A stretch of 38,066 nt of DNA from Candidatus Bathyarchaeota archaeon (lineage in GTDB: Archaea; Thermoproteota; Bathyarchaeia; 40CM-2-53-6). The notes beneath the pieces are model-generated. The model did no database searches and was not told the DNA's origin. It saw only the letters and a list, made by a program, of their open reading frames with translations. The stretch lies in the NCBI GenBank assembly GCA_005884195.1, contig VBBP01000020.1, positions 1-38,066 of the forward strand, written 5' to 3'. The translations under genes were made by a program, and so were the position numbers. Of this stretch, positions 1 to 38,066 are shown piece by piece (position 1 is the first letter of the stretch; the number at the start of each line of letters is the position of its first letter).

Positions 1-753
1 CTCGGCGAAGATGCCGAGGTCAACTTCGCCAGCCTCCAAAACTTCGAAGCCGACGTACATTCCACCCTAAACAGGCGATGCGTCGGCCAGAAAGACTCTC
101 GCATGAACTGGACCATAGGCCATATTGGCGGTGGGGTTACGCGCTCCAGAGTGGAGAGCGTAATGAACGGACCCGGTGCCACTGCGGAAGACGTCGAAAT
201 CGTGTTCGGTTCTGAGGCTTCGCGAGTTGACGCAGTTACTGATCTTACGCATAGATCGACGAACACGACCGGACATGTGCTGGCTCGTGGAGTGTTGAGA
301 GATTCGGCCCGCACCATCTTCAAGGGAATGATACGAATCGAAGAAGGCGCCAAGAATTCGAACTCATACCTCGCAGAACACGCAATGATCTTCAGCAAAA
401 AGGCAAGAGCCGACGCGATACCAGGTCTCGAGATTATGACCAACGAGGTAAAGGCCACTCACTCGGGATCAGTTAGCCAGGTTGATGAGGAGCAGATTTT
501 CTATCTGATGTCTCGAGGTTTGACTCAGAGCGAAGCCCAGAGGATGATCATCATCGGATTCCTGCACCCCGCCGTCCAACGCATACCTCTCAGAACAGTG
601 AGAGCGGCGATACAGTACCTCATTGAAGAGAAGTGGCTGGGTAGGGGAGGACAAATCCCTCCAAGCCCGGAACAATTACCGGAATTCGAAGAAGAACCGG
701 AGAAAGAAAGCGTCTCGTCTGATCTGTTCGAGAGACACTACAAGTACCGGTAG
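1..753 (+). CDS. sufD: Fe-S cluster assembly scaffold SufD (SufB/SufD family), 3' part
   Basis: The frame is open from base 1, so the gene begins upstream of the window; about 250 C-terminal residues are present. The protein belongs to the SufB/SufD beta-helix family, which with SufC forms the SufBC2D scaffold where Fe-S clusters are built in the cytosol. Visible family features are the glycine-rich beta-helix stretch (GHIGGGVTRSR), the segment HRSTNTTGHVL, LEIMTNEVKATHSGSV and the helical end EEQIFYLMSRGLTQSEAQRM. The KATHSGSV stretch and the LEI segment look more like SufD than SufB, but archaeal SufB and SufD are hard to separate from the C-terminus alone. A Rieske gene follows 8 nt later, probably in the same operon. 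The matching ATPase gene sufC lies about 5 kb away on the other strand. The C-terminal acidic tail (EFEEEPEKES) is extra to the family core. Confidence 0.9.
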   Translation, partial: LGEDAEVNFASLQNFEADVHSTLNRRCVGQKDSRMNWTIGHIGGGVTRSRVESVMNGPGATAEDVEIVFGSEASRVDAVTDLTHRSTNTTGHVLARGVLRDSARTIFKGMIRIEEGAKNSNSYLAEHAMIFSKKARADAIPGLEIMTNEVKATHSGSVSQVDEEQIFYLMSRGLTQSEAQRMIIIGFLHPAVQRIPLRTVRAAIQYLIEEKWLGRGGQIPPSPEQLPEFEEEPEKESVSSDLFERHYKYR

Positions 754-761
754 AGATTCTC

Positions 762-1073
762 TTGTCGACTTTCATCAAAGTATGCCCCGTTTCCGAGCTT
801 CCCCCGGGGTCGATGAAAGGAATCGAGCACGATGGTAAACGGATCCTCGTCGTGAACTTGGACGGTACAGTATACGCTTGGGATGGAACCTGTACTCATG
901 AAGAGTACGACCTGTCCATGGGCTTTCTGACCGGGGACAGCATTACTTGTGCGCTGCACTTGTCTCGGTTCAACATGTTGACTGGAGAAGCAGTTAACCC
1001 ACCCGCGGAAAAACCCCTGGGCAAACATCAGGTAAAGATCGCAAACGGAGATATCCTAGTCGAAGTAGCATAA
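762..1073 (+). CDS. Rieske-type [2Fe-2S] ferredoxin
   Basis: A 103-residue soluble Rieske ferredoxin. The two cluster-binding boxes are visible: C-T-H (residues about 46-48) and C-A-L-H about 17 residues later, giving the 2-Cys/2-His ligand set of a [2Fe-2S] Rieske centre. There is no membrane anchor, and the length matches the stand-alone ferredoxin component of NirD/dioxygenase-type Rieske proteins. The start is TTG at 762, only 8 nt after the sufD stop, with no strong Shine-Dalgarno sequence, so translation probably depends on the upstream gene. Rieske proteins are often found next to SUF genes in archaea. An electron-transfer role in Fe-S assembly, or simply being a client, is an inference from position. 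Confidence 0.9.
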   Translation: MSTFIKVCPVSELPPGSMKGIEHDGKRILVVNLDGTVYAWDGTCTHEEYDLSMGFLTGDSITCALHLSRFNMLTGEAVNPPAEKPLGKHQVKIANGDILVEVA

Positions 1074-1253
1074 GGCTGCAGCCCACGGTCTAATCTTCTC
1101 CGCAAGATTCCCTCACAACTTCTATTCTTACCCTCTTATTCAGTTTCAAGTTACATGGCCCTTTAGTCAACTCTCCCCAATTTCCACGTCAATTACCGAA
1201 CGGTCTCGATGTTGAAGGCCCAGAACGATGCGAAGAAAGGATAGGGGGTAATC

Positions 1254-2831
1254 TTGTTGCAGCTAAGACGATACGTCCTACTTCCAGTCCTAGCAGCGCT
1301 TCTGTTCGTCACCACCTTCAACTTTCCCGTCCACGCTTTGGGCGAAACCTACACTGTCACAACTTCAGCCACTCGATTGCAAGAGAGTAATGCTGCAAAT
1401 GTCGTGCTAACCCTAAACGTATCCAACGCTAACACCCTCACAAACTATGGCTTCACCTGGCGCGTGAAAGACCCGGGTGGAAGCATCCATTCGGTAAACG
1501 GCCAAACAAACGCGCCGCACGCGGCATCGTTCTTGGAGACCGCCTCTTACCCCAGCGGATTTGGCGCAGGAGCAAACCTCGCCTACACGGGCGTTTATGC
1601 CGTGTCGGTGAATCAGACCCAACCTCCTCTAGTAGGCTCGACCGGAGTTGCGAACGGCCAGTTTCAAGTAGGTATCACCGATAGTCTCAGTTACCAGCGG
1701 ACTCTGCCCGTCTCTATCAAAGCTGTGAGTTATCCACCGAATCAGAATGTCACCATCAAAATCTCTGGTCCAGGCGGCGTGGTAACTGGTTTTCCACTTA
1801 ACAAAACAGCGGACAACACCGGTTTGTTCTCTTACAGTTGGCCGATACCAGTCTCGCTCCTGGTCGGGAGTTACACTGCGGCCCTAACTCCGGCGAAAAA
1901 TCCGCCCGACACCCAGTCTTTCAGCGTCACGGCGACCAATGTGACCATTTCCTCGCTGATCATAAGCAAAAACTTGCTGCAAACGTCTCAGACGGAAGAT
2001 TTCCGCTTCACGGCGCTGTATCCCAACCTCGCCTTTGAAACAGGTTCAGTGAATCTACGTCTAGTTTAGGGCGACGGCCAAACATCTCATTATGTGACGA
2101 TGACCTTCAGTTCGACTTTGAACGCGTTCCACGGAACATTCCAGATCCCTCTGAGCAGCGAGGTTGGTGCCTGGGCAGCTACTGTTGAGGTTAACAGTTT
2201 CGACGATGGCTATGGTAACAAAGGGCCTGTCTCAAGCGTATTGAAGCCATTTACAGTAGCACCAGCAATACTCACAGTCTCTGCCACTACCAACTACAAC
2301 AACTACACTGTTGGGAGTATCGTGGTAATCTACGCTTCAATCGTGACCCCTGGAGGGTATAACTTCACCAGCGGGGCGGTCACCGCGACAACTTACCACT
2401 CGTCGACCCAGATTGGCAGTCCATTATCGTTGTTCTATGATCAGAGTCGAGGCAAATGGGTCGGTAGTTATACCGTCAACTCGACCAATCCGCCGGGAAT
2501 CTGGCAGATACAAGTCAACGCTTCGGATATTTACGCAAACATGGGACAAGGATCTACTTCCACCTTGGTGACTGTGCCCGCCTCTCCACCGCAACAAAGT
2601 TCAACTTTCAACTATCTTCTCATTGCGGCAGTAGTTGTGATCGCCGGCCTCACAATTCTTGTCTCGTGGATTTTCTATGGGCGGAAGAGAGTCTTGAGGA
2701 AGGTCTTGAAGGTGGATATCGAAGCGATACACGCGGAGGCGAAGAAGGTTGAGAACCAGGATTTCTTCAAGAAGGTTCAGGAGCAATTGAAGCAGCAGAG
2801 AAAGGAGAACGACAACACTCCCAACGGGTAG
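1254..2831 (+). pseudogene. Secreted Ig-like, membrane-anchored protein interrupted by an in-frame TAG
   Basis: Two open stretches, TTG 1254-2069 and 2094-2831, are in the same frame, separated only by a TAG at 2067-2069 and eight sense codons. Together they encode one coherent protein of about 525 residues. It has an N-terminal signal peptide (hydrophobic LLPVLAALLFVTTF, then HA-L), several beta-rich Ig-like repeats typical of archaeal surface proteins, one C-terminal membrane helix (about nt 2605-2680), and a charged, probably coiled-coil cytoplasmic tail. The second half has no signal peptide or convincing ribosome site of its own, so it is not a separate gene. The TAG could be a real nonsense mutation (CAG to TAG is one transition), a sequencing error, or readthrough. 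Neighbouring genes end normally in TAG, which argues against general amber recoding. The function is unknown; a surface-anchored protein is inferred. Confidence 0.75.
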
Positions 2832-2861
2832 ATCATGTTGCTGATCATCTTTTCACTAGGA

Positions 2862-3272
2862 CTAGAGACTAGACAATTCGTCCTTCGTAGCATCGGTGGA
2901 ACCGATATAGTTGTAGACTCCTGTCTTCAAAACCTTTAGCGACAGTAGCGCGCACTTCAGCCTTACCGCGGTAAGCTGTCCGCCTATCAATGATAGAACG
3001 TCTTCCTTTGAGATCTTGCGGACATCATCGACGGTCTTCCCTTTTACGAGCTCGGTCAACATGGAGGCTGATGCTTGGCTTATCGCGCAACCTTGCCCGT
3101 TGAACCTCACATCCCTTACGGTGTTCCGCTCATCGACCTCAAGCTGCATCTCGACAACATCCCCGCAGAGCGGATTCGTGTCTCGCGCGTGGATCTGAGC
3201 ATGGGGCAGGATTCCCTTGTTTCGAGGGTAGCGGTAGTAGTCGAGAATTATTTCGGAATAGATGGAGCTCAT
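2862..3272 (-). CDS. sufU: SufU/IscU-type Fe-S scaffold or sulfur-acceptor protein
   Basis: A 136-residue NifU-N/IscU-like protein. The three conserved cysteines are visible in their usual settings: NPLCGD (about residue 36), GQGCAISQAS (about 62) and RLKCALL (about 107), with Asp in the CGD motif. In SUF systems SufU accepts persulfide sulfur from SufS, while IscU-type proteins scaffold [2Fe-2S] clusters. The family call is secure, but the exact role is not. The start ATG (3270-3272) overlaps the sufS stop as ATGA, implying translational coupling in a sufA-sufS-sufU operon. It converges with the interrupted secreted-protein gene, with only 30 nt between the 3' ends. Confidence 0.92.
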   Translation of the reverse strand: MSSIYSEIILDYYRYPRNKGILPHAQIHARDTNPLCGDVVEMQLEVDERNTVRDVRFNGQGCAISQASASMLTELVKGKTVDDVRKISKEDVLSLIGGQLTAVRLKCALLSLKVLKTGVYNYIGSTDATKDELSSL

Positions 3273-4513
3273 ACCTTGAACACTCTTCCCGCTCTCTCCA
3301 CGGATTCTACCAGTCGATCAATCTCGTCCTCAGTATTGTAAACGTATACACTAGCCCGAGTGGTTGAGGAGACCCCGAGACGCTCCATCAGGGGCTGTGC
3401 GCAGTGATGCCCTGACCGCACAGCGATTCCGTCCTCGTCAAGGAGACTTGCCATGTCGTGAGCGTGAACGTCTCCCAAGTTGAAACTTATCACTCCTGCT
3501 TTTGCCCTCGGATTCGCGGGGCCATAGATCTTGACGCCCTTGACCTTTCCCAACATGTCATGCACATACTCTGTTAATTCCTGATCATGCACTTGGATAT
3601 TCCGTAGTCCTATCTCCGACAAGTAGTCTATGGCCTCTCCCAAGCCAATGGCGCCCGCTATGTTGGTGGTCCCAGCTTCAAACCTGTAAGGAGGATCTCT
3701 CCAAGTCGATTCGTAAAGATGAACTTCCCGGATCATTTCGCCACCTCCATGATAAGGAGGCATTTCCTCGAGAATCGGTTTCTTTGCATATAGCACTCCG
3801 ATGCCTGTTGGTCCGCACATCTTGTGGCCTGAAAAAGCGAGAAAATCACAATCCATGTCCTGGACGTCTACAGGCATGTGAGGGACAGATTGGGCAGCAT
3901 CCACAAGCACTCGACAGCCCTCCTTGTGCGCTTCGCGAATATACTCACGAATTGGGTTAATCGTCCCCAGAACGTTAGATACGTGGGTCATCGTGACAAG
4001 TTTGATTTCGCCCGACTCCAAGTGCTGCCGAAAATCATCTTTGATCAGGTGGCCATCATCCGTTAATCCCACGTACTTCAGATGGGCACCGTTCTGTTTG
4101 GCGAGGAGCTGCCACGGGACAATGTTACTGTGGTGTTCCATCTCAGTTAGAATAATTCCCTCGCCTAGGCCGACATTTGTTCGGCCCCAAGATTGGGCGA
4201 CTAGATTGATTGCCTCGGTCGTCCCGCGAACAAAGATGATTTCATTCGGACTACTGGCGTTTATCAACCGAGCGATCTTGGCTCGTGCCTCTTCATAGGC
4301 GGCAGTCGCTTCTTCGCTGATTTTGTAGACGCCACGGTGAACGTTCGCGTTGTACTCGCTGTAAAAACGGGTGAGTTCGTCGATTACTTCTCTGGGCTTC
4401 TGAGTCGTAGCTGCGCTGTCAAGATATGCCAGCGGTTTTCCATTGATCAGGCGGTTGAGAATAGGAAAATCATGCCTGATTTTGTCGACATCGTAAGATT
4501 GTTTTCCGTGAAT
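3269..4513 (-). CDS. sufS: Cysteine desulfurase SufS (group II), start codon uncertain
   Basis: PLP-dependent group II cysteine desulfurase that takes sulfur from cysteine as an enzyme persulfide for Fe-S assembly. Visible features: an N-terminus (DKIRHDFPILN then YLDSAATTQKP), VHRGVYKIS, the PLP-lysine region AFSGHKMCGPTG, the FEAGTTNIAG stretch, and RSGHHCAQPLM containing the catalytic cysteine. The 3' end overlaps sufU by ATGA. The start is a problem: between the sufA stop (4593) and the conserved DKIRHDFP there is no ATG, GTG or TTG in frame. The only near-cognate codon is ATT at 4511-4513, which gives 414 residues, the usual SufS length, and is the start used here. The frame stays open up to an ATG at 4736-4738, but that would add about 75 low-complexity residues read out of frame through sufA. 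A one-base assembly error is the other explanation. Confidence 0.9.
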   Translation of the reverse strand: MHGKQSYDVDKIRHDFPILNRLINGKPLAYLDSAATTQKPREVIDELTRFYSEYNANVHRGVYKISEEATAAYEEARAKIARLINASSPNEIIFVRGTTEAINLVAQSWGRTNVGLGEGIILTEMEHHSNIVPWQLLAKQNGAHLKYVGLTDDGHLIKDDFRQHLESGEIKLVTMTHVSNVLGTINPIREYIREAHKEGCRVLVDAAQSVPHMPVDVQDMDCDFLAFSGHKMCGPTGIGVLYAKKPILEEMPPYHGGGEMIREVHLYESTWRDPPYRFEAGTTNIAGAIGLGEAIDYLSEIGLRNIQVHDQELTEYVHDMLGKVKGVKIYGPANPRAKAGVISFNLGDVHAHDMASLLDEDGIAVRSGHHCAQPLMERLGVSSTTRASVYVYNTEDEIDRLVESVERAGRVFKV

Positions 4514-4592
4514 GTATGCTGTCGCCTGTTTTTGCGTAGTATATCCCCTGACAGTGCTCTGGGCAAGCTGTCCGGGAAAAGTTAGGGGAGGC

Positions 4593-4973
4593 TTAGTAGT
4601 GGGCGTGGTGCTCTTCGGGACTGCGAGCCCCGGTAGCCTGTTCTTTGCCTTTCGGTACGAAGCTGTGTCCGCAGCCGCAGGTGAGGTAGCTTTCAGGGAA
4701 GTTGAACTTGAAGCCGCCGCCCATCTCTGTTTCAACATAATCGATCTCGGCGTCTCCGAGAAGGTCTGCGCTCTTTGGATCGGCTACGATGTTGACTCCG
4801 TTCTTGTGTTCGATGACATCGCTATCGCTGGTTTTGTCCAGTTTCAGACCGAACTGGTAGCCGGCGCATCCTCCTGCTTTGACGAAGATGCGTAGGGCGA
4901 GGGACTGGTCGCTGACTTGTTTCAGATAGTCTTGGACCTTGACCGCTGCCTTTTCGGTTATACTAATTGCCAT
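4593..4973 (-). CDS. sufA: A-type iron-sulfur carrier protein (SufA/ErpA/HesB family)
   Basis: A 126-residue A-type carrier that receives Fe-S clusters from the SUF scaffold and delivers them to apoproteins. The three conserved cysteines are present: one in AGGCAGYQF (about residue 35) and two in the C-terminal CGCGHSF motif. The core ends around residue 107 and is followed by a short, unusual His-rich tail ending HHAHY. It is the first gene of the sufA-sufS-sufU operon on the minus strand, with its own TATA-like box about 35 nt upstream and a very short leader. The ATG at 4971-4973 is well placed. Confidence 0.93.
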   Translation of the reverse strand: MAISITEKAAVKVQDYLKQVSDQSLALRIFVKAGGCAGYQFGLKLDKTSDSDVIEHKNGVNIVADPKSADLLGDAEIDYVETEMGGGFKFNFPESYLTCGCGHSFVPKGKEQATGARSPEEHHAHY

Positions 4974-5002
4974 ATTCTCTACCTAACCCTAGTCCAGAGC
5001 TT

Positions 5003-5012
5003 CCTTTTTAAC
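5003..5012 (-). promoter_or_regulatory. TATA-like box for sufA-sufS-sufU
   Basis: On the minus strand the sequence reads GTTAAAAAGG about 35 nt before the sufA ATG. In archaea a TATA box sits about 25 nt before the transcription start, which would place that start near 4978 and leave a leader of only a few nucleotides. This agrees with the absence of a clear Shine-Dalgarno site ahead of sufA. The call is from pattern only. Confidence 0.5.
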
Positions 5013-5221
5013 CTAGGCGTAACCCGCTCGAGTTCTTGAACCCGTACGGCGATATTGTCGCGAGTTCGTTCGACGCTCAGAAATTCATTGGGCATGTGCT
5101 CGCAATAGACAGTCAGCTTCTCTGAAGCTCATTACCTCGGTTCCGCCCCGGCGCTTCAAGAACGTTTCTCGACGAGGCTTAATTATGGTTGGGCACCTCT
5201 CCCCCTCAAGTCGTTAGAAAG

Positions 5222-5258
5222 TGACTTTTCTCTCGTGCAGGCCCTGACTTTTCTCTCG
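5222..5258. repeat. Tandem 14-bp direct repeat in the sufC-sufA gap
   Basis: The word TGACTTTTCTCTCG occurs exactly at 5222-5235 and again at 5245-5258, a 23-bp period (about two helical turns). It sits in the 460-bp stretch (4974-5433) between the sufC stop and the sufA promoter, where I see no convincing gene. Only short overlapping open frames are present, with no family resemblance or start signal. The repeat could be a regulator-binding pair or part of a small RNA. Nothing else in the stretch is interpretable. Confidence 0.5.
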
Positions 5259-5433
5259 GCGGGGACGGGTGAGGTTCGCACGTTCCCGGCCTCCCATATT
5301 TCCAGAGGCGCAAGGCGGGGCAGTTGAAGCTGTGAAGGGGAACCCGACGCCTACGGTAATCTCCGGAGTCGATGCCCCGAAGCCGACTTCGCACAATGCG
5401 AGTTGGTCGAACCACCCAATCGTAACCTCGGGC

Positions 5434-6207
5434 TCAGGCTAATGCCTCTTTCTTTATCCAATCGTAGCCTCTTGCCTCTAGAACGTCTGCGAGCTCGGGT
5501 CCGCCGGACTTTACCATTCTGCCGTCGAGGAGGATGTGTACGTGGTTGGGTTTGATGTATCGAAGGATTCTCTGATAGTGGGTGATTATCATCACGCCCA
5601 TTTCCGGGCCTACCAGCTTGTTCACGCCTTCGGCGACGATTTTCACCGAATCTATGTCCAGTCCGGAGTCTGTTTCGTCCAGAACGGCTATTTTCGGCTG
5701 TAAAACAGCTAGCTGGAGTATTTCGCAGCGCTTCTTCTCTCCCCCCGAGAACCCCTCGTTCAGGTAGCGCGTTGCGAAAGAATCGTCCATATCCAAGAGC
5801 TTGAGTTTCTCCTTCAGAAGCTTCCGGAACTCGAGAACCGAAACCATCTCTTGGCCCAAATCCCCTCTCTTCCCTCCCTGCCGAACTGAGTTGTAGGCGG
5901 TCCGGAGGAATGTTGAGAGTGAGACTCCTGGAACTTCGTAGGGATATTGGAATGCGAGAAAGACCCCTTTCCTGGCCCTTGCATCCGGTGCCAGGTTGAG
6001 CAGTGTTTGTCCGTCAAAGCTGATGTCGCCTTTCGTGACTTTGTACTTTGGATGTCCCATTATCGTGGAGGCGAGGGTGCTCTTTCCAGAGCCGTTTGGT
6101 CCCATGATCGCATGTATCTCGCCCTGTTTGACTTGAAAGTCGACTCCTTTCAGTATCTCTTTTCCTTCGATAGAAGCATGCAGGTCCTTGATTTCTAGCT
6201 GGCTCAA
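5434..6207 (-). CDS. sufC: Fe-S assembly ABC-type ATPase SufC
   Basis: A 257-residue cytosolic ABC ATPase of the SUF scaffold, which drives conformational change of SufB/SufD during cluster assembly. Visible motifs: Walker [10 protein letters not shown] (about residues 36-44), Q-loop FLAFQYP, the SufC-specific signature FSGGEKKR, Walker [13 protein letters not shown] and the H-loop IITHYQRIL. The length is typical. The start is TTG at 6205-6207, preceded by AAGGA about 8 nt upstream. It is transcribed leftward in the same direction as sufA but separated from it by 460 bp, so it is probably a separate unit. The promoter contains a 14-bp perfect palindrome next to the TATA box, suggesting it is regulated. 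Confidence 0.96.
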
Positions 6208-6284
6208 TTCCGGATCCTTCTCACTTTTTCGCTTTCGTTTCTGTTCACGCTTGATCTCGTTTTTTGGAGCTCGACAAGAGCGGC

Positions 6285-6304
6285 ATGACGTACGTCATAT
6301 TTAA
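6285..6304 (-). promoter_or_regulatory. sufC promoter: TATA box overlapping a 14-bp palindromic operator candidate
   Basis: The perfect palindrome ATGACGTACGTCAT lies at 6285-6298. Directly joined to it, on the minus strand, is the AT-rich TATA-like TTAAATAT (6297-6304). Transcription would start roughly 25 nt downstream (about 6275), leaving a leader of about 65 nt to the sufC TTG. A dimer-binding site placed at or just downstream of TATA is the usual position of an archaeal repressor operator. The regulator is unknown. Confidence 0.6.
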
Positions 6305-6561
6305 GGGCGCTAAGACCTAATGTCGGAACTTTTCGCAGGCAGGATCTCGGCCGAGTCCCGAGACGATGGTCCATACTTGACGAGTCCTTGTAATTTCTCA
6401 AGAATATGACAAGTTTGATCTACGGTTGCTTTCACAGGCCCCTGTCATTTCCGTCTGGAAGGGAAGGTCGGGAAAACCGTGACCTCCCTTTCCCTTGTGT
6501 GGTTACGTCCAGATTATCGCTAGGCGAGAGCTAGGCTCTAACTGGTCACAAGGTGAAAGAA

Positions 6562-6747
6562 ATGGCGATTGAACTTACGCCCACGAAGATCAAGGGTAGC
6601 AAGTATCTCTTGATTCCGAAAGACCTCGCGAGGCTTCTTGAGATTGAGGACAAAAGTATTCTCAACCTGACTATCGAGGAGTCCTCAAAGGGGCCGAGAC
6701 TAGTCTACTTAGTCAGCGAACGAGTCCCACACCACACGGAAAACTAG
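6562..6747 (+). CDS. AbrB/SpoVT-like small DNA-binding-fold protein
   Basis: A 61-residue protein with the swapped-hairpin AbrB pattern (TPTKIKGSKYLLIPKDLARLLEI, then a beta-rich LNLTIEE...LVYLV). The fold is usually dimeric and DNA-binding, in antitoxins and transition-state regulators. The start is decided by the Shine-Dalgarno AGGTGA (6551-6556), which is 5 nt before ATG 6562; the in-frame GTG at 6553 lies inside that site. It is upstream of, and co-oriented with, two membrane-protein genes. A related protein is encoded at 20367-20603; both share the pattern K-x-S-x-Y-L-x-[IV]-P-x-D-[LV]-A-x-L-L-[ED]-I. The target is unknown. Confidence 0.7.
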   Translation: MAIELTPTKIKGSKYLLIPKDLARLLEIEDKSILNLTIEESSKGPRLVYLVSERVPHHTEN

Positions 6748-6770
6748 ACTTTCAGGTTGCTAGCGGATCG

Positions 6771-7379
6771 ATGGGGCTGCTACCCGAGTTCTTAACGCTG
6801 CTGGGAATTGAGATATTCGCAGCCATGAGTCTCGTGAGCGTACTTCTCGACCGAGATATTCCATCGTCCGCACGATGGCTCTTTCAGGGTGCGGCTGGGC
6901 TGGGGCTGGGACAACTCGTTGTGACTGAAGGATTTGGGACGAGTAGCGTAATAGATGCGTCGCGCTTTTGGATCAGCATCTTCTATCTCGCCCTGTCAGT
7001 TTGCAGTGTTGCGGGCCTAAACGTCTACCTTGCCGCTGTTCGTAGAAAAACGGCGATAGCCTCGGTCTTTTCAGGGACAATTACGACACCATCGGTGAGT
7101 GTCTCCGTTCTCTTCGTTTCTTCTTATCTTAGCGGTGTTGATGTTAGGTTCACTCCTCTCACGATTGTGATACTTATCGTCCCGGCCCTCCTCGTTGGAG
7201 TAGGCGCATATGGGTTCTTGCACAAGACCTTCAAGCGGATTGGGAAATCTACTGGACCGCCGTTATCGCCAGCCATAGTGTCCGCTCCGGTGGAGGCGCC
7301 GAAGGTATACGAGTCGTTGGATCTGAAGGATATTCTCGGAGAGTGGGAGGAGTCCCAGAAGAAGGATCGGGTGGCATAG
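6771..7379 (+). CDS. Multi-pass membrane protein with a WEES-type C-terminal tail
   Basis: A 202-residue protein not recognised as a known family. About five hydrophobic segments are visible (near residues 4-24, 35-57, 62-87, 90-120 and 123-143), followed by a cytoplasmic tail of about 55 residues. The tail ends LGEWEESQKKDRVA, strikingly like the end of the next protein. The next gene starts 3 nt after the stop, so the two are almost certainly co-transcribed. It opens the surface-protein locus, and a role in assembling or anchoring surface proteins is only an inference. No catalytic motif was seen. Confidence 0.75.
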   Translation: MGLLPEFLTLLGIEIFAAMSLVSVLLDRDIPSSARWLFQGAAGLGLGQLVVTEGFGTSSVIDASRFWISIFYLALSVCSVAGLNVYLAAVRRKTAIASVFSGTITTPSVSVSVLFVSSYLSGVDVRFTPLTIVILIVPALLVGVGAYGFLHKTFKRIGKSTGPPLSPAIVSAPVEAPKVYESLDLKDILGEWEESQKKDRVA

Positions 7380-7382
7380 ACG

Positions 7383-7805
7383 ATGAAAGGTATGAAGGGG
7401 CTCTTCGATCTTGGCGGCAAGAATGTTCTCAGGCTGGGGCTATTAGTGTTCTCGACATTATTGATCGTGGGCGGAAGCGTATTCTTCTACGACAGGTTGG
7501 TCTACGAAAGAGCTCTCAGTGTGGGCGGGGTGATCACCGGCTCGGGCTCGACGACCCAAACAGGACTAAACCCAGCACCTGGGACAATTCTCATACTTGC
7601 AGTCTCTGCGGTCCTCATCAGTCTCAGTGTGTTCGGGTTTCTACGTGAAATGTTCCGTGGTAAGCGTGACAGAAGCGCTCTGGCCAAAGAATCATCGCCA
7701 ACAGTCGCTGTATCTTTGCCGCTAGAAATTGGTCCACCATTGCAAGTGCCGTCAATGCAAAGAGACTGGGAGGAATCTCCCAAGAAAGAAGAGAACAAGC
7801 ACTAG
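7383..7805 (+). CDS. Small two-helix membrane protein with a WEES-type C-terminal tail
   Basis: A 140-residue protein with two membrane helices (about residues 17-36 and 67-87), a short Gly/Ser/Thr-rich extracytoplasmic loop between them, and a cytoplasmic tail of about 50 residues ending DWEESPKKEENKH. The tail matches the end of the preceding protein (EWEESQKKD). It starts 3 nt after that gene. No known family is recognised. The paired arrangement and shared tail suggest the two interact with the same cytoplasmic partner. Confidence 0.72.
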   Translation: MKGMKGLFDLGGKNVLRLGLLVFSTLLIVGGSVFFYDRLVYERALSVGGVITGSGSTTQTGLNPAPGTILILAVSAVLISLSVFGFLREMFRGKRDRSALAKESSPTVAVSLPLEIGPPLQVPSMQRDWEESPKKEENKH

Positions 7806-8010
7806 GGTGCTGGTCCGTTCGTCTTTGAGTTTTTTGATGAGTCAGGAATGAACCGCGGAAGAATATGCACTATGGGAACTCCCTCTGATTCTCGCGTGTG
7901 GTTTGCATAGTACCGGTTCAGGTTCCATCAGGTAACACAGACTAGAAGTCGGGCGTCTCGCGTGGGCCGTCGTTACTAGAGGAAAAAGGACGGGGAGGTG
8001 AGAGAGTAGA

Positions 8011-8667
8011 ATGAATTTTCTCAAAGTAGAATGGACAAAGAAAAGGGGCACCATAGCTCTCTTGGCGACATGCTTGGTGGTCACAAGTTTCATTCTGGGT
8101 GGCTACGTAGCTACTGGGAATTGGAACCCATGGGGCAACAGACACTACTACCAAATCCTAAACGCCAACTTCCAAGAGTGTCACACCCTAAGCGGAGTAC
8201 AGGCATGTACGGCTGACCACAACGTGCTCTACAACGCCGGCGCACTTTGGGTCCAGCAGGTCACATCGGGTGAGACCCCAACTGGGTGCGCGCCGTCAAC
8301 CACTTGCGGCTTCAAGTATATCGCCATGTCAGCAGGCACCACTGCACCTGTTGCAACCGACTCGGTTACTGGCGCAACCAACGGCGACTGTGGTAAGCCC
8401 ACGGACACCGAGCTAACAACGAACGGCTTTGCACGAGCCTTGGGAACCGTCACGGACATCTCTGGCTCATCGCCAAAGTCTTCGACCGTGGTTCTAACGT
8501 TCACCGCCACGGCGACGCAAGCTGTCGCAAAGTCATGCCTAGTAAACCAGTCCACCGCGGCCAACGCTAACAACGTTCAGCTAGCTACTGCTACCTTCAC
8601 CTCGATCACATTGCAAAATCTCGACACGATACAGATAACGTGGACCATAAGTTGGACCTGGACTTAG
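8011..8667 (+). CDS. Secreted protein with phage-tail/fibre-like domain
   Basis: A 218-residue protein with a basic N-terminus and one hydrophobic segment (about residues 13-32) acting as a signal peptide or anchor. The body has the layout of a domain common in phage minor tail or fibre proteins: a 'YIAMSAGTTAP..TDS' start, an 'ELTTNGFARALGTVTD' middle, 'VVLTFTATAT' and an 'LQNLDTIQITWTIS' end, here with several added cysteines that could form disulfides. This resemblance is from memory of the sequence pattern, not a search. The start ATG is supported by a strong Shine-Dalgarno GGAGGTGA about 8-10 nt upstream. No phage genes surround it, so it is probably a host surface protein. Confidence 0.7.
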   Translation: MNFLKVEWTKKRGTIALLATCLVVTSFILGGYVATGNWNPWGNRHYYQILNANFQECHTLSGVQACTADHNVLYNAGALWVQQVTSGETPTGCAPSTTCGFKYIAMSAGTTAPVATDSVTGATNGDCGKPTDTELTTNGFARALGTVTDISGSSPKSSTVVLTFTATATQAVAKSCLVNQSTAANANNVQLATATFTSITLQNLDTIQITWTISWTWT

Positions 8668-8704
8668 ACGTGCCGTGCACTCGCTGAAGAAGACTAAACC
8701 CGAA

Positions 8705-8729
8705 ACTCGGATGTTTTCAATCTCCGAGT
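8705..8729. terminator. Hairpin 1 in convergent intergenic region
   Basis: ACTCGGA (8705-8711) pairs perfectly with TCCGAGT (8723-8729) across an 11-nt loop. It lies just after the phage-fibre-like gene and is the first of two consecutive hairpins between convergent genes. It may serve as a transcript end or RNA-stability element. Confidence 0.45.
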
Positions 8730-8735
8730 CACGAA

Positions 8736-8754
8736 CATCTCTCGGGGAGAGATG
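8736..8754. terminator. Hairpin 2 (8-bp perfect stem, 3-nt loop)
   Basis: CATCTCTC-GGG-GAGAGATG forms an 8-bp perfect stem with a GGG loop only 6 nt after hairpin 1. A run of seven T residues follows at 8820-8826 on the + strand, the usual signal for archaeal termination. The arrangement suits ending transcription between the convergent genes at 8667 and 8876. Confidence 0.5.
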
Positions 8755-8875
8755 CCCTTGAGCAAGCGGTTATCCCTAAGAACGGACCGATGAAGATGAG
8801 CTAAATCCCATGAGCCTAGTTTTTTTCGGTTTCTATTCACAAATTCGCAAGTTCTAACGATGACTGAAACTCCCC

Positions 8876-11377
8876 TTACTGGCTGACTTGAAGCTCTACT
8901 CCTGCGGCAACCCACGGAGTCTGAGCACTCGTACCTATATTTACAGAGGTAATAACACTGGTCGCGCCATTCGCGGTATTGTCAATGACGCATCCGACAC
9001 CTACTGGAGAAGAATCGCTCGCTCTCACTATTCCACTGTTCTGTCCACAGGATGCGTTACCGTTGACAACGTTCATCCCGGTCACCAACCAATCAGTGGC
9101 AGTTATCAAATTAATCGTAAGACTCGGAGTCTGGTTCAAACCAGTACCACTATTCGCCGCAACTTGTCCCAGCGTAGAAACCGCTCCAGCGTACTCCGCG
9201 ACCGCAACCGCCGAGTTAAAACCACCACAATTTGTAGTAGTAATACTAAAGGACGTAGAAGCGATCGAACCAATGCCAGAAGTTCCCCATATTTCTAAAC
9301 CATTCCCGCCCCCGCCGCCACTGTTGATTGACTTCAATAATGAATACGTTGAACCACCGGTATCAGTGACTGAAGATACGGAACACGCGAAACTTCGTAT
9401 GATTGAGACAAAGATGAAGTGTCCACCGGAAGATGTGTAAGTTACAGCAATCGTAGTTCCACCGGAATTTGCAGCACTCCCGACAAAACTGACAACGTTT
9501 GCCAAATAAGGAATTACCACATCGGAACTCGCATCATTCGTTGTTTGAGTAAGAGTTGCAGCAGACTTCTGCGTAGCATGAATCCAATACTCGATGGAGA
9601 AGTAATGAACTCCGGGGAAGAACGGCGGAGTGTTCGTTGTAAAGGTGTACTTAGTAGCTGAGGCGCTCCCTGCAATGTTGGTCGTATTATCCCAATTCTT
9701 GAAAAGAAACATACATCCTGTAAAATGGTCGGTAGTGCAAGACCACACTGTCACCCACAAGTTCACCGTTGGACTCCTGTTAGGAGTAGAAATCGAACTT
9801 GTGATGTCAAATTTCCAAGCTCCACTCCATATTCCCTTACCGGCGAGATCTGTATCATAGACCCAGCCCGACCCAGCTGGTGTTGAAGTAGAGGGTGTGC
9901 CAGTAGCCGAGTTTGTAGCGTCAGGCTTGATCAGCATGTTGATTACACCATTGCCCCTCGGAATTGACTGCTGTGTCGAGGTGTCCGGTGCTCCTGCGCT
10001 TTGAGAAAGTTGACGACATGGGCCCTGAGTGCATGCAGAAATCGTGGCAGAGTTGCTGAGGTTGTAAACGATTCCATTCAAGGGAGAATCTATCGCTCCA
10101 GCCATGTTCCATTGATTATCCAAACCAAGCCAAGCAGGAGTATTTTCTAGGTAGATTTGCGACGAGCGAGAAGAACCATCCCAATAAAACGCTGAGACTT
10201 GGTCGTTCTGACCGGACGACCATGTGGTGATGTAGAAGACATAGGTTCGAACCGGACCGCTTGAGAGAGTTATCGTATCCAACATTACAGGTTTGGTGTT
10301 GTTGCCACCTGCGTTGGCACCTTTTGCAGTGAAGACGAATCTTGCACTATGTCCTGCCGATACAGTCACTATGCTCAGCCCACCATCAACATTACTGCCG
10401 TTCCCACATGCAACTGTACAGTCTAACGTTGTTACATCGGTGACGACTCCAGTACCGCTCACTGTTGCAAGGTGAATGGTTCCTAACAGAGGGGTTGTAC
10501 CGTTGACGCGGTTATAGTACACAAACCAGGCAGTGTTTCCGCTGACATGAAGAGCAACGGTATTTGTCCCTGAACCCGAGTGTGGAATGGTTAACATGTA
10601 GTTTGCACCGCAACCATTGCCACAACCACCAGGAGCAAAATCGTCGACTCCGGTTTCCATTACTGCATTGCTCGTTGGATGAATCGCAAGGATTGGTTGA
10701 GTGTTTTGGTCGAGAGTCTGGCAGTCAATCATGTTGGGGATTCCTGCCATATTCGAATACCCTGCTAAACTGATTGTCGCCTGAAGAAAGCAGTTGCGAT
10801 TAGGGGCGGCAACCGAAGACATACCGATGATTACCGCGTTTGAGGAATCAGGATTCAGTGCCAGTGCGCTTCCCGCATTGACAACGAACCCTGTAACTAT
10901 GTCGGTGTTTCCGGTGTTGACGAAACTTACAATGTTGTTGTTCACGTCCCTGTTAACGGTGAATCGAGAGATCGCTGCAATTGAACTCGGAGCGGTATTG
11001 CGAAGAGCGATCAGGAAATTTCCATCTGAACTAAACAAGCCACGACCAATGTCATTATCGCCCAAAAGAGCAGTTGTAACACCACTCGTATCTCGTGTCC
11101 ACGTCATTCCATCATTGTTTGAGTAGTAGAAGTCGGGACCAGAAGACGGAGACGTATCAAATGAGAAGTACCCAAGCCTGCCGAACTTGTCTTGGATGAA
11201 GTAATTGTTTGCAGGACCAGGATTCGGAAAGCCGAAACCGTTGGTTTGAATCAGAAATGGTCCTGCCCCGCTGGCGTGGACCGGAGGAGCCGGATACACA
11301 ACCTCAAGCAACACCAAACTGATAATCAGTGCCACGAGTCTTGCTGCTCTCAGGTATTGTCTTCTTGCAAATAGCAT
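8876..11377 (-). CDS. Large secreted surface protein with Asp-box and shared surface module
   Basis: About 833 residues from the preferred ATG (11375-11377), which begins an ideal signal peptide: RR, a hydrophobic core (LVALIISLVLLEVV), then VHA-S. A TATA-like AATAAAAG lies about 31 nt upstream, which suits a leaderless transcript. The frame is open to 11617, but the extra 80 residues would bury the signal peptide. The N-terminal half is beta-rich with an Asp-box-like SNNDGMTW, suggesting a propeller. The middle (nt about 9495-9950) is homologous to the N-terminus of the divergent giant protein. The last about 200 residues form a Gly/Ser/Thr-rich beta domain with paired cysteines and a VTDTGGSTY motif common in secreted proteins. 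There is no C-terminal membrane helix, so it is either released or held by partners. The function is unknown. Confidence 0.8.
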   Translation of the reverse strand: MLFARRQYLRAARLVALIISLVLLEVVYPAPPVHASGAGPFLIQTNGFGFPNPGPANNYFIQDKFGRLGYFSFDTSPSSGPDFYYSNNDGMTWTRDTSGVTTALLGDNDIGRGLFSSDGNFLIALRNTAPSSIAAISRFTVNRDVNNNIVSFVNTGNTDIVTGFVVNAGSALALNPDSSNAVIIGMSSVAAPNRNCFLQATISLAGYSNMAGIPNMIDCQTLDQNTQPILAIHPTSNAVMETGVDDFAPGGCGNGCGANYMLTIPHSGSGTNTVALHVSGNTAWFVYYNRVNGTTPLLGTIHLATVSGTGVVTDVTTLDCTVACGNGSNVDGGLSIVTVSAGHSARFVFTAKGANAGGNNTKPVMLDTITLSSGPVRTYVFYITTWSSGQNDQVSAFYWDGSSRSSQIYLENTPAWLGLDNQWNMAGAIDSPLNGIVYNLSNSATISACTQGPCRQLSQSAGAPDTSTQQSIPRGNGVINMLIKPDATNSATGTPSTSTPAGSGWVYDTDLAGKGIWSGAWKFDITSSISTPNRSPTVNLWVTVWSCTTDHFTGCMFLFKNWDNTTNIAGSASATKYTFTTNTPPFFPGVHYFSIEYWIHATQKSAATLTQTTNDASSDVVIPYLANVVSFVGSAANSGGTTIAVTYTSSGGHFIFVSIIRSFACSVSSVTDTGGSTYSLLKSINSGGGGGNGLEIWGTSGIGSIASTSFSITTTNCGGFNSAVAVAEYAGAVSTLGQVAANSGTGLNQTPSLTINLITATDWLVTGMNVVNGNASCGQNSGIVRASDSSPVGVGCVIDNTANGATSVITSVNIGTSAQTPWVAAGVELQVSQ

Positions 11378-11776
11378 TTGACTTTGTTGACCAACCTTGG
11401 TGTGAATAAAAGTTTTCACCATAAGACAAAGGAAACCAATCGTTTGCACAAGCCCTGAAAGCCTAGATGCTTTGAAAGGGTCGGCCGCTCTGAAAAGCTT
11501 CTCGAAGGTTTGAGCCGCGAACCTTGTCGCAATCAGATAAACTAGATCGACCCCCTCAGCCGTGAACGCTCTGGTGCACTCTATGTTAGTAAGACATTCA
11601 GCTTCAAGGGAGTCCATCTCCTCGCCAATCTCTCTAGCGCGATGATTCTTAGACTAAGCTTCTGCTTTGTCCAACGCCGTTTCGAAGGCTAAACATCGAG
11701 TGTTACAACATGTGTATTCGCTGACGGGCCCTTTTGCCGTCACTGAGGGTAGTTCCATTAGAGGGGAGTCGAAGCG
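11378..11776. promoter_or_regulatory. Divergent control region between the two large surface-protein genes
   Basis: A 400-bp region separating the start of the Asp-box protein (leftward) from the giant repeat protein (rightward). It holds a TATA-like element for the leftward gene at 11405-11412. For the rightward gene there is a purine-rich GAGGGGAG (about 11761-11768) ahead of GTG 11777, acting as ribosome site. The frame extending the leftward gene to 11617 lies inside this region and is probably not translated. I see no other gene here. Confidence 0.4.
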
Positions 11777-14700
11777 GTGAGAGTCCTAGTCCTAGCTGCA
11801 ATGATTCTATGTTCCCTAGCGGTAGCTACGAGTATGCCAAGTGCTCATGCCGCAAACCTAGTCCACACTTTCTACTATGGGTCTACGGCTCAGTCCGGTT
11901 GCCTAATCAAATGTGAACAGCTAGCCACTGTCACCGGCACTGCTGATACAACCACGAGCGTCCACCTTGGTAATAGTGTTACTTGCTGCTTTGAGGTTCA
12001 ACCTGACGTAAGTTCTTCTGGCACGACCGCCACACCTTCCACTGCCACGCCGACAGGTCAGGCGTGGGTCTACTCCATTGATTTGGGAGGAATAACGATT
12101 CAAAGCGGGACTTGGCGGTTTGACACAACGATTACAGCATCAAAAACTGCTACGGCCACTATGCGTTTTCTTGTCTGGTCATGCCTTACCGCGTCCGAGG
12201 GAACGTGCACAAACCTCTTTGACTTTACCGGGACCGCGAACATTGAAGCTACGCAAACAGCGACCCTGAATACCGATACCTCTGGGACCGTCGGTCCCTT
12301 CTCAAATGTTCACTATCTAACAATAGAGGTCTGGATCAGTCCTACCGCGGCGGGACCACCATCAACGACCGATACTATGACAACTGTTTCCGGTGCGAGC
12401 GATGTGATTACCCCTGGCTGGGGTTACACTCAGAATCCCACCGGGACGATGGGGAATCTAGCGTCAAGTCTAACAGCGCGCAGCTCGCTGTTTAGAGGCT
12501 TGGGCGGATCACTCTCTATGGTCACGTCCTTCGCTGAACGTACTTCGATCCTTAGATCGATAGGCGGCATGCTAGGTCTAGCCTCAAGTCTCACTGAGAA
12601 GAATTCCGTCTTCAGAACTCTAGCCGATTCGATCACGTTAACCATGAAGATGATGTTCACATCCACTCAGACATCCAAGACTACATCTGTTTCTTGTACG
12701 CTACAAGCTGGAGCTGCTACTGCCTGTACTTTGAACCCTACGAGCTCGATTACTCTGGCATCGACTTTCGCGGAGAGGAACTCGAGATTCAGAGCGTTCA
12801 CTGGTTCGTTTATGCTCAGCTCGGGTCAAGCTGAAAAGAACTCCATACTCAGAACCTTCACTAGCTCGCTGTCGCTCGTCTCCGGTTTTGCAAGAATGGC
12901 TTCGCTCTCTAGAAGCGTCACAACCTCTCTGACATTGTCCTCGACCTATGCTGAACATACTTCCCTTCTCAGGTCACTATCCGGTTCGTTCAGTCTTTCG
13001 AGTTCCGTGTTGAAGGCTCGCACCATAACTCTAACCGGTTCCTTGGGCTCCGTCTCAGGCCTCGCGGAAAAGAATTCCCTGTTCAGGTCTCTGTCTGGTT
13101 CATTGTCCCTAGTGTCTAGTTTCGTTGAGAAGTCATCGCTCTACAGAACTCTGTCAGGTTCCTTGAGTTCCACCTCAAGCTTCGTGGAACATACTTCCCT
13201 GTTCAGGTCCCTATCCTCTTCTCTGACGCTAGCTGGTTCTGGGACCAAGGCGCTTGCCAAGGCCTTGAACGGTTCGATGGGTTCAACTTCAGGTCTCGTG
13301 GAACGCACTTCACTCTTCAGGTCCCTAACCGGCTCCTTGACACTAGTCGGCTCTGAGACCAAGGGTCTTGCCAAGACTTTGAGTGCGTCTATCTCCTCAA
13401 TGTCAACCTTCACAGAGCACGCCTCATTGTTCCGCTTCTTTTCCGGTTCGTTGACTCTTTCGAGCTCCGTTCTGAAAGCCCGTACCGTAACCCTAAGCGA
13501 TTCACTCGGTCTGACCTCAAGCATTACCGAGAAGAATTCACTATTCCGGTCTCTCTCCGGTTCCCTAGGAGTCGCTGCTTCTCAGATCAAGGGTCTCGCC
13601 AAGTCTCTGATCGGTTCCATTGGTGAGTCCTCGAATATTGGAGAACATAGTTCGCTATTCCGGTTGCTGACCGGTGCGCTTAGTTCGGCCTCAAGTTTTG
13701 CAGACAAATCCTCGTTTTTCAGATCCTTGTCCGGTTCGTTAGGATTGGTGATTTCTCTGTCTAGTGGTCACACTGTGGGCTTGACTGCTTCGCTTGGTTC
13801 GGCCTCAGGCTTTGCGGAGAGGACTTCGCTGTTTAGATCCTTGTCCGGTTCGTTGTCTCTGGTGACTTCTGAGACTAAGAGTTTCATCAGGTCCCTGGCC
13901 GGTTCGCTTGGTTCAACCTCGAGTCTTGCGGACCGGAACTCGCTTTTCAGATCCCTGACTGGTTCAATTTCTCTGGCTGGTTCTGAGACTAAAGGTCTTG
14001 CTCGGTCTCTGAGCGCTTCGCTTGGGTCAGTTTCAAGTCTTGTTAAGAGGAGTTCGCTCTCCCGGTCTCTGGGTGCTTCTCTGGGTTTCGCTAGTTCTAT
14101 GTCTAGGGGTCGCATTGTGGGCTTGACTGCTTCGCTTGGTTCGGCCTCAGGCTTTGCGGAGAGGACTTCGCTGTTTAGATCCTTGTCCGATTCTCTAGGT
14201 ATGGTGAGCTCCCTGTTTAGAGGTCGCACCGTAAACCTGAGTACATCCCTGGGTTCTTCCTCGAGTCTTGCTGAGAGATCCTCGTGGTATAGGTCGGTAT
14301 CTGGTTCACTAACTGTGGCCTCAATTATCGCCGAGAAGAGTTCGCTGTTTAGATCCCTGAGTAGTTCGCTGACTTCAGTTTCTGGGTTTGTCGAAAGATC
14401 TTCGCTCTTCAGGTCTCTTAGCGATTCCCTGTCTCCGGCCTCAAGTATTGCTGAGAAGAGTTCACTGTCTAGATTTCTGACTGGCTCTCTCGGTCCAGCC
14501 TCTAGTTTTGCTGAGAAGAGTTCACTGTCTAGATTTCTGACTGGCTCTCTGGGTTCAATCTCAGGTTTTGTTGAGAAGAGTTCGCTCTTCAGATCTCTAA
14601 GCGGTTCATGGACAACGACTTCAGGTAATGCTGAGAAGACTTCCTTCCTCAGGTCCCTAAGTGGTTCGCTAGCTACAGTCTCTAGTTTTGCTGAGAAGGG

Positions 14701-17023
14701 TTCCTTGTTTAGGTCGTTGAGTGGGTCGCTTGGTTCGGGCTCGAGTCTTGCGGACCGGAACTCGTTTTTCAGGTCTCTGATTGGTTCAATGTCTCTCTTC
14801 GCTTCTCAAACTAAAGGGCTCGCTAAGAGTCTGAGCGTTTCTCTAGGTCCCTCATCTGGTCTCGTTGAGAAGACTTCGCTCTTCCGGTCTATGGGTGCCT
14901 CGTTGAATCTTGCCGGTTCTGAGACTAAGGGTTTTCTCAGGTCTCTCACGGGTTCGCTTGGTTCGGCATCAAGTCTTGCAGAGAAATCTTCGTTTTTCAG
15001 ATCCTTGTCCGATTCTCTAGGTATGGTGAGCTCCCTGTTTAGAGGTCGCACCGTAAACCTGAGTGCCTCGTTGGGTTCGAACTCGGTTCTTGCTGAGAGG
15101 TCTTCATTCCTCAGGTCGCTGAGCGACTCGTTGAGTCTTGTGAGTTCTTTCTTTAGGGGTCGTACTGCAAACTTGAGTGCTTCGGTAGGCTCATCCACAG
15201 TTCTTGCTGAGAAGTCTTCGTTATTCAGGTCGCTGAGTACTTCGTTCTCTCTTGTCTCAGGCCTTGCTGAGAAGTCTTCGTTGTTTAGGTCTCTAATTAG
15301 TTCATGGACCTCGGCCTCAAGTTTTGCTGGGAAGAATTCATTGTTCAGATCACTGTCTAGCTCGCTGGGTATTGTCGGTTCTGAGGCTAAGGGTCTTGCT
15401 AGGGGTTTGAGTGCTTCCCTAGGTTTAACTTCGAGTTTTGTGGAGCACGTTTCGCTGTTTAGGTCGTTCACTGGTTTCATAAGTCTTGGAAGTTCTTTCC
15501 TCAAAGGTCGTGCTGTGAACTTGAGTGTTTCATTGGGTTCAGCCTCGGGCTCGGTGGAACATACTTCACTCTTCAGATCTTTGTCTGATTCGCTAGGTTT
15601 CGTAGCCTCCTTCTTTAGAGGCCGCACCGTCAACTTAAGCGCCTCAGTAGGCTCAGCCTCAAGTTTTGGAGAACACACATCGATTTTTAGATCCTTATCA
15701 GATTCAGTAGGTCTCACGGCCTCCTCATTCAGAGGTCGGAGCCTGACGCTGAGCGCGTCCGTAAGTTCGGGTTCGAGTCTTGCAGAACACACATCACTGT
15801 TCAGGTCTTTGACTAGTGCGCTAGGCCTGGCAGGTTCTCAAACCAAGGGTCTTGCGAGAGGGCTAGTTGCATCACTAGGTGAAACGTCCACCTTCTTGGA
15901 GCATATTTCTCTCTTCAGGTCGATGACCGGTTCAATTGGATATGTGACCTCTCAGTCGGAAGGCCGGGCGGTTATCTTAAGCGCCACGATAGGCTCAACT
16001 TCGACGTTCTCTGAACATACTTCACTCATCAGGTCCTTGTCCGACTCTCTGGGTTTCGCGGCATCCTACTTCAGGGGCCGCACCGTCAACTTGAGCACTT
16101 CGATTGGTTCAGCTTCGGGTATCACAGAGCGGACCTCGCTCTTCAGAGCTCTCTCAGGGTCCCTGACGCTAGCAGGTTCGCAAGCAAAGGGTCTCGCGAA
16201 GGCCTTAAGCGCCTCACTAGGTTCAACATCGGCATTCCTGGAGCATATCTCACTTTTCAGGTCGCTCGCAGACTCACTTGGACTTTCAAGCTCCCAGCAA
16301 AGAGGTCGAAGCCTAACGTTGAGTGCTTCGTTGGGAATGGCCTCGAGTTTCATTGACAAGGCATCTCTCTTCAGATCCCTCACTAACTCAATTGGTGTCG
16401 CTATTTCTCAGAGCAAGGGTTTCAGTGAACCCCTCAGCGCCTCGCTAGGTGGCGCTTCCACATTCTCTGAGCACACTTCGCTGTTCAGATCCTTGTCGGA
16501 CTCGATAGGTCTAAGCGCTTCCTACTTCAGAGGTCGCGCAATTTACCTAGATGCCTCACTAGGTTCAGCATCGAGCTTCTTTGAACACTTGTCACTTGTC
16601 AGATCTCTCTCCGGATCGTTATCTTCAGGTTCGAATGGTGGAAAGAGTTCTTCGTTCTTCAGATCTCTGAGTGGTTCATGGAGCATGAAAGCAGTTTACA
16701 CGCGGGGAACAAAGTTTGTGCCTGTAGGTCTGGGTACAAACTTTGGCAGTGGAGAAGTTCTCATGGGCCGCTACGGTTGTATTAATTGCAGCAGTAATAC
16801 AGGGGACTTCGCCTTCCTCGTGATTGCTATCGGTTTCATAGTTTTCGGTGTTTACGCTGCGAGGCAACGACGGCAATCTTCAGGTCCTCCAACAGAGCCT
16901 GGGGAGGAGAAGGTTTCTGTTGATGAAGAAGGCTGGGAGACAAAAGGACCTGGCAACGCGGAAGGGAGAGCTGTCAGTCCCCCCAAAGATAGAGAAGGTT
17001 GGGAGACGAAGCCTGAAGGCTAG
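11777..17023 (+). CDS. Giant serine-rich tandem-repeat surface protein with C-terminal membrane anchor
   Basis: A 1748-residue protein starting at GTG 11777. It has a signal peptide (residues 1-25, ending SAHA), then a module of about 195 residues homologous to part of the divergent neighbour. From about residue 225 to 1635 it is an array of roughly 70 units of 18-21 residues. One unit type reads like SSLFRSLSGSLSLVSSFAEK; a second alternates with it (KGLAKSLSASLGSxSS or RGRTVNLSASLGSxSS). A short non-repeat insert with two cysteines interrupts near residues 290-325. After the array come a CxxC motif (about nt 16785), one membrane helix (about residues 1677-1696) and a cytoplasmic tail with EEGWETK and REGWETK. 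It is probably a long, extended cell-surface stalk or adhesin, similar in style to Ser/Leu-repeat archaeal and viral surface proteins, but the family is not recognised. The function is inferred only from architecture. Confidence 0.85.
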   Translation: MRVLVLAAMILCSLAVATSMPSAHAANLVHTFYYGSTAQSGCLIKCEQLATVTGTADTTTSVHLGNSVTCCFEVQPDVSSSGTTATPSTATPTGQAWVYSIDLGGITIQSGTWRFDTTITASKTATATMRFLVWSCLTASEGTCTNLFDFTGTANIEATQTATLNTDTSGTVGPFSNVHYLTIEVWISPTAAGPPSTTDTMTTVSGASDVITPGWGYTQNPTGTMGNLASSLTARSSLFRGLGGSLSMVTSFAERTSILRSIGGMLGLASSLTEKNSVFRTLADSITLTMKMMFTSTQTSKTTSVSCTLQAGAATACTLNPTSSITLASTFAERNSRFRAFTGSFMLSSGQAEKNSILRTFTSSLSLVSGFARMASLSRSVTTSLTLSSTYAEHTSLLRSLSGSFSLSSSVLKARTITLTGSLGSVSGLAEKNSLFRSLSGSLSLVSSFVEKSSLYRTLSGSLSSTSSFVEHTSLFRSLSSSLTLAGSGTKALAKALNGSMGSTSGLVERTSLFRSLTGSLTLVGSETKGLAKTLSASISSMSTFTEHASLFRFFSGSLTLSSSVLKARTVTLSDSLGLTSSITEKNSLFRSLSGSLGVAASQIKGLAKSLIGSIGESSNIGEHSSLFRLLTGALSSASSFADKSSFFRSLSGSLGLVISLSSGHTVGLTASLGSASGFAERTSLFRSLSGSLSLVTSETKSFIRSLAGSLGSTSSLADRNSLFRSLTGSISLAGSETKGLARSLSASLGSVSSLVKRSSLSRSLGASLGFASSMSRGRIVGLTASLGSASGFAERTSLFRSLSDSLGMVSSLFRGRTVNLSTSLGSSSSLAERSSWYRSVSGSLTVASIIAEKSSLFRSLSSSLTSVSGFVERSSLFRSLSDSLSPASSIAEKSSLSRFLTGSLGPASSFAEKSSLSRFLTGSLGSISGFVEKSSLFRSLSGSWTTTSGNAEKTSFLRSLSGSLATVSSFAEKGSLFRSLSGSLGSGSSLADRNSFFRSLIGSMSLFASQTKGLAKSLSVSLGPSSGLVEKTSLFRSMGASLNLAGSETKGFLRSLTGSLGSASSLAEKSSFFRSLSDSLGMVSSLFRGRTVNLSASLGSNSVLAERSSFLRSLSDSLSLVSSFFRGRTANLSASVGSSTVLAEKSSLFRSLSTSFSLVSGLAEKSSLFRSLISSWTSASSFAGKNSLFRSLSSSLGIVGSEAKGLARGLSASLGLTSSFVEHVSLFRSFTGFISLGSSFLKGRAVNLSVSLGSASGSVEHTSLFRSLSDSLGFVASFFRGRTVNLSASVGSASSFGEHTSIFRSLSDSVGLTASSFRGRSLTLSASVSSGSSLAEHTSLFRSLTSALGLAGSQTKGLARGLVASLGETSTFLEHISLFRSMTGSIGYVTSQSEGRAVILSATIGSTSTFSEHTSLIRSLSDSLGFAASYFRGRTVNLSTSIGSASGITERTSLFRALSGSLTLAGSQAKGLAKALSASLGSTSAFLEHISLFRSLADSLGLSSSQQRGRSLTLSASLGMASSFIDKASLFRSLTNSIGVAISQSKGFSEPLSASLGGASTFSEHTSLFRSLSDSIGLSASYFRGRAIYLDASLGSASSFFEHLSLVRSLSGSLSSGSNGGKSSSFFRSLSGSWSMKAVYTRGTKFVPVGLGTNFGSGEVLMGRYGCINCSSNTGDFAFLVIAIGFIVFGVYAARQRRQSSGPPTEPGEEKVSVDEEGWETKGPGNAEGRAVSPPKDREGWETKPEG
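12457..16680 (+). repeat. Coding tandem repeat array, about 57-60 bp units
   Basis: The DNA of the giant gene repeats with a 54-63 bp period over about 4.2 kb. Most units are diverged, but some are identical over long stretches. The 74-bp segment 13774-13847 recurs exactly at 14116-14189. The 66-bp segment 14177-14242 recurs at 14999-15064. A 30-bp run at 14461 recurs 60 bp later. This shows recent duplication or gene conversion inside the array. Unit number may vary between strains, and assembly here could be collapsed. Confidence 0.85.
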
Positions 17024-17079
17024 AGATGTCGGGTCATTCGTAGCTGTTATATGCGCTAAGGGTTACGAACAATCCTCTC

Positions 17080-17433
17080 ATGGATAAGATGGAGAAGTCT
17101 TCGGAGAAGAAGAAAGGATTCGTAAGAGAATTCACCGACTTCCTCCAGACCTTTGGTGTCATTGGTCTCGCAATTGGTTTCGTAATAGGGGTCGCCTCGT
17201 CCGCAGTTGTGAACTCTCTCGTCAAGGATCTGATCAATCCGATAGTAGGACTTGTCTTGCCCACGGGAAACCTGGCGTCGCTGAACGCCACTGTCACCTC
17301 TCCTGTCTCAGGGAAACCGTCCGTATTCCTTTATGGAGACTTTATTTCGCAAGTCATCTACTTCATCGTTATCGCTTTAGTAGTCTTCCTGATGTACAGG
17401 CAGCTAAAGCGTATGGGTCTCGCCAAACCCTAG
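17080..17433 (+). CDS. mscL: Large-conductance mechanosensitive channel MscL
   Basis: A 117-residue homolog of MscL, a pentameric membrane channel that opens under membrane tension to release solutes on osmotic downshock. Two membrane helices are visible: TM1 about residues 24-45 (IGLAIGFVIGVASSAVVNSLV, with the Gly/Ala packing pattern and following DLINPIVGLVL) and TM2 about 85-107 (FISQVIYFIVIALVVFLMY). An extracytoplasmic loop (VSGKPSVFLYG) lies between them, and an amphipathic N-terminal helix begins KKGFVREFTDFL. The C-terminal helical bundle is shorter than in E. coli. It starts 56 nt after the giant surface gene and its own promoter is unclear. Confidence 0.88.
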   Translation: MDKMEKSSEKKKGFVREFTDFLQTFGVIGLAIGFVIGVASSAVVNSLVKDLINPIVGLVLPTGNLASLNATVTSPVSGKPSVFLYGDFISQVIYFIVIALVVFLMYRQLKRMGLAKP

Positions 17434-17454
17434 TCCTGAAACCTTGTAAACACA

Positions 17455-18066
17455 TCATCGCGGAGGATAGTAGAACTGTATCCCTGCGAGAACGTACTGT
17501 ACAGCAATAGCTGCGATAAAAAGAGACATTATTCTCGCTATTACCGCAGCCCCAGTCTTTCCTAGCAGCCGATAGATTCTATCGGTTTGTCTTAGGACAA
17601 CCCAGCTCACGAACATGACGATTACAATGGCACTAAGGGCAACCATGATTCCGGACGATTGAATCGAGATCAGGGTCAGGGTTATCGCTCCGGGACCAAC
17701 AAGTAGCGGGAATGCTATTGGGAAAACGGCTGTCTCCTCAGCAGAAACAAGAGTTAGCTTGTCCATGCGTTCACCGCGGAAAATGATCTCAATCGATAGC
17801 AAGAGTAGAACCAGTCCTCCTGCGATCTGGAAGCTCTCTAGAGATATTCCGAATAGTAGCAAGACTTCTTGACCGATCAGGGCAAAAGCAGCTAAGAGTA
17901 TGGCCCCGACAACCGCAGCCGTTCTGAACACTTTCCGCTTCTCATCAAGGTTCATCGTCTTGGTCAGCCCTGCAAATATGGGAACAGGACCCAGCGGGTC
18001 CACGATTACAAATAGGGCAACTGTTGCTTTCAGAAGGTCAAGAAGAAACATGTCTAATGAGGTCAC
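17455..18066 (-). CDS. MarC family integral membrane protein
   Basis: About 203 residues with six hydrophobic segments, matching the MarC/UPF0056 family. Visible family features are LFVIVDPLGPVPIFAGLT near the N-terminus and the later FPIAFPLLVGPGAITLTL. The biochemical role of the family is unsettled. The preferred start is GTG 18064-18066 (or ATG 18049-18051), preceded by a GGATGAT-like site. The frame continues upstream to 18168, but that part reads through the tRNA gene (giving SWVQIPPGPP) and is not protein-coding. It lies directly downstream of, and on the same strand as, tRNA-Val, and converges with mscL. Confidence 0.85.
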   Translation of the reverse strand: MTSLDMFLLDLLKATVALFVIVDPLGPVPIFAGLTKTMNLDEKRKVFRTAAVVGAILLAAFALIGQEVLLLFGISLESFQIAGGLVLLLLSIEIIFRGERMDKLTLVSAEETAVFPIAFPLLVGPGAITLTLISIQSSGIMVALSAIVIVMFVSWVVLRQTDRIYRLLGKTGAAVIARIMSLFIAAIAVQYVLAGIQFYYPPR

Positions 18067-18102
18067 TCTATCATCCTTTCCTCGCTGGTTCGGAGCTTTT
18101 TG

Positions 18103-18200
18103 TGGTGGGCCGGGAGGGATTTGAACCCACGACCTTCGCCGTGTGAGGGCGACGTCCGTTCTGCGCAATCATCTTGCTTACCAGGCTGGACTACCGGCCC
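18103..18200 (-). tRNA. tRNA-Val (CAC), with apparent intron in the D-loop
   Basis: The acceptor stem GGGCCGG/CCGGCCC, discriminator A and encoded CCA (18103-18105) are clear. The anticodon stem TCGCC/GGCGA encloses loop CTCACAC, giving anticodon CAC for valine. The T-loop is TTCAAAT; its stem has one T-T mismatch. The D-stem is GTCC/GGAC, but the enclosed loop is 30 nt instead of about 8-11. Removing about 20 nt (GCAAGATGATTGCGCAGAAC) leaves a canonical D-arm, GTCC-AGCCTGGTAA-GGAC. That insert contains the hairpin GCAA-GATGA-TTGC. Introns at non-canonical tRNA positions are known in archaea. I did not resolve the bulge-helix-bulge, so the exact borders are approximate. Confidence 0.88.
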
Positions 18201-18266
18201 AACGAGTGGAGAATCGGAAGGAGACTATATTTCATCTTTCGAATCGGGGAAGTTCTACGGTTGTTT

Positions 18267-18629
18267 CTAGCGGAGAAGCCTAACATTCGTGCCTTGAGGG
18301 TTCTCTTCGATAAGTCGAAACAAGGGGATGCACCTTCCCCCGGCCTTCTCAATCTTCACAAGAGCTCTCGGGGAAAACTTGAACGCTGCAATTGTCAGCT
18401 TCTCTTTCGGGATTCCCGACCCGAGAACCTTTCCTGGTACTACGATCACGTCTCCTGCCTTAGCTAGTCTCGATACTTGTCCCAGGTTGAGGACGATTCT
18501 GGTTCTTCGTGATTTGCCCAAGAAGCTTGCGACTGTTAGCCAGAGAGGCGCTTGGTGTTGCCTGCCAGCGCGTTTGAGATAACTTATCGTATTGAGCATC
18601 TCAGGGTTTGTAGGTCGATGGTCTCGCAA
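18267..18629 (-). CDS. rpl18e: Ribosomal protein L18e
   Basis: A large-subunit ribosomal protein found in archaea and eukaryotes (eL18). Family hallmarks are visible: TNPEMLNTISYLKRA, APLWLTVASFL, VLNLGQVSRLAKAGDVIVVPGKVLGSG and IPLFRLIEENPQGTNVRLLR at the end. The preferred start is TTG 18627-18629, giving about 120 residues, the family length. A longer frame reaches 18722, but its extra about 31 residues (including PCQEDPS) are not typical. It is followed by tRNA-Val downstream and preceded by pyruvate kinase. In many archaea L18e sits with L13 and S9, so this is a separated context. Confidence 0.9.
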   Translation of the reverse strand: MRDHRPTNPEMLNTISYLKRAGRQHQAPLWLTVASFLGKSRRTRIVLNLGQVSRLAKAGDVIVVPGKVLGSGIPKEKLTIAAFKFSPRALVKIEKAGGRCIPLFRLIEENPQGTNVRLLR

Positions 18630-18732
18630 TGAAGGGTCCTCTTGGCAGGGAAGCGTTTCATCTTGAATCGGTACCAATAAAGCCTTTGGAGATCGGACTT
18701 GTGTTTTGGACCGAATCGGCATTGACGGAAGA

Positions 18733-20139
18733 CTAGCTTATCGTCTGGACCTTGAGAATCTCCGTCTTGCCGGAGGGGCCTTTAGGATCTCCAGCAATTA
18801 TGACGATTCTATCCCCCTTTTTCGCCAGTTTCAATCGAACCACTGATCTCTCGGCCTCGTGGAAAATCTCCTCGCTAGTAGTGAACTCTCTAGTGAGTAG
18901 AGTTTGAACTCTCCAGGAGAGGAGCAGTTGCCGTTGCACTTCTGGATGAGATGTTAGGGCAACGATCGGGAGGGGAGGCCGATACTTGGACACAAGACGG
19001 GCGGTCCTACCTGTTCGGGTAGGTGCGACGATCGCCGAAGCTGAGACTTGCAGGGCAGTCTCGCAAGCCCCGAGTGCTAACGAGTCGGCTTGACTGTGTT
19101 CGTACCATGCTCGACGTTGAGGCGAGATCTCTTTTGGAAGGAATCGCTCGGTCTCTTCAGCTACGCGTCCTAGAATCCGAACCGCTTCCACGGGATATTT
19201 GCCGATCGCTGTTTCCTCGGAGAGCATTACGGCGTCGGTGCCGTCGATGATAGCGTTCGCCACATCCGTAACTTCGGCCCTAGTCGGCGTCGGAGAGGAA
19301 ACCATCGATTCCAGCATCTGGGTTGCGGTGATCACAGGTTTTCCGAACCTGTTGCTCTCGTGAATGATTCTCTTCTGTATTATCGGGACAAGTTCGAGTT
19401 TGAGCTCTACCCCGAGGTCGCCTCGTGCGACCATGACCCCGTCCGCTTCCTGGACGATCTCTTCGAGATTATCGACTGCTTCTCGCTTCTCTATCTTCGC
19501 AACAACAAATATCTCATGGCCGTTGGCCCTGGCAACCTTTCTCGCCGTCTTTATGTCGTCGACTTTCTGGACAAAGGACGCGGCGATTATGTCGACCTTG
19601 TTTTCCACGCCGAACTTGATGTGTTCCTTATCATCACTAGTTATCGCTGGGACCCGGATTCTAAGTCTTGGGAGATTGACTCCCTTTCCCGACGTCAGAT
19701 CGCCACCGTTGATCACGCGTCCTTCGACCTCGTCTCTCTTGGTTCGTAGGACCTCGATCCTGATGGTCCCATCTGCGAGGAATATCGTATCGCCCTTCTT
19801 GACTGCTTTGGGAAGGTCCGGATATGCGATTGGAATCTTGAATTTGGAGTTGGTTGGTTTTGTTGTTAGGCTGACCTTGTCGAGCCTTTGAAGGTGAAGA
19901 GGTTCGCTTGCGAGTTTGCCTACTCGCAGCTTTGGTCCAGGCAGGTCTTGCAGAATGGCTACAGGGCGGTGGAGACGTTCGCTGACCTGTCGAATCGTTT
20001 TGATGACGCGAACGTGTTGATCGTAGGTTCCATGGGAAAAGTTGATGCGCGCAACATCCATTCCCGATTGGATCAGTTGAGTTAACACTCTGGAGGAATC
20101 TGACGCAGGGCCAATGGTGCAGACAATCTTTGTAGCTAT
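18733..20139 (-). CDS. pyk: Pyruvate kinase, start codon uncertain
   Basis: Catalyses phosphoenolpyruvate plus ADP to pyruvate plus ATP. The fold is complete from its first strand: ATKIVCTIGPAS, then SGMDVARINFSHG, LPGPKLRVG, the catalytic-lysine region VAKIEKREAV, MVARGDLGVEL, and ITATQMLESM with EVTDVANAI. The C-terminal domain is short (about 468 residues total), compatible with archaeal enzymes. The conserved strand ATKIVCTIGP lies upstream of the first canonical start (GTG at 20086-20088), so that start would remove the first beta strand. Upstream of it, in the open frame, there is only ATA at 20137-20139, exactly where Met is expected, or CTG at 20158-20160, before a TAG. I use ATA. A base error turning ATG to ATA would explain it equally well. 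Confidence 0.92.
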   Translation of the reverse strand: MATKIVCTIGPASDSSRVLTQLIQSGMDVARINFSHGTYDQHVRVIKTIRQVSERLHRPVAILQDLPGPKLRVGKLASEPLHLQRLDKVSLTTKPTNSKFKIPIAYPDLPKAVKKGDTIFLADGTIRIEVLRTKRDEVEGRVINGGDLTSGKGVNLPRLRIRVPAITSDDKEHIKFGVENKVDIIAASFVQKVDDIKTARKVARANGHEIFVVAKIEKREAVDNLEEIVQEADGVMVARGDLGVELKLELVPIIQKRIIHESNRFGKPVITATQMLESMVSSPTPTRAEVTDVANAIIDGTDAVMLSEETAIGKYPVEAVRILGRVAEETERFLPKEISPQRRAWYEHSQADSLALGACETALQVSASAIVAPTRTGRTARLVSKYRPPLPIVALTSHPEVQRQLLLSWRVQTLLTREFTTSEEIFHEAERSVVRLKLAKKGDRIVIIAGDPKGPSGKTEILKVQTIS

Positions 20140-20366
20140 GGTGCTCGCTCTAATTACCAGCGTGCTCGCGACCTGTTGCTAGTCCGATCCCATTATTCAT
20201 AACACATTCCTTGAGGGCTAGGGTCGTCTTCTTCAAGTCTCCCACGTCTCCTAGTTCGCTGGAATCAAGAAAGAGGGGATCGAGGTGTCTCTGAAACCGA
20301 TACCCTTGGCTGCCGGAGAATCCAAGGAAAAAATCGTTACGTTTTCGGGAGGTAGCAGTGTCTGCT

Positions 20367-20603
20367 TTATTGGGCGGCGACCAGAACTTCGACTGGTTCG
20401 GGCTCTTCAGTAATCATTCGTGTTGGTTTGGCGAAGGTGTAGACTAGGGCGCAGCCCTTTTCGTCTATTCGGAGCTCTACGGCCCCTGTGGGCGCGCCCA
20501 TAATGTCTAGCAACTCTGCGACGTCTTGGGGAACGCGGAGGTATGCTGATTGTTTGATCACTAACGGTTTCACGCTCTGAGTCAAGTCACATCTTCCAAA
20601 CAA
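20367..20603 (-). CDS. AbrB/SpoVT-like small protein, paralog of the 6562 gene
   Basis: 78 residues from TTG 20603. The core (VIKQSAYLRVPQDVAELLDI, then VELRIDEKGCALVYTF) aligns with the small protein at 6562-6747 and with the AbrB swapped-hairpin fold. A GTG start within the first 20 codons is also possible, because the first about 12 residues are not part of the fold. The C-terminal EEPEPVEVLVAAQ is acidic. It probably binds DNA as a dimer. It has a free-standing position between pyruvate kinase and a long intergenic region, and the target is unknown. Confidence 0.65.
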   Translation of the reverse strand: MFGRCDLTQSVKPLVIKQSAYLRVPQDVAELLDIMGAPTGAVELRIDEKGCALVYTFAKPTRMITEEPEPVEVLVAAQ

Positions 20604-21228
20604 GTAATGGTCGCGGGGTCGAGATTTGCGTTCCGGAACCGTACATTTGTTGCAAGCACTGTCTTGGGATTGAAGGGTGTGCGTGTTCGTGTCTGCCTCG
20701 GCAGCATTTCAGAGTATTATGGTTGGGCTTCCAATCCGTTGCCCCCCGAGCATGATTTCATAGGTCTGAAACTCGCCCATTATCCGCCCTGATCTTGAAT
20801 CTGAGCCTACCGCAAAATTTCGCTGAAAATCGTCCGGAAATCGCGGGACAAACCAAGCAACCGCCATCTCATTCAAGCCCAGACTGTGCTTTGATCAGCT
20901 GGACTCGCATAGAATTTGTGCCAGACAGGAAATCTTCAAGGAAAACGGGGGTATGCTTCAGCGGTTTTGCGCGGCATGAGCGATCGGCACGGAAATCCGA
21001 AGGGAAGAAAACCGGAGCATTTTCTCCACAGTGACCCTGATTCCGTCAGCAGTCATAGAACCCCAGTCGCTTTTTCGCACCCATCAGGAAGGAATCATTC
21101 ATTACTCGTTTGATGCAACTGGAAGCTACTGTTTCCCCTCTTGGCTGGTAACGTGTAGCTTTAGTTGAGTGACTTGCTCTCGTCGCACACTCGAACTGAT
21201 TCAGAGAATGTGCATGCTGGACTGGTGA
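20604..21228. other. Long intergenic region with no supported gene
   Basis: About 625 bp between the divergent AbrB-like and MinD-like genes. Several open frames of 60-79 codons overlap here, but none has a family resemblance, a good ribosome site or the surrounding codon usage. I found no tRNA-like or other recognisable RNA structure by eye. It could hold promoters or an unrecognised RNA. Confidence 0.4.
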
Positions 21229-22059
21229 CTGGGCTTAGCGAAGATACTTGCGGTTCAATCTTTCAAAGGCGGGACCGGGAAGAGCACGGTCAGTGCCAAT
21301 CTCGCGGTCACACTCGCCAAGCTCGGCAAGAGGGTTGCCGTCGTCGATCTTGACTTGGAAGGACCAGGACTCCATGTTATCTTCGGAATATCAGATAGAG
21401 AGATCAGGACGACAATAAATGATGTTCTGCAGAGTTCCATTCCTATCAACGATGCTGTTCTCGATCTAACCCCTCGACTGGGCATCGAATCTGGCTGTCT
21501 TCTCTTCTGTCCAGCTGGCCACAGGCTCGAAGAGATTCTCAAAATGGTCGACACTGGCTTCAACCTCAGCCGTTTCAAAGCCGTTCTCAATACTCTAGCA
21601 ACTGAATACCAGCTTGACTATCTCTTAATCGACAGCCATCCTGGAATTGAAAAGGACACGATCATTTCGATGGCGGTCTGTGATGTTGTCGTCCTATTGT
21701 CCAGGGTGGATCACCAGGACATGTTCGGTAGCGGTGTCATGAACGAGGTCGCGAGCCAGCTTAGGAAGCCTGTGGTTTTGATACTCAACATGATACCGAG
21801 TAGCGTGGGAGACAGGGAGTCGAAGAAGATTGGAGAGAAAATAGCTGGCCTCTTCAACCTCCAAGTCCTGACAGCCCTCCCGTTCAACTCTGATGTCTTT
21901 GAAAATCTCAGCAGAGGAGTATTCGTTCTAGAGCATCAGAAAGATCCGCTCACCAAGAGATTCACAGAGCTCGCTGAGAACATGATAGGCGTTATCGATC
22001 GAGCCTTGGAGAGTGGAGAAGACTACGGCCACGGATCAACTTCCCAGGCTATCAGCTAG
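21229..22059 (+). CDS. MinD/ParA-family deviant-Walker ATPase, start codon uncertain
   Basis: About 276 residues. Visible: deviant Walker A KGGTGKST (FKGGTGKSTVSANLAV, 10-20 residues from the N-terminus), VAVVDLDLEGPG (Walker A'/switch), LLIDSHPGI (Walker B) and VLILNMIPSSVG. These ATPases bind membranes or nucleoids and position cell-division, chromosome or surface machinery; which cargo applies here is unknown. No ATG, GTG or TTG exists between the in-frame TGA (21226-21228) and the P-loop. The frame begins CTG GGC TTA GCG AAG ATA, and the family would place Met just before the AKILAVQ stretch, i.e. at TTA 21235. The next canonical codon (TTG 21355) would delete the P-loop and so cannot be the start. 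Either a rare start (CTG 21229) is used or one base is wrong or missing. Confidence 0.82.
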   Translation: MGLAKILAVQSFKGGTGKSTVSANLAVTLAKLGKRVAVVDLDLEGPGLHVIFGISDREIRTTINDVLQSSIPINDAVLDLTPRLGIESGCLLFCPAGHRLEEILKMVDTGFNLSRFKAVLNTLATEYQLDYLLIDSHPGIEKDTIISMAVCDVVVLLSRVDHQDMFGSGVMNEVASQLRKPVVLILNMIPSSVGDRESKKIGEKIAGLFNLQVLTALPFNSDVFENLSRGVFVLEHQKDPLTKRFTELAENMIGVIDRALESGEDYGHGSTSQAIS

Positions 22060-22306
22060 ATCCGTTTAGCAGCCACCGAATCATTCCATCGTTATCATTG
22101 AATCCAATTCTCTTTTCACTGAGGAAGATTCTTGCCGATCACAGAGCCAAATTGAACTACTAGAGTTCCGACAGGTTTTTGGATTCTTTACAAACGTTGT
22201 TGCAACTTCACTGAACCGAGCAAAAATTCAATCGCGTCCCAGTCGATCCGTGGCAACTTTCCAAATCTTCTATAACCCCCCACAGTTCTCGTAACCCGGC
22301 CTCACC

Positions 22307-23509
22307 TTGAGCTACCAGATGGCAGACGAGTACTTCCAGCGAATACACCAGATAATGTCTCTACTAGACGATGAGAACGTCGAGATTATTGGCGCGATGA
22401 AAAGGTTCGGACCTCGAAACTTACAGTCGATTGCCCGAAAATCCGGCGTTCCATACCCAACCGTCTATACTCGCGTCAACAAGCTTGGAACCCAAGGGCT
22501 GCTCGACACCTGGACCTATCCTAACCTTGCCAAGATCGGACTAGCCCGATCAATGGTTCTACTAACCCCGAGCCCCGGTCGAGAGGTCATAGCCAGCGAG
22601 GCCCTGAAGATCCCTGGCTACTGGCTCTGGATCGCAAGATGCACAGGTGAATGCAACGGATACTACTCACAGCACGCCGTTCCGGTCGAAAATAGGCAGG
22701 ACTTTGTTCAGTATCTCGATCAGATAGTATCATCGGGCCTCGCCACGAGCTATAGGATCTTCTGGCTAGGCGACTACCACTCCCACATTCCCAACTTCGA
22801 ATATTACGATTTCAAGAAGAGAGCCTGGAGATTCGACTGGTCGGCCTGGTTAAGCTTGTTTCTGAAGGGCAGGGTGCAGAACGTTCCTGAGGAGAAAGAG
22901 TCGTCGAAGGATAACTTTGACAAAAACGATTTATTGATTCTGAAGGAGCTAATGAAGGATGCTCGAAAAAAGCTCTCCGAGCTTTCGCAAATGATCGGAA
23001 TGACGCTTCCGGCGGCCAAGTACAGGTTCGACAATCTCGCCCGGCGAGGATTCCTACAAGACTATGTTATCCAGGTCTTGCCCTATCCACCGGAGATATC
23101 GGACCTCTACGAGGTTCGATTAGACTTCGGCGAGCACAAGGCGATGATGGCAAAAGAGAACTATTTCAAACGCCTACCCTTCGTCCTAAACTACTCACGA
23201 ATCAATGGGACCAACTCGATAACTATCAGAGTCTACTTGCCTCGGACCGAGGTCAACAATCTCTTGACACTGCTATCTGCTCTCGTCAGAGGAGGTTCGA
23301 TAGATCGTTTCTCTTACATGCTTCTAGATCCTATGACGATACAATCACAGACGTTCCACTACAAGGCGTTCGACGACAAGTCAGGATGGCACTATGATAA
23401 TCACGAATATCTTGCTGCTCTCCGCAAGCTCGCATCATCCCTCGATAAGGCGGAAGCCCCTGCGGTGACCTTCCAGCCGTCGAAGGGCCTAACGGTTACG
23501 ATGATGTAG
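22307..23509 (+). CDS. Two-headed winged-helix transcription regulator (Lrp-like), paralog A
   Basis: 400 residues from TTG 22307 (ATG 22319 is possible). Two helix-turn-helix regions are visible: one at about residues 35-75 (RNLQSIARKSGVPYPTVYTRVNKLGTQGLL) and another at about 205-255 (DKNDLLILKELMKDARKKLSELSQMIGMTLPAAKYRFDNLARRGFL). The second resembles Lrp/AsnC-type domains. Each is followed by an alpha/beta region that could sense a ligand. A TATA-like TTCTATAACC at 22268-22277 suggests a very short leader. It is about 45-50% similar by eye over its length to the converging gene at 23567-24856. The target and ligand are unknown; the architecture suggests a dimeric regulator. Confidence 0.75.
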   Translation: MSYQMADEYFQRIHQIMSLLDDENVEIIGAMKRFGPRNLQSIARKSGVPYPTVYTRVNKLGTQGLLDTWTYPNLAKIGLARSMVLLTPSPGREVIASEALKIPGYWLWIARCTGECNGYYSQHAVPVENRQDFVQYLDQIVSSGLATSYRIFWLGDYHSHIPNFEYYDFKKRAWRFDWSAWLSLFLKGRVQNVPEEKESSKDNFDKNDLLILKELMKDARKKLSELSQMIGMTLPAAKYRFDNLARRGFLQDYVIQVLPYPPEISDLYEVRLDFGEHKAMMAKENYFKRLPFVLNYSRINGTNSITIRVYLPRTEVNNLLTLLSALVRGGSIDRFSYMLLDPMTIQSQTFHYKAFDDKSGWHYDNHEYLAALRKLASSLDKAEAPAVTFQPSKGLTVTMM

Positions 23510-23566
23510 TAGCATTTTCACTAGGTTTTATTTCGTCGCTCGAACCGACTCGACTCAAGAATCCAG

Positions 23567-24856
23567 CTATTGAAAGCTCGGGACCGGTGCGTTTTGGAAG
23601 ATGACCTGCGTATGGTCCTCCTTGTCGAACGCGGATGCCACCTTCCTTAATTGCTCAAAGTATTCCAGGTTATCGTAGCGCCACCCAGTGCGATCTTCGT
23701 AGTACTTGAATGCGAAGGTCTGTGTCCGGATGGTCATAGGGTCGAGCAAAACGTAGGTGAATCCTGTGAGCACTCCTCTCCGGGCCAGTGCTGAGAGCAA
23801 TGTGAGTAAGTTGTTCATCTGGGTCCGAGGGAGATATATCCTCACGGCAATGGAGTTGGCGCCTTCTACTCGGGAAAGAGTCATGACCATTGGAAGGCTA
23901 CTCAATACCTTCTCCCCGTTGCACAAGCCCTCCCTCGTTTGGAAGTCCAGCACCATCTCGTAGAGATCAGAGATCTCGGGAGCGAAGGGTAGCATGTCGA
24001 TGACATATTCCCGTATGAATCCGGATCGCGCCAGGTTGTCGAAACGATACTTGACTGCAGGAACTGTCATCTCCAGTAGTGCGGCTAATTGCGTCAGTTT
24101 CGTTCGACCGTCCTTAACCAGCTCCTTCAAGATGATCAGGTCTTTCTTGTCAAATGTTCCCGGGACGGAAATGTCCTTACGTTGAGCCTGAGCGGGCTTT
24201 GCCGCAAAGGCGTCGAGCCATCTCGGCCAGTCGAAGGTCCACGTCTTCTTCTCCGCATCATAGTAGCTAAAATCTGGCAGAGGGGACCTAGCTTCTTCTA
24301 ACCAAAGGAGGCGGTATTCTGTACCAATTCCCGACGCGACAATCTTCTCAAGGTATTGCTCAAAGTCCCAGCGTTTTTCAAGAGGAATTGCGTGAGTCGA
24401 GTAGTAGCCGTTGCAATCTCCCATGCAGCGAATGAGTCTGAGCCAGTAGCCGGGGACCCGAAGAGCTTCAGGAGCAAGTAGTTCCCTACCCGGTTTCGTG
24501 GTAAGAAGAACCATCGCCCTTACCAGCCCTAGTTTCGCGTAGTTCGGGTGGATCCACGTTCGGAGGAGTCCCTCTTTTTCGAGTTTGGAGACTCTCGCGT
24601 GGACTGTCGGCCGGGGAATGTTCGTCTTATCTGCTATGAGTTGGAGATTCCTCAGACCATATTTCCTCATCGCCGTAACAATCTTGACGTTCCCGTGGTC
24701 CAGGAAGGAGACGAAGCGATTGATCTTCTCAAGGTACTCTTCCGGCGAGATCTGGCTCAAATATGGTCCGAAGAAGGCATTGGACAATCGGAACCTTTCA
24801 AGGTTTTCCCTACATGGGAATCGTCTTGGGAGTTGGGGGACCCGATTCGCCTCCAT
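23567..24856 (-). CDS. Two-headed winged-helix transcription regulator (Lrp-like), paralog B
   Basis: About 429 residues from ATG 24854-24856. The frame extends to GTG 24874, but that GTG sits inside the strong Shine-Dalgarno GAGGTGAT, so it is the ribosome site rather than the start. It has the same layout as the neighbouring paralog: N-terminal HTH (RNLQLIADKTNIPRPTVHARVSKLEKEGLL), YWLRLIRCMGDCNGYYSTHA, then a second HTH (KDLIILKELVKDGRTKLTQLAALLEMTVPAVKYRFDNLARSGF) and LPRTQMNNLLTLLSALARRG. It has about 35 extra N-terminal residues relative to paralog A. The two genes converge tail to tail with 57 nt between them. Function is unknown. Confidence 0.78.
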   Translation of the reverse strand: MEANRVPQLPRRFPCRENLERFRLSNAFFGPYLSQISPEEYLEKINRFVSFLDHGNVKIVTAMRKYGLRNLQLIADKTNIPRPTVHARVSKLEKEGLLRTWIHPNYAKLGLVRAMVLLTTKPGRELLAPEALRVPGYWLRLIRCMGDCNGYYSTHAIPLEKRWDFEQYLEKIVASGIGTEYRLLWLEEARSPLPDFSYYDAEKKTWTFDWPRWLDAFAAKPAQAQRKDISVPGTFDKKDLIILKELVKDGRTKLTQLAALLEMTVPAVKYRFDNLARSGFIREYVIDMLPFAPEISDLYEMVLDFQTREGLCNGEKVLSSLPMVMTLSRVEGANSIAVRIYLPRTQMNNLLTLLSALARRGVLTGFTYVLLDPMTIRTQTFAFKYYEDRTGWRYDNLEYFEQLRKVASAFDKEDHTQVIFQNAPVPSFQ

Positions 24857-24996
24857 CGCGCAGCAAAGAATCACCTCGCCCAGTATTGGATAAGTCTTTA
24901 ACTTATGTTATTCTGAGGGGGTTTCACCGAGCGGAATCTTAACAATGTGTCGAGGTAGGTTTATCTCCGCTCATATGTTGTCCTGACGTGGGGTAA

Positions 24997-25296
24997 GTGT
25001 GGTTGGAAAGTAAGATGGACGAGGAAAGGGCGGCATCTCACGAGAAAGTCAAGATATTCCTCGGACGTTATCCGGAATACGAAAAGACACTCCGGCTAGC
25101 GGTTGCTCATGAAGAATCAGTTGGCTCCTCGGATGGTCAAGGGTGGCAATGGCACGATGTCGATACGCACCCGACTAAGCTAATTCGGCTCGTAACGGAG
25201 GGAATAGCCAGGATAAGTCTCAGATCAAGGCAGGCGACTTACTATCTTCTAAGGGAAAGAGCCACGGTGAAGAAGAGCCTCAAAGAGACCTCTTGA
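24997..25296 (+). CDS. Small winged-helix-like protein
   Basis: 99 residues from GTG 24997, or 93 from ATG 25015. The pattern WQWHDVDTHPTKLIRLVTEGIARISLRSRQATYYLLRERATV resembles a compact winged helix, with a helix-turn-helix followed by a beta wing, seen in small archaeal DNA-binding proteins. A TATA-like GGTTTATCTCC lies near 24958. Divergent from regulator paralog B with 140 bp between the starts. The function is unknown and the fold call is by eye. Confidence 0.6.
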   Translation: MWLESKMDEERAASHEKVKIFLGRYPEYEKTLRLAVAHEESVGSSDGQGWQWHDVDTHPTKLIRLVTEGIARISLRSRQATYYLLRERATVKKSLKETS

Positions 25297-25438
25297 TCGC
25301 GCCAACCCCCACAGAGCGGCGAATGTCAGAATACCGAGAGTCGACAGAGCATCCATCTAACTCAGTAATCGAGTGTTCTATCGACCTGCGATAGATAGAG
25401 ACCGCGTTACGCGATGAGCGACACACGGGGAATAGTTT

Positions 25439-26692
25439 TCATGGGCTTAGCCGATTTCTGTCTCTTGGAAACATCGTGGTTTCCCTGATATTTTCTCTTC
25501 CAGTCATTTTCATGGTCAACCTCTCCAGTCCAATGGACCAGCCCGCGTGTGGAGGGGCACCATATCGGAACGAGTCCACGTAGAACTTGAAGTTCTCCGG
25601 ATTCAGTCCCTTCGACTTGAGTTGTTGAATAAGTAGGGCAGGCACATGTATGCGTTGGGTTCCAGACGCGATCTCCAACCCTCGATAGATGAGATCGAAC
25701 GCTCTAGAGGTCTTACCATCCTTGTCAGGCATTGCATAGAACGCCTTCTGTGCTGATGGCCAGCCGACGATGAAGAATGCTTCCTCCTTCAGGAGTTGAG
25801 TGAGTTTCTTTTCTTGCGTCTTGGAAAAGTCATTTCCAACCTGGATGTCTTCGCCATTCTCGTGCAGGAGCCCGATTGCGTCTCGGTATTGCACACGCTT
25901 TAGTGGCAGGTGCAGTGGTTCGAGTTTCTGACCTATTTTTTCAAGCTCTTCGTTGCTGGATACACTAATCTTCTTGATGCATTCGGCGAGAAATTCCTCG
26001 AGAACTTTCATGACATCCTCGTCTGTCGAGAATGCTTGTTCGATGTCCATCTGCCGGACCTCGTTGAGATGCGTGGGCTGTTCAAACTTTTCCGCTCTGA
26101 AAACTGGTAGAATGGTGAATACTTTCTCGAAGGATATGGCGCACATTTGTTTGTAGAGCTGGGGTGATTGGGCTAGGTAGGCGTCTTTCTCGAAATATTT
26201 GAGAGAGAACAGTTCGGCCCCGCCTTCGCTTGCCGAGGCAATGATTACAGGTGGTTGTATCTCCACGTAGCTTCGCGTGGTGAAGAATTCTCGGAAGGTT
26301 TGAAGGATCCTTGATTGGATTTTGAAGATGGCGTTGGATTCCTCGCTGCGGAAATCTAGGAATCTCCAGTTCAGCCTGGTTTCCAGCAGCGTGTTCTGGA
26401 CGCCCCTTGGGTCAAGGGGTAACGGCGTCTCGGCTCGGTTCACCACTTCGAGCTGTTCGGGGATGACTTCGATACCCTTCTTAGCGATCTTGCTCGAAAC
26501 AACTTTGCCTTTGACTAGGATGACGTCTTCTTGGTGGAGAGTGCTGATCTCCTTGACGATGTCCAGGCGCACCTTTGCCTTGGGAGCCGTTACTTGGACG
26601 ATTCCAGCCATGTCTCGTAGAAGGATGAACGAGATTCCTCCTAGGACTCTGACGTCGTGAACCCAGCCGGCCAGGACTACATCCTTGTCCAT
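25439..26692 (-). CDS. aspS: Aspartyl-tRNA synthetase (archaeal type)
   Basis: Class II synthetase that charges tRNA-Asp in the cytosol. 417 residues from ATG 26690-26692: an N-terminal anticodon-binding OB fold (VVLAGWVHDVRVLGGISFILLRD), then the class II catalytic domain with ASEGGAELFSLKYFEKDAYLAQSPQLYKQM, the motif-2 region VFRAEKFEQPTHLNEVRQMDIE, and motif 3 at the end (GLERLTMKMTGRENIRETTMFPRD). Archaeal AspRS usually starts with about 12 residues before the OB fold (RTHY...). A matching RRTALTSQLKEH is readable directly upstream in frame, but no canonical start precedes it, so the true start may be non-standard. Archaeal enzymes of this type may be non-discriminating (Asp/Asn), which was not tested. 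Confidence 0.93.
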   Translation of the reverse strand: MDKDVVLAGWVHDVRVLGGISFILLRDMAGIVQVTAPKAKVRLDIVKEISTLHQEDVILVKGKVVSSKIAKKGIEVIPEQLEVVNRAETPLPLDPRGVQNTLLETRLNWRFLDFRSEESNAIFKIQSRILQTFREFFTTRSYVEIQPPVIIASASEGGAELFSLKYFEKDAYLAQSPQLYKQMCAISFEKVFTILPVFRAEKFEQPTHLNEVRQMDIEQAFSTDEDVMKVLEEFLAECIKKISVSSNEELEKIGQKLEPLHLPLKRVQYRDAIGLLHENGEDIQVGNDFSKTQEKKLTQLLKEEAFFIVGWPSAQKAFYAMPDKDGKTSRAFDLIYRGLEIASGTQRIHVPALLIQQLKSKGLNPENFKFYVDSFRYGAPPHAGWSIGLERLTMKMTGRENIRETTMFPRDRNRLSP

Positions 26693-26854
26693 GTGCTCTT
26701 TGAGCTGGGAAGTGAGGGCTGTCCGCCGAAGATGGGACGTGTGGCTGGGTGGGCTGTTAGACAGGGTTGTTCAGCTTGGATTCGAGCAAGATGCTTGTTC
26801 TATTAGGCTTCTTTTTCTACCAATTCCCAACATCGAGCTCAAGGGTTCCCGACA

Positions 26855-28114
26855 ATGTTCCCGATTGTCATGGTCGTGCTGGACGGTGCTAGTGGTAGGA
26901 TTGGTCCCGATATGTCGCCTCTGGAGGCGGCTTCTACACCGAACCTAGACGCTTTGGCCGGGAGAGGTAGTATGGGACGGATGTATACCGTCGGCGAAGG
27001 TATTGCCCCTGAGAGTGATGCTGGCGTTTTCTCTCTACTAGGATATGATCCGCTTGAGACTCACCTGTCACGGGGCGTAGTCGAAGCTCTCGGTGCTGGC
27101 GTGGAATTCGACGATGGTGACCTTGCACTGCGGGCGGGCTTTGCGACTGTCAAAGGTGACAAGCTTGTGGACAGGAGAGCTGGAAGAAACCTTTCGACAC
27201 CGGAGGCTCAGAAGCTCGGCGCTGCTCTGAACAAGGAATTGCGTCTCAAATCAGCTGTACGGTTTGTTTTCAAGCCGACTGTGGGTCACAGGGCGGTGGT
27301 GGTCTTCCGAGCTAATGGGCATCGGTTTTCCTCGAACATATCCAACTTTGATCCGGCCTATGTCAGAAAGGGCAACATCAGTTTGGCTCAGCCAGGCGTG
27401 AAAGAGTATGACATTCCAAGGTGCGAGCCGCTGGACAAGTCTGCTGAGGCCATTGTGAGTGCGGCACTAGTCAACGAATTCGGCTTCAAAGCGAGATCGA
27501 TTCTAGATAATCATCCGGTAAACGAGACGAGGAAAAAGAAAGGTATGATCCCGGCGAATTTTGTGCTGATGCGGGACGCGGGAACCTCCAAGCCACACGT
27601 CCAGGCGTTTCAGACGAAATGGGGTGTGGACTCGTTGATGATCGCAGATCTCCCAGCTGAGCTTGGTATCGGACGATTGCTCGGGATGGATGTCAGAGAG
27701 CTAGAGCCTGGGACGGGACCCGACGATTATCGTAAGCGCGCAGAGCTTGTCCTCGATCTCATCGGCAGGTTTGGTTTTGTCTATGTTCACTTGAAGGGTC
27801 CTGATGAACCAGGCCATGATGGACTGTTCGATCTGAAGAGGAAGAGGGTCGAGGAGATCGACAAGGGGTTCTTTTCTGTCTTGGTAAAATCAGCCCGATT
27901 GAGCGGTCTGGTTGTAGCCGTTACATGTGATCACTCAACTCCTGTCGAGGACAAGGGGCATAGCGACGATCCAGTGCCCGTGCTTGTGATAGGTGGCAAG
28001 ACTAAGCCAGACGGGTCCCTCAGGTTCACAGAGAGAGGAGCTGTGAAAGGGTCATTGGGAACTTTGAAAAAGGGTAGAATGCTTCTAGAGCGTCTGAGGC
28101 AGGTTGCCTCGTAA
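26855..28114 (+). CDS. apgM: 2,3-bisphosphoglycerate-independent phosphoglycerate mutase, archaeal type
   Basis: 419 residues of the ApgM family (alkaline phosphatase superfamily), interconverting 3- and 2-phosphoglycerate in glycolysis and gluconeogenesis. Visible: metal-binding VMVVLDGASGR at the N-terminus, SPLEAASTPNLDALA, SDAGVFSLLGYDP, FVYVHLKGPDEPGHDG, and the metal-site block VTCDHSTPVEDKGHSDDPVPVLV. The length matches archaeal ApgM. Start ATG 26855, divergent from aspS. Glycolytic neighbour pyk is in the same window but not adjacent. Confidence 0.94.
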   Translation: MFPIVMVVLDGASGRIGPDMSPLEAASTPNLDALAGRGSMGRMYTVGEGIAPESDAGVFSLLGYDPLETHLSRGVVEALGAGVEFDDGDLALRAGFATVKGDKLVDRRAGRNLSTPEAQKLGAALNKELRLKSAVRFVFKPTVGHRAVVVFRANGHRFSSNISNFDPAYVRKGNISLAQPGVKEYDIPRCEPLDKSAEAIVSAALVNEFGFKARSILDNHPVNETRKKKGMIPANFVLMRDAGTSKPHVQAFQTKWGVDSLMIADLPAELGIGRLLGMDVRELEPGTGPDDYRKRAELVLDLIGRFGFVYVHLKGPDEPGHDGLFDLKRKRVEEIDKGFFSVLVKSARLSGLVVAVTCDHSTPVEDKGHSDDPVPVLVIGGKTKPDGSLRFTERGAVKGSLGTLKKGRMLLERLRQVAS

Positions 28115-28124
28115 ACCTGTTCGA

Positions 28125-29084
28125 TCAGATCGGGATTCCCAGAAATTGTCTGATTAGGATTCCCGCTATGTAGAGGGCGAGGGAGGCGGCTAGTATGATT
28201 CCTGCGATTTCAGCGAATTGTCTCTTGAATTTTCTAGCTGATATGACGGTGTCGTAGTAGGTCATCATGGCGACCAAAGCTACTCCGACGATGAGTGATA
28301 TTCCGAGCGCAGTGAGCATTGATCTTGTGAGGAAGTATGGTAAGGCGAGGAATATCGCTGTGAACATGTATGATACTCCCGTATAGATTGCGCTCCACTT
28401 GGCTGATCCTTCGAAGCCCTGTTTGGCCTGGGCGTACGCAGCGGATGCCATAGCTATGGATGCAGCCATTCCCGCGACAACGCCTGCTATGCCCGCGAGT
28501 TCTGTCCGGTTGTAAATTCCTAGGGAGCCGGCGTGGATTCCGGAGATCTCGACGACGGCGTCTGCGAGGCCTAGGACGATGAAGCTCATGTACTTGACTC
28601 GTCCCTCATGGATCTCGCCCATCAAGTATGACTCCTGATGCTCCTCCTCTTCCATCATGGCTTCAAACCGAGCCTTATCGGCGGGCGGGACGCTCTTCAC
28701 CATCCCACGGTAGCGTTCGTGCAGGGCGTCTTCGTGTCTCTCTAGGAACTTCATGGTGAAGGTCAGGCCAAGGGTGAGTCGGAGAAGGAGAGTGAAGTAG
28801 ACCTTGAGCTGGTTCACCTTAACAGCTGTATCGGGCGTGTATGCTTTCCAGAACTCGTAGTGAGATTGCTCGCCGCGAGCGAGATCTTCTAGCGCCTTCT
28901 TGAAAGACTGGTTCTTTTCATGGCGGCTGAGCATCTGGTAGACCGCACCATCCGTGTACTCGTCCCTAGCGGACTTGGCGGCAAGCTTGACCAGATCATG
29001 GCTCAGGGTCTCTTGCAAGGCTAAGCGCTTCCCAGATGCATGTCTCTGGTATTTAGTTAACCCCTGAGAGGAAACCTCGGCCAT
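28125..29084 (-). CDS. Ferritin-like/VIT1-CCC1 fusion membrane protein (MbfA-like metal transporter)
   Basis: An N-terminal ferritin/rubrerythrin-like four-helix domain (about residues 15-160) with metal-ligand ExxH pairs (RGEQSH, EEEEHQES and RHEDALHE) precedes a VIT1/CCC1 transporter domain of five membrane helices (FIVLGLADAVVEISGIHAGSLGIYNRTELAG, then IAGVVAGMAASIAMASAAYA and two more pairs). In bacteria the fused MbfA exports iron, and VIT1 proteins handle iron and manganese. The preferred start is ATG 29082-29084 (320 residues), because the upstream extension to 29129 is Ser/Pro-rich and not conserved. It is divergent from the ZIP transporter gene, so metal balance is the likely theme. 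Confidence 0.9.
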   Translation of the reverse strand: MAEVSSQGLTKYQRHASGKRLALQETLSHDLVKLAAKSARDEYTDGAVYQMLSRHEKNQSFKKALEDLARGEQSHYEFWKAYTPDTAVKVNQLKVYFTLLLRLTLGLTFTMKFLERHEDALHERYRGMVKSVPPADKARFEAMMEEEEHQESYLMGEIHEGRVKYMSFIVLGLADAVVEISGIHAGSLGIYNRTELAGIAGVVAGMAASIAMASAAYAQAKQGFEGSAKWSAIYTGVSYMFTAIFLALPYFLTRSMLTALGISLIVGVALVAMMTYYDTVISARKFKRQFAEIAGIILAASLALYIAGILIRQFLGIPI

Positions 29085-29460
29085 GGAGGCCGGCGGAAGG
29101 GACGCCTTCAGCGAACGACCAGTCTCCACAGATCAGGTTGAGGATCTATATTCAGGCACGAAGGAAAGATCGGCATGGCTACTGAACGTGGGTTCCGAGC
29201 GTTTTCACGAAGGGCGGGGCGCGGGAAAATCGACCACACGAGGGGCACCAGAAAAAGAATGCTAAAAAAAGTCGGTGAAAAAAATATCTACGAGAAAAGA
29301 TAAGTCACGAGAAAAAAATAGCTATAGAAAAAGAGACGGTCACGAGAGACGATTAGTTCGGAACCCCGCTCGTTTCTTGAATATGCCTTAGTCCATCACG
29401 ATCAATTATGACAATGAGTTATAACATGGGCGTCAATCGTCCCGTACCTCGTGCCATGGA
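29085..29460. promoter_or_regulatory. Divergent metal-gene control region with ACGAGA repeats
   Basis: 376 bp between the VIT-like and ZIP genes. The centre (29260-29350) is strongly A-rich on the + strand, unlike the rest of the window. The word ACGAGA occurs at 29290-29295, 29308-29313 and 29342-29347, twice followed by AAAA; the first two copies are 18 bp apart. Such spacing could bind a metal-responsive regulator to both promoters. No gene is supported here. Confidence 0.4.
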
Positions 29461-30372
29461 TTGATTGACTACGCGCAGCTACTATTGCTAGGCGCCATAG
29501 CAGGCTTCACGATCTTCCTCGGGCTACCCCTGGCAATTCTCCAAAATGTGAGCCCGCGCAAGAAAGGCTTCCTCAACGCGCTATCAATCGGCATCTTACT
29601 GTTCCTCGTCATCGACGTATTCAGCCACGCCTGGAACACCGCAACATGTGTTGCATCGAGCGCTTCTTCAGGAAACGCTGCGGCATGCGTCGCGTCAAGC
29701 ACGGTAGCGGTAAACTGGTCTGTTGCCGACGCTGCGATCGATCTAATTGCCGTCTTCGGCGGACTTGCCTTAGGACTCTTGGGGCTTGTCGCCTATGAAG
29801 CGAGGTACATGGCGAAGGCCCCTCCTATTGTCAAGGCGCGTTTGGAGAATGGACCCGGAACGTCTCAGCTAAGCTCGACCGAACAGGCTCAACAGATCCG
29901 GATTCTCCAGGAGCATCATCCTTACAGGCTCGCGATGATGATCGCGATTGGCATAGGCGCTCATAATTTTAGCGAAGGACTCGCAGTCGGCCAATCTTAC
30001 GCCTCAGGATCAGTTGGGCTGGCATTACTCCTCATAGTCGGTTTTGGCGCCCACAACACTACGGAGGGGTTCGGGATAGTGGGCCCACTTGCAGGTCTCA
30101 TCAAGAGACCTACAGCACGCTTTCTAGCTGTTGCAGGACTTGTGGGCGGAGGTCCCACGTTTGTAGGGACCGTGGTAGGAAGTCTATGGACTTCTGTGTT
30201 CACTTACGTGCTTTTCCTGAGTCTCGCAGGAGGGGCCATCCTCTACGTTTCAATGCTCATGTACAACTCTGGAAGAAAACAGACAACAAACCAGGTACTC
30301 ATGACAGGCATCTTCGTCGGGTTATGCGCGGGATTTCTCACCGACCTGATAGTAACACTAGGCGGAGCATAA
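29461..30372 (+). CDS. ZIP-family metal transporter
   Basis: 303 residues, eight hydrophobic segments, starting at TTG 29461. ZIP transporters move Zn, Fe or Mn into the cytosol. The diagnostic metal-path motifs are clear: IGAHNFSEGLAVGQSYASG in helix IV and FGAHNTTEGFGIVGP in helix V. The large cytoplasmic loop between TM3 and TM4 is present (about residues 115-155), but without the His-rich metal-sensing stretch. Its start codon sits at the end of the shared intergenic region with the VIT-like gene. Metal specificity cannot be read from the sequence. Confidence 0.93.
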   Translation: MIDYAQLLLLGAIAGFTIFLGLPLAILQNVSPRKKGFLNALSIGILLFLVIDVFSHAWNTATCVASSASSGNAAACVASSTVAVNWSVADAAIDLIAVFGGLALGLLGLVAYEARYMAKAPPIVKARLENGPGTSQLSSTEQAQQIRILQEHHPYRLAMMIAIGIGAHNFSEGLAVGQSYASGSVGLALLLIVGFGAHNTTEGFGIVGPLAGLIKRPTARFLAVAGLVGGGPTFVGTVVGSLWTSVFTYVLFLSLAGGAILYVSMLMYNSGRKQTTNQVLMTGIFVGLCAGFLTDLIVTLGGA

Positions 30373-30471
30373 GGAAAGAAAGTGGTCAGAAGGATTGGCC
30401 CGACAAGAGCCAGAATCCAGAATAAGCATTCCATCTGTCCTGTAGTGAATCCCTAATATGACTAGAAAAAG

Positions 30472-30492
30472 GGGGACCGACGATAGGTCCCC
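30472..30492. terminator. Bidirectional hairpin between convergent genes
   Basis: GGGGACC (30472-30478) pairs perfectly with GGTCCCC (30486-30492) across a 7-nt loop. It lies between the 3' ends of the ZIP gene and the convergent 4-helix membrane protein gene, as expected for a shared terminator or RNA-end stabiliser. No long T run follows. Confidence 0.45.
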
Positions 30493-30510
30493 GAATGGAA
30501 ATCGACGATC

Positions 30511-30876
30511 TTATCGGAGAAGGCTTGGGCTGCGGGAGCTGCGGATGAGTAGAGCCATGTTTACTACTAGCAAGGCTTCGATTGCTTTGTCCAAGTAGGC
30601 TATGGTGTCGAGACCAACGCCTGTTGCAAAAGCAGTGGTCGCCCATAGCACGAAAAGGAAGATGGCGTAGCCGAACACGGCCGGTTGGGCAAATCTTGGC
30701 TCAAAGTTTGCTGCTATGACTGCAGCTGTGAAAATGTAGATAGTCCCCATCGCGTACCAGAGGTTTTCGTAGAAGCCGGCGTAGAAGTTACCATAGTATA
30801 CGTCGAGAAGCCCTGTGATGAAGAGCAGAACAACCGCGCTCCAGCGAAACATTGCTGATCCTTTTGGCATTTGCAT
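30511..30876 (-). CDS. Four-helix membrane protein, partner of the cupredoxin
   Basis: 121 residues with about four hydrophobic helices (near 10-28, 38-58, 65-85 and 93-112), and no recognised family. Shine-Dalgarno-like AGGAG lies just ahead of ATG 30876. The cupredoxin gene ends 18 nt upstream on the same strand, so the pair is probably an operon. A role in anchoring or electron transfer with the cupredoxin is inferred from position only. Confidence 0.7.
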   Translation of the reverse strand: MQMPKGSAMFRWSAVVLLFITGLLDVYYGNFYAGFYENLWYAMGTIYIFTAAVIAANFEPRFAQPAVFGYAIFLFVLWATTAFATGVGLDTIAYLDKAIEALLVVNMALLIRSSRSPSLLR

Positions 30877-30894
30877 TTTTTTCTTCTCCTGCTC

Positions 30895-31533
30895 CTAACC
30901 CAGCACCGCTAGATATCCGGTCATTGTAGGCTGATGGTACGCACAGTAGTAGCGGAAGACGCCTGCCCAATGGGCAGTGAATGTTATCGTAGCGGTCTGA
31001 TTCACCTGTACGACAACGTCGGAGGCGCCCTTCACACTGGTGGCTACTGGGAATGTCTCATTTTGCCCAGCGTGGACGACAGCATCGAAAGTGTAAGGTG
31101 TGTCCATGGAGAAAGTATGAGGTTCAGTTGTGTCCTCTATGTTACGATAGTAGATGACGACCTTGTCGCCTTTGTTGACTGTTATGCGATCAGGAGCGAA
31201 GGTATCGTGGGGAATACCCCACGTGTGCTCGTCAAAGGGTAGGGAACTGTTGAAGAGGTAGAATGCCCTGGTGGTCGGTGCAGAGTAGTGGACCGCATAG
31301 CCGACGCTTGTTCCAACCGCAGCGCCTGCGACAATGGCTACTACGCTAACGACAAGCAACAGCTTTTCTGCGGACCATTGCCTTGTCGGCTGTGTCACGA
31401 TAGTTCGCTCCAGTTTCTCGATTCTAAGAGCTTTGTGCAGATTTTCTTTCTTTGCATAGTTGCTTGACGTGGTGGAGTTGGCAGATATAGGGGCCTTGCA
31501 CATTGAGTACAGATCCAGCGAATTGTAATGCAC
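30895..31533 (-). CDS. Membrane-anchored cupredoxin (blue copper type)
   Basis: 212 residues from GTG 31531-31533 (ATG at 31503 is also possible). A membrane helix (about residues 58-82) is followed by an extracytoplasmic cupredoxin fold. Copper-site signs: FAPDRITVNKGDKVVIYYRN, the ligand His in EPHTFSMD, and the C-terminal FRYYCAYHQPTMTG cluster with Cys, His and Met. The Cys-x2-His-x3-Met spacing resembles plastocyanin/azurin-type single-copper sites rather than binuclear CuA, which needs two cysteines. It may transfer electrons or sense copper outside the membrane. It probably forms an operon with the four-helix protein downstream. Confidence 0.88.
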   Translation of the reverse strand: MHYNSLDLYSMCKAPISANSTTSSNYAKKENLHKALRIEKLERTIVTQPTRQWSAEKLLLVVSVVAIVAGAAVGTSVGYAVHYSAPTTRAFYLFNSSLPFDEHTWGIPHDTFAPDRITVNKGDKVVIYYRNIEDTTEPHTFSMDTPYTFDAVVHAGQNETFPVATSVKGASDVVVQVNQTATITFTAHWAGVFRYYCAYHQPTMTGYLAVLG

Positions 31534-31596
31534 TCAGCAGGAGAGAATGATGTCTTGGCAATAGTGACGTGATTCCCCGGTGATCCTATTGTGCGA

Positions 31597-32268
31597 TTAG
31601 TCTTCACGAATGGGGACGCTAATTATCCTTGAGGGTGCACCGTCTCCATTTTGAAGCTTGATGGGCATGCAAATCATCAGGGTCCTTTTTCCAACAAACT
31701 GCTTGGTCGCCTGGCTGAGCGATTCTATAATGAAGATCCCGTTGCCGAGAAGGGTCCTATGTGTTATAGGGTCAGGTGCTCGAAATCTCTCTACGCTCAG
31801 AAAATCGATGCCCACGGCCCGGACCTTTTTGGAGACCAGATACTCGGCCGCGTCTCCTGTAAGGTAGGTATAGTTCGATCTTACTGGTTCCTCTCCCCAG
31901 TGTTCGCTGCACCCGGTGTAGCAGACTACGATATCGTCCTCTGCTACATGTCCTTCGAGATTGTCACGAAGGTCTTGGCCCGTAATTGCGCTGCCGATCG
32001 GCTTGCTGGACATGTCAGTTACGTATGCCTCCCCGATCAGTTTGTTCGGGGAAATCTGGTCAATTCCAATTCCGTCTGGAATGAAGTGTCGGGGAGCGTC
32101 AATATGGGTGCCGGTGTGTGAGCCGAGGGTCAGTTTGGTCAGGTTTACTCCATTCTTCTCTAGTGTAGCGTAGCTGACGAAGCTCGGGGATGGATCTCCA
32201 GGATAGATTGGCATACCATTGCGAAGCTCGTGCGTCAGGTCAACTGCCTTTTCAAAGATGTACCGCAT
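31597..32268 (-). CDS. Cyclase / kynurenine formamidase-family hydrolase
   Basis: 223 residues with the metal-binding signature HTGTHIDAPRHF (HxGTHxDxPxHF), a start VDLTHELRNGMPIYPGDP, the glycine-rich YLTGDAAEYLV region and the usual VGIDFLSVERF. This family includes kynurenine formamidase and other amide or cyclic ester hydrolases; substrates vary and cannot be told from sequence. Cytosolic, no signal peptide. It stands alone upstream of the cupredoxin (same strand, about 60 nt gap), so co-transcription is possible. Confidence 0.88.
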   Translation of the reverse strand: MRYIFEKAVDLTHELRNGMPIYPGDPSPSFVSYATLEKNGVNLTKLTLGSHTGTHIDAPRHFIPDGIGIDQISPNKLIGEAYVTDMSSKPIGSAITGQDLRDNLEGHVAEDDIVVCYTGCSEHWGEEPVRSNYTYLTGDAAEYLVSKKVRAVGIDFLSVERFRAPDPITHRTLLGNGIFIIESLSQATKQFVGKRTLMICMPIKLQNGDGAPSRIISVPIRED

Positions 32269-32412
32269 ACCGAGCCCTCACTTTGGAACTCCTAATATGT
32301 CGAGGGTACATGTCAGTGTTTGAAATCTCTCGGTAGCCCTGTCCATTCGCGTGGAGAGCGAGGCGTAGAATGGTGTGGTAGATTAGGAAAAAAGGGAGAA
32401 GTTTGAGAATGC

Positions 32413-32610
32413 CTAGACTTTGTTGAGGAGGGCCTTTACGACGTCTTCTGGGCCCTTGTAGTTACTCTCGGGGAGAGACTTGGCGACAAAGTCCTTGTCG
32501 ATCGATGGGACGTCCGACATGTTGTTGCATGCTGCCATGACTTGTGTCTTGTTCGCCGGGTACTTGATGTGGTGCTTGAGGTGTTCCAGTTCTGTTTTCA
32601 GGTTACTCAT
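32413..32610 (-). CDS. DUF2795 family small protein
   Basis: 65 residues. The pattern HHIKYPANKTQVMAACNNM...VAKSLPESNYKGPEDVVKAL fits DUF2795, a small helical domain of unknown function, often a single copy in actinobacterial and archaeal proteins. It ends with a short helix containing KALLNKV. Its start lies 15 bp from the start of the divergent 32626 gene, too close for two independent core promoters, so one may be leaderless or promoted within the other. Confidence 0.72.
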   Translation of the reverse strand: MSNLKTELEHLKHHIKYPANKTQVMAACNNMSDVPSIDKDFVAKSLPESNYKGPEDVVKALLNKV

Positions 32611-32625
32611 GAACTCACAGTGCCT

Positions 32626-32928
32626 ATGCGCTCGATAAGAACCTTCGGCGAGACGCTCTTCCTGAATTCACCGGGCTTATGTGATGAGTGGTATGTTCCG
32701 AAGCTTGTAAGTTCTAGAGTGTTATTTGATAGCGTCGCCGCGCATGAACGGTTGGATTTGTCAGAGATGAGCGCGCAATCCAAGGCTTTCGATCTTGTCA
32801 AGCTAATTGATCTCGATCCGAAACCTAGGGACAAAGGAGTGATCGAGATCCGCGGACCATACTACGCCTCTGTTAGCTACGGGTTCCTGAAGGATCTCCT
32901 TGATGTGTTCCTAACGTCGGACCGGTGA
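32626..32928 (+). CDS. Hypothetical STAS-like (DUF4325-like) protein
   Basis: 100 residues from ATG 32626 (GTG 32620 is in frame). The sequence ends YASVSYGFLKDLLDVFLTSDR and includes RVLFDSVAAHERLDLSEMSA, loosely like the STAS-like DUF4325 fold. This is a weak resemblance. It is followed 4 nt later by the tag gene and looks co-transcribed with it, which supports it being real. Divergent from the DUF2795 gene. No catalytic motif was seen. Confidence 0.5.
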   Translation: MRSIRTFGETLFLNSPGLCDEWYVPKLVSSRVLFDSVAAHERLDLSEMSAQSKAFDLVKLIDLDPKPRDKGVIEIRGPYYASVSYGFLKDLLDVFLTSDR

Positions 32929-32932
32929 CTGC

Positions 32933-33520
32933 TTGAAAACTCCTCTGTCAATGCAGGTACGCCGTTGTTCTTGGGCGGAGGGCGACTCGCTCCTCCTTGC
33001 ATACCACGACGAAGAGTGGGGCGTTCCCGAGCAGAACAGTCGCAAGCTCTGGGAGATATTAATGCTCGAAGGGTTCCAGGCGGGTCTCTCGTGGATCATC
33101 ATCCTTCGCAAGCGTGAAGCGTTTCGCAAGGCGTTCAAGAACTTCGATCCTGAGCTGGTCGCGCGTTTTCGTAAAGCGGATGTAGCTCGACTCCTCGTTG
33201 ACCCTGGCATCGTTCGATCTAAGGCCAAGATCGAGGCCACAATCGGTGGCGCCCGCGCCTATCTCGCGATGCGGGCTTCAGGGGATGATTTCTCGTCTTT
33301 CATCTGGGAACTAGTCGGCGGAAAGCCCATTCAGAATAGCGGTCCTATACCTGCTAAGACTCCACTCTCTGAGGAGCTGTCCAAAGTGTTGAAGAAGCGT
33401 GGGTTCAAGTTCGTGGGCCCTATCATCGTCTATGCTTGGATGCAGGCGACCGGCATCGTCAACGATCACTCTGCAGACTGCTTCCGTCGTGGCATAATCC
33501 GAAAAATGGGCCGACAATAA
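32933..33520 (+). CDS. tag: DNA-3-methyladenine glycosylase I
   Basis: 195 residues. Removes 3-methyladenine from alkylated DNA in base excision repair. Closely follows E. coli Tag by eye: RRCSWAEGD (the Zn-binding Cys), YHDEEWGVPEQNSRKLWE, catalytic Glu in MLEGFQAGLSW, DPGIVRSKAKIEATIGGARAYL, LKKRGFKFVGP and VNDHSADCF carrying the His/Cys zinc ligands at the end. The start could be TTG 32933 or ATG 32951, the latter beginning right at the conserved part. In an apparent operon with the 32626 gene. Confidence 0.95.
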   Translation: MKTPLSMQVRRCSWAEGDSLLLAYHDEEWGVPEQNSRKLWEILMLEGFQAGLSWIIILRKREAFRKAFKNFDPELVARFRKADVARLLVDPGIVRSKAKIEATIGGARAYLAMRASGDDFSSFIWELVGGKPIQNSGPIPAKTPLSEELSKVLKKRGFKFVGPIIVYAWMQATGIVNDHSADCFRRGIIRKMGRQ

Positions 33521-33615
33521 TGCTGATTCAAGAGATATTGAAGGTCCCGAGCGTTGGCGCTCACTCTTAATAGCGTGAAAGCGGCCCTTCTGGCTTGGGG
33601 AAGAGAGCGTTGGCT

Positions 33616-34113
33616 ATGAGCGCCTTAGGAAAGCAGACTCCTAGACATGAATCAGGCTTACGATTCCAGAGAATATTGGTAGCTGTTGATGGCTCTGAAG
33701 GCTCGACCAGAGCCTCCGAGGTCGCCGTGGATTTAGCGGAGAAATACAATGCTCAATTATTCGTACTGAACGTATTTCGAGGCTACCCCGAGTACATCAC
33801 CGCATTTCCTTCCATTCCAGCTCCGTCTGGGAAAGCTTTCGAGGACTACGAGGCGTACGCAAGGAAGGCCGCAGTAGAGGTGGTGGGGCGAGCTGTCTCA
33901 ATTGCTGAGAAAAAAGATGTGAAAGCTAAGCCGAAAATCAGCGAGACAATCGGTTCAGTCATTCAAACAATAACGGACTACGCGGTCACGGAGAAGATTG
34001 ACCTGATCGTCATGGGGACAAGAGGAATGGGGGGTTTCAAGAAAATGCTCCTCGGAAGCGTCTCAAGCGGTGTTGTCACACACGCTCACTGTACAGTCCT
34101 CGTTGTCAGGTGA
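33616..34113 (+). CDS. Universal stress protein (UspA family)
   Basis: 165 residues from ATG 33616 (an in-frame TTG at 33595 is less likely). Visible: RILVAVDGSEGSTRASEVAVDLA at the start and the ATP-binding signature GTRGMGGFKKMLLGSVS near the end, followed by VTHAHCTVLVVR. The ATP-binding type of UspA usually carries G-2x-G-9x-G(S/T), which matches. UspA proteins help cells survive stress. The next gene begins 10 nt downstream, implying co-transcription with the possible hibernation-like protein. Confidence 0.93.
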   Translation: MSALGKQTPRHESGLRFQRILVAVDGSEGSTRASEVAVDLAEKYNAQLFVLNVFRGYPEYITAFPSIPAPSGKAFEDYEAYARKAAVEVVGRAVSIAEKKDVKAKPKISETIGSVIQTITDYAVTEKIDLIVMGTRGMGGFKKMLLGSVSSGVVTHAHCTVLVVR

Positions 34114-34123
34114 GGCCTCGCGC

Positions 34124-34501
34124 TTGCAGCCAACAACCGAAATCTCAACTCCACTGCCGGTATACATTGTAGGGCTTGACGATCAAGATATTGAATCGTC
34201 TTTAGCGAAGTCAAAATTCCAGAAGTCTATCGAGTCTCTCAGCCGGGTCTACCATGATATCGGCGAAGCCCGAGCCACAGTGAAGACATTCTCCAATCAA
34301 AAAGAGAGGAAGCATTTCGAGGTTCACGTACTGATAAGAATGCCCAAGCACCAGGTCGAGTTCATAGAAGAAGGCTGGTCCATCGAAGAGGTCTTCGAAA
34401 ACATAGGGATGAAAATCAAGAGACTCATGACCAAACCCCGAGACAGCCCATCCCGACGCCGCTTTCCGGCAAGAGCCGTAACGGCAGCCGCTAGGTTCTA
34501 G
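34124..34501 (+). CDS. Possible S30AE/HPF-like ribosome-associated protein
   Basis: 125 residues from TTG 34124, supported by the Shine-Dalgarno-like GGTGAGG overlapping the end of the preceding gene; a longer frame from 34070 would overlap the stress gene. The pattern VYHDIGEARATVKTF...HFEVHVLIRMPKHQVEFIEEGWSIEEVFENIGMKIKRLM resembles the beta-alpha-beta-beta-beta-alpha layout of hibernation-promoting factors (S30AE). Basic C-terminus (RRRFPARAVTAAARF). The family call is tentative, by eye. Pairing with UspA would make a dormancy or stress unit. Confidence 0.5.
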   Translation: MQPTTEISTPLPVYIVGLDDQDIESSLAKSKFQKSIESLSRVYHDIGEARATVKTFSNQKERKHFEVHVLIRMPKHQVEFIEEGWSIEEVFENIGMKIKRLMTKPRDSPSRRRFPARAVTAAARF

Positions 34502-34573
34502 ACACTCAAACGAACGACCAAGAACCCTACCGAAACTCTATCTTCCTATCTCTACTCACTCGGATTCCTTCCA

Positions 34574-35458
34574 ATGCCATCGGTTCCAAGCGCTCTCCGA
34601 GCCAATCGAACCCGGAACGATCAAGGCTCGATGAGACCACTGAACCTAAAGGAATTCTATCCTTCTCGAGCTACCAACGCTCGTAAAGGCGACTTTGGTC
34701 GGGTCGTCGTTTGCGGCGGCAGCGACCGGTACGCGGGCTGTCTAGCCTTCAATTCACTTGCTGCCTTGCGAGCAGGAGCTGATCTAGCAATAGTTGTAGC
34801 CCCTCGACGGGCCGCAGATATCGTCGCTGGATATTCCCCAGATCTCATAACAGTGCCCTGCAATTCACCCTACCCAGACCCGAATACTGCGATTGAGTTG
34901 CTCGAAAACGCCGATTCACTAGTCCTCGGCTGCGGCGTTACCAGAAACTCGGAGTCGCACAGAGCACTCGTAGATATTATCGAAAGATGCAAGACACCGA
35001 TGGTTCTCGACGCTGAAGCTCTCCATGCCCTGGCCGCTAACCCGGAGTCAATTAAGGGAAAAAAGACACTCTTGACACCGAACGCAGGAGAATACCAAGT
35101 TCTCTCCGGAAAACCTTGGCCAACAACTCTTGACGCCAAGAGAGTTGCCATCGAAACGCTAGCAAGGCAATACAACGCAACTGTCATTGTAAAAGGAGCT
35201 CCAGATCTCATTTCTGATGGAGATCAGACCTTCGAAGATCTTCAAGGGTCTCCCTATCTGACGAAAGGGGGGTATGGTGACCTCCTCGCAGGAGTTGCGG
35301 GTGCGCATCTCGCAAGGGGTAGGACTCCATTTGATGCAGCAAGAGTAGCGGCCTTCGTGGTTGGACGCGCGGGAGAACTCGCCTCAGGAAAATTCGGCGA
35401 GAGCACTTTGGCAAGTGATGTCTTGCTGTACTTCTCCTCAGCAATCCGTTCTGATTGA
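34574..35458 (+). CDS. nnrD: ADP-dependent NAD(P)H-hydrate dehydratase (YjeF C-terminal/carbohydrate kinase fold)
   Basis: 294 residues from ATG 34574; ATG 34631 (MRPLNLKEF) is an equally good start and matches the family's typical N-terminus. It repairs hydrated NAD(P)H using ADP. Visible: GRVVVCGGSDRYAGCLAFNSLAALRAGAD, LVLGCGVTRNSE, MVLDAEALHALA, LLTPNAGEYQVLSG, VIVKGAPDLIS, and the nucleotide site GSPYLTKGGYGDLLAGV. The usual GGTGD is GGYGD here; the catalytic Asp is kept. The N-terminal NAXE epimerase domain of the bifunctional form is absent, so this is the dehydratase alone. Confidence 0.92.
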   Translation: MPSVPSALRANRTRNDQGSMRPLNLKEFYPSRATNARKGDFGRVVVCGGSDRYAGCLAFNSLAALRAGADLAIVVAPRRAADIVAGYSPDLITVPCNSPYPDPNTAIELLENADSLVLGCGVTRNSESHRALVDIIERCKTPMVLDAEALHALAANPESIKGKKTLLTPNAGEYQVLSGKPWPTTLDAKRVAIETLARQYNATVIVKGAPDLISDGDQTFEDLQGSPYLTKGGYGDLLAGVAGAHLARGRTPFDAARVAAFVVGRAGELASGKFGESTLASDVLLYFSSAIRSD

Positions 35459-35686
35459 CGGGAGTCTTGCCAACGCAACACCAGGGAAATCTCGACTCGC
35501 TAGTCTCGCCGAAATCCATTGCAGTCATTGGAGCTTCAAATAGGCAGGGCCGCGCTGGACGCACGTAGAGGTTAAGAACCTGGGCCTTCGTGCGGACTTG
35601 AAAACTGGTCTTGACTATGAACGTGACTGACTCTCACTTATTCTCGTCAACAAGTACAGTGGATCAATAGCAGGAACGGGACAAAA

Positions 35687-37156
35687 TTGAGCCAACCAGC
35701 ACAAGGTTCCACCAAGCCTGTTCTTCGGGTCCGACTAGTTTTCTTCTTGGTGATTGTTGCCTTTTTCATGGATATAATCGACGCCTCGATCGTAACGGTT
35801 GCCCTCCCCTCCATTCGAACCGAGTTCGCAGCTTCGATCCCAGACAGCCAGTGGATCTATGGGGCCTACGCGATTACCCTTGCGGGTTTCCTGTTGCTAA
35901 TGGGAAGAGCGGGAGACACTTACGGCCAGAAGAAAATCTTCGTGGGTGGGCTGATCATTTTCACCATCGCATCGTTCACGGGCGGCATAGCTCCATCCCT
36001 CTTGTCCCTTGTCGTTTCGAGATCCATTCAGGGCATAGGAGCAGCAATGACAACAGTGACCGCTTTCGCGATCTTCATCAGGATTTTTGCGGAAGGGCCT
36101 GAAAGGAACAAAGCCCTCGGATATCTCGTGGCCACCCTTTCAGGAGGGTTTGCCGCGGGCGCCGTCGCTGGGGGAGCCTTGACGACGTTCTTGGGCTGGA
36201 GGTGGGTGATGTTCATCAATGTACCCATCGGGATCGTTGCGGCGCTTCTCTGCCAGAGATACTTACCAGGAGGTGGCGGCTGGCTGAAAAATCAACATCT
36301 GGATATTCCGGGAGCACTTACCAGCACCTCCGGGACGATTCTGCTTGTCTTCGGGCTCACTAATGCTGCAGGCGTTGGCTTCGCGTCGGAGTGGACCTTC
36401 ATTCCTCTCGCGGCATCGGTCCTGGTTCTGGGACTCTTTCTGTTCATTGAATCCCGGTCGAAGGCTCCCTTAGTGCCTCTAGCCTTCGTCCGGAGAGGAT
36501 CGGTTCTCACGTCCAATGCTTTGGCTCTAGTATTGACCTCGATTGTTGGTGGGATCGGGTTCATCGTTCCAGTATATTTCCAGAACGTCCTAGGTTACTC
36601 GGCGTTTTTCTCGGGTCTGCTGACTTTGCCCCCGGCGCTCATCTTTTTCGTAGTGGGGGGTTGGGGAGCCTCTCGTCTCGTGAATAAGTTCGGCGCCAAG
36701 CGCACCCTCTTGCTCTCAAGTGGGCTAATCTCAATCGGGACTATCCTTCTAACCTCCATGTCTCCTAATGGTAGCGCCTTTGTGTTGATGCCTGGCCTAC
36801 TTGTCTGGGCGCTTGGGGCGAGCATAGGGTTTCCCGCGGTTAACATGGCCGCTGTCGCCGGAACGCGGCCTGGTGAAGAGGGCCTGGCCTCAGGCCTGGT
36901 CAGCACCTCGTCCCGCATCGGATTCCCCGTAGGACTTGCGATACTTCTCACGATCGCCAGTGCCTTTGACCCGCCTGCAGCCGGGTCGACCGGCGCCTCG
37001 ATTTCTGCCGCTGGAGTAGTTGCAGGGTTCCAAGTCGCCGAAATAGCCGCATCACTCATAGGGGTCCTTGGGTTCTTGATCGCTCTCCGCTTGAAAGATG
37101 TGAAGCCATCGTGGGCGTCGGGTAACTGGAAGCCCAGCGAACCAGTTCGTCAGTAA
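35687..37156 (+). CDS. MFS multidrug transporter, DHA2 (EmrB/QacA) family
   Basis: 489 residues, about 14 hydrophobic helices, start TTG 35687. Visible: helix 1 with MDIIDASIVTVALPSI, the MFS motif A region LMGRAGDTYGQKKIF, the antiporter-type motif near GGFAAGAVAGGALTTFLGWRWVMFINVPIG, and long later helices. The DHA2 family (EmrB/QacA) exports drugs and other toxic compounds by proton exchange. The substrate cannot be inferred. It ends 57 nt before the site-2 protease gene. Confidence 0.93.
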   Translation: MSQPAQGSTKPVLRVRLVFFLVIVAFFMDIIDASIVTVALPSIRTEFAASIPDSQWIYGAYAITLAGFLLLMGRAGDTYGQKKIFVGGLIIFTIASFTGGIAPSLLSLVVSRSIQGIGAAMTTVTAFAIFIRIFAEGPERNKALGYLVATLSGGFAAGAVAGGALTTFLGWRWVMFINVPIGIVAALLCQRYLPGGGGWLKNQHLDIPGALTSTSGTILLVFGLTNAAGVGFASEWTFIPLAASVLVLGLFLFIESRSKAPLVPLAFVRRGSVLTSNALALVLTSIVGGIGFIVPVYFQNVLGYSAFFSGLLTLPPALIFFVVGGWGASRLVNKFGAKRTLLLSSGLISIGTILLTSMSPNGSAFVLMPGLLVWALGASIGFPAVNMAAVAGTRPGEEGLASGLVSTSSRIGFPVGLAILLTIASAFDPPAAGSTGASISAAGVVAGFQVAEIAASLIGVLGFLIALRLKDVKPSWASGNWKPSEPVRQ

Positions 37157-37213
37157 ACTCGAGTCTATGACAAGCCTAAGAAAGGGATCAATCCATCTAG
37201 CCAGGGACAGCTA

Positions 37214-38066
37214 GTGTCCCTCAATATCGGGAGAATAATTGGGATTCCCGTAAGAATCCATTACACCCTCTGGCTCGTCCTCCTTCTGATCGCGTGGTCT
37301 CTTGCCGAAGGCTACATGCCGCAACACTACCCCGGCCTAGGCGTTACCACCTATTGGGCAATCGGAATAGTTTCCGCAATCATCCTTTTCGTCTCAGTCT
37401 TCCTCCATGAACTCTCTCACTCGTATATTGCCAAGAAAAATGGCTTGCCCATCGCTAGAATCACACTATTCTTCTTTGGAGGCGTCTCAGAGATGAGCGC
37501 GGAGCCGAAGGATGCTGCACTGGAAGTTCGCATGGCAGCCGCCGGGCCGCTCACAAGCTTTCTAATCGCAATTGTCCTCGGTGCGTCCTGGTATCTCACT
37601 GTACTAGTAAGCGGACCTGTACCGATTATTGCAACACTCTACTATGCGGCTCTCCTTAACGGAGTTCTTGGCGCGTTCAATCTGATCCCTGCCTTCCCCT
37701 TGGACGGAGGTAGGGTCCTACGTGGGAGTCTCTGGGGACGATCGAAGAGCCTGCTTAGCGCCACCGCGAACGCGACGCGAGTTAGCGAAGTTATTTCCTT
37801 GGTGATGATGGCAGTTGGTTTGTTCTTTGTCATCTTCGGTGATTTCGTCAACGGATTATGGATCATCTTCCTAGGTTGGTTCATACGCTCTGGAGCGGAA
37901 ACAAGTTTGAGACAAACCAGATTGACTGAGTCTCTTGCCGGTGTCAGGGTTGGAGATATTATGACTAGAGATCTGCTCTCGGTCTCTCCCGACGCCTCTG
38001 TCCAACAGCTCGTTTCCGACTACTTCCTCGTCCATCCCCACGGAGGCTACCCGGTCATCTCGAACG
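37214..38066 (+). CDS. Site-2 protease (M50B) family metalloprotease with CBS domain, partial
   Basis: The frame starts at GTG 37214 with AGGGA about 7 nt upstream and runs off the window end, so about 284 N-terminal residues are present. Visible: zinc-site FLHELSHSYIAKK, in a membrane helix, and the second metal motif NLIPAFPLDGGRVLRGS, plus several further helices, which is the site-2 protease pattern for intramembrane cleavage of regulators. After the membrane region, VGDIMTRDLLSVSPDASVQQLV begins a CBS domain, the usual partner in archaeal S2P-like proteins. The substrate is unknown. Confidence 0.92.
   Translation, partial: MSLNIGRIIGIPVRIHYTLWLVLLLIAWSLAEGYMPQHYPGLGVTTYWAIGIVSAIILFVSVFLHELSHSYIAKKNGLPIARITLFFFGGVSEMSAEPKDAALEVRMAAAGPLTSFLIAIVLGASWYLTVLVSGPVPIIATLYYAALLNGVLGAFNLIPAFPLDGGRVLRGSLWGRSKSLLSATANATRVSEVISLVMMAVGLFFVIFGDFVNGLWIIFLGWFIRSGAETSLRQTRLTESLAGVRVGDIMTRDLLSVSPDASVQQLVSDYFLVHPHGGYPVISN

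Follow-up and report, generated by a model that had tools for sequence, protein, structure and literature searches.

A probable D-loop intron in the tRNA-Val(CAC) gene of a bathyarchaeon with an apparently intron-rich set of tRNA genes

The tRNA-Val(CAC) gene and its 30-nt D-loop

The tRNA-Val gene located near the middle of the 38,066-nt stretch of DNA analyzed here (hereinafter the window) has an oversized D-loop, which raises the question whether the surplus bases are removed as an intron, kept in the mature tRNA, or signify a decayed gene or an artefact. We conclude that the gene very probably contains one non-canonical archaeal intron that interrupts the D-loop at 20/21 (or 21/22), is associated with a relaxed bulge-helix-bulge (BHB) motif and is spliced out. 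An intron of this kind had been proposed in the initial annotation, and the proposal is supported by a fast-changing insert, near-invariant exons, intronless outgroup genes, the relaxed BHB, a parallel in tRNA-Val(TAC) and the type of splicing endonuclease encoded.

The locus is a genuine tRNA-Val(CAC) gene: the tRNA model of Rfam hits 18200-18106 on the minus strand of the window (RF00005; 57.3 bits, E 5.9e-10, cut-off 29), and the sequence forms a cloverleaf in which the acceptor, D, anticodon and T arms are all present, the T-stem with one mismatch. The precursor body (18106..18200, minus; positions 1-73 plus the intron), which has orthologues in a set of 15 genomes that counts the source itself, consists of a 5' exon (18179..18200, minus), which supplies the 5' strands of the acceptor and the D-stem and the D-loop segment AGCCTGGTA, and a 3' exon (18106..18157, minus), which supplies the 3' strand of the D-stem, the anticodon arm, the variable loop, the T-arm and the 3' strand of the acceptor. 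The anticodon CAC (18143..18145, minus) lies, together with U33, in the 7-nt loop CTCACAC closed by TCGCC/GGCGA. By direct reading, a 3' CCA is encoded at 18103..18105 (minus), as it is downstream of nearly all orthologues, and the gene end originally placed at 18103 includes it; the gene call, strand and coordinates were thus right. ARAGORN reported no tRNA in the window, a miss that we attribute to the oversized D-loop.

Upstream of the gene, 26-40 bases before position 1, lies the promoter-like BRE/TATA-like element GAAAGATGAAATATA (18226..18240, minus), which recurs exactly or nearly so in most members of the genus within flanking DNA that differs. A second Val(CAC) gene was not found in the source genome (95% complete). 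The gene thus appears to be functional and single-copy.

The D-loop, AGCCTGGTAAGCAAGATGATTGCGCAGAAC, is exactly 30 nt long and is enclosed by a GTCC/GGAC D-stem, in agreement with the initial annotation, as is the outcome of deleting about 20 nt: excision of 20-21 nt leaves a D-loop of 9-10 nt and a normal Val(CAC) cloverleaf, and 21 nt are taken out of the D-loop in the best cloverleaf parse that allows a single intron. The candidate intron is AGCAAGATGATTGCGCAGAAC (21 nt, 18158..18178, minus), or 20 nt (18159-18178) if the 3' cut is AA|C.

With respect to the neighboring genes, the listed open reading frame at 17455-18168 (minus) has its start inside the tRNA; this frame encodes a MarC-like transporter (TIGR00427), the start codon of which is probably the ATG at 18051 (minus), about 50 bases downstream of the tRNA. 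On the plus strand, positions 11777-17023 encode a 1748-aa protein that is built of many short SLFRSLSGSL-like repeats, has a hydrophobic stretch at the C-terminus and may be a surface protein. For the pyruvate kinase encoded at 18733-20088 (minus), the genome collection yielded mostly bacterial relatives, none of them close; the nearest are bacterial, at up to 49% identity, and this gene was possibly acquired by transfer.

Conservation of the exons and structure of the splice site

A search of 60 related genomes identified full-length Val(CAC) genes of 93 to 95 nt in 14 genomes other than the source, 12 from the same genus and 2 from other genera of the same family. The resulting set spans 15 genomes and three genera of one family, and 14 distinct sequences were aligned. 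Across these, the exons differ at three mature positions only: 13 (C, with T in two), 57 (A or G) and 64 (T or A). The insert varies from 19 to 21 nt and most of its bases are variable, the constant parts being the GC/GC base of a hairpin, CAG or CGG facing the exon CUG, and GAAC ahead of GGAC. The base that follows GGTA is A, G, C or T among the orthologues, as expected for the first base of an intron, which makes GGTA the most likely end of the 5' exon.

Outside the family, four Val(CAC) genes, one of them from the same order, are intronless and have ordinary D-loops (L112, L118, L121 and L126, the last being the one from the same order); hence the simplest scenario is a gain of the insert on the stem lineage of the source's family. 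No full-length Val(CAC) match was detected in the other six genomes of the family, all drafts of 67-92% completeness (G001, G003, G004, G009, G016 and G019), nor was an intronless copy seen in them. A Nitrososphaerales genome (L077) likewise yielded no Val(CAC) orthologue but only partial matches to the T-arms of other tRNAs.

This distribution bears on two of the alternatives. The source assembly is a draft of 72 contigs, which might invite the suspicion of an assembly or sequencing artefact; the same sequence, however, is present without change in another genome (G013) and at 98% identity in two more, and the probability of an artefact is negligible. The T-stem mismatch and the oversized D-loop could be taken for signs of a pseudogene, or a decayed copy with a random insertion. 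The T-T mismatch noticed at the outset is indeed real: it joins T50 and T64 (bases 18129 and 18115), which bound a T-arm segment (18115..18129, minus) outside the intron. It is kept, however, in 12 of the 14 distinct orthologues, the other two having a normal U-A pair, and so represents a lineage trait that is evidently tolerated in the T-stem. Together with the retention of the gene and its exons in 15 genomes of three genera, the conservation of the promoter-like element in most of them and the lack of any other Val(CAC) gene in the 95% complete source genome, this makes decay highly improbable.

The structure around the insert is that of a relaxed BHB. The exon CUG (18182-18184) pairs with the intron CAG (18161-18163) in a central helix (18161..18184, minus) that adjoins a mismatch of G19 with G or A; this helix is seen in the minimum free energy fold of the precursor and is paired in all 14 distinct orthologues, with U-A replaced by U-G in four. 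The 3' bulge AAC (18158-18160, minus) is invariant in the 14 sequences, and the 5' junction UA|N is kept. The strict motif, with two 3-nt bulges and a 4-bp helix, is absent: three pairs form in the helix, beside a mismatch of G with G or A, and the AAC bulge is faced by an additional AGC, so that a 3 by 3 loop adjoins the D-stem. Thus, of the BHB that the initial annotation proposed to look for, the relaxed form is kept across the relatives; the relaxed BHB is an established category among the tRNA introns of archaea (PMC6379350). The intron hairpin described in the initial annotation, GCAA (18174-18177) with TTGC (18165-18168) within 18165..18177 (minus), is present in the source and withstands comparison in part: its GC/GC base is invariant in the 14 distinct orthologues, whereas the third pair (AU, GC, GU or UG) is formed in 9 of 14 and unpaired in 5, and the fourth (AU, CG, UA or UG) is formed in 7 and unpaired in 7.

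The statistical signal of these structures is weak. The observed percentage of paired positions was reached by 64 of 500 shuffles and the covariation score by 47 of 500, so that covariation is not significant by itself, and the isolated D-arm folds just 1.25 sd below shuffled sequences. The case for an intron therefore draws mainly on the conservation contrast, the intronless outgroup genes and the Val(TAC) parallel described below.

Conservation also bears on the remaining alternative, namely that the insert is retained and forms a lengthened D-arm hairpin in the mature tRNA. The unspliced precursor does fold as a cloverleaf with a long D-arm. In tRNAs, G18 and G19 contact the T-loop, and in the unspliced fold G18 pairs with the insert, which would block that contact; moreover, the sequence and length of the insert vary freely, intronless Val(CAC) genes occur outside the family, and a splicing endonuclease and a ligase are encoded. 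We therefore regard retention as very unlikely and excision as the preferred reading.

The Val(TAC) parallel and the splicing enzymes

The tRNA-Val(TAC) gene of the source genome (G000:C50, L190) carries an intron at the same D-loop site as Val(CAC). It differs in having a strict BHB with a 4-bp CUGG/CCGG helix and 3-nt bulges, UUA and AUA, in its unambiguous cut, which restores A21, and in a second insert in the variable region. Inspection by eye of this gene and its relatives (L181-L186) showed CUGG or CCGG paired with CCGG, a 5' bulge of UUA or UUG and a 3' bulge of AUA, ACA, UGA or CGA, the last base always being A. Cuts between the second and third bases of each bulge yield AGCCUGGUU-A-GAAC, with the A that is usual at tRNA position 21. 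Applied to Val(CAC), the same rule (UA|N, AA|C) gives C21, whereas AAC|G gives A21 but is one base off the rule. The length of the Val(CAC) intron is accordingly uncertain by one base, 20 or 21 nt, depending on the 3' cut.

An Ile gene was compared among the relatives as a further guide to the 3' cut. The last base before its D-stem is T in one and G in the other of two near-identical genes; this comparison is informative for Ile and does not transfer to Val(CAC). Separately, an Ile(GAT) gene from another family of the same order (L178, G027) contains an insert that occupies the same D-loop site and ends in CAAT before GAGC, together with another in the anticodon loop; D-loop introns are thus not confined to the source's family.

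The initial annotation also suggested checking for a matching endonuclease type, and the genome encodes one. Two separate PF01974 genes, for proteins of 189 and 176 aa, correspond to a catalytic and a structural subunit. The 189-aa alpha subunit matches the catalytic subunit of Aeropyrum pernix (3p1z) with 148 bits over 181 residues and keeps the catalytic Tyr of DFAVY, His of IDHAPF (Ala in 3ajv) and Lys of VRK; furthermore, a Lys aligned with residue 44 of 3p1z corresponds to the lysine of the Crenarchaea-specific loop (A. pernix K44), which is reported to confer broad specificity on the splicing endonuclease (PMC6379350). The 176-aa protein is a diverged second subunit that matches the family but does not have the Tyr/His pattern of the first. 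The two genes fit a predicted broad-specificity, two-subunit endonuclease of the (alpha-beta)2 type, and the two-subunit type has been assigned to Nanoarchaeota, Thaumarchaeota and Crenarchaeota (PMC4090602). The RtcB ligase is encoded as well (E 9e-172).

From these elements, we infer the following route of cutting and ligation. In the precursor, the D-loop exon CUG would pair with the intron CAG, and the helix would be capped by the GC.../...GC hairpin of the intron, so that each junction would lie in a bulge (UA|N for the 5' junction, AAC for the 3' junction), as in a relaxed BHB. The two-subunit endonuclease would cut both bulges and release the intron of 20-21 nt, the exons would be joined by the ligase, presumably RtcB, and the restored D-loop of 9-10 nt could then make the normal contact with the T-loop.

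Interrupted tRNA genes across the genome

In the initial annotation, the position of the intron was described as unusual. This is an overstatement: introns at 20/21, 22/23, 25/26 and other sites are listed for archaeal tRNAs (PMC4090602), and the non-canonical share of archaeal tRNA introns is about 30%, with 1533 canonical and 673 non-canonical introns counted in 217 archaeal genomes (PMC8450103). The listed 20/21 introns (PMC4090602) share with that of Val(CAC) their site and small size as well as junctions of the BHB type, and come from hosts with a two-subunit endonuclease; the relaxed BHB of Val(CAC), with its three pairs plus mismatch and 3 by 3 loop adjoining the D-stem, sets it apart from that set. 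The 107 non-canonical introns of Thaumarchaeota (tRNAscan-SE 2.0, PMC8450103) are of the same type, so that the Val(CAC) intron belongs to a known class. They probably also come from the same broad archaeal group as the source, whose two-subunit endonuclease, intron type and gene content would point to Thaumarchaeota (Nitrososphaeria). This gene and its lineage are not described in the papers cited here on archaeal tRNA introns, and a literature search combining tRNA introns with Nitrososphaeria returned nothing. Taken alone, Val(CAC) adds one more non-canonical intron to the archaeal inventory.

The tRNA intron richness of the genome is of more interest. Searches for tRNAs and T-arms recovered 28 tRNA genes, consisting of 27 parsed genes and Val(TAC), and approximately 26 of the 28 are interrupted, often two or three times (G000, L002-L015, L134-L161 and L190). 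The exceptions are Arg(GCG) and Leu(CAG), both uninterrupted and of normal length; the other recovered genes measure 89 to 203 nt, some of them spanning 140-203 nt. A rough parse counted 45 introns in 27 genes, or about 42 once false class II calls are dropped; the count is approximate and covers genes with a standard T-arm, the custom cloverleaf parser having called a false intron in a class II gene (L004) and misparsed some long genes. This corresponds to about 1.5 introns per recovered gene, compared with means per tRNA gene of 0.21 in archaea and 0.84 in Thermoproteales (PMC8450103).

Two further genes extend the range of sites. Val(GAC) (L007, 1911-2009 of G000:C46) has an insert of about 24 nt adjoining the D-stem, around positions 13-15. 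Each of the three Val genes recovered thus carries a D-arm interruption, and two distinct sites are involved. Another gene (L138, G000:C22) is interrupted by about 31 nt before the D-stem (between positions 9 and 10) and has further inserts.

The Rfam model matched 15 tRNAs in the whole source genome, and ARAGORN reported 2 genes in 15 tRNA loci. Across genomes, Rfam matches number 15-19 in members of the family vs. 27-32 in four genomes of the same order or class, as expected if more tRNA genes are interrupted in the family. These figures suggest that the intron-rich tRNA set is largely missed by general tRNA finders.

The closest analogy is offered by Thermoproteales, such as Pyrobaculum calidifontis with 71 introns in 46 tRNA genes (PMC8450103), in which, as in the source genome, most tRNA genes are interrupted, with several introns per gene and many non-canonical sites. 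The source appears to belong to a different lineage, and the estimate given here is approximate and drawn from a portion of its tRNA genes. Within the Val(CAC) genes themselves, the 14 distinct orthologues display a small intron that turned over while the exons remained static, which makes them useful for defining what a relaxed splice site must keep. More broadly, it seems rather likely that the source's family joins Thermoproteales as another lineage with interruptions in nearly all tRNA genes, and that in this family the D-loop is a recurrent site of interruption and many introns were gained after the split from related families.
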